Assembly: GCA_003116975.1 (NCBI GenBank)
Contig: BGKB01000026.1
Location: 434,001 to 498,000 of the forward strand
Direction of reading: 5' to 3'
DNA: 64,000 nt
DNA from: Aurantiochytrium sp. KH105
Taxonomy: Eukaryota > Sar > Bigyra > Thraustochytrida > Thraustochytriidae
Under the pieces are notes generated by a model. That model did not search any database. It saw only the letters and a program-made list of their open reading frames with translations, and was not told where the DNA came from. A program made the position numbers and the translations under genes. This document shows, piece by piece, positions 1 to 64,000 of this stretch. Numbering within the stretch: position 1 is the stretch's first letter; every line of letters begins with the position of its first letter.

Positions 1-300
1 CTCGCGACGACTGGTGCCGTTGTTGGCGCCACCACCATCGGCAGCGGCAGCGCCTCCCGCGGGCCCTTTGCCGGCCTTGCCCATGGAAACGACGAGACCG
101 AAGATTGTTTTGCACAGCGAGGCGGGGATGCTTTCATCCTGCTCTTTCATCGCGGCCGCGAAGGCGTCGGCGCCCTCGCGCTCGTGCTGCTTGGCGTTCT
201 CAATGAAGAACTCCGCGAGCGCCTCCTCCGACACGCCCAGGCCCGCCTCGAGCTCGCGCTGCACGCGCGCCACGAGCGACAGGCGGTCGAGGTCCTCCAT
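1..300 (-). CDS. DHX8/Prp22-type DEAH-box splicing helicase, N-terminal 100 residues (cut by window edge)
   Basis: The reverse strand reads an open frame from an ATG at 300 to the window edge. The peptide starts MEDLDRLSLVARVQRELE and continues LGVSEEALAEFFIENAK, then a Met-Gly-Lys-Ala-rich linker. This matches the conserved N-terminal helical region of metazoan DHX8 and yeast Prp22, where a short helix with the pattern LExLSLVxKVxxEL precedes a domain of the pattern LGxxDKxLAEFxIxLA. The family releases spliced mRNA from the spliceosome in the nucleus. The S1 domain and helicase core would lie outside the window. It is divergent from the small membrane protein at 688, with about 390 bases between the starts. 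The family call rests on the N-terminus alone. Confidence 0.75.
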   Translation of the reverse strand, partial: MEDLDRLSLVARVQRELEAGLGVSEEALAEFFIENAKQHEREGADAFAAAMKEQDESIPASLCKTIFGLVVSMGKAGKGPAGGAAAADGGGANNGTSRRE

Positions 301-687
301 CGTCGCCGCCTCCGCCTCCGCCCGCGCGCCCGCGCCGCCGCGACGCCGCGCCGGGGCTCGCGCGTCTCGAGTCGTCTCGTCTCCTCGCGCCGCGAGATGA
401 AAAAGGGTTTTGCAGGCCTCCACCGAACGAGAGGCAGAGAAGGGGAGAAAGGAAGAACAAAGAAGACGCGGGAACGAAGATCACCGTCTTCAGGTTTCTG
501 CAGTGCTTTTCGCGCGCAGGCAACTCCGAGGAGCAGCAAAACCCCTACGCGAGGCGAGGTCATCCCGGGCGCCTTTGGCTCTGCGCTGTAGCTCGCTCCA
601 CCTGGCTGGCAGTTCGCCGCCGTCGTCTGTCTGTCTGTCTGTCTGCGTCTTCGTTTGCGTCAGGGCGAGGTGAAGCGCTGCGCCACG
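301..687. other. Intergenic space between two divergent genes
   Basis: This stretch separates the divergent starts at 300 (-) and 688 (+). It has a purine-rich strand around 390-480 and a TCTG tetranucleotide run at about 627-645. No convincing ORF with family-like sequence is present. It most likely holds a bidirectional promoter and both 5' leaders. Confidence 0.5.
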
Positions 688-909
688 ATGCTGCGTAAGC
701 TGCTCAAGCCCAGGCCTGCCAATATTGCGGCGTGGGCCGTGGCGGGAGGCGCCATGTACGCGTGGTCACAGTATGACAAGCAAAAGGCTACCACGTTTTC
801 AGCGAATGAGGTCGAGACATGGAACGAGGATATCAAGGCTAAGCATCCCAAGAAAAAGGTCGCGGGGGATCCCAAGGACCTTGACGAGGCGCCCAAGCCG
901 ACTGAATAA
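688..909 (+). CDS. Small single-pass membrane protein, 73 aa, unknown function
   Basis: The ORF opens at a TTG, but the first ATG in frame is at 688, and the protein there begins MLRKLLKPRPANIAAW. Residues about 10-26 form a short hydrophobic segment (IAAWAVAGGAMYAW) after a basic N-terminus, followed by a charged tail rich in Lys and Asp ending KPTE. Basic start, one short membrane segment and hydrophilic tail are typical of small mitochondrial inner-membrane subunits or assembly factors, but no family is recognised. The gene is convergent with the ankyrin gene that ends at 1025. Coding potential is supported by the coherent layout and its place in a gene-sized gap. Confidence 0.6.
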   Translation: MLRKLLKPRPANIAAWAVAGGAMYAWSQYDKQKATTFSANEVETWNEDIKAKHPKKKVAGDPKDLDEAPKPTE

Positions 910-1024
910 ACATATATTCGCTACTTGCAAAGTACGCTACCTATCAGCATCATTCTTCGTCGTCATCATGGACTACGGTTTTTGCGCTGGATTCTATTAC
1001 CTTTCAATTTACGACATGGAGAGC

Positions 1025-1990
1025 TTATTTCTTGAGCTCGAGGGCACTGGCGCGCCCTGAGCGCCAACGCTGATAGTTTTGCGCAAGCTTTGCATGCTCA
1101 GTGTCTCGCCGAATTCGGTCTGCTGCGTCTTCTCTTGTTTTGCGACGAGCATTCGCCGCTTTGCGCTGCGTCGCTCCCCTTCGAAGCTGTGCGCGCACAT
1201 GCTTTTCAAGCACTTCGTAAACGGGGCCGTCTTGCCGCATTGCAGCATATTGCGACGCACTCTGGCCCGCTCGCGTCTTGACGTATGGATCTGCGCCCAC
1301 ATTCAGTAACGTCTGAACAACGTATGGGTCCGTGGCCAAATGTAGGGCTGTCTCGCCCCGCAAATTTTGCACATGGACGTCCGCACGTGCATGCATTGCA
1401 AGCACTCGCACCAAGTTATTGTGACCTGTCTGCGCAGCAAGCATGAGTGCAGTACACTTGCCAAGAACTGTGCGCTTGTTTACATCGAGACCTCGGCATG
1501 ATAGAAGCAATTTGAGCAGACCCTCATTCTCGCCGCGCAGACTTGCCTCGTGAACCATTGCACGGCCCGTCCGGGGATGCACGTCATTTATGGCACCATT
1601 GGGAATCCCACGTGTCATGAGCCATTCTTGCAGGCCTTCTTTGTCCCCATGCGATATGAGTCTCATAGGCACGTCCATGCTACCGCGCGAGAGATCTCCC
1701 GGAGCTGGCGATTGCGGCGTCGCCGGTGAGGGTGTTTCGAGCTTCGTCGTCAAGAGCACGACCGACGCGTCATCTTGCCCAGCGGAAGATAGTTCATGCT
1801 CGACGGATTGGGGCGCACGTTTAACGAGGCTGCGACCCTTGTCTTTGTGCGTGCGTTGTCTTCGGTTTCGTGTTCTTCTTTCACGCCGCACGAGGTCGCC
1901 AAGTCCAGTCAAAAGGTCAAGCTGCGCCGCGGTCGAAGTATGCGTGTCATCATCTCCGCGCGTGTCGCCGTCTTTGTCTGTGGCACCCAT
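1025..1990 (-). CDS. Ankyrin-repeat protein, 321 aa
   Basis: The ATG at 1990 is the first in frame and the stop is TAA at 1025. The first 110 residues are acidic then basic and low in order. Ankyrin repeats follow at about 130-245: GRAMVHEASLRGENEGLLKLLL, then CTALMLAAQTGHNNLVRVLA, GETALHLATDPYVVQTLL and a degenerate last unit. The TALMLAA and TALHLA hairpin signatures and the GADPY motif are clear. The last 60 residues form a basic helix, rich in Arg and Lys, likely coiled. Ankyrin stacks bind other proteins; nothing in the sequence identifies the partner or site of action. Confidence 0.85.
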   Translation of the reverse strand: MGATDKDGDTRGDDDTHTSTAAQLDLLTGLGDLVRRERRTRNRRQRTHKDKGRSLVKRAPQSVEHELSSAGQDDASVVLLTTKLETPSPATPQSPAPGDLSRGSMDVPMRLISHGDKEGLQEWLMTRGIPNGAINDVHPRTGRAMVHEASLRGENEGLLKLLLSCRGLDVNKRTVLGKCTALMLAAQTGHNNLVRVLAMHARADVHVQNLRGETALHLATDPYVVQTLLNVGADPYVKTRAGQSASQYAAMRQDGPVYEVLEKHVRAQLRRGATQRKAANARRKTREDAADRIRRDTEHAKLAQNYQRWRSGRASALELKK

Positions 1991-2385
1991 GTCAAAACCA
2001 AAATGTATTGACGCGGCTTTCTTTCTCCCCAGCGCTCTCAGTGCTGACCGTTGTTTTGGTGCACACCTTCTTTCTTTACTTTTTATTTTTTACTCTTTTC
2101 TGCTGGCTTCTTTTCGGTTTTTCGGGGGTGCAATCGAAGGTTGACAGCGAGCGACCAGAGGCGAATGGATGGTCAGATGAAAGAAATTTTCTATTTGTGT
2201 AAATGTGCAGGTAGTATGGCTCGCTTGCCCGTGGCAAGATGATTTTAAAAAAAACAACAAAAAAATGGCAATGGACATCTTGCCCATTCCCCATCACCAT
2301 CACCATCTTCGGGGGCGCTTTGCAAAAAGGAAAATAAGATTTGGTCAGAAATGGTTCGCACAATAGCCAGGCAACGTATACGAGC
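1991..2385. other. Intergenic space, 3' side of the TPR gene and 5' side of the ankyrin gene
   Basis: The region is AT-richer than the flanking genes, with T-rich runs near 2065-2100 and an A-rich run near 2248-2266. Both neighbours lie on the minus strand, so it should hold the TPR gene 3' UTR and the ankyrin gene promoter. No further gene is supported. Confidence 0.4.
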
Positions 2386-3567
2386 TCATGAGCGACCACT
2401 GCCGCTCGAGCCGTCACCAGCGATCTCATCCTCCAAATCAACCTTGTCCACACCAAGCTCGTCGAGCACCTGCTGCTGAAGAGCATGCGCGTCAGCATCC
2501 TTGCCCCATGCCATGTAAAGCTCGGCGAGGTTGTGCATTGCAATAATCGTTTCGCTATGAGACCCGCCGAGCTTGGCCTGACGAATACGAAGAGCTTCCT
2601 TGTACTCCTTTTCAGCGAGCTCAAAGCGACCTTGAAGCTTGAGCTCCAGCCCCATGTTGTTGCGCGCAGTTGCCACACGCGGATGTTCTGCATCCAAGGC
2701 AGCAACGATAATATTTCTACCACCCTCCACATACGACATGCTGTCCTCTTTGTCGTTGAGCAAGCGAAGAACCGCGCCATAATTCTGCATCGCCATCCCG
2801 TAGTCTGGCGACTCCTCGCCCTTGAGCGACTTGAGGGCCTCCATATTGGTAGCAAAAAAGGTCTTGGCATGCGTGAGAAGAGAGTGTTTCTCCATACCCT
2901 TGGAATTCAGCGCATACGTCTTGTAAAGCTGTCCAAGGTTGCCCATAGCTGTGACAGTGCTGAGGTGGTCGTCGCCGACAGTATCCTTGTAGATGCGGAT
3001 CGCCTCGCTGAGAGATTTGACGGCTTCATCGAACTCGCCAACTTGCTTGTGCATGAGCGCCAGGTTGTTCAAGACGCTAGCATAGACAGGGTGCTTGTCT
3101 CCATAAAAGCTTTCGACGGTGAGCTTGACGGCTTCAGCCACCTCGCGCGCCTCGGCAATCTTGTTCTGCGACCAGAGCTCGTGTACCTGCTGCTGTAGCT
3201 TGGAAATTTCAAGCTCGGGGCCCTGCAAGTGCTCGGGGCGACTGCCTCCGCCTAGGCCGAGGCCTTGCCCTGTCGGAGTCGCCGATGCCGACGCTCCTGC
3301 CTGCTCGGCCTGGTCCTGCAGTTGCTCCTGGATCTGCTGCTGCATTTCCTGCTGCACCTTGGGATCTGTGCGGTGCCTCGTGATGGAAATCCCTCCAGGT
3401 CCCGTGCGCGCCGCAAATCCTCTTGACGACGCCGGCGTGGCGTTCGACGCCGCCGACGACATCGACGTCCACCGCGCCTGCCTGTTGGCCGCGCCCCTGC
3501 TGCCCGCGTTCGTCGCGCAGCTGGCGGCCGCCGCCGCCAGCGCGTAGCTCCTGGCCAGCCGCTGCAT
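2386..3567 (-). CDS. Kinesin-light-chain-type TPR protein with mitochondrial-like leader, 393 aa
   Basis: The ATG at 3567 gives MQRLARSYALAAAAASCATNAG, an Arg, Ala and Ser-rich start without acidic residues for about 50 residues, as in mitochondrial presequences. A Gln-rich helix follows (about 70-90). From about 130 to 375 there are tandem TPR units with the kinesin-light-chain pattern: ASVLNNLALMHKQVGEFDEA, TAMGNLGQLYKTYALNS, AMQNYGAVLRLL, TARNNMGLELKLQGRFELA and IIAMHNLAELYMAWGKDADA. The layout resembles mitochondrial TPR proteins such as TTC19, but no residue proves orthology. It faces the methyltransferase gene at 3955 across 387 bases. Function is likely protein-protein scaffolding, possibly in mitochondria. 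Confidence 0.8.
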   Translation of the reverse strand: MQRLARSYALAAAAASCATNAGSRGAANRQARWTSMSSAASNATPASSRGFAARTGPGGISITRHRTDPKVQQEMQQQIQEQLQDQAEQAGASASATPTGQGLGLGGGSRPEHLQGPELEISKLQQQVHELWSQNKIAEAREVAEAVKLTVESFYGDKHPVYASVLNNLALMHKQVGEFDEAVKSLSEAIRIYKDTVGDDHLSTVTAMGNLGQLYKTYALNSKGMEKHSLLTHAKTFFATNMEALKSLKGEESPDYGMAMQNYGAVLRLLNDKEDSMSYVEGGRNIIVAALDAEHPRVATARNNMGLELKLQGRFELAEKEYKEALRIRQAKLGGSHSETIIAMHNLAELYMAWGKDADAHALQQQVLDELGVDKVDLEDEIAGDGSSGSGRS

Positions 3568-3732
3568 CTATTCTATCCCGGCCGCCTCTCCGCGGCCCTT
3601 CCGCGCCGCGCCTCGCCTCGCCTCGCGCACGCGCAGCGCCGGCCGGCCGCGCCCTTCCGCGCCGCCGCGCCTCGCCGCGTCTCGCGCCGCCGTCGCGTCG
3701 CGAGCTTCGCGCGCACGGGGAGCGATCTCGGT

Positions 3733-3795
3733 TTGGCTTGGCTTGGCTTGGCTTGGCTTGGCTTGGCTTGGCTTGGCTTGGCTTGGCTTGGCTTG
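3733..3795. repeat. Pentanucleotide array (TTGGC)n, about 12 copies
   Basis: Near-perfect tandem TTGGC/GGCTT units run for about 60 bases. They lie between the divergent starts of the TPR gene (3567, -) and the methyltransferase (3955, +). Confidence 0.98.
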
Positions 3796-3954
3796 CACTT
3801 GCTTGACAAGTGTCGGGTCATTCATTCACTGTCATTCTCTCATTCTCTCATTCCTTCTTTGGCGGGGCAGGGCCGGCATAGGCGCAAGCAAGGCAAGGCC
3901 AGGCGAGACCTCGCGCACGACCTCGACATCGAGCGCGAGCGCGTCTGCGGCAGC

Positions 3955-5036
3955 ATGAGCGAGGCGGACGCGGAGGCCGAGCACCCGGGCGCCGTGCTGC
4001 TCGACCTCGACGGCCTCTTCGGCGGCGAGAGGGTCAACCACGGCGACCCGGAGGAGCCCTTTGTGTGGACGCCGCCGCGCGGGACCACCAGCGCCAAGGA
4101 GGCCGCCGACGCGGCCGACGCCAAGGGGGAGTCTACCGCGACGGAAGAGGGCCAGCGGTCCGACAGGCAAGAACCTCCTGTCAAGCTTCGTTTGGCAAAT
4201 GGAAATGTACATCTCATGGCGCAGCACGTGTGGCAATCGAGCATCACGCTGGCCGAGGAGATCTGCCACGGCCGCGTCGACATCAAGGGCAAGCGCGTTC
4301 TCGAGGTAAGTGGATATTTGTTTCTGATGCCACAACGATGAAGTCAGGATTCCGACTTTGCCCAACGATCTTGGATTTGTCCACTGACAGAATGCAACAC
4401 ATTTGAATGAATGTCCACGCGGGTGATATGTGATGCGATGCACTAATGCCGCAGCTCGGCGCCGGCGCAGCTCTGCCTGGTATCGTCTCGCGAAGGCGGG
4501 GTGCAACCTTTGTAGCCATCACAGACTACCCCGAGGATGTCATCGTGGAAAATATGACACATAATGTCAAAGCCAATGAACTCGACACGGACGCTCCGGC
4601 CGTCGTCCGCGGCTTCAAGTGGGGTGAGCCCATCGACGATTTGATGGCCTGCTGTCCCGACGGGGCTTATTATGACACCATCCTAATGGCTGATACCTTG
4701 TGGATGGAAAACCAACATGAAAACCTCTTGCAAACCTGTGTCGGCATCCTCAAGCGCGCTCCGCCAGAGGTAGAGGCTGTGGCAGTGCTTACATACATGA
4801 ATCATGATGACGGCCGTGGTGTTGCCGGACGCTTCTTCGCCAAGGCCCAGGAGCTTCATGGCTTCCAAGTGAGCTCAGACCGCCGCATTGCATGGCGCGC
4901 CAACCCGACCGAGGAGGATTACGAAAGCGACAGCGACGATCCGGACCGCTACGGGCCCGTTCATTTCCGTACCTTGCGTCTCCCACCACCCACGAGCAAC
5001 ACGTCGTCGGAAGCTGTCTCAACAGAAGCACAATGA
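3955..5036 (+). CDS. Family-16 lysine/N-methyltransferase (EFM7/NNT1-like), two exons, 310 aa
   Basis: Exon 1 is 3955-4305 and exon 2 is 4455-5036. The intron has a GTAAGT donor, a CTAAT branch-like motif and a GCAG acceptor, and is in phase 0. Splicing rebuilds motif I exactly at the junction: KGKRVLE from exon 1 joins LGAGAALPGI from exon 2, the SAM-binding glycine loop. Before it comes LMAQHVWQSSITLAEEI, matching the (W)xxxxLAE helix of the Methyltransf_16 family. Later YDTILMADTLWMENQHENLL matches the D-x-hhh-(A/S)DxLY(W) motif. Yeast and fission yeast Efm7/Nnt1 methylate eEF1A; METTL21-type enzymes have the same layout. The substrate here is unknown. The first 75 residues are an acidic Ala/Asp-rich extension. 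Exon 1 could start at other ATGs, but none is in frame upstream. Confidence 0.85.
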
Positions 5037-5099
5037 TCTTGAACTATCAAATGACCGATCTTTTGATTACTGGTATCTATTCCTTTGTATCTACAGCGA

Positions 5100-5153
5100 A
5101 CAAGGAAGCAAGCAAGCAAGCCAGCCAGCCAGCCGGCCGGCCAGCCATACAGG
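5100..5153. repeat. AAGC/CAGC tetranucleotide-rich stretch at a convergent 3' end
   Basis: AAGC units pass into CAGC and CCGG units between the stop of the methyltransferase and the stop of the zinc-finger gene. It is short and imperfect. Confidence 0.7.
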
Positions 5154-5222
5154 CCCATCCATGCCCAGGCTCAGACAGAAACGCAGCGCGACACGTCGAA
5201 TTACGTCCATGGAGCGAGATGG

Positions 5223-8183
5223 CTAGTCTTCTTTGATGTTGTTCTTGGGAAGCTTGGGAAGTCGTATCACAAGCGAGACACATCGAAGAGTCATGGGCGC
5301 TCCTTTCTCCTGTAGCGACTCAATCACAGATTCCGACAGTCCGTACCTCATGCAAAGACTCTGCAGAGAGGCGCGACGCGTCGGACCTTCGCGCCGAACC
5401 GGCAACTGACTCTCCGTCAGCATCGCAGCTCCGCTGCGTCTCTGTCCCGCGCTTTCCGCTTGAGATACTTCATCCCCATCCTCCTCGCGTAGATTCTCGT
5501 CGAGCTCAATGCAGCGCGCAGAAAGTGGAAACTTGTGCGTTTCGAGAATTCCCCGAAGAGTCTGCCCGTTGCACGGCTTCGAGACATTGAATTCAAAAAG
5601 CGCGAAGAGCCCGGCAAGCGACATATATGACTTGACTGACGCTGTTTCTAAGCCAGCAATCCGATTTCCTGTCCTTGGGCGGAAACAGATGCACTCGCGA
5701 GAGAGCGGCAAGGCCTTGGAAGTATCGGCGATAGAAACCCCAAGGAGGTCAGCGAGCCGCGTGAGAGAAATGTAAACCTTGCCCACTTTGTGCGTCGGTT
5801 TTTCCTTGGCGAGCTCGAAGGCAACCACTGGCGCCTCGAGGTCGATGCCGGCCTTTGCAAACACATCTTTCCATCGTAACACGCCGGGCTCTGAAACATT
5901 TTGACTGCAATCTGCAAGACCTTGGCCAGTGGCGTGTTGCGAAGAAATACTCGGCTGCTCGCCCTCTGATGTTGAGGTGCCCACGCTCGCTTCGACCTGA
6001 GACAATGATGTCGACCCTGGAGATGTGTCCTTGTCCTGAGCCACGTTCGACTCATCTTGCAGGCTCGTCCGCTCGTTTTCTTTTTCTTCATTCTCTCCAT
6101 GCTGCGGTACGGCCGTGACGCCCACTTTTCCGTCCGAACGAAGCCCAGAGGCCGCCTCGTCTGCTACGCCCTGGCCGTCCAGCATCTGATCGCCTGAGAT
6201 GGAAGATTTTGGCATTTTATCGCGTTCCATGCCAAAAGGCACATCCAGAGGTATCTCATACATGGCCAAAAACCTCGGCAGCGTAAAGTAAATAAGGCCA
6301 AAGCAGTCCGTATTTGTTGCATTCGACGCCGGAAGCGCCGAGAGGTCAATCACCTGCTCCTCGTCCGTGCAGCTGCCCGAGTCATTGCCATTGTCGTAGT
6401 GTGCTGACATTGAATCATGGGCCCGCGCCCCATCTCCATGAGACGATGGTTCTAACTTTGGTTTCTTCAACGACTTGCCACCTTTGTGCTTAATTCTTGT
6501 TCGTTTGTGGGTCTCAGTCTTTGTCGCAGCTGACAGAGGCTCTTCGCCAAATTTTTCAGCCTTCATCAACTTCTTTTTTAGACTGCCCTTCTTCTTCTTC
6601 TCCTCCTCCTCCTCCTTGGCAGCGGCTGCGAGAACACCCGCAAGTGCTTTTGCCGAGGAGGAAGACGAGGAAGACGACGATGCCAAAGCACCAAACGACG
6701 ACGACGATGAGGAGGACGAGGAAGAGGACGTGTAGGCAGAGCAAGATTTGGAGGTTTTCGAGTGCATGTGCGACCAGCAAAGCCCATCGTAGAAGCTCGG
6801 TTCCTGGCAGAGTGGTATGGCACAAGCAGCCACGGCGGACATCTTGGGGTTCTGACTCATTGAGAGGTGCTTCTTTGAGTCTGTTGTCTTGACAGGGCAA
6901 GCGACGCTTGCTACACTGTTGGCATACGGATCGGTCCTGTGCTTTTTGAGGACACCAGGTGTATCTTTTGCCTTCCGACCCGTCTCGTGTTTTCGTTTGA
7001 CAGCTGACGCCTTGGGGCTTGTGGCCTTCGCTTCCGAAGGAGCGGTCTTATCAATACATCTATTCTGTTTCTGTGATATGCCAGTGTCTGAGGGTTTTTG
7101 GATGTGCATGAAACACATACCATCCTTGACTGCATACCGGCCACAGCGAAAGTGTTCACACATACCCCAAAATCGTTTCGTATGCACGAAACACAGCTTC
7201 TCATGGTTTTTAATCTTTTCAGAGCAGCCTTTAACTTGGCAAACCTGATCTTCTGAATGCGCCTGGCCCCTTTTGTTTGCAATACTTTTGCCCGATGCCT
7301 CATTGCCTCTTGCTTTGGCACGGGACGCTTTACCCTTGCGTGAGGGCCCATGCCGTGAGCAGAGTCCATTCGCCAAGGCTGTATTGTGGCACCGTGGGTA
7401 TTGACAGATGCCCAACATTTCCTTTTCGTGTTTGGCACAGCGACCGCTGGTACAAAAGAGGGCCAGCTCGCGGCTGCAATTGGGATGCTGGCATGTGAGA
7501 TCTAGAACCACGTTTCGACGAGTTTTTGCCGATGTGGGTGTCTTTCCTTCCTGCTTAATCGACGCAGTAGGTGTCGTACTGCCCTCTTGAGCGTGGATAT
7601 AGCAGAGACCCCGAGTACGCTCTTGCTTTCTGCAACCTTCCACAGAGCACTGCATTCTTCGGAAGTCGGAAGTACCAAGGTTTTGATTTGAACCAAGATG
7701 AAATGAACACATGCCGTCTCGGTACACAGTCTGACGACAGTTTGTGACATGGCAATGCATCTTGTGACTAGCAAAGGAGCTGCCGACGTGTCTTTTGCAG
7801 CGCGAACCCGCCGAAGCAGCATCATTGCAGTCTTTTACGCTGCAAAGAGGATGCTGGGTAGCAGATGTCTGTTTCATCGCTGATGTGGAAGTCGACGAAG
7901 ACGAAGATGATGATGACGATGACGATGACGATGAAGACGTAGCAAGGGGTCTGCTTTCGCTTACACACTTCCCTCCTCGGTTTGTAAGCGCCGCTTTATC
8001 CTGTGTTGCCTTTTTAAGCTTATAATGTCTAAAGCAGTAGCAGCTATATGTTCTTTTTCGCGAGCAACCTATCGTTTCGCACTGCAACAGTTCATCATGA
8101 CGCCAACAGAGACCGCGATGACGCGTCCCAGCTCGAGCTGTGCAGCCTGCGGTCTTGCACGTCCCGTTAGAAACTCGCGTCAT
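5223..8183 (-). CDS. Ten-finger Cys/His zinc-binding protein of the plant/oomycete WRKY19-like type, 986 aa
   Basis: The ORF opens with a GTG at 8222, but the first ATG is at 8183 (MTRVSNGTC). The first 380 residues hold nine units and a tenth lies at about 465, all fitting C-x4-C-x(9-12)-C-x2-H. Examples are CHVTNCRQTVYRDGMCSFH, CQYPRCHNTALANGLCSRH and CEHFRCGRYAVKDGMCFMH. This spacing is the one seen in plant and oomycete proteins labelled WRKY19-like zinc finger; it is not a WRKY DNA-binding domain. Polyserine tracts (about 90-110 and 490-525) and a Lys-rich, NLS-like region (about 535-580) follow. Residues about 770-930 form a separate ordered region of unknown family (VGKVYISLTRLADLLGVS and CIELDENL). 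Probably nuclear; whether it binds DNA, RNA or protein is not known. Confidence 0.8.
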   Translation of the reverse strand: MTRVSNGTCKTAGCTARAGTRHRGLCWRHDELLQCETIGCSRKRTYSCYCFRHYKLKKATQDKAALTNRGGKCVSESRPLATSSSSSSSSSSSSSSSTSTSAMKQTSATQHPLCSVKDCNDAASAGSRCKRHVGSSFASHKMHCHVTNCRQTVYRDGMCSFHLGSNQNLGTSDFRRMQCSVEGCRKQERTRGLCYIHAQEGSTTPTASIKQEGKTPTSAKTRRNVVLDLTCQHPNCSRELALFCTSGRCAKHEKEMLGICQYPRCHNTALANGLCSRHGPSRKGKASRAKARGNEASGKSIANKRGQAHSEDQVCQVKGCSEKIKNHEKLCFVHTKRFWGMCEHFRCGRYAVKDGMCFMHIQKPSDTGISQKQNRCIDKTAPSEAKATSPKASAVKRKHETGRKAKDTPGVLKKHRTDPYANSVASVACPVKTTDSKKHLSMSQNPKMSAVAACAIPLCQEPSFYDGLCWSHMHSKTSKSCSAYTSSSSSSSSSSSFGALASSSSSSSSSAKALAGVLAAAAKEEEEEKKKKGSLKKKLMKAEKFGEEPLSAATKTETHKRTRIKHKGGKSLKKPKLEPSSHGDGARAHDSMSAHYDNGNDSGSCTDEEQVIDLSALPASNATNTDCFGLIYFTLPRFLAMYEIPLDVPFGMERDKMPKSSISGDQMLDGQGVADEAASGLRSDGKVGVTAVPQHGENEEKENERTSLQDESNVAQDKDTSPGSTSLSQVEASVGTSTSEGEQPSISSQHATGQGLADCSQNVSEPGVLRWKDVFAKAGIDLEAPVVAFELAKEKPTHKVGKVYISLTRLADLLGVSIADTSKALPLSRECICFRPRTGNRIAGLETASVKSYMSLAGLFALFEFNVSKPCNGQTLRGILETHKFPLSARCIELDENLREEDGDEVSQAESAGQRRSGAAMLTESQLPVRREGPTRRASLQSLCMRYGLSESVIESLQEKGAPMTLRCVSLVIRLPKLPKNNIKED

Positions 8184-8997
8184 TTGTCGATTGTATAGTT
8201 TCCCTCCCCCAAGAGACCGCACGTGAAGCTGGCTGGTGGTTAGGCAAGTCAGCCCAGCCTAATGAGCTCGCCTCTCGCCCTGTGACGGACGCCCTGCGAG
8301 CTGGCCAATCTCCTCCGCGGCAAGCTTCCTACCGCCCTGCCCTGCTCTGCTCTGCTCTGCTCTGCTCTGCACTGTAGTGCGCTGCAACTGCAGGTCTTGC
8401 CTGCCCGGTCGAGGTCGCTGTCGCGTAGCTTTCTCGTTTGGCGCCTCACATGTCGCATCTTTGACGGACTGCACAACCCGCAAGCTTTGGCGGATTTCGG
8501 AGAATGAAGTATATTCTAGGTTCTAATACGGCCGCCACTTTATAGTAAAGATCGAGGATATCCGCGCCGTGTAACCGACCTGTCCGGGGCCTGGGAATGG
8601 GCCAAAACGAGAGAGAGTCCCGCGGGCAGAACCAGCTGGCTGGCTTGCTTGCTTGCTTGCATGCAAGGGGCTTGCGTGAGGGAGAGCGTGTGAGTCGCGC
8701 GGGTGCGCTTGCGCTTGCGTGCAGCAGCACCGGCACCAGCCAGGCTAGTACTGTTACGAAGAGGAGGCTCGTTCCGAAGGACTCAAGAAAAGCAAGCTTG
8801 AAAACCTATAGCAGCCCTCCGAAGGTCTTCACCTTCTTCTTCTTCTTCGTCTTCTTCTTCTTCTTCATATTCTCCTTTGCCACCGCGTACAACGTGTCTT
8901 CAAGCCTCGACGCAGGGGTTACAATAAGTTCGATCGCGAGCTTTCGCGAACGTGCAGATCCCGAAGTCCTCGTCGGGAGGTGCGCAGAGATATCTTG
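8184..8997. other. Divergent intergenic space with simple repeats
   Basis: It lies between the zinc-finger start (8183, -) and the coiled-coil start (8998, +). It contains the TCTGC array (8336-8370), a GCTT run near 8640-8660 and a CTT run at about 8827-8870. No extra gene is supported. Confidence 0.5.
8336..8370. repeat. Pentanucleotide array (TCTGC)n, about 7 copies
   Basis: Five perfect TCTGC units are preceded by two CCTGC variants. The array is about 155-190 bases upstream of the zinc-finger protein start on the minus strand. Confidence 0.95.
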
Positions 8998-11145
8998 ATG
9001 CTTGCGAACAAGAGTGGCTCGTACTATGAGGAGTACCGGAGATCCAGGTCTCGAGCGCGTCCCGGTCTAGAAGATGAGAGACTTTTGACGGATCGAGCAG
9101 CATACCAAAGCTTTCTTGAAGTGCAGCTTGAGCGCGTCTCGGCGGCATGTTTGACATCGCAAGGTGTAAGCGACAGGATCGAGGAGGTTCAGGCCGCTGT
9201 ACTCACGTTTGACGAGAAAATCAACAACCTCTCACGAGCCGTCAAACTCACAGAATCCAAAGGCGAGCGCCAGGTTGAAGAGGCGGCCAGCACCGTGCAA
9301 GATGCAACTCGCAAGCTCAGCGATGTTGCCGACGATGTGCTGCGTCTCGACAAAAAGCTCGACCTCACTCACCGCGGTCTAGGGAGATTGCGCGTCGAGA
9401 CAGAAACGTTTGAGCAACGCCAAAAGGACTTGACCGAAGTGCTACGACGACGCCTCGAAGAAAAGATCCTCGACATAAGCAGTCGCATCGAGCTTGAGGA
9501 AGCACGTGGAAAGACGAATGAGAACCGCATTCTCTCATTGGGCGACATGGCCCGTGCAGAGACGAAGAACGCAGCGGACACATTGCAGAGTAAACTTGAA
9601 CTCCAGCTAGAGGCGCTTCGTGAGCAAGTCGATCTTCGCGTCTCCTCGCTCGAAACTCGTGTCAGCACCGGTCTCGAGCACTTCAAGGCTTACGAGGCTG
9701 CTGTGGGTGGCGCCTCGCACCTTGCTCTCGAGACCGATGATGCGAGCCCAAGCGATGATGGTGAGCGCCGTGGCAAAGCTAGCGCGAGATCTCGTTCGCA
9801 GCGCGGACCGCTAACGCTGGGAATGATGGGTCTCGGGCCAGCGCCGGGCCCCGTTGCGGCTGTACGATCAGAGGTGGAGCGCGTTCGTCAAGAAGCTGCT
9901 ACCCATACGGATGCCACCGCAAGAAGGGTTCTCGCTGCGCTCGAGGCCCTCGAAGTGAAGGTGAGCCGGGCTGCTGATGCGCCAACGGCGTCTGCGCAAA
10001 CAGTAACGCGCCTCACGCGTCGGCTAGATGAAATGGAGCTGCGAATGGAAGCGACCGAGCAAGAGAACCTCCATCTTAAAGATGAAGTGAGCACGCTGCG
10101 GCTGGCGCTCCGTCGCGCTGGCGTGTCAAGTCAGCCCCGCGCTGACGAGGGAGGTTCTCCGGATAACTGCAGCGAGGGAGCCGAGGCTGTCGCAACCGAG
10201 GGAGTGACCCAGCCTCGACCACTCACGAGAACCGAGATGCGCGACCATGTTCAGCGAGCCGTGTCTCAGGTGAGCAAAGACTTGCGATCTGTGCTCGAGG
10301 CCGTCGAGCGCAAGCTTGCCACGCAGAGTGAGCTCGTCGCCGACAGCATGGGCAAGGTTGAGTCTTTTATGGACGTTTTCGATGAGGCGCAGGCCACCAT
10401 CGAGGAGCGCGTTCGGGCCGGCCGCACACAGGAAAAACGTTTGCAAGCCATGCTGCAAGCTACCGCCGAGGCGATGCAAGCCGAGGATGAGCGCGACTTT
10501 CGCCTTGGCGCAGAGGTAAAGTTCGAGCCTTCGGCATACCAAATTGCCATGGAAACTTTTCAGCAACCTGCCGTGACGAGGCGTGTCCGAGGTGCGCGTG
10601 CGGCGGGTACAGCAGCGCGCAGCAAACAATCCTCAAAAATGCGAGGGGTTGGAGCCAAACGGTCGAGCAAGGGCCGCTCAGGGATGGTGGCGCCTGCGGC
10701 AACAAGACCAACTTCGAGACGCGCACGATCGTTTTCAACAGGTTCTGACGCGGCAGACGTGGCGCCAAGCCATACTGAGCCAACCCTGTCCTCGATGCGA
10801 CGGCGACGAAGCAAGACGCCGCCGCCTTTTGTAACAAACAATGAATGCATTGAACGCGTCCGTCACGCAAGCATGACGGATGACGAGGGCAGTGGCAACT
10901 TTACGGATTCCTCAGGCCCCCATGGTCGGGATGGAGGCGGCAAGCGAGGTCGTGCGCAGCTTGCGCGAGTTTCGTCGACCGAAATGATTGATACGCTCGA
11001 CGGGGCCATGCCGAGCGAGTCGGCCGTGATTTTCGCGCAAGAACCCTTACGCGCCACCGATGGTCGGCGAGATGCGCGAGCATCGGAGATCGCTGCTGCA
11101 TCGCGCAGGCCTGCCTGGAATGCGGCAAGACCTCCCTCACGCTAA
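8998..11145 (+). CDS. Coiled-coil protein, 715 aa, unknown function
   Basis: The ORF opens at a GTG, and the first ATG is at 8998 (MLANKSGSYYEEYRRSRSR). Residues about 35-235 are almost continuous amphipathic helix with heptad leucines, for example RIEEVQAAVLTFDEKINNLS and LRRRLEEKILDISSRIELEE. A second coiled region spans about 285-375 (RLTRRLDEMELRMEATEQEN) and a third about 405-500. The last 190 residues are basic, Ser/Arg-rich and disordered. This looks like a cytoskeletal, basal-body or centrosomal structural protein, but no named family is recognised. It is long and free of frame breaks, and uses codons like its neighbours. Confidence 0.75.
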   Translation: MLANKSGSYYEEYRRSRSRARPGLEDERLLTDRAAYQSFLEVQLERVSAACLTSQGVSDRIEEVQAAVLTFDEKINNLSRAVKLTESKGERQVEEAASTVQDATRKLSDVADDVLRLDKKLDLTHRGLGRLRVETETFEQRQKDLTEVLRRRLEEKILDISSRIELEEARGKTNENRILSLGDMARAETKNAADTLQSKLELQLEALREQVDLRVSSLETRVSTGLEHFKAYEAAVGGASHLALETDDASPSDDGERRGKASARSRSQRGPLTLGMMGLGPAPGPVAAVRSEVERVRQEAATHTDATARRVLAALEALEVKVSRAADAPTASAQTVTRLTRRLDEMELRMEATEQENLHLKDEVSTLRLALRRAGVSSQPRADEGGSPDNCSEGAEAVATEGVTQPRPLTRTEMRDHVQRAVSQVSKDLRSVLEAVERKLATQSELVADSMGKVESFMDVFDEAQATIEERVRAGRTQEKRLQAMLQATAEAMQAEDERDFRLGAEVKFEPSAYQIAMETFQQPAVTRRVRGARAAGTAARSKQSSKMRGVGAKRSSKGRSGMVAPAATRPTSRRARSFSTGSDAADVAPSHTEPTLSSMRRRRSKTPPPFVTNNECIERVRHASMTDDEGSGNFTDSSGPHGRDGGGKRGRAQLARVSSTEMIDTLDGAMPSESAVIFAQEPLRATDGRRDARASEIAAASRRPAWNAARPPSR

Positions 11146-11852
11146 GGCGGAAGAAGAGAGATGACCATGCTTGAAACGTGCAAGGTGAACGCTAACAGTA
11201 AGGCATTTCTCTGTTTCCAATTCTGAGTCGGAAAGGCGTGGCTTTCCGCGTAACGTCTAGAAAATGATTGGAGGCCGAACTTAGGTCTAGGCTTCTCGAG
11301 TCCAGTAAGATCGATAATTGATTCCGAGCTTCGACCAGGCCATTCACGGCTTGATGATGCATCTTGCGTGCGACATGTATAAAAGAAATTACCAGATCCA
11401 ACGAGCTTTGAGACTCGATTCATCCATGCCCTCAGCCTCTTGTCATGGCCATCCCGCTCGCGCTTGCCTTGCGTCGCGCTCTCTCTTGCCTTGCAATATG
11501 CCCCTCGACGGCGACCAATGTGCCAAAAAAGAAGAAAAAATGGACTAGGGCTTCCACTACCTTTCTCCACCTTTCCTCCAAGTAGGTCGTCCCAAGGCCC
11601 CAACCCAAGCCAAAGAGGCGACGGCAGCGCGTCTCCCCCCGTTCTCAGCGTGCCCGTCCCCAAAGACTGCGTGCAGGCCCTCGTGGTCATGTCGTGGCGC
11701 GCCTCATCCGGCCTGGACTCGTTCCGCATTGCGGCGGACTTGTCACGCTCGACTTCGACTAGTTGCGAACCTTGTCATCTCATTTACTGCAAGGTGTTAC
11801 AAACAGGGCCCAGCAGAAAGAAAGCCGAATAAGGGGCAAGGAAGCCGGACAA

Positions 11853-11895
11853 CAAAACAAACAAACAAACAAACAAACAAACAAACAAACACACA
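11853..11895. repeat. Tetranucleotide array (ACAA)n, about 9-10 copies
   Basis: Near-perfect ACAA/AAAC units lie about 400 bases upstream of the ATG at 12291. Confidence 0.95.
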
Positions 11896-12033
11896 AACTC
11901 CAATCCCGGGACGCCGACGCCGCAGCGCGAGCGAGCGAGCGAGCGGGGAGCGCGAGAGGCCGAGCCGAGCCGAGCCGCGCAGGCAGACAGGCAGACGACC
12001 GACCTGCCGGCCAGCGCCGCGCGGAGCGGAGTG

Positions 12034-12063
12034 TTGCATTGCATTGCATTGCATTGCATTGCA
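12034..12063. repeat. Pentanucleotide array (GCATT)n, 5-6 copies
   Basis: Five perfect GCATT units plus partial ends lie about 230 bases before the ATG at 12291, probably inside the transcribed leader. Confidence 0.97.
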
Positions 12064-12290
12064 GAGAGAGCGAGGTAAGGAGCGCAGACGACCGACCGAC
12101 TTGCCGCGGCCCGAGACAGAACCCCGCGCACGAGCGACGGGCGGAGCGCAGGCGGCCCCTCCGTGCCGGCGGCGCGCGGCTCCGTCCTGCGCCGTCTTGC
12201 GCGGCCCCGCCCTCCGCCGCCTCCCTTGGGCAGGAGCTGGCGGACGGCGAGCAGGAGGCGCGTGCTGTTGACGCAGGTAGAGCATTGACG

Positions 12291-15206
12291 ATGGAGGAGG
12301 CCGACGCCGGCGCCTTTCGCGCCTCCACCTCCGGCGGCGGGGACGGCGGCGAGCGGCACGGACGCGCGGCGATCTCTGCGGCGCAGTTCACCTCCGCATG
12401 GGAGGAACACCCGCGAGCGACGCCGCCCAGATTCCCTGCAACGTATCAGCACCAACAAATGAACCAACACATGAACCAAAACCAGCAGTATGCCGCCCGC
12501 TACCCTGCATATCCGCAGCACGTGTATGACGGCGCGTTTCATGGTTCGAGCGAAGGTCTGTATGGACCGACAGGCGTGCCGTTGCAACGCAACGTCCACC
12601 CAACCGTCGATATGCAGATTGGCCAGCACAGATATGCACCTAGGGCGGACTTGCAATCTCAGACGGAAATGTATGCAAGACATCCAACCCATTCGGGGTC
12701 GCATCAGCTACCGCCCAATTCATATTCATTCGACGATGAGGACATGCTGGGGGATTTTCTCATGTCCGAAGAGGGCTTCTTGGGCGACAATCAGGACGCG
12801 ATGGCTCCCGAGCCACAATCCGCCGTGTCATCATCGTCGTCGTCGTCGTCGTCATCATCATCATTATCATCATCATTGCCAGCTGCAGCAGCGCCCAGCT
12901 CAAATCATAAAGGACAAATTCCGGTGTTGAAACGTGTCGAAAAGGCAGAACCTGGCGATCGATCGGCTACGCAAAGTCGGCAGTCCACTTCTTCTGCAAC
13001 GTGCGAGTCTCGCAGCGATCAAGAGGTGGAACAAAGCTCTTCTAGCCGCACAAAGCGCCACGTACGACAGATTTCGGCATCTTCATCGTCATCGTCCTCG
13101 TCCTCGTCTACGCCATCATCACTACCCTCCGATTCATCACCCTCTTCGCCCTCCGCCCCTGCCGGAACGGCATTTTCGTTCAAGCAAGTGTACAAGCTCC
13201 TCGAGGCTGCAGTGCAGGGCCAAATGGAACCCAATATCCCGATTCGCTTGCAGGCGTCACCCATTTGCACCGAGGTAACTCAGTTCTTTGTACAAAACTC
13301 CACATCGAGACTCACGGAAGCAGAACGTCAAGAGTCTCTTGGCGACCCGGACCTCTTGGTCGGCGTCAAGTATCAGAGTTTCTCGAATGGCGAAATTTGG
13401 TGGTCGTCTGAAAACGGATCAACGCGAGGCGTTGTCGCGCGCAAGATGAGCCGCCGCGTGCGATCTTACAAGTCGAACGCAAATCAGAGCGACTCGCACG
13501 GGTTCGCGGGGCGATGGTTCAGTCTCTTGAGTCGCGATAATGCGGACGTCGAGGTGAAAAAAACCAACTGTAGGCTGTTTGTCGTACCTGATTCACCTTC
13601 GCTGGTGCAATTTTGGCCGGACGACGAGTCTGGACAAGCACCCGGAGCCAGCTCAAAGCGCCAACGCATCTCCCTTCCAACTCTTCCGGAGCGGGTCTCC
13701 TCTTCCTCTTCGCCCCAAAGCTCCTCGCGTCTCGCGTCCCCTGTAAAGGGAATGTCATCAGTGAAACCGAGCCCGGCGTCTGCGCCAACAAAGGGCGACA
13801 CAGGCGAAGGCCGTGGTCAACCTGTGTCCCCTGGCACAGACTCGATGCAGTCTGGCGAGGGCCCTTCTGGAAAGCATGGCTCGAGTTTGTTGTCATGCGT
13901 TTATAGCAAGGACAGCGGCGCGGCAGAGGACACCGTCCACGTGAACGGGGCGCTGCATGTTCACGGCGACACTATCTTTAAAGGCGACTTGTGGGTGCGA
14001 AATTTACGCGTGCTTGGCACTCTTACCGTGGAGGGCGGTATCAATGGGCAGCTGGTGACGCCGCCAGAGGCTGCTGACTATGCCGAGTGGTTCGAAAAGC
14101 TCGATCCAAACGAGGAGATTGAGCCGGGTGATGTGGTGCAGCTGCGTTCTCCGGAACAGAAAATCACAAAGGATACCTCCGGTCTTGGCCCCTTCCTCGT
14201 CGTGAGCACTACGCCATCTGTGGCGGCAGGTGTGCCGGAGGGCGTTAAGCGTCGCAGTGGTATGCTATGCGGTTTCCTGGGTCAGGTTCCCATCAAGGTG
14301 CAAGGGCCGGTTCGTTGCGGAGACCTCTTGGTGCCGAGCGGAGACAGCGATGGGTACGCTGTGCAAGGACGTGTTTTCCACGCAAGCAACTACCAGCCTC
14401 TTGCCACAGCAATGGTGTCGTGTGGAAGTGGACCGAATGTGGTGCTTTCGTTTGTGCGTTGGCCTCATGATACGAAATGGAATGAATACCGCGATGAAGA
14501 CAAGAACCAGCTCGCTTCGATCGAGCGTGTATGGGACAAGACCTTTGTCATGTCGGTGTTGTATCTCTTCAAAATTGTGGCGCTTTCAACAGGCATTTAT
14601 CTTCCTCGGTTCAACATGGATTTTTACTTGCTATTACTGATCGTGGAAGTCGCGTTGACAGTCTGGGCACTCTTTCACTTCCCCAACTATTACGAATTTG
14701 CCTGGGAAGGTCGCATTTTTGAGGGTTCGTTGACGGTGAAACTTTTTGGATGCATCTTTTTGCTGTATCAGCTCTTTGGTGGAAGTGATCCTGTGGAGCA
14801 AAATCAGGCGCTCACGAAGCGAGATATTCGCGATGTTCTCGTGGACACAGCGTTTCTGTGTTACGAGATCTTTTCTGGCTGGGTTGCCATCAATGTGATG
14901 GCGCAGACACGACGAGCCGTCAAGGAGCGCTGGGATTCGGTCGACCCGGACATTCTATTCGAATCCGACTTCGAGCGCCGCAAACGCGTCCTGATCGGGA
15001 AAATCAGCAATTTTTTTCGGGAAGAGGCGAAAGCAATTGCGAACGACGTGAGCACTCACCACAATCCTCGTTGCGGTGAGAAAGCAACCAAAAGTATGAC
15101 TCAAACGCACCGCGCGGTCAAGTTTTTGGAGGCTTCGCTTGGCCTGGACGGCGTCCCGCAAGCTGTCGATCGCGGGACAGCTGTGCGCACCAAGAAGCTT
15201 GAATAA
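12291..15206 (+). CDS. Membrane-anchored protein with Peptidase_G2-like chaperone segment and MYRF-like layout, 971 aa
   Basis: The frame is open from 11763, but the first ATG is at 12291 (MEEADAGAFRAS). Residues 1-290 are disordered, Gln/His-rich, with two polyserine tracts (about 180-197 and 262-285). A globular part spans about 290-435 (FKQVYKLLEAAVQGQ, GFAGRWFSLLSRDNA). At about 549-585 short beta repeats occur (VHVNGALHVHGDTIF, GDLWVRNLRVLGTLTVEGG), then ADYAEWFEKLDPNEEIEPGD and KVQGPVRCGDLLVPSG at about 670-690. The beta repeats and the ADYAE(W/M)FE signature fit the Peptidase_G2 intramolecular chaperone family, known from phage spikes. Four hydrophobic segments follow at about 752-772, 777-805, 814-833 and 848-873, then a basic tail. 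Disordered N-terminus, chaperone/autoprocessing domain and membrane anchor is the order used by MYRF factors, which cut themselves free and act in the nucleus. No Ndt80-type DNA-binding domain is clear, so self-cleavage and a gene-regulatory role are inference. Confidence 0.8.
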   Translation: MEEADAGAFRASTSGGGDGGERHGRAAISAAQFTSAWEEHPRATPPRFPATYQHQQMNQHMNQNQQYAARYPAYPQHVYDGAFHGSSEGLYGPTGVPLQRNVHPTVDMQIGQHRYAPRADLQSQTEMYARHPTHSGSHQLPPNSYSFDDEDMLGDFLMSEEGFLGDNQDAMAPEPQSAVSSSSSSSSSSSSLSSSLPAAAAPSSNHKGQIPVLKRVEKAEPGDRSATQSRQSTSSATCESRSDQEVEQSSSSRTKRHVRQISASSSSSSSSSSTPSSLPSDSSPSSPSAPAGTAFSFKQVYKLLEAAVQGQMEPNIPIRLQASPICTEVTQFFVQNSTSRLTEAERQESLGDPDLLVGVKYQSFSNGEIWWSSENGSTRGVVARKMSRRVRSYKSNANQSDSHGFAGRWFSLLSRDNADVEVKKTNCRLFVVPDSPSLVQFWPDDESGQAPGASSKRQRISLPTLPERVSSSSSPQSSSRLASPVKGMSSVKPSPASAPTKGDTGEGRGQPVSPGTDSMQSGEGPSGKHGSSLLSCVYSKDSGAAEDTVHVNGALHVHGDTIFKGDLWVRNLRVLGTLTVEGGINGQLVTPPEAADYAEWFEKLDPNEEIEPGDVVQLRSPEQKITKDTSGLGPFLVVSTTPSVAAGVPEGVKRRSGMLCGFLGQVPIKVQGPVRCGDLLVPSGDSDGYAVQGRVFHASNYQPLATAMVSCGSGPNVVLSFVRWPHDTKWNEYRDEDKNQLASIERVWDKTFVMSVLYLFKIVALSTGIYLPRFNMDFYLLLLIVEVALTVWALFHFPNYYEFAWEGRIFEGSLTVKLFGCIFLLYQLFGGSDPVEQNQALTKRDIRDVLVDTAFLCYEIFSGWVAINVMAQTRRAVKERWDSVDPDILFESDFERRKRVLIGKISNFFREEAKAIANDVSTHHNPRCGEKATKSMTQTHRAVKFLEASLGLDGVPQAVDRGTAVRTKKLE

Positions 15207-15366
15207 CGCGTAGAATGCGACTTATTTCACTGTACCTGATGTTATGATTTATTTGAGATCTCATTCCCCTTGCTCTCCGCGGCACCGCAGAAAGACTTGC
15301 TCATTGATAGTATCATGTTTCATTCGTCAAAGGGGACTCGCTTGTGCGTCGGAACAAGAGAAGGAA

Positions 15367-16393
15367 TTACTTTTGCTTTCGTGCCCCGTAGCGTTTAATG
15401 TTTTGCAGCTTTTCAATCGTCTCGGCGATTCCCGCCAGCACAGTCGCCTTGCGCTCCTTCTCCCGAATGGGTACGGGACGATCAAGATTGTGTTGCACGT
15501 TTTGCAGACGGTCAATCGCGGCAGCAAGCTCGAGAGAAAGCTCAGTAGCGTCAGCGAGACGATGACTCAGCTGCTTCTGGAGCTTACTCATGAGACTTTG
15601 TGCGCGTTGAAGCTCTTCGTCAGCAATTGCTAGATATGCTGCACCATCCTCGGCAATGTGGAAACCAGCCGAGAAGAGAAGCCTGCAATGCTCAGAGACA
15701 AGTCAGTGTCAAAAAATAACTCACGCAGCTCTCATGACGACTAAAAACGAGTGCAACTTACATGGCTTTTCCCGGACCCGGGGCGGTGAGCCCGCAATCT
15801 CTAAGAGTGCTCTCGTTGGCGCGGACCTTGGACTTGACGAGAAGGCGTTGTTGCGCCACAGGCACACCGAGTCGACTTTGCAAGTTGAGCTTGATATCTT
15901 CAATGGTCCATTCTTCGTGTGGCGCGACGACCTGAAAGACGCGCTTACCTTGCTGCACGTTGACGAGCACAGCGCCGGCGTCTAGCTGCGACACGTCAAT
16001 GGTTTCCTCTTCTTGCGCGCCTTGGTCAGCATCATCATCATCGTCATCCCCAGCCTCGTCTTGTTCGTCATCGTTGTCTTCAGCGTCGAGCTCTGAGGAT
16101 GGGAGTGGGGCATCAAGAACGTGGGTGAATCGCTCGGTGAGCATGATCATACCTTTGATGGTGACATCAGCGCCTTGCTCGAGCTTTTTTCGCTCCGCGG
16201 CGCTCAGCACGTCTTGGAGCTTGGTCGCGTCTGGTCGTTCTTTGGCCTTGAGGAGAAGCCGTTGCGCTTCCACGACGAGACGTGAGTCGCACTCATCTCG
16301 AATGCGCTGCTTGAGCTCGCCAACAGAGGTTTCTGGCGCGACCGCGTCGACTTGAAAGCGAAGACTTTTGCACGCGAGCTTAACGCTGATCAT
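15367..16393 (-). CDS. Tandem ubiquitin-like-domain protein, two exons, 315 aa
   Basis: Exon 1 is 16393-15762 and exon 2 is 15682-15367, joined across a 79-nt intron with a GTAAGT donor, an ACTGAC branch-like motif and a TTGCAG acceptor. The split codon rebuilds Met in GKAM-LLFSAGFHIAEDG, so the reading frame continues. A first ubiquitin-like fold covers about 1-85 (FQVDAVAPETSVGELKQRI). An acidic linker of Asp/Glu follows at about 100-140. A second ubiquitin-like fold is at about 145-217 (EEWTIEDIKLNLQSRLG, QQRLLVKSKVRANESTLRDC). The last 95 residues are helical (ADEELQRAQSLMSKLQKQL). One UBL followed by a helical bundle recalls BAG-family co-chaperones, but the BAG signature residues are not certain. 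It may link the proteasome to a client or chaperone. Confidence 0.8.
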
Positions 16394-16769
16394 CTTCTTC
16401 TTTCTTATCCTACCACACGGACGGTAGTCGCAACTCTATCAGGTATCTGCGGCTGCTGTCTGTCGTGCGTGTGAAGAAAGAGAGACTGGCCGCGGCCGCG
16501 AAAGCTCAGCGCCCTGGCAGACCCGAGGCCCTTGCGCACGATGCACCAATTGAACTTTTGATCGCGAGTTTTCACAAGGGATTTTTGCCACATCAAAAGA
16601 GAAATAGCCAGGGAGGACTCAGAAAGAGCGCCATGCTTGGATACCTTGCTTGATTTTAGAAATAGGCCTAGGCCCAACTTGGCTCTTTGTTGTTGATAGT
16701 GAAAAAAAATTATGTAAGCCTACTATGTGCAAATCATCATTCTACATCAAGGTGAACGACACGGCATCA
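16394..16769. other. Intergenic space, two minus-strand genes
   Basis: This holds the upstream region of the UBL gene and the 3' end of the WW-J gene. A short minus ORF here lacks any recognisable feature. A palindrome-containing AATAGGCCTAGG stretch lies near 16660. Confidence 0.4.
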
Positions 16770-19067
16770 TCATGAGCTCTCGGCGCGCGCGCGACGCGAC
16801 GCACTCGAGCTCTTGCGTGCCGTCGGGGGTGCTCCCATGCTTTTGTGATGCTTAGGGCGCTTCCTGCGCCCGCCCTTCTTCTTCTTCGGATTACGTTCGG
16901 CATGAAAGCGCTCAAACCATTCCTCGTTCTTTTGCAAGTGAATCACGAGGAGCGTGAGACGCGAGTGCAGAAATTCACGCTGACGCTGATCAGGAGCCTC
17001 GAGATCGTAGGAGCGGTCGGCAGTGAGAATACTCAGGTACTTGTGTTCCTTGCGCAGGCTGCCCGTGGCCAAGAGAGCTCCAGTTTGCATACCCTTGGTG
17101 ACCTTTGTGACGTCTTGAATCTTGATACGCTTCATGTTCTCGAGCTCGGCCTCCGAAGGCTCAAGGTTGCGCTTCTTGGCAATGTGAAGCCATTCATGGT
17201 CAGTGCTGAGCCAGAACATGCGACGGTGCACAAACTGACGATCGATGAACTTCCATCCGTATGGTTTGCGCGAGTGCGGGTGTTTGCGAATCGCAGTTCC
17301 AGAAACGATAAAGTTGATAAAGCTTTGTACGACCGAGGCGTGCACCTGGTACTGCTGGAGGCCCATGCGATCGTACAGTTTGCGCTCCCATGGATCGGAG
17401 AGACACTGGTATGCTTGTCCAATCTGAGTCGACTTCTTTTGCGCCGCGTCGCGCTCGGCGTCGTTGCCCTTGAACTTGTCAGGGTGGTACTTCATCATCG
17501 CGCGATGGTACGCCTTTTTCAGCTGCGCGGCCGATACTTCGGGCTCCACCTCGAGAAGTTTGTAGTAGCAGCCCTCTTCGAGCTCGCGCACCTGCTTCTG
17601 GGCCTTTGCCACCGCCTCCGCCTCTGCCTGAACGGCCCGAAGTTGCTCGTCGACATCCTTTTCTTCTTCCTCAATGTTCCCGTACGGGATGACTGAGTCC
17701 GTGTTGGCACCATTCTCGCGTACAGCGGCGCCGGGCCGAGGGCGCGATTGAAAAGAAGCCTCGTCCGCGCCGTTAGCGCCGCCTAAACTTTGCAGGACCT
17801 CGTTAATGTAGGCCTCCTTGTCAAAGTCGGTGTCTTCGGACAGGGCGCGAGCGCGTTCTTGCATCCTATGGATGCTCTGGCGACGCTCCATGAGACTATC
17901 TGCGTACTCTTCAAGTTCGGACAGGAGGCCGGCGGTGTATGATCCGGCGCCATTGGCCCCCATACCGTCATTTTCAGGGGTGAGACTCTCGTTAAAGCTG
18001 GCCTCCTTGCTGCCGACAACGCCGGGCGTCTGCGACGACGGAGCAGCCGGGTTGGCGTCGGCATCGCCTGACTCGGCCGAGGGCCCCACCATAACGAAAC
18101 CCATAGGCCCATCGCTCGCGGGGGCCGAGGCCGAAGCCGTGGCCGGGGTCGAGGACGAAGCAGAGGCAGAGGCAGAGGCGCTTCCAGCGAGATCTCCATC
18201 CGCTGGCGCCGGAGCAATGTTCAAAGGACTGTCGGCACCGTTGTCGTCTCCCGATGACCCCATGGGTGCGGGGGGCGAGCCCATCGAGTCTGCGATATGT
18301 GCTGCGGGGGCAAAGCTCGACTGTAGCGTGAGCTCGCGAAGTTCCTGGATTTGCGACTGCAAGACCTTCCATTCGGACTTGAGGCGAACCATGTGTTCCT
18401 CGCGCTCCCGCTGCAATTGGCGACGCGCCTCCTCGATTTCGCCCCAGGCCGTGCGAAGCGCCGGGACCTCGGCGGAGGGCGTTGTGCCGCTGCTCGAGAT
18501 GCTCGACGTACGGTCACAGTCTGCGCCATCCGAGGAGGGCGGGTGGGCATGCTCGCTGGTTTGCAGCACGCGATCGGCCTCGAGGAGCTCGGGCGGCTTG
18601 GTCCAACGGGACTCCTTGGTGTGGCGGTTGAAAAAGTACGTGCGCCGGTGCTCAGGCGAGTACACCTCGATCCAGACAGCGCGAGGCTTGCGTGTCGGCT
18701 TGCCGCGTTTCTCTTCGTACGAGGATGGCGGGACCTTGGGCGGGTCCCTCTCGGGTCCGGGCGTGATCGAGGTCGCGCGCCTCGACGATTTGCTGGTCTG
18801 ATCTTGCTCGGGCTGTTGCTGCTCGGGCGCGGCATCTTCGTCGAGCTTCGCCTTGTTCGAGAGCGTCAGCAGCGGGCCTTCCGACGCGGGTCTCGTCCAC
18901 GTGCTGCGGCGCGTTTTCTTGTTAAAGTAGTACGGTCGCTTGTACGTCGGGTCCAGCCCCTTGTACCACCCTGGCGGCAGGCCTTCCTTGCTCGGTCGTC
19001 CTGCGCTCCTGGGCAGCGTCGCCGAGGTCCCCTTGGCGGCCTCCTCGCCGGGCACCTGCTCCGCCAT
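16770..19067 (-). CDS. WW-WW-DnaJ-PH-like adaptor protein, 765 aa
   Basis: The first ATG is at 19067 (MAEQVPGEEAAKG). WW domain 1 lies at about 30-60 (LPPGWYKGL, PYYFNKKTRRSTWTRP) and WW domain 2 at about 130-162 (RRTYFFNRHTKESRWTKP). Both keep the second Trp and the aromatic strand. A coiled segment and a long Ser/Ala/Pro-rich linker follow. The J domain is at about 500-569 (CYYKLLEVEPEVSAAQLKKA) and has an intact HPD in KYHPDKF. After it, about 575-712, comes a PH-like fold (KPYGWKFIDRQFVHRRMFWL and a final helix of the type LLVIHLQKNEEWFERF), then a basic tail. J domains stimulate Hsp70 ATPase, and WW domains bind proline-rich ligands. The same J plus PH-like core recurs in the gene at 28531, so the two are paralogues. 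Confidence 0.88.
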   Translation of the reverse strand: MAEQVPGEEAAKGTSATLPRSAGRPSKEGLPPGWYKGLDPTYKRPYYFNKKTRRSTWTRPASEGPLLTLSNKAKLDEDAAPEQQQPEQDQTSKSSRRATSITPGPERDPPKVPPSSYEEKRGKPTRKPRAVWIEVYSPEHRRTYFFNRHTKESRWTKPPELLEADRVLQTSEHAHPPSSDGADCDRTSSISSSGTTPSAEVPALRTAWGEIEEARRQLQREREEHMVRLKSEWKVLQSQIQELRELTLQSSFAPAAHIADSMGSPPAPMGSSGDDNGADSPLNIAPAPADGDLAGSASASASASSSTPATASASAPASDGPMGFVMVGPSAESGDADANPAAPSSQTPGVVGSKEASFNESLTPENDGMGANGAGSYTAGLLSELEEYADSLMERRQSIHRMQERARALSEDTDFDKEAYINEVLQSLGGANGADEASFQSRPRPGAAVRENGANTDSVIPYGNIEEEEKDVDEQLRAVQAEAEAVAKAQKQVRELEEGCYYKLLEVEPEVSAAQLKKAYHRAMMKYHPDKFKGNDAERDAAQKKSTQIGQAYQCLSDPWERKLYDRMGLQQYQVHASVVQSFINFIVSGTAIRKHPHSRKPYGWKFIDRQFVHRRMFWLSTDHEWLHIAKKRNLEPSEAELENMKRIKIQDVTKVTKGMQTGALLATGSLRKEHKYLSILTADRSYDLEAPDQRQREFLHSRLTLLVIHLQKNEEWFERFHAERNPKKKKGGRRKRPKHHKSMGAPPTARKSSSASRRARAESS

Positions 19068-19564
19068 CGTCACGGTCGCCTCGACCTGCGCAGGTTAGCC
19101 GATGAGGTCGATCGATTCCCCGATTGAAACAGTCTTCGAGCGACGGCGCGACGGCGCGAGCGCGCGAGGGCCCGGGCTGTCGCTCTGCGTTCTCCGCGCC
19201 GCCCTCCGCCGCCGCCCGGCCTCCCGCCGCCCTTCTCCGCGCCGCTGCGCGTCTCCGCCGCCCTCCCTCGCTCGCGCGCGGCTTCTGCTGTCGCGCCGCC
19301 GCCGAAATGGACTGCTGCTCGCCTGCCTGCCCGCCCGCCTGCGCGCGGCCCGCCCGCGGCCGGCTCCCTCGCGGCGCCTCGCGCCTCCTCGCGGCGCCCC
19401 GGCCGGCCTCCGCCAGCGCGCGGCGCTCGCGCGCTCGCGGTCGCTGTCTGCGGCGGCCTCCGCGCGCGCGCCGTGGTCGCTCGCGCAGTCGATCGGGCTC
19501 TGTTTGTTTGCTTTGCTTTGCTTGCTTTGCTCGCTCGAGCTGCCATTGCTCGGCTGTGCTCCCG

Positions 19565-19584
19565 CGCGCGCAAGTGGGTTATAC
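19565..19584 (+). promoter_or_regulatory. Candidate core promoter: GCGCAAGTGGG next to TTATA (plus direction)
   Basis: GCGCAAGTGGGTTATAC matches two sites upstream of RPS29 (44902-44967, opposite strand). It points towards the cNMP-domain gene, almost 1 kb away, so a 5' leader intron or an intervening transcript is possible. The call rests only on recurrence. Confidence 0.5.
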
Positions 19585-19591
19585 GCCGCTC

Positions 19592-19613
19592 CGCACTTGC
19601 GGCCGCGCCATAG
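19592..19613 (-). promoter_or_regulatory. Candidate core promoter, minus direction copy of the GCAAGTG element
   Basis: Read on the minus strand this is GGCCGCAAGTGCGGAG, followed by a TATAA sequence contributed by the overlapping plus-strand copy. It lies about 530 bases upstream of the WW-J gene start, so the pair would form a compact bidirectional promoter. Confidence 0.4.
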
Positions 19614-20390
19614 CCGACTGTGGCCGCGCGCCGTGATAGGCCTGCGACCTACTCTGTTCGCTCGGCCGGGTCACTCATTCTCCCGTTCATTCACAGTCGC
19701 TCGCTCGGTCGATCGTTCGTTCATTCCGTCGCGCCAGCGAGCGAGCGCAGGAGCAAACGCAAGAGCCCGCGAGCTCGCACGCCTCGAGAAGAAGAACCTT
19801 GCGGCCGGCTGGCTGGCTGAGCGAGCCTCGGCATCAGTGCAGACAGCACGGCATGCGCTTGTGCAGCGCGTGCAGGCCTCGGCTGAAAAAAGACATTCTG
19901 CAGTCAGCGCGCCTCGCCGCTTGCGCTTCCCCGAGCGAGCCTGCGAGACGCCGAACCCGAGAGCGACGAAGGCGCCGCAGAAGGCCCCTCTGCGAGCTGC
20001 CGGCTGCGCTGCGCTGCGCCGCTCGCGCCGGCACGCCCGCCCGCCAGCTCAGGCGCTCGCTCGCTGTCGCTTGCAGTTGCTCGCGCGCGCGGGCGGACGC
20101 AGGGTTCTTCCTTGTCAGTCGCTCGCCGATCGTCCCAGGGTGCACGGAGGCGGGAAAGACCCCGCGTGCCCCGCCGCGGGGCGCATGGGCCCCGCAGCGA
20201 TGGCGCGTGCACCCCGCGCTAGGGGGGTAGAAAGGAAGTGCGCCCTTCCCCGGCGCAGACCCGGGGGTGCGCGCACACACCCCTTGGGTACACACCGTTT
20301 TGGCTCGCCTTGATGGCGTGAACAGCGCAGGACACAGAGGCGAGAGATGGGGGCAAGCGGACGCGCGTGCTTGCAGTCGCTTACTTAGTT

Positions 20391-20420
20391 GGCGCGGCGC
20401 GGCGCGGCGCGGCGCGGCAC
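20391..20420. repeat. Pentanucleotide array (GGCGC)n, 6 copies
   Basis: Five perfect GGCGC units and a final GGCAC lie about 140 bases upstream of the ATG at 20557. Confidence 0.96.
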
Positions 20421-20556
20421 GGCGAGCGGTAAAGCGGAAGGGCTGGTTGGGGCCACCGCGGACTCCCTCATCTAAGAACGAAAAAAGTGCTCGCTCGCAC
20501 GCATACACGCTCGCCCGCGTGCGTGCCGCGGCGATTGTTTGGGGGGAAACTAAAAA

Positions 20557-23500
20557 ATGGAAAGCAGACCGTCTGTGTCGCGGCTGGTGCGCGCGGCGCG
20601 AGAAGCAGCGGAAATACGTGCAAAGGAAGAAGCTTCAGCTACAGACGATACGAGCGAAGCGCATGGAGCATCAAAGGCCGCGCGTGACCCAGAGGAAGAA
20701 GAAAAGGAGCTCGAACGGACCAAGGTGAAAGCCGAACTTCTCAAGGCCAACTCCTTTGTAAATCGTCTTCCCCCACGTCTCCAGCAGGAACTTGCTTGCG
20801 CCGCAAAGGTTCGGATTGTGCACGAGGAAAGTCCCGTCATACTCGAGCAAGGAGACGACGTGCACAAGCTGGCTATACTGTGCGAAGGTGAAGCCATTGT
20901 GACGCACAAGGCGGACGCTGACGACCGCCATGGTGTCGAGCGTCCTGTGCGAATCGACCAGGCACCAGCGTCGTACGGAGCCTACGCTCTCTTGTCTGGG
21001 GATGAGGAGCAACCTGAGACAGTGCGTGCCATTGGGCCTGATTGTTTGTGTCTTGAGCTCAACGGTGATGACTTTGACGAGATTCTGAGCAATCACAATA
21101 ACGCTGGATTCGTACTGGAACTTCGGCGTGAGGCACGGCAGGCTGGTCTTCTTGATCGTGTCCCCTTGCTCTCCGGCCTTAACGACATGCAAAAAGTCCA
21201 GATCCTACACGCCATGCGTGCCATTGTCTTTCAGGATGGAGAGATTCTCGCCGCGCGTGCGGCGCGCGAGGAAGTATTTCTCCTTGTAGTGAATGGCACT
21301 GTACGCGTCACAGACCTTGACGCTGCAGAGGAAATAGAGGGTGACACCTCCTCATCGATGCCCGCCCCAGTCTCGCAAGTCTCTTATTTTGGTGAGTTTG
21401 CTCTCTTGGACGATCAACGAAATGCTCAAACCCTGGTCGCCGAGGGAGAGGTAGTATGTCTCTATATGCATCGCCTCGCTTTCCTTGAGCAGGTTCCGCA
21501 CCTGCGAAGGTTCCTCGTCGAGTGGGTTCAAGCGAGCCAGCGTCAGGCTGAGCGCAGGGCAAAGGGCCAAGAGCGGCCAGAGGATTCGAGACCCACAAGC
21601 AGCGCCAGTCGCGTGAGCAAAGGCAGTGAGAGCGATGCTCATGGTCCTCGTACGTATTGCTTTGATCTCAACAAACCGCCTTGCAAGTCATTTGCTGCAA
21701 GCATTGACAAAAGCGCTCCTGAAGCTTTTGAAATCCTTGTGCCTGCAAGGTCTGAGGATGCAAAACCTCGACGCATGGCCTTTGAGTCCGTATACGAGGC
21801 TCTAGCTCTTCGCGTCTTCCACAAAAAGATAGCAAACAGCGAATTCGCGAAGACTTTCCAGATCGTGTCGTCGCGATCTCAGGCATCGCCAGCGCTCAGA
21901 TCACTGCGCGGTGAGATACCTGCCGTTTCGTCGAATCTTTTCGACGTTCTGGCCAGTGCGCAACGAGAGGAAAAGCTACGAAAGAAGAAAAAGAAGAAAA
22001 AGAAGAACAAGAATCAAAAGAAAAACAAAAAGGGAAACGCCATGGGATCATCCGCGGCAATTGCTCGAATCGAAACCCCTCTCGCTGCTGCTGGACAGGA
22101 CTCTACGCTCTTGTCCCTTACAAGTCGCCTTGCACATCACGTGCGAACGATTTTGCAATCGGACCCTGAGCAACGAAGCCAAGAAGATCTTCGCGTGCTA
22201 CATGGCCTCTTTGCCCAAAACAAGGTAGTTTCCCGCCTGGCACTTCGCCTCGACGCGCCGATCGAGCACCGTCTCTTTTCACACGCGCGATTTGCAACCT
22301 TTGAGGCAGGCCAGTCGCTATGGCAAGAAGGAGACGCCATGACTGGTGTCTATATGGTTCTACGAGGTCAAGTCCACACGAGCATGCGTGAGCGTATCGG
22401 TACTTCCGGCACAGTCGTGCCGAAACCTCTTGGAACAATATGCGCAGGTGGTTCTCTTGGCGAACTATCTCTCTTGGACCCGGAACACAAAGTATATAGC
22501 AAGGCGCTGTACACAGCACAAGCTCTCTGCGATACCGAGGTGCTTGTCCTTGATGCGCAGAGCTTTCATGCGTATTGTGTTCCGCAGAACCTGTTGCGCC
22601 AGCGAATCGCTGACGTGAGCTCAATTGAGCAACTCTCGTGTACGCGTGGCGAGGCCAATTTTGCCGCAATCATGCCTCTTGCCTTCCAAATTGATTATGC
22701 CCACTTTCCCAAGGACTTTGTTTTTTCGCAGGCGGGAGATTTTTTCGAGCCTGGTTGGTGCCATTTCATCATGTCTGGCGAAATTGGCGTCTATGAATAC
22801 AATCTCGATCGCCAGTGCTGGGAGGAGCTGTCAAGACTTGGACCTGGCGAGTTCATGTCAATCGCAGACGCCTCTCCAACGCTTGCCCTTGCTGCCCTCT
22901 CGTTTGTGTCAACAAAGAAGCTCTCGCGTGCCATGCTTCAAGCCCTCGACGAGACAGCTGCTGCCGAGATGAACCAGGTGGCTACATTTCGTGCCCAATT
23001 TCGAAAGGCTGACGATGTGCATGGGGTTCGGGCAAGATTGGCAGCGGCCAAAATTTGTCTCCCGACCTTTGTACAACGCCAGGGCGGGCCATTGCAGCGC
23101 CCCTCCATCGCAGCTCTCGCTGCCAGCACTCGGGCAAAGCATGCAGACGCCCAAGCGTCCAAGGTCAAAATGTCGCGACTGGCACCATTATTCAAGGACG
23201 GCAAGGTACCGCCGGATCAAGATGGTTCGAGTGATGCCGGATCGCAGGATTTGACGCAGTATCCAGCAGATCCGGACCTGCAGCAAGAGCAGCGTCAACA
23301 GCAAGATCTTGAAGCGAAGCCTGCATGGTCATGGGCAGCACTTCCAGCTGTCGAGCCTCAACAAGACGGAGAAGACTCCGATATACCGCACAGCGGTCTC
23401 ACACGGGAAAATGCGCTTGGGGCTCTTCGCTTGGTCGAGCGCCATTATTCAATGGCCATCGAAGAGCGACATCGTGCCGTGTGCCATACTGACGCTGGCA

Positions 23501-23679
23501 TCAAGCGACGGAGTTTGGGCCCCGAAGAGCCCACAAGCTCGCTGGCCGTGAGAAGAGCGCTTTTGGACAAGAAGCTGTTCTTGGAGCGTGCGCTTGCCGC
23601 GCGCGATCCTCGTAAACGGGTCCCTATATTGCGTCAACAGCGGTTTGCTCTCATTTCTCTGAACTGGGGAGACAAGTAA
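20557..23679 (+). CDS. Protein with four cyclic-nucleotide-binding-like folds, 1040 aa
   Basis: The ATG at 20557 is in an A-rich context. Four CNBD-like folds can be read. Fold A is at about 85-175 (VILEQGDDVHKLAILCEGEA). Fold B is at about 205-315, with a phosphate-binding cassette FGEFALLDDQRNAQT close to the PKA/EPAC pattern FGE-x-AL-x(4-5)-RxA. Fold C is at about 565-680 (LWQEGDAMTGVYMVLRGQVH, LGELSLLDPEHKV). Fold D is at about 710-810 (FSQAGDFFEPGWCHFIMSGE). Only fold B keeps the arginine that contacts the cyclic phosphate, so A, C and D are probably structural or bind something else. A run of lysines lies at about 470-490, and the C-terminal 250 residues are disordered. No kinase or channel domain is present. 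Confidence 0.85.
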   Translation: MESRPSVSRLVRAAREAAEIRAKEEASATDDTSEAHGASKAARDPEEEEKELERTKVKAELLKANSFVNRLPPRLQQELACAAKVRIVHEESPVILEQGDDVHKLAILCEGEAIVTHKADADDRHGVERPVRIDQAPASYGAYALLSGDEEQPETVRAIGPDCLCLELNGDDFDEILSNHNNAGFVLELRREARQAGLLDRVPLLSGLNDMQKVQILHAMRAIVFQDGEILAARAAREEVFLLVVNGTVRVTDLDAAEEIEGDTSSSMPAPVSQVSYFGEFALLDDQRNAQTLVAEGEVVCLYMHRLAFLEQVPHLRRFLVEWVQASQRQAERRAKGQERPEDSRPTSSASRVSKGSESDAHGPRTYCFDLNKPPCKSFAASIDKSAPEAFEILVPARSEDAKPRRMAFESVYEALALRVFHKKIANSEFAKTFQIVSSRSQASPALRSLRGEIPAVSSNLFDVLASAQREEKLRKKKKKKKKNKNQKKNKKGNAMGSSAAIARIETPLAAAGQDSTLLSLTSRLAHHVRTILQSDPEQRSQEDLRVLHGLFAQNKVVSRLALRLDAPIEHRLFSHARFATFEAGQSLWQEGDAMTGVYMVLRGQVHTSMRERIGTSGTVVPKPLGTICAGGSLGELSLLDPEHKVYSKALYTAQALCDTEVLVLDAQSFHAYCVPQNLLRQRIADVSSIEQLSCTRGEANFAAIMPLAFQIDYAHFPKDFVFSQAGDFFEPGWCHFIMSGEIGVYEYNLDRQCWEELSRLGPGEFMSIADASPTLALAALSFVSTKKLSRAMLQALDETAAAEMNQVATFRAQFRKADDVHGVRARLAAAKICLPTFVQRQGGPLQRPSIAALAASTRAKHADAQASKVKMSRLAPLFKDGKVPPDQDGSSDAGSQDLTQYPADPDLQQEQRQQQDLEAKPAWSWAALPAVEPQQDGEDSDIPHSGLTRENALGALRLVERHYSMAIEERHRAVCHTDAGIKRRSLGPEEPTSSLAVRRALLDKKLFLERALAARDPRKRVPILRQQRFALISLNWGDK

Positions 23680-24224
23680 GAGTAGCACTTCGTGTCGTGA
23701 GCCATTTCCCTACTGGTAGTTGCAGGCCCAGCCAGCATAATGCCTTGGGAAGGTCAAAACTTCAAACGAACGCAGCACGCTCTCACATCAGAATAAGAAG
23801 AAGTAGAAGTAAGAGGAGACCATAGAGGGAAAACTAAGTCGGTGACAATAAAGCCGTCAACGACATCGCCACGCTCACCATGATCAGCACCACTCTGGTG
23901 GCATCGTCCTGCAAAAGGAAAGCAAGAAACGAAAAGCGCAAGACAAGTGAGTCAAGAAGAAAGACCAGTGAAGAAAATGAAGATGAAAAAAAATGACAAT
24001 CGCTGACAAGCGACTCTGACAAGTGTAAGAAATGTATAACCGCTCGCATCACAGTCTCAGACTCGCAAGACCAACCGCGGCGAGTCGCAGAACGCAAAGC
24101 GCAGGCCACGGAGAGCGTCGCGCGCGGGCGAGTCTGGCGTGGGCCGGGCATCGACCCGCCTGGGGCAGACCAGCGCCGTGGTCAGGAAGGGACTCGAGCG
24201 AGCGAGCGAGAGAACGTTGTGGCG
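23680..24224. other. Intergenic space upstream of the CK1-type kinase
   Basis: It follows the cNMP gene stop and precedes the kinase ATG at 24225. A minus-strand intron-like tract and short ORF end are described separately (23834-23908). No other gene is seen. Confidence 0.4.
23834..23908 (-). CDS. Possible last exon of a tiny membrane protein (tentative)
   Basis: On the minus strand a long pyrimidine-rich tract ending TTTTGCAG is followed by an open stretch: Asp-Asp-Ala-Thr-Arg, then VVLIMVSVAMSLTALL, then Ser-Pro-Thr and stop. A good 3' splice site followed by one hydrophobic helix and an immediate stop is what a very small membrane subunit (for example of oligosaccharyltransferase or a respiratory complex) would look like. 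No upstream exon with a canonical donor was found, so this stays a candidate. Confidence 0.2.
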   Translation of the reverse strand, partial: DDATRVVLIMVSVAMSLTALLSPT

Positions 24225-26056
24225 ATGGCGCCCAAGACGAGCGCCAGGGCCAAGGCCAAGGAACCCGAGGTGCCTGGGCAACTAGGCCCATGGAAAGTGG
24301 AGCGAAAGCTCGGCAGCGGAGCGTTTAGCTCCGTGTACGAGGCCCGCTTCACGCTCGAGGACGCGCAGCGTGATATAATCAACGAACACGAATGGGTTCT
24401 CAAAGCTTCACCCGTTCCGCCGCCCACGAAACGAAAGAAGAAGGGCGAGCAGACGCCCGGTGCCACGCTCCTTTCCAAGGAATACACGGTGTACCGTATC
24501 CTCCACGAGCTCCCAGTCGGCTTCAAGGGAAAGGCCTATGTGCCCATCCCCAAAACGCCCAAGACGGTCGCCTGGAAGTACCAGTACCAGGAGGGTGGAT
24601 GGTGCTTTTTGGCTCTCGAACGTCTCGGCAAGACTCTCTCCGAGGCCATTACCTCGTGCAACGGTCACGTGCCCACCGACACAGCGCTCAACGTCGCAGC
24701 GCAGCTGCTGCGCGCTCTTCAGTTCGTGCATGGTAAGGGCTATATTTTCCGCGACGTCAAGCCCGATAACTTTATGCTCGGACGAAAGGCCGCAGACGTG
24801 AATACCCTATTTATCGTGGACTTTGGCGCTGTTTGCAAGGAACTTTCGCACAAGGGAGTACGCGAACCCGCAGATCCTGTGGGCACCCCTCTTTACATGA
24901 GCAAGCGTATCCATCGTGGTGAGCCACCCTGCCCTCGAGACGATCTCGAGTCTCTTGGGTACATGCTCTTGCAAATGGGCTCAAATGAGCTGCCATGGGC
25001 TGCGGCAGGCAGTGAGGAGGAGGTCTTGCAGATGAAGGAGTCAATCTCGCTCGACGAGCTGTGCGCAGCGGTTCCGGCCGCGACCCTGGGCGAGGTGGCT
25101 CATGCATTTTTGCAAGCAGTGCTCGAGCTCGGCGAAGATAGCGCCGTTCCTTACGATTCTTTGTTTGGTTTGCTGACCGCGCCGCTGGGAAAGAAAGTCT
25201 CGTCCGTGGAGGATCTTTGCAAGTGCTCCCTCTCGTGGACCGATTCCCGCGCCTCAAAGCCGACAGCAGCCCCCAAGAAGAGGACTACCAAGGCAAGCGC
25301 CGCGTCGAAGGCAGCAGGTCAAACGACAGTAGGGAAGGAAGAGAAAGCAGCTGCGTCTTCCAAGACAAGGCAGAAAGTCTCGTCAAAAACAACGGCCAAG
25401 GCCAAGACAAAGAAGAAACCTGCCGCCACAGCTCACGACGTCGACGACGCCAATGACGACGACGTCGAAATGATTGATCAGGTCAAGACAGAACCTGATC
25501 GTCGCAAGCGAGCTGGACGCAAGTCGACAAGGGGGGCAAGGCAGTCATTCGACGAAATGGATTCTGAAGATAGTGACGATGTAGATGATGATGATGATGC
25601 CGCGGTAGCTAGCCCTCCTCAAGCTGAAGAAGACCCGGACGTGATTGATCTCACACGACGAATGACGCGAAGCATGACGCGAGGCCAAGAACCTGAAGAT
25701 CGTCAAAAGGCTCGATCGGCTGGTGCAAAGCCCCCTAAACGCCGCAAAGGCAAAAACGAGGAGGATGCCGAAAATGAAAAGCTCAAGAACGACGCCAAGA
25801 CCGTCAAGACCGAGGGCATGAAGAAGGAAAGTATGGCGCAGGCGGCGATGCAGAAAGCCACATTCGGCTCGAGGGCGGCTTCTGCGGCAAAGGTACGTGT
25901 TTGACGGACATGGATAGAAATCCAATATTTTTCTTTGAAAATGTAAAACTGACGAGCGATTGGAGAGCGCTTGCGTAGAATGCCGCATACGTTGTTGCCG
26001 TTGGCGCTACGTCGCTGTTCATTTCTGCGGCGTATCATGGCGAATACTCTTCGTAG
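24225..26056 (+). CDS. CK1/VRK-group protein kinase with predicted hydrophobic tail, two exons, 581 aa
   Basis: Translation starts at the ATG at 24225. The kinase domain covers about 20-335: LGSGAFSSVYEA glycine loop, EHEWVLKAS with the ATP-site Lys, YIFRDVKPDNFMLG catalytic loop, FIVDFGAV, and RDDLESLGYMLLQMGSNELPW. The RDDLESLGY block is the CK1-group hallmark, and GTPLYMSKRIHRG stands where CK1 has GTARYASINTHLG. A Lys-rich, then acidic, tail follows with several NLS-like clusters. The continuous frame would stop at 25904 right after AAK. There a GTACGT donor at 25893 and a TAG acceptor at 25976-25978 with a CTGAC motif between them predict an 86-nt intron. The spliced exon 25979-26056 adds NAAYVVAVGATSLFISAAY plus six residues. 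Splicing is inferred; the unspliced form would be 559 aa. Confidence 0.82.
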
Positions 26057-26835
26057 AGGTATGCGGCAATATCGGTGCTTTCCAAAAGCTCCTTGCCAGT
26101 GTTGGGATCTTCGAGAAGGGGAATCTGAATCAAGCCGGCCGCCTTGCGCCCCTTGGAGAGCTGATTTCCGAAACGTCGAACCCACTCTTTACGCTTTGTA
26201 GATGTAAATTTCGGCGTTGTCTTGTATACGTATTCAATTTCCAGCGCGCAGAGGGCTTCGCGAACCCGCGCCACGAAAGGCGAGCCCTCGCTTCCCCAAA
26301 GTACGAGCGCTTTTTCGGGCCTTTTGGACGTCGGCGTGGCCGTCCATCCGTGGCTTGCGGCAGGGCGGATCGCAGACGCAAGGCGGCCTGAAAGAGAGCC
26401 CAGAGCGGAAAAGTTCGCGAGACGAAAAGCCCAACCTGGCGACGCTTTGTCGCCATATCTTTTCCATAGGTACTCGTTGATCGCGGAGGCATTCGAGAGC
26501 ACTTGGTTCGTGTTTGGGTCGTGTAGCATCGGCAGCGAGGCATCCTTTTGAGCCAGCCTTTTTCGTTCTTGCATGAACCGAGAGCCTCCTCGTGGACACG
26601 GCTTGATGAGGACATCGAGGTCCAACGTCGACAGCGTTTCGCGGACAGACCTGCAGTCCTCGTCTTGTTCGAGCTCGTATAGCTCTAGCATTTGTTCGGG
26701 GCGTCGACTCTTGTGGGCGCCTTCTGCGAGGTATGCGCCGGCTGCAAGTCGCAGTAGATATGCCCATGTGAGCGTCAGGAAGTCGATGATCCCACCCACG
26801 AGTGGCAACGTGAACAACGTTACGAGTGCGCCCAT
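26035..26835 (-). CDS. Membrane protein with two GST N-terminal (thioredoxin-type) folds, 266 aa
   Basis: The ORF opens at a GTG, and the first ATG is at 26835 (MGALVTLFTLPLVGGIIDFL). The N-terminal 40 residues contain a hydrophobic helix (about 4-36). Two thioredoxin-like GST_N folds follow: about 52-130 (MLELYELEQDEDCRSVRETL, then LPMLHDPNTNQVLSNASAIN) and about 177-264 (LVLWGSEGSPFVARVREAL, then IPLLEDPNTGKELLESTDI). Both keep the cis-Pro and the E/N-S-x-x-I strand-helix signature of glutathione-binding folds. Plant and algal chloroplast proteins have the same tandem arrangement. The active CxxC is absent (EDCRS and SPFVA). The 3' end overlaps, antisense, the predicted last exon of the kinase gene by 22 bases. 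Function unknown. Confidence 0.8.
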   Translation of the reverse strand: MGALVTLFTLPLVGGIIDFLTLTWAYLLRLAAGAYLAEGAHKSRRPEQMLELYELEQDEDCRSVRETLSTLDLDVLIKPCPRGGSRFMQERKRLAQKDASLPMLHDPNTNQVLSNASAINEYLWKRYGDKASPGWAFRLANFSALGSLSGRLASAIRPAASHGWTATPTSKRPEKALVLWGSEGSPFVARVREALCALEIEYVYKTTPKFTSTKRKEWVRRFGNQLSKGRKAAGLIQIPLLEDPNTGKELLESTDIAAYLYEEYSP

Positions 26836-28530
26836 CTTGGTGACACGTGTGCAAGTGTCGCGCTCGGCGCTTGCAAGGCGTCCTCTCTCCAAGCTCCAGC
26901 TGGCGGCTGCTCGCACGCAGACACTTGGATCCGCGCAGGCGCCGGAGCCGCTGATGATACTACTTTGTGTCCATTGTTTTCCCTTTCCTTCCTTTCTATT
27001 TTTTAACGGATTATACTAGTAGGCCAGTGCTCAGTGATTGTGACCTCATTTTTTCTTGGTTTTGTTGCTGCTGCTGGTGGTGATTGGGTAGTGATTGCGT
27101 GGCGGCGGCGGCAGCGGCGGTAGCGGCGGTAGCAGCAGCGGTGGTGCTTTTCATTTTTTAGTGAAAAAAATTAAGGTATCGCCTTCTCCTGTTTCGAGTT
27201 CATTGTCACTGGATACTGATTGTACTCTGTAATCGTTGTAGGAGAGGAGATCAAGTGCTGCAAGGAAAGCCACCCGCGAGATCGAAAGAAGAGGATAAGA
27301 GCTTGAAAGAGGAAAAACCCGAAATACTTTCCGAATCCATTCACGGGTCTTCTTTGTGTCCATGGGTGCAATGTAAGGTCGGCAGAGTCGGTTTGTAGAG
27401 ATGACAACCCAGATTCACATGGCTGCGAACTGGGTTTGTCAGCTTGTTTCGAATACCAATGGTTTCACGATTAGTATCACCTTGAAGACGATCAGGTACG
27501 ACAGGAGTCTGAGTTCGAAAACGACGAAAGTTCACATTTTTTACATTCAGTTTGTTTGCGCTCGTTATCATTCGGAAAACTTGAGCAGTTGTTTCATACC
27601 CCCACCCCTCCTCCTCCCCCATACCTCCCCCTCCCTCATCTCCCACTCGCTCGCTCGTCACACCGCGATCTCGCGCAGCCGAACCCTGCGCCGGTCGACC
27701 ACCTGCGCCGTTGGTAGTACTAACAGTAAACACTCACCCTCCATCGTGATCTTCCTTCCAGCGCGGTCTCGCGGGCTCGCAAACGCGCTAGGGGGTGCGC
27801 GCGCGCACCCCTCCCTCTCTTCCCTCCCCCGGGCGCCACATCGCCCCACAGCCGCCGCCGCAGCCGCTTCTCCCACGGTCGCCGGCCGCGCTGGTAGAGG
27901 ACCCGGCCGGCTCGCGCCCTCGCCCGCGCGCTCGCGCAGGCGGCCGAGCCGGCGCGCAGCAGGTGCTCGCCCGCCTGCTCGTCCGGGGCCGAGCCGGCTC
28001 TGCTCTCCTCTCGCGTTCACGCCGCGCGGGGCGAGGCCATCTCCTCTCCTCTCGTCTCAGCTTATCTTAACTCATCTCATTTCGTCTCATCTCATCTCAT
28101 CTCATCTCATCTCATCTCAACTCATCTTAACTCAACTCGACTCGACTCGACTCGACGCGGGTCAGCTCCAGCTCCAGCTCGACCGCGCTGCCTCCCGCGG
28201 GTCTCGAGCCGCCCCCGCCCGACGCTGTCGCGGCCGTCGCGAGGTCGCGGCCGTGAGCGGGGGCGGAGCGCACTCCGGGCACGGGCCCGAGACGAGCCGA
28301 GACTGCGAGGAAGGAAGGCGAGGGCCCAGCACACCACCAAAACAGACATCGGCAAACACGCAAAGCAGCCAGCAACTATCGAAAAGCAGACAAACAACGC
28401 GTCGCGTGCAGCGCGGCCCGCGCGGCGAGCTCGCGCGGAGCGGCGCGGGAGAGCGCGAGAGCGCGGCGGCCTGCGGCGTCTGGCGGCGGGACCAGGGCCG
28501 GCGCGGACGGGGCCGGCGGCGAGCGGGAGG
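26836..28530. other. Divergent intergenic space, 1.7 kb, with simple repeats
   Basis: It lies between the GST-fold gene start (-) and the J-paralogue start (+). It holds a GGC/GGT-rich stretch near 27090-27145, an AT-rich part (27150-27600), a pyrimidine-rich part (27595-27660) and a pentanucleotide array (28071-28155). A long plus ORF across 27401-28534 is low-complexity and has no family features. A minus-strand ATGGAGG followed by GTGAGT at 27732-27744 could begin a spliced gene but no continuation was found. Confidence 0.45.
28071..28155. repeat. Pentanucleotide array (CTCAT)n passing into (CTCGA)n, about 17 units
   Basis: All units stay in 5-base register: CTCAT, TTCGT, a run of CTCAT, CTCAA, CTTAA, then four CTCGA. 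The array lies about 380 bases upstream of the ATG at 28531. Looser units extend back to about 28041. Confidence 0.97.
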
Positions 28531-28920
28531 ATGACCGGGGCCATGGCCATGGCCCCAGCGCAGACGGCCCCAGCACAAACGACGGCGGCGACGACGACAA
28601 CGACGACGGGGGCGGCGACGACGACGACGAGGGCGAAGACGGCTGCAACGAGAAAGACAGCACTCGCAGCGACGGGACCTGAACAGCAGCCGGAGCACAA
28701 GCCACAGCAGGCGAAGGACCGGCAGCAGCAGGCGAAGGACCAGCGACCTGCGAGTGAAAAGGTAGCAAGGCAGCAAAAGCAAGGGCCACCATCACCAAAG
28801 GCAGAGAATTACTATGCCATTTTGGGCGTCAGTCCTGGCGTCTCCAAGTCCCTTCTCAAGCCAGCGTACCATGCGGCCGTGCGCAAGGCTCACGCCGCAG
28901 AACGAGCCTTTGCTCGCCAG

Positions 28921-28961
<41 letters not shown>

Positions 28962-29607
28962 ACAGCCACAGCAACAACAGCAAAAGCAAACTGCGCATGT
29001 CTTGCAAGACTCCAACGCAAAGAGTGTGATGGCCGTCACCGAGGCCTATCGCGTGCTGGCCGATGATTGGCAGCGCAGCGTCTACGACCTGATGGGTCAT
29101 GCAGGCTATCTCGCGTGGAACCGGCACATTGCCACTTTTGCCGCACAAATGCTCGAGGGAAAATCCATGCAAGAGGCACATACTCCACCACCGCCAACCA
29201 CATGCACATGCTTTCCCTTTGCGAAGCGAAAGAAAGGTGTCAAGAAGGACCTTGCCGCTGCCAGTTTCGAACTCACCCTTCAGCTTTCTCCAGACCACAA
29301 GCACATCGTGCTCACGCCTTCTCCCGTGCAAGCAGCCTCGCTTCTTCAGACTGAAGATGTACTACCGAACGTGCAATACATTGGTGTAAAAGATGTCAAC
29401 GAAGTCGGCGGTTCCGGGAATTTGATCGTGCTCAAAGCGGCGCGAGGTCCCCCAATTGAGTTTCAGGTGCTCCCTTCAGAGGACGCCAAGCAAATGCGAT
29501 CACTACTGAGTCTTCTCTTCATCCATCTTCAAAGGAACAAGATCTGGCTCGGCAAGTTTTATCAGGTCACGCTTCATTCACATGCAGATTCGATGTCGCT
29601 CTTGTAA
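28531..29607 (+). CDS. Degenerate J-domain plus PH-like protein with polyQ insertion, 358 aa
   Basis: The ATG at 28531 gives an Ala/Thr-rich, then Lys/Gln-rich, N-terminus of about 85 residues. A J-like region follows (NYYAILGVSPGVSKSLLKPA, later AYRVLADDWQRSVYDLMGHAG). At the HPD position the chain reads RKAHAAERA, so the Hsp70-stimulating triad is lost, and a polyglutamine tract (about 130-150) splits helices II and III. Residues about 235-350 form a PH-like fold ending LLSLLFIHLQRNKIWLGKFY. That helix matches the end of the WW-J protein at 16770-19067 (LTLLVIHLQKNEEWFERF), so the two are paralogues. Probably a non-catalytic relative; partner unknown. Confidence 0.8.
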
Positions 29608-29989
29608 AGAGAACGTGTCGTATACATTTGTAAAGATCACACAATGCAAAGCTGGCACAAATGTGCACGGGAGCACGTATGTTTCAGCTTTTTCCGCCAC
29701 ACATTGGCCTCCATCCCCCCCATTTCCCATTCTCTTTTTCTTTATTCTTTTATAAGAGTCCTCTTGCCTCGACGGCGTGCGCACGGGAGCTCGCGTCGCT
29801 CAAATGGCAAATGATGATCTGACATTACCCCACATGACATATGCAACCCAAACAAACTGTTTTTTTTGTTTTTATTTTGTATACACGAGACGACGCGAGA
29901 CAAATGTCACGCTCACGTCCTGAAGAAGGAGAAGGAGAAGGAGGACGAGGACAATGACGAGGAGGAGGTGATAAAAGTCGCCTCACTTT
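29608..29989. other. Convergent 3' space
   Basis: The 3' ends of the J-paralogue (+) and the SPX protein (-) meet here. T-rich runs near 29730-29752 and 29857-29880 and a GAGGA/AAGGAG purine run near 29920-29970 are the only features. No gene is supported. Confidence 0.5.
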
Positions 29990-32164
29990 TCATCGAACCT
30001 TGAGTTTGCCAGAATTTTGACGCGCTTCGTGGAAAGCAATGCTGTCAAGATCGATGCCATAGCGCGGATTACTCTCGACACGCACGATGCTTCGACGTTT
30101 GCGGAAAAGACCCTTGCCATCTTGGTCAGCAGGGTTCGCGCTGTCATCGTCCTCATCGTTGTGGTAGTCATCCTCGACGTCGCCACCATACTCGTAGCCC
30201 TCAAAGTCATGTTCCCGATCCCCCATGTAGTTTTCGAGATGAGCGCTGCTCGAGCTGCGAGCCTCCTCGAAGCCCTCATCATCTGCAGTTCCGAGCTGTT
30301 TGACCAAAGCGCTGCGAACGCTGCCGACGGATCCGAGGTCCGAATCCATCGAGTCCAGCGAGTCCATCGAGTTCTGCCGGTGGTGATGCAGGGATTGGCG
30401 AAGGTTTGCGAGATTGTCCGAGCTGTCAAGACGCACGCGGTGCACCACGTGCAATTTAAATTGACTCGCTTTCAGCACCGAATAGTAGCTGCCAAACCAA
30501 AAGACAAAGCAAGCAAAAGCCGTAATCTCAAAACTGGCGGCGATCTTCTTGTAAAATCGGCCCACCTCCTTTGGTGGTCTCTCCACGAGCACATACGTCA
30601 TCGGTCCAAGGAAACCCATGACGGACACAATGAGAAGCACAGAGATGAGAAGGCGTGCCTTTCGCGTCATGGGCATCGAGAGGCTGAATCGCAAATCAAG
30701 CAATGTCTCCATCACCACGTGAATCATGCCAAAGACGAAAAAGAGCGCCGCAAAGGTATTGTGCGCGGCGGCGTGGGCATTGTGCTGAAAGGCTGCGACC
30801 CCATTGCCGCAAAAAGTGGACAAGAGCCCAAACGCGGTGGCGATGCGATGGGTTCGCATCCAGTTGCGCCCGCGCAGCTGTTTTTTGACGAGCTTGTGTT
30901 TGACGAAAATGATCACCGAAAGCATGGATAGCGTCGTCGTGAGACCCAGGGTCCCAATGTTGGAAGCCGGCGCGACATCGAGGCTGGCGCTAATGAAGAA
31001 TCCCTTTTCGTCAAAGATAGTCATGCTCATCTCATCGTCAATGTAAATGGTGCTGGAAATGTAGTACGTGACGGCCAGCGTGACGAGCGGCAAGATTACC
31101 CCTGCCATGAGAAAAGACGCTGGACGCATCTGGTTCTCCATGTCAATGTGCCGAGTCAGCCTCGTGAGCATTTTAGATCGCGCCTCGACGCGCGCCAGCT
31201 TTTCTTGTTGCCGCTGGGCGTGGAGTTGCGTGCGTTGGTCGAGAATAAAATCATGAAAAACGCTGCTCGATACCATGGTACGCGAGGCGAGCATTTCGGC
31301 AGCAGCCTCCAGCTTGGCGATCGTTTCGCATTCTGCGCTGCACTCGCTCTGCAGCTTGCGGAGCAACGGCTTGTACGAGAGAACCATTTCGGGCGCCGCG
31401 GAGGCGTCCTCTTCCCTCTTTTCATCTCCCTGCGAGCTTGCGACATTGGATGACCCGTGTCCTCGCATCTCTTCCTCGTCCTCGTCCTCGCTGCTGCTGC
31501 TGCTGTACGAGTCAATGCCGGGTTTGTGCGTGCCGTCTCCATTCGGCGAGTCGCTCGAGCCGATTGTGTACACGCGCCTTCGCAGCATGTGCTTGGCACA
31601 GTGTTCGCCGCATGGCGCAGACTCGACGTCGACCACAGAGAGAACGCGTTTTTTGAACTTTTTAATGGCCTTTTCCATGGCCATGTCATTGACGACGACA
31701 AAGCGCCGCAGCGCCTCGAGCGTGTCAAGAAAGACCGCAAAGCGCGCCAGCAAGTTCACCTCCTTGCATCCCGGGTACAGATTTGGTTCGCCTTTGACGC
31801 GGAGCTCGTTGAGAAGCTCCAGCACGTTGGGTTGGATATTGTTGTAGAACGAGACTTGCAGGCCATGCACTGTCGAGCTCAGGAAACCGCGCACGTGTGC
31901 AACGTCTTCGAGCATGATGGACGAGAAAAGGCTCCATCGCTTGCACAGCGTGCAGTTCATTTCGGCATCCTGCAAGCCTCGCAGGAGCTTCTTCTTTTTC
32001 TTGCGCGGGAATACCATGAGCGCCTCTTCGAGAAGTCGCGAGTCGGCATCTTTGCCCAGCAACGAGAGCACCTTGATCATCTTCTTCAGTGCGCGGTATC
32101 GCACATAGTGCTCCTCCCACCGAGGCTCTGCGAGGTCATCTTCAAGCCTCTTCCCAAACTTCAT
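29990..32164 (-). CDS. SPX-domain protein fused to a FRAG1/DRAM/Sfk1-like membrane domain, 724 aa
   Basis: The frame is open far upstream, but the start is placed at the ATG at 32164 because SPX proteins begin MKFGK; here MKFGKRLEDDLAEPRWEEHY then YRALKKMIK, the Lys cluster that binds inositol pyrophosphates. The SPX core continues to about 190 (VNDMAMEKAIKKFKKRV). An acidic polyserine segment and a coiled helix (about 270-345) follow. Six or so hydrophobic helices lie at about 348-570 (SFLMAGVILPLVTLAVTYYI, TAFGLLSTFCGNGVAAFQHN, AHNTFAALFFVFGMIHVVME). The NxGxxxxFGxxxVAxFQ-like helix pair and the later H-x(4)-A-x(2)-F match the FRAG1/DRAM/TMEM150 family, found in autophagy and plasma-membrane lipid homeostasis. 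The usual EXS exporter or VTC domain is absent. A phosphate-sensing membrane protein is likely; transport is not implied. Confidence 0.82.
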   Translation of the reverse strand: MKFGKRLEDDLAEPRWEEHYVRYRALKKMIKVLSLLGKDADSRLLEEALMVFPRKKKKKLLRGLQDAEMNCTLCKRWSLFSSIMLEDVAHVRGFLSSTVHGLQVSFYNNIQPNVLELLNELRVKGEPNLYPGCKEVNLLARFAVFLDTLEALRRFVVVNDMAMEKAIKKFKKRVLSVVDVESAPCGEHCAKHMLRRRVYTIGSSDSPNGDGTHKPGIDSYSSSSSEDEDEEEMRGHGSSNVASSQGDEKREEDASAAPEMVLSYKPLLRKLQSECSAECETIAKLEAAAEMLASRTMVSSSVFHDFILDQRTQLHAQRQQEKLARVEARSKMLTRLTRHIDMENQMRPASFLMAGVILPLVTLAVTYYISSTIYIDDEMSMTIFDEKGFFISASLDVAPASNIGTLGLTTTLSMLSVIIFVKHKLVKKQLRGRNWMRTHRIATAFGLLSTFCGNGVAAFQHNAHAAAHNTFAALFFVFGMIHVVMETLLDLRFSLSMPMTRKARLLISVLLIVSVMGFLGPMTYVLVERPPKEVGRFYKKIAASFEITAFACFVFWFGSYYSVLKASQFKLHVVHRVRLDSSDNLANLRQSLHHHRQNSMDSLDSMDSDLGSVGSVRSALVKQLGTADDEGFEEARSSSSAHLENYMGDREHDFEGYEYGGDVEDDYHNDEDDDSANPADQDGKGLFRKRRSIVRVESNPRYGIDLDSIAFHEARQNSGKLKVR

Positions 32165-33018
32165 GCTGTCGTCCTTGAGGCTCGCCTCGGCTCGCCTCGC
32201 GACTTTCGAACACGCCACGGGCAACGAACTCGCTTGCTTCGCTTCCGTTCGCGCTCCCGCTGAGCAGAGCGTGCACGAGTGCCAGGTGGGCACAGCGAAC
32301 GAGCGCGCGTGCGTGCTCTGCGCTCTGCGCACGGCCACTCCCGGACTTGTTGCAGAGCTCCTGGCCGCTGGCTGCGCTCCTCGTGAGCGTCCGCGCACCC
32401 AGGCTGCTCGCTCGCTCGCTTGGGCCGCGTCGACCTCGGCCTCGTCCTGGTCGCCTCGCCTCGCCTCGCCTCGCCTCGCCCGGCGCCGCGCGCGCGCTGC
32501 CCGCTTGCCTGCCCGCCCGGGCTCCCGCGTCCGCGCGCCGCGCTTGCTTGCTTGCTTGCTCGCGCGCTCGCTGCGGCGGCGAGGATTGGCGATTTGCTTT
32601 TTTGTCTCTATCGATGTGAGGTCTCCGACTCGGAGTCCTCCTTCGAGTGGGGCTTTTTTCTTCTTTTTCTTTGCCATCTTCACTTCAAGTTGTGTACAAA
32701 AGTGGGACTTGCACTTCCTTCCAGGACCACGTCACCGCGAACAAGCGGCCGCAGCATGGCCAGACAGAAAGAAGGTCAACCCAAACTAGTCACCGTGCGG
32801 ATCGAGCGCGCCCTACGAGCTGAAGTGCGGGATGTGGCGACGAGTTTGCGGCTAGTTGTAAAGCTGAGCTGCAAGGAGCACACACCAAAGCGAGCAACAA
32901 CAGGAAAAAAAGAAAAGGAAAAAAGAGTTTTCTCGAGTCGATAGATAGATACACGCCGTCGAGCATGCGACTCAAAGAAAGAAAGCTCAACATCATTTCC
33001 TATTTGGTGAAGTGCATA
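32165..33018. other. Intergenic space upstream of the SPX gene
   Basis: This contains the SPX gene leader and promoter, including a TCGCC array at 32451-32480, and then the 3' flank of the WD40-ROC-COR-TIR gene (32700-33018). GC-rich ORFs on both strands look fortuitous. Confidence 0.5.
32451..32480. repeat. Pentanucleotide array (TCGCC)n, 6 copies
   Basis: Six perfect TCGCC units lie about 290 bases upstream of the SPX protein start on the minus strand. A looser CTCGC/CTCGG cluster lies closer, near 32180-32205. Confidence 0.96.
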
Positions 33019-36000
33019 CTACACATTCTTGATGCGCGCAATGAGTTCTTCGTAAAAGGCCTTGGCCAAGTACAGACGACGCTGAAAAGGCATGGACTCC
33101 TTCTCCTTGAAAAGATGCTTGGCCGACGCCGGAGCAGCATCAATGTAATCGGAGAAATTGGCGAACCCCGGACGATTTGAATCACTCTCGTGCACAACCA
33201 AAATAGGTTTCCCCTCTTCTAGCGCCGTTTCGAGTTCCATGCGAACGGCGCCCTCGAACACCGTCTTGGAAAGGAAGAGCACATAGCACTTGGACTCGCG
33301 GATACCTCGCTTCATTGCATCCTCTGCGAGATTGCCCGCGGTCTCCTGGTCAATCCAGACATGAAGTCCACGCTTGCGAAGCTTCTCCGCCATGAGGTTG
33401 CAGGCGTCCCCTGCATCAAACTGGCGATGACTCAGGAAGACATGGTACTCGAGCCCAGCAGCAAGCGGAATACTCTCCTTTTCCACAGAACCCGTGTCCA
33501 CCTCATCTTCCGTCAATGAGCCGTCCTCAAAAAAGGGAGCAAACTCTTGAACTTTGGCATTTCTCGTTCCCACAGACATGACCAGGCGTTTCCCGGATTC
33601 GCGCGCCTCGACCATGTCGTTATACCTGACCAGCACGGAGTCGTCTGAAGGTGACTGCAACAGGAGCTTCCAGGGTAAGTCTCTAAACACGGCATCGCGC
33701 GCCCCACGAAAGATACTCACTAGCGTCTTTAGTGTAGTTGCCGGTTTGTGCGCGTCTTGTGCCATGCGAACCCATATTTTGTCGCCGTCCTCCTTGAGCG
33801 CAAATGCCGAGAGGCCGAAGCGGACAATCGCTCGATCTCCGGCAAGCTGAGGTGCGCGCTTGCCCTTGTTCACATCTCCGCTGTACTGCGCACAAAGCGA
33901 GAGCATTCGCGCGAAGACACCGTCCGGGAGAAAGAATTCGGAAAAGTCCAACACGCAGGTGAGCCCGCTGTCCATGTCGGTAATCTCTGCGTCAAGACGA
34001 GAGTCTATCGACTTCTTGAGCAGACTGCTCACGAGGTAAAGTGTCTCGTTTTGACAGTTTCTCGCCAGCGACTTTTCGGGAAAGTTCCAGTCTGACATCA
34101 GCATATTGTCGTGCATAAATTCCCGCAGGTAGTCGACTTCTTCGTCATTCCACAGAAACCTCAGCAGACTGATCGTGGCGATCCCGCGTTTGCGCATTAC
34201 GGCAAAGTCCTTTCTGAGCCCAGCGTTCTGAAGTTCTTGGCCGTACCGAACCTGGCTGACATGGATCTCATCCGCAATCACGCGCGAAAGCTTGTCCAGG
34301 AGCCATTGCGGATTTAATATGACCTTGTCATGCAAGGTGTCGGTTGCGCGGAGATGGACGAGCATGCCGAGTTCGTGGAAAAAGCTCAAGAGTTCATCGG
34401 TCTGATCACCGGCTTGGTACCTGGTCGCGAGTTCTTGCACTGTATCAAAAGGCACATGATCGCGGCCGAGCTTCAGCAGGTCGTCCAACACCTTGAGCCA
34501 CCTCAACGAGATCTTTCGCGAGATGGCCTCGAGCGACGATGCGCTCACTTCGACAGCAGTTCTCAATTCTGAGGCATGGCCTGGCTCACGACTCATGTTG
34601 TCGATGGGAAAGAAACTCAGCCTTGCCGTCGAATTCAGAACGATGTTTTCATTCTCGTCAACAGACAAGTTGTCGACGAGAATCTTCTCCGCATCATGAA
34701 CGCTATCAGACGCCTGGTCATAGTGTGTGCCCACGAGAATAATGGGTGCAGTCGGCGCATGCAGCTTGACCGAGTTGAGCCAAAAGGAAAGGTACTCCAC
34801 GGCTTTCTCTTGCTTGGTGAGGAGTTCTTGCATGTCAAAGACGAGCATGAAGATGCCGCCCTCGCGCGTGAGGAAAATGTGGTGCAGCGCGTAAAAGACC
34901 TCCTGACCCGCATAGTCCCAGATCGTAAAGTAGATCTTCTGGCCCGACTGTGTCTTGCCGGCCATGTTCCTGATCTCCTCAATGTCGAAGCGCCGCGCCA
35001 CCTCGGCCTCAGGCACCAAATCCACCGGCACCTCTGCAACAAAAGGTTGCGTCGCAGCAGAAGAACGTTGGTGGACGGCACTTGAAATGCCACGGGACAC
35101 GGGGCTGGGCAGCGATTGTCGCTTCTTGCTCGCCGTTTGCTCCTGCACGGCCATGCGCAGCGCCGCCACGCGATACGCCTGGCGTTCAAATCCGCTGTCA
35201 AGATTCTTGATCTCCTCCCAGGACTCTGCATCGGTGCGCTTGAGCTCGACGCCCACCGTTGAGAGGTGCTCCGCCACGGGCGCCATGCCCAGCAGCGAGT
35301 GCACCGTGGACGTCTTGCCGGCGGCGCCCTGGCCGATGACCATGAGCTTGCAGCGGCCCAGTTCTGCGGGGTCTCCGTTCGCCAGCGCCGCCTTGAGCGC
35401 CTCCTCCGCCGCCACAGAAGCCGCGGCCGCCGCAGCGGCGCCGAGCACCTCCTCGATGGGCCGCGCGGCTTCCGTGCCGTCCAGCACACGCGTCGAGGCG
35501 CCCGTCTCCGCGTCCCAGATGCTCACGCTGCAGTCGTAAGATCCGCTTACGATCTCCGACCCCAAGAGAGAGACCGCCCGCACGACGCTCGAGTGTCCTT
35601 GCAAGACGTGCATCACGTCTCCGTTGCGCGCATCCCAGACTCTGATCGTGTTGTCCCAGGACGCGCTCACGACGCAGTCTCCCTCGAGCGCGACAGAGCG
35701 CACCCATTTGGTGTGTCCTTCGAGGATGCGGACGAGCTGGAAGGAAGGCACGGCGTAGACCCTCACCTTGTAGTCGTCGGACCCGCTCACCATGCGCTGC
35801 GCGTCGATCGCGACCGCGTAGACCTCGCCTGTCGCCTCCGTGAGGACGTGGCGTGGGTCGCCACTGGCCCGGTCGAAGACGCGCACGGTATTGTCCTCCA
35901 ACCCGGCCACGAGCTGGTTCTCGTGCACGGCAACGCTCCAGACCCACGCCCCGGCGTCGATCCTCAAGGTCTCTCGGCCGCTGATCGTGTCCCAGGCGCG

Positions 36001-36324
36001 GACGGTCTTGTCCCACGACACGGAGATGATCTCGTTGCCGTCGAAGAGGACGCCCATGACAGCGTGGCTGTGGCCCTGGAGGGCGTGCAGGACGGAGGCG
36101 GAGGCCATGTCAATCAGGAAGAGGCCGCCTGCGCTAGTCCCCATGGCGGCCAGCTTGCCCTGCACGGCCACTGTGTAGGCCTCCATGTTGTCGGGCGTCT
36201 CCATCTCCAGGACGAGGCCGCCGTCCCTCTTGCTCCACGCGCGCAAGCGGCAGTCGCCGCAGGCGGCCAGCGCGAGGTCGGCGGACTGCGTGACGCCGTA
36301 CACGACGCGTTGGATGCGGCCCAT
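33019..36324 (-). CDS. WD40-ROC-COR-TIR protein, 1101 aa
   Basis: The frame is open upstream, but the first ATG is at 36324 (MGRIQRVVYGVTQSADLAL). Seven WD40 blades cover about 1-295, for example GHTKWVRSVALEGDCVVSAS and WDNTIRVWDARNGDV. A ROC GTPase domain follows (about 320-540): P-loop VIGQGAAGKTS, switch II IWDYAGQEVFYALHHIF, and VGTHYD as the base-specificity motif. A COR domain is read at about 560-840 (LSFFHELGMLVHLR, VILNPQWLLDKLSRVI). The C-terminal TIR domain is at about 955-1090 (YHVFLSHRQFDAGDACNLM, VWIDQETAGNLAEDAMKRGI). The segment AVRMELETALEEGKPILVV aligns Glu1030 with the catalytic Glu of SARM1-type NADases. No kinase domain is present. A nucleotide-gated scaffold with TIR output (NADase or signalling) is likely; the stimulus is unknown. 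Confidence 0.9.
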   Translation of the reverse strand: MGRIQRVVYGVTQSADLALAACGDCRLRAWSKRDGGLVLEMETPDNMEAYTVAVQGKLAAMGTSAGGLFLIDMASASVLHALQGHSHAVMGVLFDGNEIISVSWDKTVRAWDTISGRETLRIDAGAWVWSVAVHENQLVAGLEDNTVRVFDRASGDPRHVLTEATGEVYAVAIDAQRMVSGSDDYKVRVYAVPSFQLVRILEGHTKWVRSVALEGDCVVSASWDNTIRVWDARNGDVMHVLQGHSSVVRAVSLLGSEIVSGSYDCSVSIWDAETGASTRVLDGTEAARPIEEVLGAAAAAAASVAAEEALKAALANGDPAELGRCKLMVIGQGAAGKTSTVHSLLGMAPVAEHLSTVGVELKRTDAESWEEIKNLDSGFERQAYRVAALRMAVQEQTASKKRQSLPSPVSRGISSAVHQRSSAATQPFVAEVPVDLVPEAEVARRFDIEEIRNMAGKTQSGQKIYFTIWDYAGQEVFYALHHIFLTREGGIFMLVFDMQELLTKQEKAVEYLSFWLNSVKLHAPTAPIILVGTHYDQASDSVHDAEKILVDNLSVDENENIVLNSTARLSFFPIDNMSREPGHASELRTAVEVSASSLEAISRKISLRWLKVLDDLLKLGRDHVPFDTVQELATRYQAGDQTDELLSFFHELGMLVHLRATDTLHDKVILNPQWLLDKLSRVIADEIHVSQVRYGQELQNAGLRKDFAVMRKRGIATISLLRFLWNDEEVDYLREFMHDNMLMSDWNFPEKSLARNCQNETLYLVSSLLKKSIDSRLDAEITDMDSGLTCVLDFSEFFLPDGVFARMLSLCAQYSGDVNKGKRAPQLAGDRAIVRFGLSAFALKEDGDKIWVRMAQDAHKPATTLKTLVSIFRGARDAVFRDLPWKLLLQSPSDDSVLVRYNDMVEARESGKRLVMSVGTRNAKVQEFAPFFEDGSLTEDEVDTGSVEKESIPLAAGLEYHVFLSHRQFDAGDACNLMAEKLRKRGLHVWIDQETAGNLAEDAMKRGIRESKCYVLFLSKTVFEGAVRMELETALEEGKPILVVHESDSNRPGFANFSDYIDAAPASAKHLFKEKESMPFQRRLYLAKAFYEELIARIKNV

Positions 36325-37066
36325 GGCGGCCCGGGCGGGCGGGCAAGCGCCGCGAAGAAGCGCCGCGAGCGAGCGGCTGCGGCGGGGAGAAGGGACGAGA
36401 AAGCAGAGAGAGGGAGGCTCGGGCGAGGGAAGGGAAGGGGAAGAAGGCCGAGGCGGGAGAGAGAGTCTGGGCTGGCTGCTGGTGCGACGCGGCCTTGGCG
36501 CATTCTCCGCGGGGAGCGCGCGCGGACGGGGCGTGTCGCGGCGGCGCCCGCGCGGAGAAAGAGAGGGTCGAGCGAGGGGGTTGCTGGCTTGCGCCCTTGC
36601 GCGCCTGCCTGCCAGCCGCGCGGTCGCGCCGCGGCGCGAGGGTGAAGAAGGTGCGTTAGGTCTTTGGGCGAAGATTTCTAGCACAATCTCCTGTCCTGGG
36701 TACTAGCAAGTATTGGCATGTATACCGCGAGGATCGTTTGTTTGTTTGACGGTAGTGGATGTCAGAATTTGTTCGCGCGACAACGACACGACGGGCACTG
36801 CATACGAGAGCGCTGTGAGGTTTGCGATGAATGTGCTGTGAAGCCAAAGGCGATAGTAGGCCCTAGTTCTGGAGATTGCCTGCGATGCGCGAGCGGAAAG
36901 GTGTCGATGAGGCAAATGATTGCGTGCGGAGCCATGTCAATTGGCGGATCGCTCCAGCTGGCAGCTGACATAATATACGAACCTACGCGAGTACTACTTT
37001 CAGACTCTTGCAGACCGTGATTGGATACATGGCGAAAGAAATGAAAGCAAAATTGTATGTTGCTAA
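36325..37066. other. Intergenic space upstream of the WD40-ROC-COR-TIR gene
   Basis: The first 330 bases are GC-rich and free of ATG in the downstream frame; the rest is the 3' flank of the HAD hydrolase. A plus ORF of 100 codons at 36718 begins with ATG but has no recognisable domain, so it is not called. Confidence 0.45.
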
Positions 37067-38318
37067 TTAATCATGCCTGCACTCCGCAAGAAGAGAGCTG
37101 AGGACTTCTTCGGTAGCAAGCACGCCCACAGAGGTTGCGACGTGCCAGTTTGGGTTGGTCTTGACGGCTGCTTCGATCGCCGGGTGAGTCGCTTGCATGA
37201 CGAAACACCGGCCGACGGCATCAGCCATTGGAAGATCGTTCTCGTCGTCGAAGAGCGCAATGGCCTCGTCGGCGCTGAAGCCATGCGACGAGAGATAGTG
37301 ACGCACAGCATTACCTTTACCAGATACCTTGGGGAAAAAGTCAAACTTGCCCAAATTCATGGCCGTTGCAAGGGAGCTCGGCATGTTTGCATTTACAAAC
37401 TCGCGAAACTTGTCAACCTGACCAAGATCCTCACGTTCCTGTTTGTCAAGATCGACACGAAAGCCAAAATAATAACTCCGTGCATCAATCACGTATCCCT
37501 GTGCGTCCAGCATACGCGCCCAGTCCCAGAGATCGCCTGTGCGGTCCAGGGGAGGCAGACTTGTGTTTTCTGGGCCGCAGACAGCTTCCATGGTGGAGGT
37601 CCTGCGTGTTGTTCATAGGGAAGGATTACGAAAGTCCAAAACACCAGTTAGCACCGTGACAAACTTGTAAGTAAATCACGAATTCCGAGGGGCAGCGCGC
37701 GGACTTACCATGACTCGTCAAGTTTGGAGCACTCCTCTGCAAGATAGCGGCCTCCCGTCTCTGCAAATGCTGCATCCACACAGCCCATTATAGGAAGACG
37801 CACCTCGAGCGTCGACTTGCGCGCGCCCGTGACGTAGACAAAGTGGACTCCGAGTGCACGAATTTCTCGAATGAGCTCGATTGTCCTCTCGCTCATGAGC
37901 CCGGCACCCATGGTGCTCGTGGGCAAAAGTCGGCAATCTCTCTGGCCACCATACCAGGCAAGTAGCGCGCAGCGCGTCAGATTAGCGATTTGCATGGTCC
38001 AGAGGAGGTTGCTCTCTCCTATCATCGTCCTATAAGAGCGAGCGCATGCATGGGCCAGACGTACCACCTCATCCCCGTACACGAATCGTGCCGTTCCCTT
38101 GTCCTCCTCGAGATCCTCGACTTTTGCGCCGAGCTTTGCAAAGTGCCGTTCAAAGTGAATAAGCGTACCCTGCGCGTCGGCCCGATCTCCTCTTCCCCTC
38201 GCCGTCGTCAGTCTCCGCCGCCGCCGCCGCCAGCTTTCGCGCCTCGCTCCTCACGCACGTCGAGGTCCGAGAAGATGACGCGGACGCGGCGTCCTGCCGC
38301 CGTCGCCGCCGCCGCCAT
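37067..38318 (-). CDS. HAD-superfamily phosphohydrolase of the plant/algal sucrose-phosphatase-like type, four exons, 310 aa
   Basis: Exons on the minus strand are 38318-38259, 38169-38065, 37941-37709 and 37601-37067. Donors are GTGCGT, GTACGT and GTAAGT; acceptors are GCGCAG, GGCCAG and ACGCAG. Splicing rebuilds motif I across the first junction: VRVIFSDLD then GTLIHFE, the nucleophile Asp and acid Asp of HAD enzymes. Motif II is HFVYVTGARKSTLEVRLP. Later YVIDARSYYFGFRVDLDKQ is the cap strand seen in Cof-type enzymes. Motif III Lys lies in KVSGKGNAVRHYL and motif IV is ALFDDENDLPMADAVGRCF. The enzyme should remove phosphate from a small metabolite in a Mg-dependent reaction; the substrate is not readable. 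Intron 2 is 123 nt, a multiple of 3 with no stop, so its retention would add 41 residues. Confidence 0.85.
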
Positions 38319-38767
38319 CCTGCGTTCGGCTTGTCTCCGCCGTCCGACTGCGGCTAGCCGGCGGGCGGGCGCGCGAGGGGCGGCCAGCTGATCTTCTGCG
38401 CGCCTGCGCGCGTCGCTCGCCGGCCGGGCCCGAGCGCGCGCGGCCTCGCAGCGCGTCCGAGGTTTGTCTGCCTCGAGAGCGACCCTCGCTCGCCGAGCCG
38501 CGCCTAACGACCGACCTGACTGATCGATTTTCAAATCCTTGTTTGTTTCAAACCTCGTTTCAAACAGTAATAAGGGCGGCGAACCCAACCACCGCCAGAC
38601 CCGAATCCCGACGCACGGAGCTGCCTGCCGCCGCCGCCGCTGCGTCTGCGACTGCGACCGCGACCTTCTGCGCCCCGGCCGCCCGCCCGCCAGCCCGCCG
38701 CGCCGCGCTCTGCTCTGCTCTGCTGTGCTCCGCTTTGCTCTGTCCTGAGAGGGGAGGAAAGGAGAAG
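38319..38767. other. Bidirectional space between the HAD hydrolase and NASP
   Basis: The two starts are 450 bases apart. The stretch includes a pentanucleotide cluster (38707-38746) just before the NASP start. No additional gene is seen. Confidence 0.5.
38707..38746. repeat. Pentanucleotide array (GCTCT)n, 8 units with variants
   Basis: Units are GCTCT x3, GCTGT, GCTCC, GCTTT, GCTCT and a final GTCCT, in strict 5-base register, 22 bases before the NASP start codon. Confidence 0.93.
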
Positions 38768-40723
38768 ATGGCGGAGGGCATCCTGGAGCAGCTCCAACTC
38801 GCAGAGGGCCTTGAGGCCTTCAAGGAGGGCAAGCAGCTGCTCAAGGATAAAAAGTACGAGGACGCCGTCGAGAAACTCGGCGCGCTCCTCGGTGAACTCG
38901 TGGAAGAACATGGCGACCTTGGAGCGGCCGTCGCGCCGCTCTACTTTGAATATGGCAACGCGTGCCTGCTCCAGGTCGAGAGCTCGTCGAACGTCTTTGG
39001 CGAGTCCGTCAAGCACAAGAAGGAAGAACCCCCGGCCGAAGCCAAGGAAGCCGCTGCGGATGCTACCGCGGCTGTAGCCGCGACCTCGTCATCCTCATCG
39101 TCATCCTCTTCATCCTCATCAGCATCCTCGAGCTCCTCGACGATGACGCCCGCAAACGGCCACGAGAGCGCGGAGAACAAGGACGACAAAGAGAAGAGCA
39201 AGGACGTCAAAGAGTCTGTCGATCCTGAGCCCACTGCCGCCGGAGGCATTGACGTCGACGCCATCCTCAACGAGCTCATCAATGAGTACAAGAAAAAGCA
39301 CAACGAAGACCCGTCCGACGAGGTCCTGAAACAGTGGCAGCAGTCCCTGGTTGGCGCCGATCTTGGCGCTCTCATGACGGCACAACCGCCTGCAGGCCAC
39401 GCTAGTTCTACCGACAATAGCGACGAAAAGAAAAACAGCCCCGCCGCAAACTCCGCCGACACAACCCCGAACGGTGCCCCGGAAGAACCTCCGAGCAACG
39501 AGTCCAGCATGAGCGCTGAAGATATTGAAGAGCTCATGAGCATCGCGTGGGAAACTCTCGAGAGCGCGCGCGTCATTCTTGCCAAGATCGAAGCCGCCAA
39601 TCACGGCGACGCTGTGACGGACTATGTCCGCGCCAAGATGGTCAATATTTACCTTCGTCTCGGTGACCTGAGCATGGAGCGTGGTCTTTTCGAGGCCTCC
39701 GTCGAGGATTACGGCAAGAGCCTCAGCAAAGCACACGAGCGAGATGCCGCAAGCCCAAAGGACGCATCGAAATCGCCGCATCTCGACCTCGCCGACATTC
39801 ACACTCATCTGGCCACCGCGCACGTGTTTTGCTCCTCGAGCGTTGACACCATTCCCGAGATGCGCGTGCACCAGATTCACGCGTTGCGACATTACCTCTC
39901 TGCCATGTGTCACGTTGCGCTTCATCGTCAGGGCCTTCGCAATGAGGCTACCGCAGACATTGAGGCGATTGTCAAGGCCCTTGACCACGTTCGAGTTGAG
40001 ACCTCGGATTCATCTGCCGCCGCCAAGGCCGACACTGGGGACAAGGACGAGGACGAAGACGAAGACGACGAGGCAGACACGGGATCCAAGAGCAAGGCAC
40101 CCAAGACTGGAAAGGAGGCCAAGGCCCCGGCGGCGAGCGACAAGCAGGAAGGCGAGGACCCTCCCCTTTCTGCAGAGGAGAAAGGGGCGCTGGCCAGAGC
40201 CGCGGAGCAGCTGCAAGCTTTGCTCAAGGTCCTTCCAACCAAGGAGGAAGCGGAAAGCGAGGATGAAGCAACGCGCGACTTTCTCGGCATGGTCGATGAA
40301 CTCAAGATGAAGGTCGACGATATCTTTATCGTTCTCGAGAACCCCGAGGCCACGCGAGCGCTCACAGGTTCCGCTGGTGACGTTGTTGAGGACGCCATGG
40401 GCTCTGCCAATGCCGACGGCGATAATAAGACGTCATCCACGACGACCACTACCGGATTCGACAAACCCTCTGCTGCATTCAGCGGGGAGACTGCGGCTCC
40501 TGCAGCCGGCCCTACGAACCTCTTGCAAGCGCGGAAAAAGGCCGCGCCGCCAAGCAAGAACGAATCTCCTTCTCAAACTTCTTCCAAGGATGGGGCCGAG
40601 GACGACAATGCCAAGGCAGGGGCCGAGGATGATGTTGCCGCGGCCAACAAGCGCAAGGCAGAAGTCGCTGCGGGCGAGGGTGCCAGTAAGCGAGCAAAAA
40701 ACGTGGAGACTAGCTCAACCTGA
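38768..40723 (+). CDS. NASP-type histone chaperone (SHNi-TPR family), 651 aa
   Basis: The ATG at 38768 begins MAEGILEQLQLAEGLEAFKE. TPR 1 at about 5-60 is LLKDKKYEDAVEKLGALLGE. An acidic polyserine and Lys/Asp-rich insertion (about 80-235) splits the TPRs, as in NASP, Hif1 and Sim3. The SHNi-TPR core at about 255-400 includes AWETLESARVILAKIE, VRAKMVNIYLRLGDLSMERG, FEASVEDYGKSLSKA, LADIHTHLATAHVF and HALRHYLSAMCHVALHRQGL. An acidic stretch (DEDEDEDDEAD, about 430) follows, then a basic NLS-like C-terminus. The family hands histone H3-H4 to the nucleus and keeps a soluble histone pool. It is head to head with the HAD hydrolase. Confidence 0.88.
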   Translation: MAEGILEQLQLAEGLEAFKEGKQLLKDKKYEDAVEKLGALLGELVEEHGDLGAAVAPLYFEYGNACLLQVESSSNVFGESVKHKKEEPPAEAKEAAADATAAVAATSSSSSSSSSSSSASSSSSTMTPANGHESAENKDDKEKSKDVKESVDPEPTAAGGIDVDAILNELINEYKKKHNEDPSDEVLKQWQQSLVGADLGALMTAQPPAGHASSTDNSDEKKNSPAANSADTTPNGAPEEPPSNESSMSAEDIEELMSIAWETLESARVILAKIEAANHGDAVTDYVRAKMVNIYLRLGDLSMERGLFEASVEDYGKSLSKAHERDAASPKDASKSPHLDLADIHTHLATAHVFCSSSVDTIPEMRVHQIHALRHYLSAMCHVALHRQGLRNEATADIEAIVKALDHVRVETSDSSAAAKADTGDKDEDEDEDDEADTGSKSKAPKTGKEAKAPAASDKQEGEDPPLSAEEKGALARAAEQLQALLKVLPTKEEAESEDEATRDFLGMVDELKMKVDDIFIVLENPEATRALTGSAGDVVEDAMGSANADGDNKTSSTTTTTGFDKPSAAFSGETAAPAAGPTNLLQARKKAAPPSKNESPSQTSSKDGAEDDNAKAGAEDDVAAANKRKAEVAAGEGASKRAKNVETSST

Positions 40724-41389
40724 TCGACTTCTTCTCCTTCTTCTTCTTTCCCCCCGGTTTTGGGGATGCTGCAAGTTGAACTTTCACCTAAACATTTTCC
40801 TGACGTCAATCTTACTTTGAATGTTCGATCATCTCTCAGAAGATCGAGACTCATCTTGAAAGTAGGCCTAGCCAATGCTTGGCAAGCGAATCAAGAGGAC
40901 TCAATCGTGATCATATCTCTACGCAGAGGGTCTTCATGTTCGTCAAGCTGACAAAGAGGAAATGAATGATCTTGCCATGACTTGGAATTTCTCTTTTCAG
41001 ATGATCAGAGTCTTGATGTGTACGTCAAGCCGCAGTCGAAAGCGGTGCAGCGCATGGCAACGAAAGTCCAAAGCGTTCAAGTTGCAATTGTTAGCGAGCC
41101 GAGATTGCGTCGCAGCCAAGCCCAGCCAGATGACAGACGAGTAAGCACACATCAGGTAGGCCTGTACTTTAGCCCGTCCGTCACGCGTGCAAACTGCGAA
41201 GAGCAGCAGAGCCGCAAACACCGAGACGGCGACGCAGCGGCGCGTGGAGGTCGCGAGAGACGCCGCGGCGCGGCGCGAGGCGAGGCGAGGCGAGGCGAGG
41301 CGCAGCGCAGCGCAGCGTAAGGCAGCGCGGCAAGGCGGCGCAGGCGGGGCTGCTTCTTGAAGCGCTTCGCGGCGGAGCACGTCGCCACC
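40724..41389. other. Intergenic space between NASP and the tryptophan gene
   Basis: It holds the NASP 3' flank and the leader of the IGPS-PRAI gene. AAGTAGGCCTAGCC near 40860 and AGGTAGGCCTGTA near 41150 repeat a motif seen elsewhere. A pentanucleotide array ends 75 bases before the ATG. No gene is supported. Confidence 0.45.
41276..41315. repeat. Pentanucleotide array (CGAGG)n then (CGCAG)n, 8 units
   Basis: Five CGAGG units and three CGCAG units run in register immediately upstream of the IGPS-PRAI gene (ATG at 41390). Confidence 0.95.
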
Positions 41390-43429
41390 ATGGCGTCCGA
41401 GGGAGCCTCGGAGAAGAAAAAGTCAAAGCTCGAGATGATCGTGGAGCAGCGCAAGCTGGACGTCGCTGATGCGAGCAAGACCGTGGAGGCGAAGCAGCTA
41501 AAGGAGCTGATCAAGGTCCGCGAAATGGAACTCGGCGACCCTTTGGACTTGTTCGAGGCCATCAAAGAGCATGGCGAGCGCATCGACGAGATGTTCGTTG
41601 CCGCCGAGTTCAAGCGCGCATCTCCGAGTAAGGGCGACATTGCCACCGACCTCGACCCGGCCGAGCAAGCAGCAAAGTATGCCAAGGCCGGCGCTGGTCT
41701 CGTGTCCGTGCTTACAGAACCAAAGTGGTTTAAGGGAACGCTGGACGATATGCTTGCCGTGCGCAGGGCCGTCGACGAGATCACTCAGCTCGGCGGCTTT
41801 CGCACGCTCGTGCTGCGCAAAGATTTTATCGTCGACGAGTACCAGCTGCTCGAAGCACGCGCATACGGCGCCGACACCGTTCTTCTCATGCTGAGCGTGC
41901 TCAATGAAGACCAGCTGACGGCGCTGCTGAAGCGCTCGCGTGAGCTCAAGATGGAGCCTCTTGTCGAAGTTGTCAACGAGGAGGAGACAGAGATTGCTCT
42001 GCGCGCCGGCGCCAAGGTTCTTGGTGTGAACAACCGCAACCTGCACACCTTTAAAGTTGATATGGAGACGACCCCGCGCATTGCACGCATTGTGCAGGAA
42101 GCCGGAGAGGCCGCGTCGACCCGTGTCCTGGCCCTCAGCGGAATCAAGTCCCGCGAGGATGTGCGCAAGTACGAGGAGCACGGTGGGATTAGCGGTCTGC
42201 TTGTGGGCGAGACGCTCATGCGCGCCCCTAATCCAACCGAGATGATTTCTAGTCTCGTGCGCGAGACGACTGCCCAGGAGCAAGCGCCTCTTGTGAAGAT
42301 TTGCGGCATGAATGACCCGGACGCAGCGCTTACTGCCGCAAAGGCAGGTGCTGACATGATTGGGCTCATTTTCGTGAAAAAGTCATCGCGGTACGTGGAT
42401 ATGGAGACTGCAAAGAAGATTGTGAGCGTGATTCGCGACTATCGGGAGCGCGAGGGCCGTATCGACCTTATGTCAGTTTTTGCGGGCTCGGCCTCAGGAG
42501 ATGCGCGCCCCTGCGGCAAGGAATGCGGGGGCGGCAAGGGCAAATGCTGCGGCAACGGCCAGACCAAGGTTCGAAAGTCCCGACGGAGAAAGGGCAGTCA
42601 CAAGAACAAGAGCTCCTCCAAGGACAGCGAGGAAAGCTCGAAACCTGCAAACGGTGCAAACGAGATCGAATCCTCTGTAATCGAAGCCCGGGCCAATGAT
42701 CATAAATCTGCTGATCAAAAGCAGGGAGGAAGTGCGGACGTGAATGGTCTTGATGAGGACGAGGTCGAAGTCGAAGATGACGAGGATGAAGACGATGTCG
42801 ATGAGGATGAGGCCGAGCGCAGGAACGCCGGCAAGCGCGTGCGCGTTGAAAAGTCGTGGTTCCAGCTCTGGGGCGACATCATCAGCCAGGCATGTCGCGG
42901 TCAAGCGCGGCCTCTGCTCGTGGGGGTTTTTATGAACCAGCCGCTCGACGAGGTGAACAAGCTCGCGCTTGAGGCAGGCGTGGACCTGATTCAGCTGCAC
43001 AGCTCGGAGGCTCCCGAGTACGAGGCACAGTGCGCCTTGCCGGTGATTCGTGTTGTCCACGTCGATGCGCAGGCTACTGCCTCGGAGGAGATTCTGCCCA
43101 TTGACGCTGCCGCTCTTGAGAAAGGACCCGCCAGCGCGCTCTTGCTCGACACGAGCATCAAGGGCGGCGCTACGGGAGGCACAGGCAAGACGTTTGACTG
43201 GAATATTGCGAAAAAGCTTGCAGAACGCGACAGCCTGCCCCTCGTCATGGCGGGAGGTCTGACCCCAGAAAATGTTGCCGAAGCTGTGGCGGTTGCCAAG
43301 CCTTGGTGCGTTGATGTGGCCAGTGGCGTTGAGGCTAGCGCCGGCGTCAAGGACCACGACAAGATCCGCGCTTTCGTCAAGGCCGCAAAGGACACGAGCG
43401 CTGCCGCGCCCGCCACTTCATCATCATAA
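41390..43429 (+). CDS. Indole-3-glycerol-phosphate synthase / phosphoribosylanthranilate isomerase fusion, 679 aa
   Basis: The ATG at 41390 sits in a GCCACCATGG context. IGPS covers about 10-290. Its barrel residues are clear: AAEFKRASPSKG (Glu and Lys of strand 1), LVLRKDFIVDEYQLLEARAY (Lys), LVEVVNEEETE (Glu), LGVNNRNLHTF (Asn) and LALSGIKSREDV (Ser). PRAI follows from about 300: VKICGMNDPDAALTAAKAGA with the catalytic Cys, LVGVFMNQPLDEV, LIQLHSSE, and CVDVASGVEASAGVKD with the catalytic Asp. Together they catalyse two consecutive steps of tryptophan synthesis. Between helix 2 and strand 3 of the PRAI barrel about 125 residues are inserted (about 363-490), first Cys/Gly/Lys-rich, then acidic. 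The order IGPS-PRAI without a GATase differs from fungal TrpC. Confidence 0.95.
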   Translation: MASEGASEKKKSKLEMIVEQRKLDVADASKTVEAKQLKELIKVREMELGDPLDLFEAIKEHGERIDEMFVAAEFKRASPSKGDIATDLDPAEQAAKYAKAGAGLVSVLTEPKWFKGTLDDMLAVRRAVDEITQLGGFRTLVLRKDFIVDEYQLLEARAYGADTVLLMLSVLNEDQLTALLKRSRELKMEPLVEVVNEEETEIALRAGAKVLGVNNRNLHTFKVDMETTPRIARIVQEAGEAASTRVLALSGIKSREDVRKYEEHGGISGLLVGETLMRAPNPTEMISSLVRETTAQEQAPLVKICGMNDPDAALTAAKAGADMIGLIFVKKSSRYVDMETAKKIVSVIRDYREREGRIDLMSVFAGSASGDARPCGKECGGGKGKCCGNGQTKVRKSRRRKGSHKNKSSSKDSEESSKPANGANEIESSVIEARANDHKSADQKQGGSADVNGLDEDEVEVEDDEDEDDVDEDEAERRNAGKRVRVEKSWFQLWGDIISQACRGQARPLLVGVFMNQPLDEVNKLALEAGVDLIQLHSSEAPEYEAQCALPVIRVVHVDAQATASEEILPIDAAALEKGPASALLLDTSIKGGATGGTGKTFDWNIAKKLAERDSLPLVMAGGLTPENVAEAVAVAKPWCVDVASGVEASAGVKDHDKIRAFVKAAKDTSAAAPATSSS

Positions 43430-44311
43430 AAGTTTTTTTCTTGTTTTGCTTTTTTACCGAATTACATTGTGCTGTCCAAGAGGTGGATGAAAAGTATACG
43501 GAGAGATTTGGCCTTGGCCTATGCGGCTATTTACTCTTGTGTTTGCAGACCGCGGCGAGGACGACTGGCTTCGGCTCGGCCTGAAACGTGCAAATTCAGG
43601 CAACTTTGAAGACGAAAAGATATCGCTTGTTCGCGCCACGTGGGGTGGTAAGAATAGGAATTAGAGTCCTCAAAAGCGCCAGGTAAGGCACCAATGAGAG
43701 TTAAAACTCTCGAGTATTCTAGCGACCCAATTTCCAAGGCTCGCATCGGCCTTTTGCAGAAGACTTGCCGTCACCTGGGAGGTTCAGTCTCAGCACCGTC
43801 ATCGCCAACAAAAGTTGCCGACTCGGTCGATTTTTCCGAGAATGAGCATGAGACGAAAAGGATAATGAGACAAGGCAGCACTCCGAACATGCGCCTCGTG
43901 TATTTCTGATTCTCGGAAGATTTCGGTCAGCTTGCCATACATGTAGAGGTGTATGGATCATGCCGTAAGAGCTCCACGGCAAGCCTCTGCCGTTTGTCAT
44001 CATAGCAATCCAAAAGAGATTGTTCCGCGCTGCTTGAAAACTTATAAAAGAGAAAAACTCGTGGCAAAGAGCAAGGGAAAGGGACTTTTTAATCAACCAC
44101 AAGAAGGAAAGCAAGCATGCAAGCATGCAAGCTTGAATACCAAAGAATCGAAAGCAAGAAAAGAAAAGAGTGTGAAAGGCAAAGGCCAAGATCGCATCAA
44201 TTTACGTACGCCGCAATCGCTGCTGGTCTCAAAAGGTTACGACATCCCAAGCTGGAGTGAGCAACCTGCCCTTCTCAAGACAGGGCACACGCCGCCGCTC
44301 AAAAGCGCCGT
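43430..44311. other. Convergent intergenic space, 0.9 kb, no supported gene
   Basis: This holds the 3' ends of the tryptophan gene (+) and RPS29 (-). Short ORFs exist on both strands (a plus one of 71 codons from 43694 and a minus one of 156 codons), but none shows a domain, signal or splice-site support. Composition is lower in GC than the neighbours. Confidence 0.45.
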
Positions 44312-44476
44312 TTACCTGTACTTCTTGAAGCCAATATCGGTGGCGCGCTCGCGGAAGCACTGGCGGCACATGTTGAGGTGGTACTTGCGGATGAGGCCGG
44401 AGCGCGACGCGCACGTGCGGCACTGGCGCGAGCCCTTGCCGTACTTGCGCGGGTGGGTGTTCTGGAGGTCCGTCAT
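44312..44476 (-). CDS. RPS29: 40S ribosomal protein S29 (uS14), 54 aa
   Basis: The start is the ATG at 44476 within a longer open frame. The protein is [20 protein letters not shown] then [20 protein letters not shown] and IGFKKYR, almost the canonical eukaryotic uS14 sequence. The four zinc-binding cysteines are Cys19, Cys22, Cys37 and Cys40. It has 54 residues against 56 in human. The rest of the long frame upstream is GC-rich leader. A minus-strand GTACGTG donor at 44822 and a CACAG acceptor at 44482 predict a leader intron of 341 bases that ends five bases before the ATG. Two GCAAGTG/TATA elements lie about 80-145 bases upstream of the donor. Confidence 0.97.
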
Positions 44477-44481
44477 GGTGC

Positions 44482-44822
44482 CTGTGTTTGCACGACTGTT
44501 TCTGCGCAAATCAACCCGTGAACCAATCAACCGTCCACATCTCAAAGTCAGTCTCGGCGTCCACATCATCCCCCTCTCCCCCACGTCATCGACGCCCTCG
44601 CCCAGCTCCTCCTGCTCTTCGTCGTCGTTGTCGTCGTAGCGCTGGTTCTGGTCCTCGCCATCCTCCTCCCTCCATCCGCCGCCCGCTCCGCGAGCCGGCA
44701 CTCGGCTGCGCGCGGCAGGCGCGGCGCTCCTCCTCCTCCTCCTCCTCCTCCTCCTCCTCCTCCTCCGCGCCGGCCGCCGCGCGCAGCCGCGCCGCGCCCG
44801 CCGCCCTCGCGCGCGCACGTAC
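44482..44822 (-). other. Predicted intron in the RPS29 5' leader
   Basis: Donor CAG-GTACGTG and acceptor CAAACACAG-GCACCATG fit the other introns of the window. No ATG precedes it in the first exon. Long leader introns are common in ribosomal protein genes. No transcript is available to confirm it. Confidence 0.5.
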
Positions 44823-44901
44823 CTGGTGCTCGCTAAAGCTTGTCTGCCCTGCGCCGCGGCCACTCGCGCTGCCGCCGCTCGTTTCCGCGCCCTTGGCGCC
44901 G

Positions 44902-44925
44902 CCCTATAGCCCACTTGCGCCGCGC
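44902..44925 (-). promoter_or_regulatory. GCGCAAGTGGGCTATAG element, RPS29-proximal copy
   Basis: On the minus strand the site reads GGCGCAAGTGGGCTATAGG. TATAG lies about 80 bases before the predicted leader-intron donor, a fair distance for a core promoter and short first exon. Confidence 0.55.
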
Positions 44926-44946
44926 TCTGCCGCACTGTGGCCCCGC

Positions 44947-44967
44947 GCTATACCCCACTTGCGGCCG
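44947..44967 (-). promoter_or_regulatory. GCAAGTGGGGTATAGC element, RPS29-distal copy
   Basis: A second copy, 41-45 bases further upstream on the minus strand, differs by one base around the TATA. The sequence between the copies (CGCACTGTGGCC) also recurs near 19613-19625. Confidence 0.5.
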
Positions 44968-45554
44968 CCCGCGCGCCGCCGCCCCTCGTTGCGCGCCCCG
45001 CTCAAACTCGTAGCGCCCCTTCTCTGCAGCCCCTTGCCGCCGGGTCCGGTGCGCATCGCGGGCGCAATAGGGGGTCCCCGCGTTCCCTGGAGGGGCCAGA
45101 CTTCGCTGCCAGGGGAAGGGCGGTGCGTGAGCCCGGGGTCTTGTATTTAGAATAGTATTATATGAAGAGTGGTTGCTGATACAAGGCAGGGAAGGGAGGC
45201 GGAGGGCTGGGGGCCACGCAATCGCGGAAGGGCGGTCTGGTGGGAGAAGCACCACGCGGGTGGCGCAAGGAAAACTCGAGACGGCGAGGACTCTTCGAGC
45301 CCGGGCCGGAAGCGAAGTATCTTGAGAGGGAGGAACTGAGGAAGGCGCGGAAGCGGCCATGGCGGGAGGGAGAATTCCGGGAGAAGGAAAAGGTGAAGAA
45401 AGGAAAAGAATTTGAGGGCTAAAAGTTTGATTGACATGAGATTGGGATTTTCCTGTCATTCAGTTTTATTGGAGGACCATGCAAGGAAGTTATGGAGGTG
45501 GTTCTAAAAGAAGGAGGGAAAACAATCTGTTGCAGAGCAGAACTAGTTTCAAAG

Positions 45555-46637
45555 CTAGGCTAGAAAAAGGAGCCAAAACGCGACAAAGATTGTCAAGAGT
45601 GGATGCGCGATCCAAGAAGTCGAAGAACTCGTAGGCTCAGCTGGAGTCGGCGCAGCAGATGTAGGGCTCGGTGTCGGAGGGCAAGTTTCGTCGCTTTCAA
45701 TATCGCCCGTGACGAGCTCTGGCTGCGGACCGCACAGCGAATTAAAACTTGCGTTGAAGACCTCAAGGTTCGTAAGGTCAGCCATGCTGCTTGGGAGGTG
45801 CCAGATCTGGTTCTGGGCCACGTCCAACAGTCTCAACGCAATTAAGTCCCCAATGCTCTCTGGAAGATATGTCAGGTTATTTCTTGCTGCGCGCAGATAT
45901 CGCAAGGTCGTGCATTGACCGATCGATTCTGGCAGCGACAAGAGCTCGTTGTCGGAAACGTAAAGCGCGGTCAATACCGGCAACTCCGAGATCGACTCTG
46001 GAAGAGCAGTGAGCATATTCGAGGCGGCGTTGAGATAAGTCAAACTTGACATGTCGCTAATGCTCTCAGGAAGCGACGAAAGAGCATTGTTGTTAATGAG
46101 AACCCTCTGCAGCTTGTCAAGTCTCCCGAGACTCGCTGGAAGCGCGGTCAGCGTATTCCATGCAAAGTTTACCTCCTTCAGTTCCTTGAGGCCTTCCCAA
46201 TTACTCGGGAGATGGAGCAGATCATTACTTTGCATGACGAGCGTGGTGAGGCTTGATAATTCTCCAAACGATTCCGGGAGTGCAGTGACTGGGCTGCTAT
46301 ACATGGTGAGACTCTGCAAAGCCGTCAGATCACTAATGGTTTCGGGGAGTGCAGAGATTTCTGTGGACGCAATATACAGACTTGTCAAATATCTAAGTTG
46401 CTCGACACCTTCCAGCGAAGTAATGTCCTCGTACCGGACAGAAATGTCCTGGAGATTCTCCATTCCATTAATCACGGATGCAAAGGTCTCGCCTTCATCG
46501 ATGTCATGTGAGCAAGACAATTCGGTCGTGGTGCTGCCACACGGAGCCGGCTTGCAGGTACAGTCATGAGCATGGAGGTTCATCGCTTCAAGAGCAATGA
46601 CGAGCAAAACTACAGCGAGAAGTGTTGATAGCTGCAT
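45555..46637 (-). CDS. Secreted, GPI-type leucine-rich-repeat protein, 360 aa
   Basis: The ATG at 46637 opens a signal peptide (MQLSTLLAVVLLVIALEAMN, hydrophobic core about 4-18). A Cys-rich cap follows (CTCKPAPCG, then LSCS). From about 60 to 300 there are about ten LRRs of 23 residues with the pattern LxxLxxLxLxxNxLxxLPESIGxL, for example LTALPESISELPVLTALYVS and LLSLPESIGQCTTLRYLRAA. A short Cys pair caps the C-side. A Ser/Thr/Pro stalk (about 315-342) is followed by a hydrophobic end (LLTIFVAFWLLFLA) after Ser-Ser-Ser-Thr-Ser, which fits a GPI-attachment signal. It should sit on the cell surface. The ligand is unknown. Confidence 0.87.
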   Translation of the reverse strand: MQLSTLLAVVLLVIALEAMNLHAHDCTCKPAPCGSTTTELSCSHDIDEGETFASVINGMENLQDISVRYEDITSLEGVEQLRYLTSLYIASTEISALPETISDLTALQSLTMYSSPVTALPESFGELSSLTTLVMQSNDLLHLPSNWEGLKELKEVNFAWNTLTALPASLGRLDKLQRVLINNNALSSLPESISDMSSLTYLNAASNMLTALPESISELPVLTALYVSDNELLSLPESIGQCTTLRYLRAARNNLTYLPESIGDLIALRLLDVAQNQIWHLPSSMADLTNLEVFNASFNSLCGPQPELVTGDIESDETCPPTPSPTSAAPTPAEPTSSSTSWIAHPLLTIFVAFWLLFLA

Positions 46638-48168
46638 GGTGATGTAACGATGGCTTGAGACTATTTCGAGACGCTACTTTTTTGCTTGCTATTTTGCTTT
46701 TTGCCTTGAGAATTCGGGTTTTGCCTGGGCGCGAGATGGCCGACTATGATCGCGGCAACGTACGTGCCGTGATTCATGGGAACGCTGCCGCATGCGCGTC
46801 CCACGTGAGATTTCCTTGCCCGCCTGCTCGCTCCAAGCAGAGTATTTGAGCTTGAATCGATCAAAGCTTGGAAAGAGGCCTACACAAAAATAGAATGTAT
46901 AAAATGAGCGCACGCCATGCTGAGAGCCTCTTTGTCTCTTACTCACTCAAGTATACCAACAGCATTTACCGATAAGTTGATGCAGCCACGCAACGCGCTG
47001 ATAGAATGTATGGACTACCTTGAACGAGGTAAAGTGCGATCTGCGCGTGCAGGCTGCTCAGGCTTCACACTTTCTATAAAATGAGTGACGGGCCTCCTTT
47101 TATATAAGACCATCTCGACCTAGTGCTGACTTGACGTGCCAGTGGCGTGCCAGAGACGAACTTGATGGCGAACAACTTGACGTCAGTAATACTCTTCTTT
47201 CAGGGAAAGCACCAATCTCAAAATCCTAAACAGGGAGATCTGTAAAGGGTGTGAGTATTGCGATGAGGCCGAGAGAAGTGCTCTTTTCGTACCAGACAGA
47301 TCTCATTACTTTTTGAATACACCATACACACCTTGAGCAATACTTGTCGTCCTGTGTGGCGATGAGCAGCAGCAGCAGCAGCAGCCGCATGCGTGTCCCG
47401 TGTTCCTGCTTCATGTAGAACATTGGCGCCAAAATCGAACACAAAGATTGAGAACAGACACGAAAACAAAAGTTTTATAAAACAAGCGCACGCCATGCTC
47501 AAAGCCTGTTTACCTCGTACCTACTCATGTAAGCACAGCTTAGCGATCCATGAGAAAAGCACCCGACGCATGTCCCACGAGGGAGATTTTTTTGTATGCG
47601 CGCACTTAACGAGCAAAAAGGGTAGAGCTGAATGGCCCAGATCTCAGCCTAGACTCCAGACATTGGCCCAGCTGGATTGCGAATACATGCACACACAAAA
47701 TTGGAGTGGGTAGGGGGGCATGGAGCAAAGCGGGCGTGCGCCACGGACTCCGCAGCTCTCCTCTCTAGCTGTAAGTGCAGAAGAGGGGAAGGCCCTGGAG
47801 CCACACGGACCGCTGAATGTACGTACGATCTGCGCGCACAGCAGGCTGCACTTGCCTTGTACTTTCTTTTTGGGGATTTGGCCTTCACGAGCTCGAGGCG
47901 TCTCCAAAACGAAAGGTGGCCTTTTGCTGTGACGTGATTGGAAAAGATCGACGGTGTATGAAAGCCCATTTTGCTTGCAAGACCTGTCTTTTGTTTCCAT
48001 CAAAAGCCAACACGGCCTCGAGATGTGGCAAAGACTGCAAATAAGAAGAGCAATGTAAAATCCCTAACAATTTTGAACCTGAACGGGCAAGATCCGCGCC
48101 AAAAAGTATGCGAGATCTACGCCCGAGCTACGCGAGATTAGAGCTACACTTAAAAGCACGCGAAACTT
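46638..48168. other. Divergent-type intergenic space, 1.5 kb, TATA-rich repeats
   Basis: No ORF with recognisable features is present. Three diverged units carry a TATAAAA stretch followed by GAG and GCGCACG: near 46898, 47079 and 47474. The two outer units continue GCGCACGCCATGCT. A CGATCTGCGCG segment near 47037 also recurs near 47827. The DNA is less GC-rich than the genes. It could be a decayed duplication or an array of small transcription units. Confidence 0.45.
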
Positions 48169-49665
48169 TTACTGCTGTTCCTTGGGAAGGCGAAAGACAG
48201 GATTAAGAGACTCCTTCTCCGAGATGATACGAAGCACCTCCGCCAACAATGGCGCGATGGAGATCCAGGTGATCTTGTCCGTGGGCTTGTCCTCGTAGCC
48301 GATAGGGTGCGAGGCCGTGTTGGAGACGACGACATGGTCGAGTGGGGCTCGGTCAATGCGCTCAAGGGCATCACGAGAAAAGAGACCGTGCGTGGCAAAT
48401 CCATACACGTTGCGAGCGCCACCAGCTTTGAGTGCACTTGCGGCGTTGCTCATGGACTGGCCCGAATCAATGATATCTTGAACGATGATAGCGTCGCAAT
48501 CCGCAATCGCCTCCTCGTCACCAACGATCTCATGTTCGAGAGCCGTGCTCGGGTCCGTATCAACCGAGGTTGCGCTCACAGCGGCTGCGGTCTGCGGCTG
48601 CTCCTTGCGCTCTTGCTCCTCGAGATTCGGTTTGCGAAGGACCATTGCAAAGCGAGCCTCCGGCACGCCTTTCTCAATGAGAACATTCCAAAATTCCTTG
48701 GCCCGGCTCACAGCCTTCTCGTCCGGAGCAACGACGACAACATTGCGACGCGGAGCATCTTCAGAGGCGCTGTCCGGGACGTTGACCATCTTTTCGGCAA
48801 AGTACAAGGCGCCGACCTTGATGGCAGTGATGTTGTCGCTCGGCACAGCCGGGGACAAGAACCCTTGCATCTGGCCGCTGTGCATGTCGACGCAGACGAG
48901 TCTGTCAGCGCCCATGGTCTCGATCATGGTCATGATATCCCTCGCTGCAATGGGAGACCGCTCGCGACCACGCTTCATGTCGCTTCGGGCATATCCGCAG
49001 TACGGCATAACGACCGTAATGGTCTTGGCCGAGGACCTGCGCATCGTGGAGATCATGAGCAGAAGCTCCATGAGGGAATCGTTGACCGAGGGCGGGCACG
49101 TCGACTGCACGAGAATCACGTGCTTTCCGCGAATGTTCTCGTTCACCTTGATGGAGCATTCGCCGTCAGCGAAGCTGGAGACGTTCATGTTGCCCAGGGA
49201 AACGCCAAGATACTTGGCGATATCCTCTGCGAGGGGCACATTTCCGTTTCCACTAAAAATCATCGTCTTGCTCGGGTCAGCCAAGGTCCGGCCACTATAG
49301 TACGTGAACTTTGAGGTCAGGACCTCGTCGTTGCCGTCGGCCTCGAGGGACCCGGCGGCCGCGGGCTCGGCGTGCGCCGGGGTCGCGGTCTCCTTGTACA
49401 CGATGGCGTACGCGACGCCGCCGCCGAGAGCCCACACGCCCGCGCACGCGGCCAGGGCGCCGTACTTGAGCGAGCTGCTCGTCGCGGGCCTGCCTGCCTG
49501 CGCCGCCGCCGCGCCCTGCGCCGCGCCCTGCGCCGCCCGCGCGCTCGTCGCGAGCGTCCGCCATCCCCGAGCCTCCGCCGCGTCCTGCGCCGCGCCGGGG
49601 GCCGCGCATGCGCGCGGACCCGCGCGCGCCACGCGCGCCGCGCGCGCCGCCGCCCTCGAAAGCAT
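48169..49665 (-). CDS. Ribose-phosphate pyrophosphokinase with mitochondrial-type leader and membrane anchor, 498 aa
   Basis: The start is placed at the ATG at 49665, giving MLSRAAARAARVARAGPRAC, a typical mitochondrial presequence; ATGs at 49761 and 49770 are also in frame. A hydrophobic segment (about 71-87, LAACAGVWALGGGVAYAIVY) comes before the enzyme. The catalytic part starts near 110: FADGECSIKVNENIRGKHVI, VQSTCPPSVNDSLMELLLMI, VMPYCGYARSDMKRGRERSP (flexible loop), VCVDMHSGQMQGF, and the PRPP loop IIVQDIIDSGQSMSNAASAL. These match PRPP synthetases, which make PRPP from ribose 5-phosphate and ATP for nucleotide, His and Trp synthesis. A 40-residue insertion (about 340-380) sits before the PRPP loop. 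A membrane-tethered, organellar form is inferred. Confidence 0.9.
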   Translation of the reverse strand: MLSRAAARAARVARAGPRACAAPGAAQDAAEARGWRTLATSARAAQGAAQGAAAAQAGRPATSSSLKYGALAACAGVWALGGGVAYAIVYKETATPAHAEPAAAGSLEADGNDEVLTSKFTYYSGRTLADPSKTMIFSGNGNVPLAEDIAKYLGVSLGNMNVSSFADGECSIKVNENIRGKHVILVQSTCPPSVNDSLMELLLMISTMRRSSAKTITVVMPYCGYARSDMKRGRERSPIAARDIMTMIETMGADRLVCVDMHSGQMQGFLSPAVPSDNITAIKVGALYFAEKMVNVPDSASEDAPRRNVVVVAPDEKAVSRAKEFWNVLIEKGVPEARFAMVLRKPNLEEQERKEQPQTAAAVSATSVDTDPSTALEHEIVGDEEAIADCDAIIVQDIIDSGQSMSNAASALKAGGARNVYGFATHGLFSRDALERIDRAPLDHVVVSNTASHPIGYEDKPTDKITWISIAPLLAEVLRIISEKESLNPVFRLPKEQQ

Positions 49666-50698
49666 CTGCGCCCGCGCCCGCGCCTGCGCCGGACTTGCTC
49701 GCGAGCCCAAGCCGGGTCTGCGCCGGCCTCGCGATCGCGCTCGCGCTCCACCGGCATGCATCACCGGCATCGCGGGTGGCCCTGCGCCCGCGCGGCGCAC
49801 ACCCCGGGCCGGGCGCACACCTGGGTCCCCGGGGACGCCTCTCCTCGGGCGGGGTACTAGGTCGTGTTACAGACAGTGCATTGGCGGGGTGGGGAGGGAG
49901 AGGGAGCTCGTCGTCTGAAGAGGTTGTGCTGGGCGGCGAACGATCGCGTCGACAGGGAGAGCTTCTTGTTCGTTGTGGAGTTGGGTGGAGATGCCAGGGA
50001 GGGGGGAAGGAAAGCCGAAAGGATGGGGAGTAAAAGGGGCAGATGCGCAGATCGTAGTAGTCTCTGTGCTGATCCCTGGGCCCGATCCGGTTCGCACCAA
50101 AAACAAGATTAGTCTCTGCGCTTCGCAGCGACGGTCTCTCTCCGCCCCGCGCCACGCCCTGCAGCTCGACGCTCATCGCCGCTCCCGCCCGTCCATTAAA
50201 TTTTAAGTTAAACCACCCATTCCATTCATTCATTCATTCATTCATTCCATGTCACTCATTCCGCCGTGGCCGTCTTCGACTACTGTGGTGGCGCTTGGGA
50301 AAAAAGATATTTTGGCCATCACCACCATCATCACCGTCCTCGACCTCGCCCACCGCGTCGACGACCTCCAAACCGAAGTCGAAGCTCGCTCTCGCCAGGG
50401 CGGGCTAGCTCTTTTCTCCTCCTCTCTTCGCCTCGCCTCGCCGCGACCGCGACTGCGACCGCGACGCGCAGCTGCTGCCGATACTGGCCGCACTGCGGTG
50501 CGCTCGCGTCCCGATTTCGATATTAGATTTTGTGTTCGCAAGGAGCGTCGCCTGGATCGAGGTGGCCGTGCAGAGCGCGAAGGAGAGCAGAGCGCGAAGG
50601 AGAGCAGAGCGCGAAGGAGAGCAGCGCGCGAAGAAGAGCAGAACGCGCGCGAAGGGTAGGCGGTAAGTATCTTCGAGAGCGGCGGTCGGTCTGTGAGG
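49666..50698. other. Divergent space between PRPP synthetase and UreG
   Basis: The PRPP synthetase leader is GC-rich; an ATTC tetranucleotide run lies at about 50219-50247. Close to UreG is the direct-repeat block listed separately. No other gene is supported. Confidence 0.45.
50571..50660. repeat. Direct repeats of about 17 bases (GAGCGCGAAGGAGAGCA type), about 4-5 units
   Basis: Units of the form AGAGCGCGAAGGAGAGC are repeated with drift and end about 40 bases before the UreG ATG, in the leader. Confidence 0.85.
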
Positions 50699-51553
50699 AT
50701 GGCGGGCGAGGAGGCTGCCGGCAAGGCGTGCACGTTCAAGGAGGGCGAGGGCGCCGGCGACGACGCGGCGCACGGGCACTCGCACTCGCACGGGCACGAC
50801 CACGCCCACGGAGGACACGGACACTCGCATGAGATCCTGGACGGGCCCGGCGACTACGCCAAGCGCGAGGCGCCCATGAACATGCAGGACGGCCGCGAGA
50901 GCTTTGAGAAGCGCGCATTCACGATTGGCATCGGCGGCCCCGTGGGGAGCGGCAAGACGGCGCTCACGATGCAGCTGTGCAGGCACTTTCGCGAGACGGA
51001 CCACGAAAACATCGTTGCCATCACCAACGACATTTTCACGCGCGAGGACGGCGAGTTCCTCGTTCGGAACGAGGCCCTCGCCCCGGAGCGCATCAAGCCC
51101 ATCGAGACCGGTGGCTGCCCCCACGCCGCGATCCGCGAAGACGTCTCGTCGAACCTTGCTGCCGCGGAGGAGCTCACGGCCAAGTTCCACCCGGAGCTCA
51201 TCCTGCTCGAGTCGGGCGGGGATAACCTCAGCGCCAATTTTAGCCGCGAGCTCGCGGATTACATCATCTACGTCATCGACGTTGCCGGCGGCGACAAGGT
51301 GCCTCGCAAGGGTGGTCCCGGTGTAACGCAGTCTGATCTCCTCGTCATCAACAAAACAGACCTCGCCGAACTGGTTGGCGCCGATCTCGACGTCATGAAG
51401 CGCGACGCGGCCAAGATGCGCGGAACGGGTCCCACTCTCTTCACACAGGTCAAGAACAAGGTCGGCGTCGCGGAGGTCGCCGATCACATTCTCAAGTCTC
51501 TGGCCGAGATGGACCCCAGCTCCAACAAGCGTCGCAAGATCGCCGAGGCGTGA
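50699..51553 (+). CDS. ureG: Urease accessory GTPase UreG, 284 aa
   Basis: The ATG at 50699 gives an N-terminal His-rich segment (about 26-46, [20 protein letters not shown]) as in plant UreG. The SIMIBI-type GTPase follows: [20 protein letters not shown] with the P-loop, [38 protein letters not shown] with the metal-binding [23 protein letters not shown], and [16 protein letters not shown] with the guanine-specific NKTD. UreG hydrolyses GTP to place nickel in the urease active site with UreD and UreF. No urease subunit or other accessory gene lies in the window. The gene is head to head with the PRPP synthetase gene. Confidence 0.97.
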
Positions 51554-51892
51554 TATCTTCCTTTTTCATCATAAAATTTTCAGAACTTTTTTTTCTTTTC
51601 TTCTTTTTGCAAATGTGCAGATGCCGGTGTCACGATCAGGCACGGGGCTACGGCGAGATTTAATTTGACCTTTCGTGGAGAGAACTCCTCCTGCTGGTCG
51701 TGGCTGCTGCTGCATACCTTGCGAGCGCCAGTCGCCAAAATCGCCCCTTGCCTGGTCCGTTAAAAAAAAGTAAATTTAAACAATGCAGAGACCGCGCGTT
51801 TCTCGACACGTGCGCGCGGTTCCGAATATCAGTTGGAAAGAGGGAAAGGGTAGGAGAGGGGCCAGTCTTCACGTCTCTCCTTCGTCTTTTCA
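51554..51892. other. Convergent 3' space
   Basis: The 3' ends of UreG (+) and the BRWD/PHIP-like gene (-) face each other. T-rich runs near 51573-51608 are the only features. Confidence 0.5.
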
Positions 51893-52597
51893 TTAAAAGA
51901 AGGTCAAGTCTTGCGAGAACTCCTCGATAATGTCGTCGTCTTTGATGTCCTTGAGATCCGGTGTGCTCGAGTCAAGCGACGATAGATTGTTAAAGATCTC
52001 TCGCTCCGCCTGCCGATCGTTGTACGCCTTGAGTGCCTGTTTCTCCGTGCGAAACTGCCCCAGAGTCTCCATTGCACCCTCAGAGTTCACAAAGAACCAC
52101 GTCTTGCTGTGCTCGTCATAGTGCACTGGCGAGTCCTTGGATCGTTTGGGCGTCTTGCTCGCCTTGGCACCACCCCGTCGTTTGGTTCCACCGGGAGCCG
52201 CGCTTTGAGCCGATGAGCTCGAGCTGGCGCCCGTCCCTTGCGACTTTCCGTTCTGATCCGATCCCGCCTGCCCGGGCATTCCCCCCATGGGGTACCACTG
52301 TTGTTGTTGGACTTGGGCTTGTTGACCGCCGTGATATCCAACGCCCGCCATGCCTGGGTACTGCTGCATCATGGGCTGCTGGCCTTGCTGGGCTTGCTGC
52401 ATGTGCTGCGGCATCATCTGCGAACTTTGCGATTGCGGCATGTGCTGGGCTTGCTGCTGCGGCGGCATACCAAAGCTCGTGTATTCCGGGTGTTGGTGCT
52501 GCTGCTGATTGCCTTGGAGTTGAGACATCTGCGCTTGTTGCATGTGTTGCATGTGCTGTTGTGATTGTTGTTGCTGGTTGTGATGTTGTTGAGATGG

Positions 52598-52629
<32 letters not shown>

Positions 52630-52840
52630 GATGATGCTGCTGTTGTTGATGTTGCTGCTGTTGCTGCTGCGGGAGATACTGCTGGTGCTGGGAGTACTGC
52701 GATTGTTGTGGATGCTGATACTGCTGATGTTGTTGATGCGGTTGATATTGCTGCACCTGCTGCTGGCTTGGCACACGTTGCTGGCGCGCGTATGCCTGTG
52801 GTGATTCCGACTGCGCTACCTGCTGTTGCTTGCTCTCCTT

Positions 52841-52888
<48 letters not shown>

Positions 52889-52910
52889 TTGTTGTTGTTG
52901 CTTTTGTTGT

Positions 52911-52957
<47 letters not shown>

Positions 52958-52967
52958 TTGCTGTTGC

Positions 52968-53001
<34 letters not shown>

Positions 53002-53045
53002 GCTGCTGCTGCTGCTGCTGCATCATCATCATCATCATCATTTGC

Positions 53046-53077
<32 letters not shown>

Positions 53078-53824
53078 AGCGCCGCCTTGCGCATGTTGGG
53101 GCATCATAGGGTGCTGGCCTGCCATCATCTGGGCTTGCTGTTGCGAGTATTGGCGCTGTTGCTGCTGCTGAGCATGCCCAGGAGCTTGTCCACCCGGACC
53201 CATCATTCCATATCCAGGCCCGCCAGGATACCCTGCATTGGGATGTTGATAAAATCCAGGAAAGGCCTGGTGCTGAAACTGCGAAGGAACGCCTCCCTGG
53301 GCACCGTGCGGGAGCCCACCAGCATCCCCCATTCCACCTCGCGCATTGGGCTGAGATGTCACGGGAGCCGACGAAGAGGAAGTGGAAGAGGAAGAGGACG
53401 TTGTTGACGCTGAGCGCCGGTTCTTTGGCTGTTGAGCTTTGGTGCTCGGAGCCCGAGGTTTCCGCGCGGTCTCAGACTTGGCCCCCGCGCTTTTTGTTGC
53501 CGTATTCGCGCGTGCCCGTGCCTTGGGTGCCGCCTTCGACGAGCCCGAGGCGCTCGAGTTAGAGCTTCCATCACTGCTCGAGGCGGAGCTCCCTTGCTGT
53601 GCCATCCCTTGGGGCGGCATCATTTGCCAACCCTGAGGCCCGGAATATCCCATGGGCGGCATCATAGGCTGTCCGCCAGAAGATACTCCAGGCTGAGGAC
53701 CTCCGTTGCCCATCTGCATCGCTTGCTGCTGCTGCTTCTGCTGCTGCTGTTGCGTCATTGCGTACTGCGAGGCGCCGGGATAACCCTGTCCAGCTGCCTG
53801 TTGCTGAAGTTCAGCTTGCTGCTT

Positions 53825-53856
<32 letters not shown>

Positions 53857-56800
53857 TCTTCTGTTGCTTTTGTTTTGCCAACTGCTGCTTTAGCTGTTGC
53901 TTCTCTTCCTTCTCCTTTTGTTTTTGCTGTTGTTTCTCTTCCTTCTCCTTTTGCTTTTGCTGCTTCTGCAACTGTTGCTTTTGTTGCTTTTGCTGCTTCT
54001 GCAGCTGCTGCTTCTGCTGCTTTTGGAGTTGCTTTTGCTGCTTTTGCTGCTGCTGCTTCTGCTGCATTTGCTGCTGCTGCTGCATCATTTGCATTTGCTG
54101 CTGCTGTTGCGCCGACATTTGCGCATGCGGCGGAAACATCGCGTCAGCCTTGGGCTGACCCGGTTGCGGTGAATACATCGCCTGCTGCTGATCGCCATAC
54201 TGCTGCATGCTCATGTACTGTGGAGTTTGTGACGGTTGCAAGACGGGTGACACTTGTGACGAATCCGCCTGTCGATGGCGTGACGAGGATGCAGCTGGTC
54301 CCTCAGAGGAAACACCAGAGCCTTGAGCGGCGGCGGCGGCGGCGGCAGCAGCAGCAGCAGCCTGCGAGGCTGCAGCGGACGGCGCGTGCATCCCTGCCGC
54401 CGTTGCGCGATTTACCATGTGTGGCGGAACGGCTTGAGGAGGCCAGGCGCCCGGAGGCATGGGGCCTCCAGCCCAAAGCTGGGCCTGTGCCTGAGCCGCT
54501 TGTGCTTGCGCTTGGGCGGCTGCCTGCATTTGCATCTGGCTCGCATCGAAGGTACCATTGCGCGGATCTTGCATGGCACCAGGTCCCATCCCTGCCGCGT
54601 TAGGGGCAGGCATGGACGCAGCTGAAGCGGCGGTTGATTTCGCCTTCGCCTTCTTGTTTAGCGATGGATGCGGAACGCCGACGGGCACCGGTGCGACAGC
54701 ACTCTGCGCGCTGGCACGCTTCTTTGCAGGTCGCGGCGTCTTGCTGCTCGTACTCGGTTGGCGAACCCGCTTGCGCGGCACAACCTTCTTCTTGTCCGAG
54801 CGGAACTCCTTAGACGACAAGGTCAGCACCGGAGTCTTTCGCGTCTTGCCGCCGCGGCGCTTTGGCCCTTCTGTGAACTTCTTGAGCTCAGTCTTCTCGC
54901 GATCAAAGGACGAAGGAAGTAGGTGTCCGGGAGCGCAGTTCACGATAGCGGTATTCACCAGCCGACGGAACACCTTGGCCGTGCGTCGCAGCGGAGAGCC
55001 CTTGGGGTTATAGGTGAGGCAATTTTGGAACAAAAGCTCCACGTCCGCCAGCACCTGATGCACGCTGCGATAAAAGCCGCGCTTCAACAACGTCACAATC
55101 GTCGTCAGGTCCATGGGAGCGGCCACGAACGCCAGGTAGCCCGGCACATAGTTCGGGTCTACCGGCTCCCTGAAGGGCTGCGCTTCCTCGTTCCGAGTCG
55201 CAAGCTCGACAAAGGAGGCAGCGATGCGGTCCGCAAGACCCGATTCGAGGGGCATGCCCAGAGGGATCGCCCACGGATCGATTTGCGCGTTCTTGGGCTT
55301 AAGTTCCCACGGTGCAAATTGCCGGACCTCGCTTTGGCCACTAGGACCCGGCGCCATGGCCACGTGAATTCCGCGAAACGGTGAGTTGGGCCAGCTTTGG
55401 ACGTCGTCTGCACGAAAACCCTGCACAGTGCCAAGTCGACCAGTCCTGTCAACCACCGGCGTGCCCTGCGTAAAGGTGGAGGCCGTATACGCGTTGAATT
55501 CACCACGTGAGATGAAAATGGCCGGATCTGTTGCCTCTGGTTTGAAGTAAACCATGTCAAAGATGAACGGCTCCTCCTTCTTCCACTCCACCCACGTGTC
55601 CGTCCGCGGCAGGAATCCATTTGCTGACTTGGGAGGTGTCGAGATCACACGTAACTTGAGCTCCAAGGCAATCGCAGTAAAGTTCTGATGATAGTCGCTG
55701 ATGTAAATGGCGTCGTTGGCGATCATCGACTTTTTCGAGTATGGAAAGATTGGTTTTGACGCCAAAAGCTCGCACAGCACCAACGGCCAATGCGCCATGT
55801 CATACGGAGGGTTCGTATTCTCCCACGGGGCGTGAAGGGCCGCCACGTGGTTGTTCTGTGAAGAATACAGCGTCTTGCGCAGCTCCAGATAACGTTCTGC
55901 AACAAGCTTGTGTGCCTGCGCGCAGTAAATAAAGTGGTCTCCGTACTGTGGCACCCTCAATTGCGCATGTAACCACGTGCGGTCAAAGCGTGCGGAACGC
56001 TGCAGCCATTCGTTATCGAGCATCGCCACAAGATCGCTCCCCGCAGTTCGATACGCTGTCCCGGAGGACGCCATCCTCGAAGCAGACGAGACAGACGCAG
56101 GGCCAGATCCAGAAGCTTCCCATGCGCCATCATCGGTGCGGTAGCTCGAACTCGAGCTTGAACTCGCGGCACGCCGCACAGGAGAAATCGCTGGCGAAGT
56201 TGCCGCAGATGAGCTGCTGCTAGTGGTTGCGCGACCGCCTTGCGCTCCGCCTGTTTGTGCGTTTCCACCTCCTGCTGGTGTCGACGAGCTTCCGGCGCGA
56301 CCATTGTTCGCCGTGGCGTTGCTGCTTCGACTGTTGCTGTTGCTGCTGCTGCTGCTGCTGCTCGACGAAGCGCCTCTGTTACCAGCACCAGTACTGCTCG
56401 AGGCTGCTCCGCTGGCACGCGCAGCGCCTTGGGTACCGCTCGAACTACCGCTACTCGTCGCACCTGCACCTCGAGAAGCAGCTGCGCCACTAGCACCAGT
56501 ACTTGCGATAGCAGAGTTTCCATCCGCCCCCGAGGAACCATTTGTGTCAAGGAGGACATCGCGGACCTGGCGCAGTCGACCGGCTGCACGACGTGCAGCA
56601 CGGCGGATGCCTCGCCCCGGAGGCGTCGTTCCTGCGCCCGAATGGCTAATCGCAGAGGGACTCTCGGCACGCAACAAATGAAGTTCGCCTCGAGTGATTT
56701 GCAGATCGCGCGCAGCGCGACGCTCTTCTTCTGCATCATCATCGTCATCCCCAATCTCGTACGCTTCATCTTCCGGATCGCCGTCGTTGGTATCCATTGA

Positions 56801-59800
56801 TGCCTGACTGACAAGCGCAGGTGTACGTCCCGCAGCCCCACCTCCGGTGCGTTGCACCGGTTGTTGTTGGGGCTCGTCATCACGATATGTAATGACCCGC
56901 CGACGCACAGATCGGCGACCGCTCTCGAGAATATCGCGGTCCTGCTCTTCCAGAATCGCCAAAACTTCTTGCAAAGCCGATTGTTCTTTGAGCCGCAGGA
57001 CGCGCTCGAGGTTCGAAACGGCGCGAATCCGGCTTTCGGGACTCGAGGTGTCGGGCTGCTCTTCATATGGAACAAGTTGCGCATCGCAGAGGGGGAGACT
57101 AGGAATAAGGTGCGGGGCCATTTGCACCTCGGCATCGACCGCGTTGCCAAAACTATCGTAGACCAGCTCCTTTTTATCACGCGCAAAGAACTGCGCCGGG
57201 TACGTGCTACGATACTCTCGACCGTCACCGATTCCCAGAAAGTTGAGGCGACCCATGGAGTCAGTGCACACTACATCAGAACCTGTGCGCCCGTACGGCA
57301 AAAACTGTACGTCGAGAACATACGCGATTCCTGACGAGTGCAGCGCAAGATTTTCGCACACAAGAGAACCGTCAACAATGTCCCAGAGGACAACGAGGCC
57401 ATCCCACCCAGCACTCATCGCCAGACGAGGATTTGTAGGGTGCGTGACGAGGGTAAGGACCTGGCTCCGGTGCTTGCGCAAGACATGAACCAGTTCGCCA
57501 CGTCCGTGGGCATCCCACACGCGAAGCTCCTGAGCCCAGTAAGCGCGAATGTCTCGTTGGCTTGTGGGCACGACCGTTTGCGCAGTGACAATCCAGCGAT
57601 CATCGCATGACCACGCAACAGCGTCGAGCCCTGGCGTGCGCTTGGCGCGGCGATTCCGAGCAACGCTCGAAGACGCCGGGCTCCGGCTGCGACCATTCGA
57701 GGTCGTCCCATTGGACGCGTCGCTGTGTTGCCGCGCTGCAAGCCCGCGCCGACCCTCGCCGCCATTGCCACCGTCTGCATCCGCACCAGAGCCGCCTCCA
57801 CGGCCAGTCTCGTTTTGCGACACACTGACAAAGTTCCGCACGACATCTTCGTGAGGCTCCGTTTGCGTGCTCAGCGAGAAGGAGACGCGAGGCAGCGAGA
57901 AAAGAAAACCCGCATGACTGTCGAGCGAACTGAATTGCGTGGTGTGTTTCCACTCCCAAACGCGGCCTATGCCTTCCTTGACCGAAGTAGCAAGAAGGCG
58001 ATAGCCGTCTTTGGACCACGCCAAACTCGAAACGGTGGACATTTGCGAGTTCACCATGTTGACAAGACGGTTCGACCCGTTCCGATACGCGCAGTTGACC
58101 AGCGGCGAGGCGGCAATGAGAGCTGTCTGGCACTTGTCTAAAATGTCTGCACCCGGAGACTTTTGCCCGCACCACACGCGAATACTCCCGTCCTCGGCTC
58201 CCGTAGCGATAAAGCCACCCGCGGGATGAACAGCCACGCAGTTCACCTCGCTGGGGCAAGCATTGTTTCGGTTAACGTGGGGGAGGACCGTAGGCGTGCG
58301 CTGGTCCACCGTCGTGGGCTCGACACGCACAACGGCGGTATCGTAGATGGAGTCAGTATCCCAAATGCACAACGAGCCATCATTGCTGGCACTGTATAGC
58401 AGACCTGTGTGCACGTCGAAACGCACCGCTTCAATGCCCTTTTTGTGGCCTTTGAGAACGCAAAGCGCGCGACCCGAAGGCAACTCCCAGATGCGAATGG
58501 AGAGATCATCCGAAGTGGAGGCAAGTACAACGCCTCCATCAGCTCGACGTTTGATGGCAACGTCGCACACGTTGTGCTCGTGGCCTCGCAAAGTCTTGAG
58601 CAACTCGCCACTTCGCGCAGACCACACCTTGAGAAGCTTGTCGTCCGCGCCTGTGACCACGAACTCGCCTTCTGGATCGACGCCGATGCAATAGACAAAG
58701 GAGAAATGACCCTGTGTCTTTTTGAGAAATTTCATCTTGCTGTACAGCGCACCAGCGGGCATCTTGGGTTCATGGTGCTGGCCGGTGAATGCATTGCGCG
58801 TCGGTTTGCGCCCAAGCGCCACCTTTCGTCGTAGCTCAGCTGCCTTGGCCTCCAGTGCTTCGGCTTCTTCCCGCCTCTTTTCGATACGATGCGCAAAGTC
58901 GATGGCGCCACGATCGTCGCCATGACGTTGTGCTTTCATCTCGAGGCTCCGAACCTCACGCCGGCGCGTGCGAATAGCATCCCTTGTACCCACAAGCTCC
59001 TCAATCAGATTTCGCTGCTCGAGGGCTGCGGCCTCTCGCCTCGTTTCGATTGTGTCAATGGCGGTTTCTGCCATGTGCGTCATTGCAGAACTGAGGTTAC
59101 CAAAGTGCCAGGCTACGTCGGCTACCGTTCCTGGACGGCGTGACCCTGTCCACGACTCTACCTTTGGCAGCAGACCCATGCGCACCACGTCCTCACGAAG
59201 AGCAGCTGCGGCATGGGTACATCCAAGACGGTTTTCTAAATAGCTCGAAATGAAATGAATCATCCGTGCCTGGCTCATCTCCTCCTCCATGGCCTTGCGC
59301 CTTGAGAGAATAAGCGCACGTTCTTGCCGATCTTCCCAGGCACGGGTCGACGGGACATCGTCTCCGCCATCAGTATCCTTATCAATCGTGTCTAGCGCGT
59401 CTACCATTTCAATGTCATCGTTGTCATTGGCCTCACCGTCCCTCGGTGATGCCGTTGCTGATGCGGATGGTGCTGATAGCGCTGTTGGCGTTGGAACAGA
59501 TGGTGCTGTTGGCGTTGTTGATGTCGGTGCTGGCGCAGGTGCTGTTGGTTCAGATGGAGCTGCTGGTGTTGTTACAGGCGACGTTGCAGAGGAAGCCTCT
59601 GTTGGCGCTGCAGCTTCTGATGCGTCTGCTGCTGCTGCTAATGATGATGATGATCGTATTGACGCTGAAGATTGTAATGGATCTGAAGGAGTTTCTGGTG
59701 CAGTAGCAGCTGCTGCTGGTACCGTTGATGATAACGATGATGATGATGATGATGACGACGAAGAAGAAGATGATGATGGTGCCGCGGGTGTGGTATCTGA

Positions 59801-61141
59801 TGCGGCTGCGGATATTGGTGGTGCTTCTGCCGCTTGCTCTGCTGGTACTGAAGCTGACGACGACGACGAACTCGCTGCAGCAGTGTCATCTGGTACACTT
59901 TTAGTCAATGTCGTTGTGCGTGGTGAAGGTCCGGATTGAAGATCGTGAGAAGACGATGATGGTGGCACGCTCGACGCAGGCATTACAGCCGTCTCAGAGG
60001 AAGTGTGCTTGTCTTTTTCCGAGTCCTTTTCTGCCTTGTCGGGCTTGTTCATTTCTACATCTTGTGCATTTGCCTCTTTCGTTTCTGACACAGGAATAAT
60101 TGCAGATGATGCCGCTGTCTCATGTTTCGTTGGCGATGATGGTAACACCGAGTCTACTTGGCCTGGCTTGTGGTCTATTGACGGTTCTGCAGCAGCCAAA
60201 GATGACGACGAAGATGAGGATGATGTTGATGACAAGGTCGACGCAGGTCCTTCTGGTGCTTCTTTCATCTCTACGTCTTGCTCTGATTGGACCTTCTCTT
60301 CCACGACCACATTTGCCGGTGCTCCTTCGCTACCTGATTCAATCACCGAGGCAGGAACCTCCTCCTTGGAAAGCGATGCAGCGACCGTCGAAGGCTCAAC
60401 CTCCTTCGTCGTTGACCCAGACGGCTCTTTGTGTGCGTCAGCTGCGGGCTCAGAAAGAGATGCCTTGTCCTCATTAGACAAGTTTTCCTCAGCAGGTGCT
60501 TTGTTATCAGCAGATGATTTTTCCTCGGCAGGTGCCTTTTCCTCCGCAGAGGTTTTATTATCACTGTCCCCTGTCTGAGATGGCGGGTCACTCTCCTTGT
60601 GCGAAGCGTCACCTGTTGAAACCTCTTGTGTTTGACCCGATGCAGAAGGTTCGATAGCTCCAGGAGAATCAAGGAGCTCGCGCTCTTCGCGTGAGCCGTC
60701 GTGCCGGTCTCGTGAGACTTGGTGCTCGTCGCCGTCGTCGCGTGAGCCTTTGTGCTCGTCGCGTGAGCCTTCGGCGTCTGTAACATCGTTTGCGGTGAGC
60801 TCGAGTCCGCCCACGGACAAGGCCTTGCCGGAGTCGTCAAAGTCGACATTGATGTCAAAGTCCATCTCCATTCCGGGCGAGCCCGTAAAGGCAAAGTCGC
60901 CCCCGGACAGGACCGACATTTTGGACGGCGCAAGCGACGCGAGGGGACCCAGCGACATCGTATCGCCCTCCACGCGGTTGACGATGTCGTCCACAACGGC
61001 GCGCACGTCATCCACGCCGGGCTTGGCGGCGGCGACGTCGTCGTCGTCGTGGTTGTTGCCGCCGTCGAGCGCGAGGTGCGCGTCCCTCCCCGCGTCGTCG
61101 GCGTCCGCAGGCGCTGCGGCGCCGCGGGCGGTAGCGTCCAT
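51893..61141 (-). CDS. BRWD/PHIP-like chromatin reader: WD40, crypto-Tudor and bromodomain, polyQ tail, 3082 aa
   Basis: One uninterrupted frame starts at the ATG at 61141. Residues 1-590 are acidic, Ser/Thr/Ala-rich and disordered. A LisH-like helix pair lies at about 620-650 (ISSYLENRLGCTHAAAALRE). WD40 blades lie at about 810-1310 (TQGHFSFVYCIGVDPEGEFV, ASTSDDLSIRIWELPSGRAL). A polyserine linker precedes the next block at about 1730-1960, like the BRWD/PHIP Tudor-like region (PQYGDHFIYCAQAHKLVAER, RQFAPWELKPKNAQIDPWAI). A bromodomain follows at about 1970-2060 (YLAFVAAPMDLTTIVTLLKR, DVELLFQNCLTYNPKGSPLR). The remaining 1000 residues are Gln-rich with tracts at about 2344-2467 and 2660-2860. 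The extreme C-terminus (about 3004-3050) has a small ordered unit (MEGTLGQF-like, EKQALKAYNDRQAERE) that recalls AP2 domains. Expected role: binding acetylated or methylated histones in transcription control. Confidence 0.88.
52556..53160. repeat. Long CAG/CAA (polyglutamine) coding repeats, distal tract
   Basis: On the plus strand TTG/CTG-type triplets, read as CAA/CAG on the minus strand, dominate from about 52556 to 53160, with a short ATC run giving methionines near 53020. The tract encodes the C-terminal polyglutamine of the BRWD/PHIP-like protein. Confidence 0.9.
53720..54115. repeat. CAG/CAA and CAG/AAG (Gln/Lys) coding repeats, proximal tract
   Basis: Plus-strand CTG/TTG with CTT units encode long Gln runs interrupted by Lys in a regular KQQ/LQKQQ pattern, likely a charged single helix rather than a pure polyQ stretch. 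Confidence 0.88.
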
Positions 61142-61199
61142 GGCGGCGCGAGGCGGGCCGCGCGAGCGAGCCGCGGCTCGGCGGCAGGTGCGCGCGGAC

Positions 61200-61235
<36 letters not shown>

Positions 61236-61649
61236 GAGCGAGGGAGGCTGCACGGGCGCAGGGAGCCGCGGCGAGGGCGCCGCGGGGCGTCGCCGGGGCG
61301 GTGGTCCAGGGCGCGGGGCGCGCGGGCGCGGGCGCGGGCGGCGTCGCCTGCCGGCTGCCGGCTGCTGCCTGCCTGCCTGCCTGCCTGCCTGCGCGCGCGC
61401 GCGGGGGGCGGCCGGTCGACCGGGGATCGAAGGATCGATCGATCGATCGATCAGAGTCTGCCCCCTCCCTTCTTCTCCCTCTTTCTCTCTCTCTTTTGCA
61501 GTGCGCGGCTGATTCTTTTTCCCTGCGCTTGTGCGAGCGCCGCCGCGCACTGCGCTATCGCCGCGCGCAAGTGCGGAATGGCTGCGCGCAAGTGCAGAAT
61601 CGCGTCGCGGAGGGCAGGCTCCGGAAGTTCCGTTTTCTGAACGAAAGAT
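61142..61649. other. Upstream region of the BRWD/PHIP-like gene
   Basis: It holds CGCGGG hexamers (about 61195-61235), a CCTG tetranucleotide run (about 61368-61395), a GATC run (about 61431-61455) and the GCGCAAGTG element pair at 61562-61600. No gene is seen on either strand. Confidence 0.5.
61562..61600 (+). promoter_or_regulatory. Two GCGCGCAAGTGC elements, 23 bases apart
   Basis: GCGCGCAAGTGCGGAATGG is followed by GCGCGCAAGTGCAGAAT. They resemble the element at 19565-19613, and a CTATCG lies just upstream. They are about 420-460 bases upstream of the BRWD/PHIP-like start on the minus strand; no strong TATA adjoins them. Confidence 0.35.
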
Positions 61650-62832
61650 AGAGGATAGGGTAAAACCTCCGATTTTCAACATCAATGTTAGAAAAATCAT
61701 TTTTCGATCAAAAATCAACTTTTGGTTGTAGGAGTCGTGTAGAGCGTGCGAACGAGCATGGAGAGCTCGTAGTTTGATCAGTGAACGAACTCAGTCGATT
61801 GGTGTTGCTTGAGATCAATTATAGTTTTCAGATTTTTCCTCGCCACGGAGCCACCGACCTATGATTTCCACACGCAGATTTTGCGCAATGCTTCTGAGTC
61901 TGGTTTTAGTAACATACTTAGTTTTATATTTGTTTACTTTTACCGAAATTGGTCTAGTGTTACTTTTCTCTACGAGACACATTGTTACTATCTATTTCGC
62001 TTGTGGCGACGATTCCAGCTGACATAGGCCAGGATTAGCGATCTCAGGGAGTGATCGAATGAACTCTACGGTCATGCGAAAAAGTTGTGCACGTTTGGCT
62101 TGCCAAGGAAGGTTTTTATCCCATTGTTTGATCTTGGTCAAGGAGCTCACCAAATGGCAACGTTTAGCTTGCCGCCTGTGTACCCAGAAAGAGCAGCGTT
62201 TGCAAAAAGTGCCGCTTTCACGAGATCCTCCTCTTCCATTGTATCCGGAACGCTCTCCGACGTTCCAGCTGGAACTTCATCAGCGTTCTGAGGAGGGTTT
62301 GGTTCGCGTGATGAGCTCGCCTCTTCTGAGACATGTTCCTCTGAGCTTGCAGAGAGGGAACGTACAAGCTCCAGCAGCTCTTGCCGAGACCGCTGAATCG
62401 AAACACGTTTCCCTGCGAGTTGTAGGACCTCAATGAGTTTTGTTTTTGTAATCTTGTCGTCTCGCGCAAACTCGAACGAGAAATCCTTATTGGAGTAGGA
62501 AAGCGCGGACACCTGCTTCTTCAACGAATTGTTTGACCGTCTTCTGTTTCTTCGCCTTGATTGCAGCCTCACGGGACTTGTCTTGAGCCTCGATGCCTTT
62601 AAGTCGCTCGAGATCGTACATGTCCTTCGACCGCCAGGAATCCATTGATACACGTTTTCTCATACAAATGTATTGGCCGGCTTATTTGGCTTATTTTATG
62701 GCCTATTTAAAAATACCATTGATTTGCAACATGGTCTTAGTGAGTAGTAGTTAACTCCTATACGATTTCTCGGGCGCCGATTCTGTAGCAAATCGGTGTG
62801 ATGTGCTAATCGGAGGTTTTACCCTATACTCT
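61650..62832. mobile_element. AT-rich element with 25-bp terminal inverted repeats, about 1.18 kb
   Basis: A 25-base sequence at 61650-61674 (inner part GGGTAAAACCTCCGATT) returns inverted at 62808-62832 with one mismatch. The interval between is markedly lower in GC than either flank. A TA pair sits beside the GGGTAAAACC end on both sides, which would fit a TA target duplication. Inside, on the minus strand, are short coding-like segments (see 62147-62663) but no full transposase. The layout fits a small, probably non-autonomous or decayed DNA transposon. No family is assigned. Confidence 0.6.
62147..62663 (-). pseudogene. Broken or spliced ORF pair inside the inverted-repeat element
   Basis: An ATG at 62663 opens 58 codons (MDSWRSKDMYDLERLKGIE, then KKQKTVKQFVEEAGVRAFLL) ending at a stop at 62487. 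A second frame, overlapping it, continues with FARDDKITKTKLIEVLQLAG and RQELLELVRSLSASSEEHV to a stop at 62147. Both parts read like real protein, Lys/Glu-rich helices, but in different frames, so either a frameshift or an unseen intron separates them. No catalytic motif is visible. It may be the remnant of a transposon protein. Confidence 0.35.
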
Positions 62833-63848
62833 GACTACAGGCGCCGCGCTCTGCTTGGCCGCCTTTGTGAGGGCCGGCGGGCGTGCAGACGGGCGCAAAT
62901 ACAAGTTTTTTGGAAGCGCGGGTCTTTCATGGGCAGCAAGGAAGCTAAAGCAGCGATGTTGACAGTGAGGCCCTCCGCGAGCTTGCTGCGCGGCAAATTG
63001 CGGCGAGAGTAGAAGAGGAAACCTGGAGGTCGGGCACTTTCTTTTAGACCGCTCTTCGCGTTTCAACCAAGTCGCGAGGAGAGATTTGGGGTCGTGTACG
63101 TAGCGACGAGTCGCGCGTCTAACATGGGCAGGCAGCGCGAGGCGAGGCAATGTAATGCGTGAATTTTGAGAGAAGGTGGCCCCGCGCACACAAAGTAGGC
63201 CTATAGATGATGGGTTGGTTGCTCTTTGAAAAAGTAAATGTTTTGGCTCTTGGCCTCGCCTGATAATTTCCATGTCGAATGTAGCCTTTTTATGTGGATG
63301 AAGAAAAAGTCGACGGCTGCATGTAAAAGTGGTGCGCACCAAGATGAAGCAGGGATTCCTTGTCTCGTTGTTGGCCAGACCTGGTCTGGCTCTGGCTGGT
63401 CACATGGTGGCGACGTCATACACTACTTTAGAGCTGCTTCGTATACTACGTAGGTATAAACAGTCAATTCTTTCCATCTAGTACCGTATACTAGTATATA
63501 GTATAGAATTTTATGCATGCACGCCGCGGCGAGGGAGCACCACGGTTGGGCTTGCTTGCCACCACAATGAAAAAATCCACTAAAAATAAAATAAAAAAAT
63601 CATCGAGGACAAGATCGACGCAGACTCCGTCCAGGCGGCACGCGCGACCGGTCGGTGCCGGGCGCTCGCTCGCTCGTCGCCGCGGCCGGCGCTCTCCGGG
63701 CCCTCGCTCCGCGCGCGCCGTTGCCCTTTGCGCAAGATCTTTGACGCGCGGCAGTCAGGCAGACAGCCAGCCTTTCGTCCGCGCGCGAAACGGGTGACGG
63801 TGGTTGTTGGTGTGGCGCACAGGCCAAGCCAGCGACGTGACCACCACC
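62833..63848. other. Intergenic space upstream of the nucleoporin gene
   Basis: Short ORFs occur on both strands without recognisable features. A palindrome-like TATACTAGTATA stretch lies near 63488. AAGTAGGCCTATAG lies near 63190. The 250 bases before the ATG are GC-rich. Confidence 0.4.
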
Positions 63849-64000
63849 ATGTTCGGGAGCTCGACGGCCAGCAGCAACCCTTTCGGCGGGGCGGCGAGTG
63901 GCGGCGGCGGCGGCGGCCTCTTTGGTGGCTCGTCCTCCACTCCGGCCTCGGGCGGTGGTCTTTTTGGATCGTCGACGCCGCAGCAAAACAGCGGCGGCGG
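63849..64000 (+). CDS. GLFG-type nucleoporin (NUP98-like), first 50 residues, cut by window edge
   Basis: The ATG at 63849 is preceded by CCACCACC. The peptide begins MFGSSTASSNPFGG and continues with Gly runs, GLFGGSSST and GLFGSSTPQQN. GLFG motifs separated by Ser/Thr/Gly/Gln spacers are the hallmark of NUP98/NUP100/NUP116-type nucleoporins, which line the nuclear pore channel and bind transport receptors. The C-terminal domain that would confirm NUP98 lies outside the window, so NUP62- or NUP54-type alternatives remain possible. Confidence 0.75.
   Translation, partial: MFGSSTASSNPFGGAASGGGGGGLFGGSSSTPASGGGLFGSSTPQQNSGG

Follow-up and report, generated by a model that had tools for sequence, protein, structure and literature searches.

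A dispersed WD40-ROC-COR-TIR gene family with hypervariable propellers: a candidate repertoire of intracellular recognition receptors

Introduction

Which described systems come closest to a gene that joins a WD40 propeller to a ROC-COR module and a TIR domain? In the fungal HNWD non-self receptors, codons 7/9 and 25/27 of the WD40 repeat are described as hypervariable around the conserved codons 8 and 26, at the top of the propeller (PMC1805685). As far as the cited sections of that paper describe them, the HNWD/NWD proteins of Podospora anserina (het-d, het-e) resemble the family reported here in the paired hypervariable WD40 codons around conserved ones, the concerted evolution of the repeat region, the NTPase switch and the existence of a gene family (PMC1805685). 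They carry NACHT (and HET), whereas the present family has ROC-COR and TIR with an N-terminal propeller, and their repeat arrays exchange units and vary in number, in contrast to the constant seven blades here (27 copies). Another likeness is offered by the DUF4062-NACHT-WD40 proteins of the TEP1/NWD1 type, which, according to parts of a preprint, combine a TIR-like domain with an NTPase in a single chain, several of them having WD40 as well; they have NACHT rather than ROC-COR, in the reverse order, and those parts mention no hypervariable family (PMC13174449).

On the side of the switch, a counter-invader function is ascribed to bacterial ROC-COR proteins that carry TIR effectors, and the prokaryotic AP-GTPases (LRR-ROC-COR-effector) share with the present protein a ROC-COR switch followed by interchangeable C-terminal effectors, including TIR (PMC8195603, sections cited). 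Their sensor is an LRR, whereas our protein has WD40 and no N-terminal LRR. Among eukaryotes, the section cited describes expanded LRR-ROCO families of brown algae as candidate immune receptors and a TPR-ROCO-TIR fusion in Chondrus crispus; the sensors are LRR or TPR rather than WD40, and the brown algal genes have 7-55 exons, diversify through exon shuffling and are not reported there to carry TIR (PMC11378527).

Results

The window, by which we mean the whole 64,000-nucleotide stretch of DNA that was analysed, contains at 33019-36324 on the minus strand a single open frame of 1101 aa plus a stop, with its ATG at 36324 in GCCGCCATGG. The plus strand over the same interval has 13 stops. The features are as follows.

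33019..36324, minus strand: WD40-ROC-COR-TIR gene, 1101 aa; ATG 36324, stop 33021-33019; one of 42 genome copies
35473..36324, minus strand: seven-bladed WD40 propeller, aa 1-284, putative sensor (Pfam, own-repeat model, copy register)
35530..36309, minus strand: 35 hypervariable codons of the predicted face, aa 6 to 265 (registers -1, 0, 2, 16, 18 per blade)
34645..35361, minus strand: ROC GTPase, aa 322-560 (Pfam Roc 2e-20; PDB matches to LRRK2 and other Roco chains)
34960..35208, minus strand: ROC insert between switch I and DxxG, about aa 373-455 (P-loop/DxxG spacing)
34090..34539, minus strand: COR-A region, aa 596-745 (Pfam COR-A; bacterial profile, domain E 9e-16)
33475..34089, minus strand: COR-B position, aa 746-950 (without Pfam or bacterial-profile match; weak hhalign match)
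33022..33462, minus strand: TIR domain, aa 955-1101 (TIR_2 8.4e-14)
33235..33237, minus strand: Glu1030 codon (hhalign column of the catalytic Glu of TIR NADases; 28/28 copies)
33247..33249, minus strand: Ala1026 codon (aromatic residue there in comparison TIRs)
36325..36690, minus strand: 5' flank (family homology upstream of the ATG, median about 365 bp)

The initial annotation had described one 1101-aa frame with seven WD40 blades, ROC, COR and a C-terminal TIR domain, leaving the strand unstated, and had proposed a Pfam search as a check. Pfam and the other copies bear this layout out: in the window protein, WD40 (5.6e-27), Roc (2e-20), COR-A (3.2e-12, partial, profile 3-85 of 143) and TIR_2 (8.4e-14) all lie above cut-off, and the motifs are found where they had been placed (GQGAAGKTS at 331, DYAGQE at 470, THYD at 533 and Glu1030 within AVRMELE). 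A model built from the protein's own repeats scored five blades strongly and one weakly and left the second unscored; all seven are visible in the conservation register across copies. We rejected the idea that a GC3 drop along the gene marks a recent fusion, because GC3 also declines, more mildly, in five of eight other window genes (it rises in two and is flat in one). The neighbours in the window are mixed (a kinase, DnaJ, tryptophan biosynthesis, PRPP synthetase, an LRR protein and many frames without a match), and no genes for tRNA or Rfam RNA were found.

The ROC GTPase has its G1, G3 and G4 motifs, and the 12 motif residues checked are kept in 28/28 copies with the one exception G336S. 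Its G4 motif is THxD, as in LRRK2, in contrast to the NKxD of the bacterial consensus. An insert of about 83 aa is located between switch I and DxxG; the distance from P-loop to DxxG is 138 residues in the window protein, compared with 47-75 in 79 of 80 bacterial relatives (L045, without a recognisable P-loop, was omitted). This insert is not an unspliced intron, since it has no stop and no GTRAG-type donor and is conserved in the copies. COR-A is detected after ROC by both Pfam and the bacterial profile; at the COR-B position neither of these matched the window protein, and hhalign gave a weak match only (E 0.019).

A C-terminal TIR had been called rare for such proteins, a view that we do not share: the ROC-COR-TIR architecture itself is already known (PMC8195603, PMC11378527), and 8 of the 80 bacterial ROC-COR loci end in TIR_2, a share that may be high because the ranking query contained TIR. 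As in the AP-GTPases, an effector follows COR, here the TIR at 955-1101. No C-terminal TIR was present in the eight plasmid ROC-COR proteins checked (of ten COR-type matches), and nothing matching the WD40 region turned up in frames from the 80 bacterial loci, part of which are truncated. Analysis A4 took in 58 of these 80 loci. Plasmid relatives amounted to 11 records at 20-30% identity, or one with TIR alone as query. Viruses yielded no relative of the TIR or of the 780-aa part; three viral loci match the ROC part with an alignment.

How widespread is the gene in its own genome? In 76 Mb we found at least 42 copies, window gene included, of which 40 are without internal stops; they are dispersed and each is a single open frame. 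The whole gene was read for 28 of the 42 and the N-terminal kilobase for 12 more and for eight places from the COR-A list. All family counts refer to one genome of one strain. COR-A matches number 124 genome-wide, and 86 of them have an in-frame TIR downstream. Seven blades are present in all 27 copies whose N-terminus is complete. NB-ARC, searched in six frames with introns ignored, gave two matches just over cut-off among 42 candidates.

The propellers differ in a strikingly regular manner. Among 27 copies (L097 omitted), entropy peaks at registers -1, 0, 2, 16 and 18 of every blade, a pattern as extreme as which was reached by 0 of 2000 register rotations, and register 1 between the first peaks is invariant. 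Pooled over 325 pairs of 26 copies by Nei-Gojobori counting, with pairs that are non-independent and recombining, dN/dS is 2.83 for these codons, 0.57 for other WD40 codons, 0.36-0.40 for ROC, 0.18 for COR and 0.12 for TIR; pS in the propeller is low partly because GC3 is about 0.9 there. L112 (one stop, N-terminus missing) and L097 (N run upstream) were left out of the dN/dS, pair and Mantel counts. Among 45 propellers there are 41 distinct faces and four pairs of identical ones, and a median of 23 of 28 face residues differ; this set omits L112, L137 and L143 (incomplete or weak WD40) and keeps L136, in which blades 1 and 2 are shifted out of register. The family shares with the HNWD/NWD receptors a pairing of hypervariable WD40 sites whose dN/dS exceeds 1, and by analogy with the published model of those proteins the variable sites would lie on one face of the propeller. 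Pfam found no NACHT NTPase in the window protein, which has ROC-COR instead.

The propeller and the tail of the gene disagree in their histories. Their distances correlate at r 0.16 (88/2000 permutations as high) with a shared nearest neighbour in 5/26 copies, as compared with r 0.47 and 13/26 for COR and tail; the weak correlation is not special to the propeller, since residues 321-720 give r 0.23-0.38. Sequence has passed between copies: in one pair the propeller backbones are 0.9% apart and the tails 29%, yet 26 of 35 face codons differ. The backbone is less than 3% diverged in 48 of 300 pairs, in which the median difference of the face codons is 43% of nucleotides; of 1678 face codons compared in these pairs, 213 have no base in common. 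Homology 5' of the ATG was matched in 249 of 351 pairs of 27 copies with a median reach of about 365 bp (among them the window copy paired with L093), and 3' homology in only 21 of 351.

Whole-blade shuffling is unsupported as the main source of this diversity, because only two of seven blades have more pairs with identical four-site faces than any permutation gave (blade 2, 12 versus at most 11; blade 4, 4 versus at most 3). In targets of diversity-generating retroelements, the adenine positions are the variable ones. Adenine-directed mutagenesis of this kind was rejected, because, of the 124 scaffold columns whose consensus is A, 97 are conserved; A is the least conserved consensus base (0.78 versus 0.91-0.96). 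The near-duplicate L118 was dropped from the blade-face permutation, the backbone, face-divergence and adenine counts, and the third-base test.

The initial annotation had aligned Glu1030 with the catalytic Glu of TIR NADases, and here the outcome depends on the aligner. With a TIR profile led by Roq1, hhalign places Glu1030 on the WxxxE Glu column and Ala1026 on its Trp, but the local alignments of HMMER stop short of it, near residues 1020-1024, and MAFFT puts it outside the bacterial Glu column. With the TIR alone as query, AbTIR chains are matched at 5e-4, SARM1 only near E 1; PADLOC gave the window protein nothing beyond weak TIR matches (best 4.5e-7). The domain is possibly an NAD-cleaving enzyme. 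We put at slightly less than even the chance that the same receptor family uses it as a non-enzymatic scaffold (a TIR-TIR adaptor). The latter is suggested by the residue at -4 from Glu1030 (Ala in 26/28 copies, Thr in one, Met in one), with no aromatic at -4 or -5 in any of the 28, whereas all nine TIRs used for comparison (Roq1 plus eight bacterial ROC-COR-TIRs, with manual anchoring) have one. It also fits the shorter preceding loop, by one to two residues (11 steps from strand-end Ser to Glu versus 12-13 in the nine), and the Asn found in 28/28 copies, by hand alignment, at the position of AbTir R151, which is described as required for activity (PMC11374754, sections cited). Against the scaffold, Glu1030 and the counterparts of AbTir S140 and D167 (Ser965, Asp992) are invariant in 28 copies while nearby Glu1032 and Glu1036 vary, and Phe1023, at -7 and present in 28/28, might stand in for the missing aromatic partner. 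A Trp-to-Ala change lowered AbTir activity in one study, and in another is described as inhibiting AbTir but as without effect in TcpC (PMC11374754).

Discussion

What might such a family do? We consider it probable that these genes form an expanded family of intracellular recognition receptors, and the whole resembles a repertoire of receptors of immune type or for telling self from non-self. The WD40 propeller would be the sensor and, with about 35 hypervariable residues on its presumed face, most copies probably bind different ligands; ROC-COR would act as a GTP-dependent switch between sensor and output. The C-terminal TIR would provide the output, most likely through ligand-driven clustering of TIR domains that consume NAD+ or serve as a signalling scaffold, and this may end in death of the cell, in defence or in a self/non-self reaction. 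The immune-like switch suggested earlier has gained support from the large family, the hypervariable face and the purifying selection on ROC, COR and TIR. The diversity probably arises through frequent sequence exchange among copies, which is most marked in the 5' half, over promoter region and propeller, and to which strong diversifying selection on the face codons would add.

The propellers might instead bind non-immune partners, such as mating types, prey, adhesion molecules or many internal client proteins. The mixed neighbours in the window are compatible with this, but ROC-COR proteins with TIR outputs (PMC8195603) and HNWD-like faces (PMC1805685) are described, in the sections cited, in defence or allorecognition, and we regard such partners as fairly unlikely. 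Less likely still is that uncollapsed haplotypes inflate the copy number. Paired COR clusters with equal frame sizes on C138/C69 and C12/C22, the four identical-face pairs, and L116/L118, which differ at 1/35 face codons with tails 2% apart and may be haplotypes themselves, speak for some inflation; 41 of 45 faces are nevertheless distinct and many tail pairs are 10-29% apart. The dispersed single open frames with their common 5' flank of about 365 bp could also be read as products of a mobile or selfish element whose number has no receptor meaning. This we think very improbable: the switch and TIR are under purifying selection, 40/42 copies lack stops, 3' homology is confined to the 21 pairs noted above, and the diversification is site-specific.

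If the receptor reading is true, the strategy of hypervariable propellers described for fungal allorecognition also occurs in another assembly, in which a ROCO switch of the LRRK2/DAPK type is joined to a TIR output. The family would also supply many natural propellers whose differences are concentrated at about 35 codons, and hence a direct handle on ROC-COR sensing and on the origin of receptor diversity, in a lineage that is seemingly neither animal, plant nor fungus. For a genome of 76 Mb, the protist host suggested in the initial annotation is plausible. We further speculate, with considerable doubt, that a dedicated process rewrites the face codons, either by targeted mutation or by conversion over very short tracts, while the backbone is copied between genes, giving an anticipatory repertoire coupled to TIR via ROC-COR; a ROC-COR switch would then take the place of the NLR ATPase in such a repertoire. 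Elsewhere in the genome, at L123, a TIR adjoins an NPHP3_N (NACHT-like) domain.

A WD40-ROC-COR-TIR gene and its family

The WD40-ROC-COR-TIR protein reported in the initial annotation does exist as an open frame, but on the minus strand:

36324 (ATG) to 33019-33021 (stop), minus strand: WD40-ROC-COR-TIR gene, 1101 aa, start codon within GCCGCCATGG

Pfam matches to WD40, Roc, COR-A and TIR_2, all over their respective cut-offs, confirmed the domain architecture, and the motifs cited earlier lie where they had been placed; COR-B was not detected in this protein by profile search, and its hhalign match was weak. Against the PDB, the ROC-COR part matched chains labelled LRRK2, 'Leucine-rich-repeat protein' (4wnr) and 'Rab family protein' (3dpu among others), of which the latter two are prokaryotic Roco proteins. 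In the PDB alignment, the G4 motif THYD resembles GTHLD of LRRK2, whereas the bacterial consensus is NKxD. Elsewhere in the window, a 690-aa frame (41357-43429) combines PRA isomerase and indole-3-glycerol phosphate synthase domains, a 3082-aa frame (51893-61141) carries a bromodomain and WD40 repeats, and the AT skew is -0.49 at 52-54 kb.

How large is this family? In the genome (76.03 Mb, 367 contigs), the window protein matched at least 43 pieces at 67-100% identity, which we read as 42 genes because two pieces lie in one open frame; this is a lower bound, 42 of 606 candidates having been scored. Internal stops are absent in 40 of the 42 copies, and some of the loci are probably uncollapsed haplotypes. 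COR-A gave 124 matches on 90 contigs (116 above the cut-off); at least 86 of the 124 are followed within 3 kb by a listed TIR_2 in a same-size frame, and 51 lie in frames of at least 1100 aa, with a TIR present in 47 of these. TIR_2 gave at least 150 matches (150 scored of 258 candidates) and NB-ARC two, barely above the cut-off. Among the 150 listed TIRs, 58 have no listed COR upstream, and many of these sit in frames of 1100-2016 aa.

Two loci, L120 and L121, encode shorter family members, ROC-COR-TIR without a WD40 match. L120 (113-2842) comes from a COR-gene cluster on contig C138, similar frame sizes occur on contig C69, and its TIR has an A...EL motif ahead of the last helix-strand, as in the window protein. 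In the same genome, locus L122 (315-2216) encodes a 633-aa protein with a C-terminal TIR and an N-terminal region that resembles helical repeats by eye, without a Pfam match; in L123 (3-1664), an NPHP3_N (NACHT-like) domain adjoins the TIR.

Hypervariable sites of the propeller

Across 27 copies, entropy peaks at registers -1, 0, 2, 16 and 18 in all seven blades (means of 1.8-3.0 bits), each remaining displayed propeller register staying below 0.9 bits; two registers are invariant, namely 1, which is Val in six blades and Ala in the seventh, and 23, which is W/F/Y in six and Ile in the other. So extreme a pattern did not arise in any of 2000 trials in which the blades were rotated independently. 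In a set of 45 propellers, registers 1 and 23 are near-invariant (0.21 and 0.09 bits), and the 28-site faces include 41 distinct ones, with a median difference of 23 of 28 residues. By pooled Nei-Gojobori counting in 26 copies, dN/dS was 2.83 at the 35 face codons (the five variable registers of each blade) versus 0.57 at other WD40 codons; outside the propeller it was 0.36-0.40 in ROC and its insert, 0.18 in COR, 0.12 in the TIR and 0.19 over residues 746-950.

In the HNWD repeat of Podospora, positive selection is reported at codons 7, 9, 25 and 27, each pair bracketing a conserved codon, at the propeller top, the interaction surface (PMC1805685). The window family shares these paired variable sites flanking a conserved one and, on the published HNWD model, its variable sites would likewise lie on one propeller face.

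Origin of the diversity

How might these faces have arisen? Synonymous differences between pairs amount to 0.05-0.17 as far as residue 350, where a GC3 of about 0.9 partly accounts for the low values, and to about 0.6 in the TIR. Among the 351 pairs of 27 copies, 249 share 5′ flank homology (median reach 365 bp) and only 21 share 3′ flank homology, mostly beginning at the stop codon. The 5′ half of the family genes is homogenised. The histories of the propeller and the tail (residues 800-1100) disagree: their distances correlate at 0.16 (a value reached in 88 of 2000 permutations), whereas those of COR and tail correlate at 0.47 (reached in 0 of 2000), and nearest neighbours are shared in 5 of 26 versus 13 of 26 cases. 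Because residues 321-720 also correlate with the tail at just 0.23-0.38, the exchange extends beyond the propeller. Copies L096 and L101 have propeller backbones 0.9% apart and tails (560-1100) 29% apart, yet their faces disagree at 26 of 35 codons; between L101 and L104, tail divergence is 1.2% and 18 of 35 face codons are different. There are counter-examples: L116 and L118, with tails 2% apart, differ at just 1 of 35 face codons, and the window gene and L093, with tails 16% apart, at just 3 of 35.

Gene conversion together with strong diversifying selection on a common pool of codon variants explains this diversity without a special mutator. A targeted diversification process acting on the face codons is a less likely possibility: the third base is retained beyond codon-usage prediction at 8 of 28 sites, and in pairs with backbones less than 3% diverged 721 of 1678 face-codon comparisons involve two- or three-base differences, whereas at 2 of 28 sites the third base varies at least as much as in nearly all simulations. 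The adenine signature of a diversity-generating retroelement is absent from the family.

Proposed mechanism and the TIR domain

We consider the following chain most likely. A ligand would engage the propeller face, a step that evolutionary evidence supports; the ROC-COR switch, whose GTP-binding motifs are kept, would then change state, TIR domains would be gathered together, and NAD+ consumption or scaffold signalling would lead to cell death or defence, or to a self/non-self reaction. The steps after ligand binding are predicted from the protein families concerned.

Is the TIR an enzyme? As a separate query it matched AbTIR chains (5e-4) and, at an E value of only about 1, SARM1. Glu1030 had been proposed as the catalytic Glu. 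In favour, hhalign places it on the WxxxE Glu of a Roq1-led TIR profile, and it is constant in 28 of 28 copies while Glu1032 and Glu1036 vary; against this, HMMER local alignments end short of it and the MAFFT alignment is out of register. Five of the 23 residues around it are Glu, so that a single well-placed Glu is weak evidence alone. An aromatic residue at -4 or -5 from the Glu, present in all nine hand-anchored comparators (Roq1 and eight bacterial ROC-COR-TIR proteins), is missing from all 28 copies, whose preceding loop is also shorter; both points cast doubt on enzyme activity. The Trp-to-Ala change at WxxxE is reported to inhibit AbTir and leave TcpC unaffected (PMC11374754), and in AbTir to lower activity and yield an extra product (PMC10937652); the aromatic residue is thus not strictly required. 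The odds that the window TIR cleaves NAD appear about even.

ROC-COR-TIR proteins elsewhere

A C-terminal TIR on ROCO proteins had been called rare, which does not hold. Among the best 80 of 514 confirmed bacterial and archaeal loci, 8 have TIR_2 within the final 300 residues, a share possibly too high since the TIR was part of the ranking query; in each of the eight, all bacterial, hand anchoring puts a Glu at the catalytic position. The window WD40 region found no match in the 80 frames, some of which are incomplete. Kaur et al. 2021 (PMC8195603) describe as counter-invader systems bacterial ROC-COR proteins whose sensors are LRRs and whose C-terminal domains, of at least 24 types, include TIR. 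A TPR-ROCO-TIR architecture is reported from Chondrus crispus, alongside LRR-ROCO families that have expanded in brown algae (PMC11378527), and ROCO-TIR combinations are reported in Aplysia (PMC9334734). ROC-COR-TIR and hypervariable WD40 faces are known separately; our literature search, with most subscription journals outside its scope and hence no proof of absence from print, found no report of both united in one expanded family.

None of eight plasmid ROC-COR proteins carries a TIR. On a Photobacterium toruni plasmid (locus L007, 2616-5354), a COR-domain gene is flanked by tniB and tniQ/csy2 genes, surroundings that suggest a CRISPR-associated Tn7-like element. On an Acaryochloris plasmid (locus L002, 2570-5361), LRR, ROC-COR and DUF4062 genes are adjacent in series; because a preprint reports DUF4062 as a TIR-like NADase (PMC13174449), the effector may be a separate gene there.
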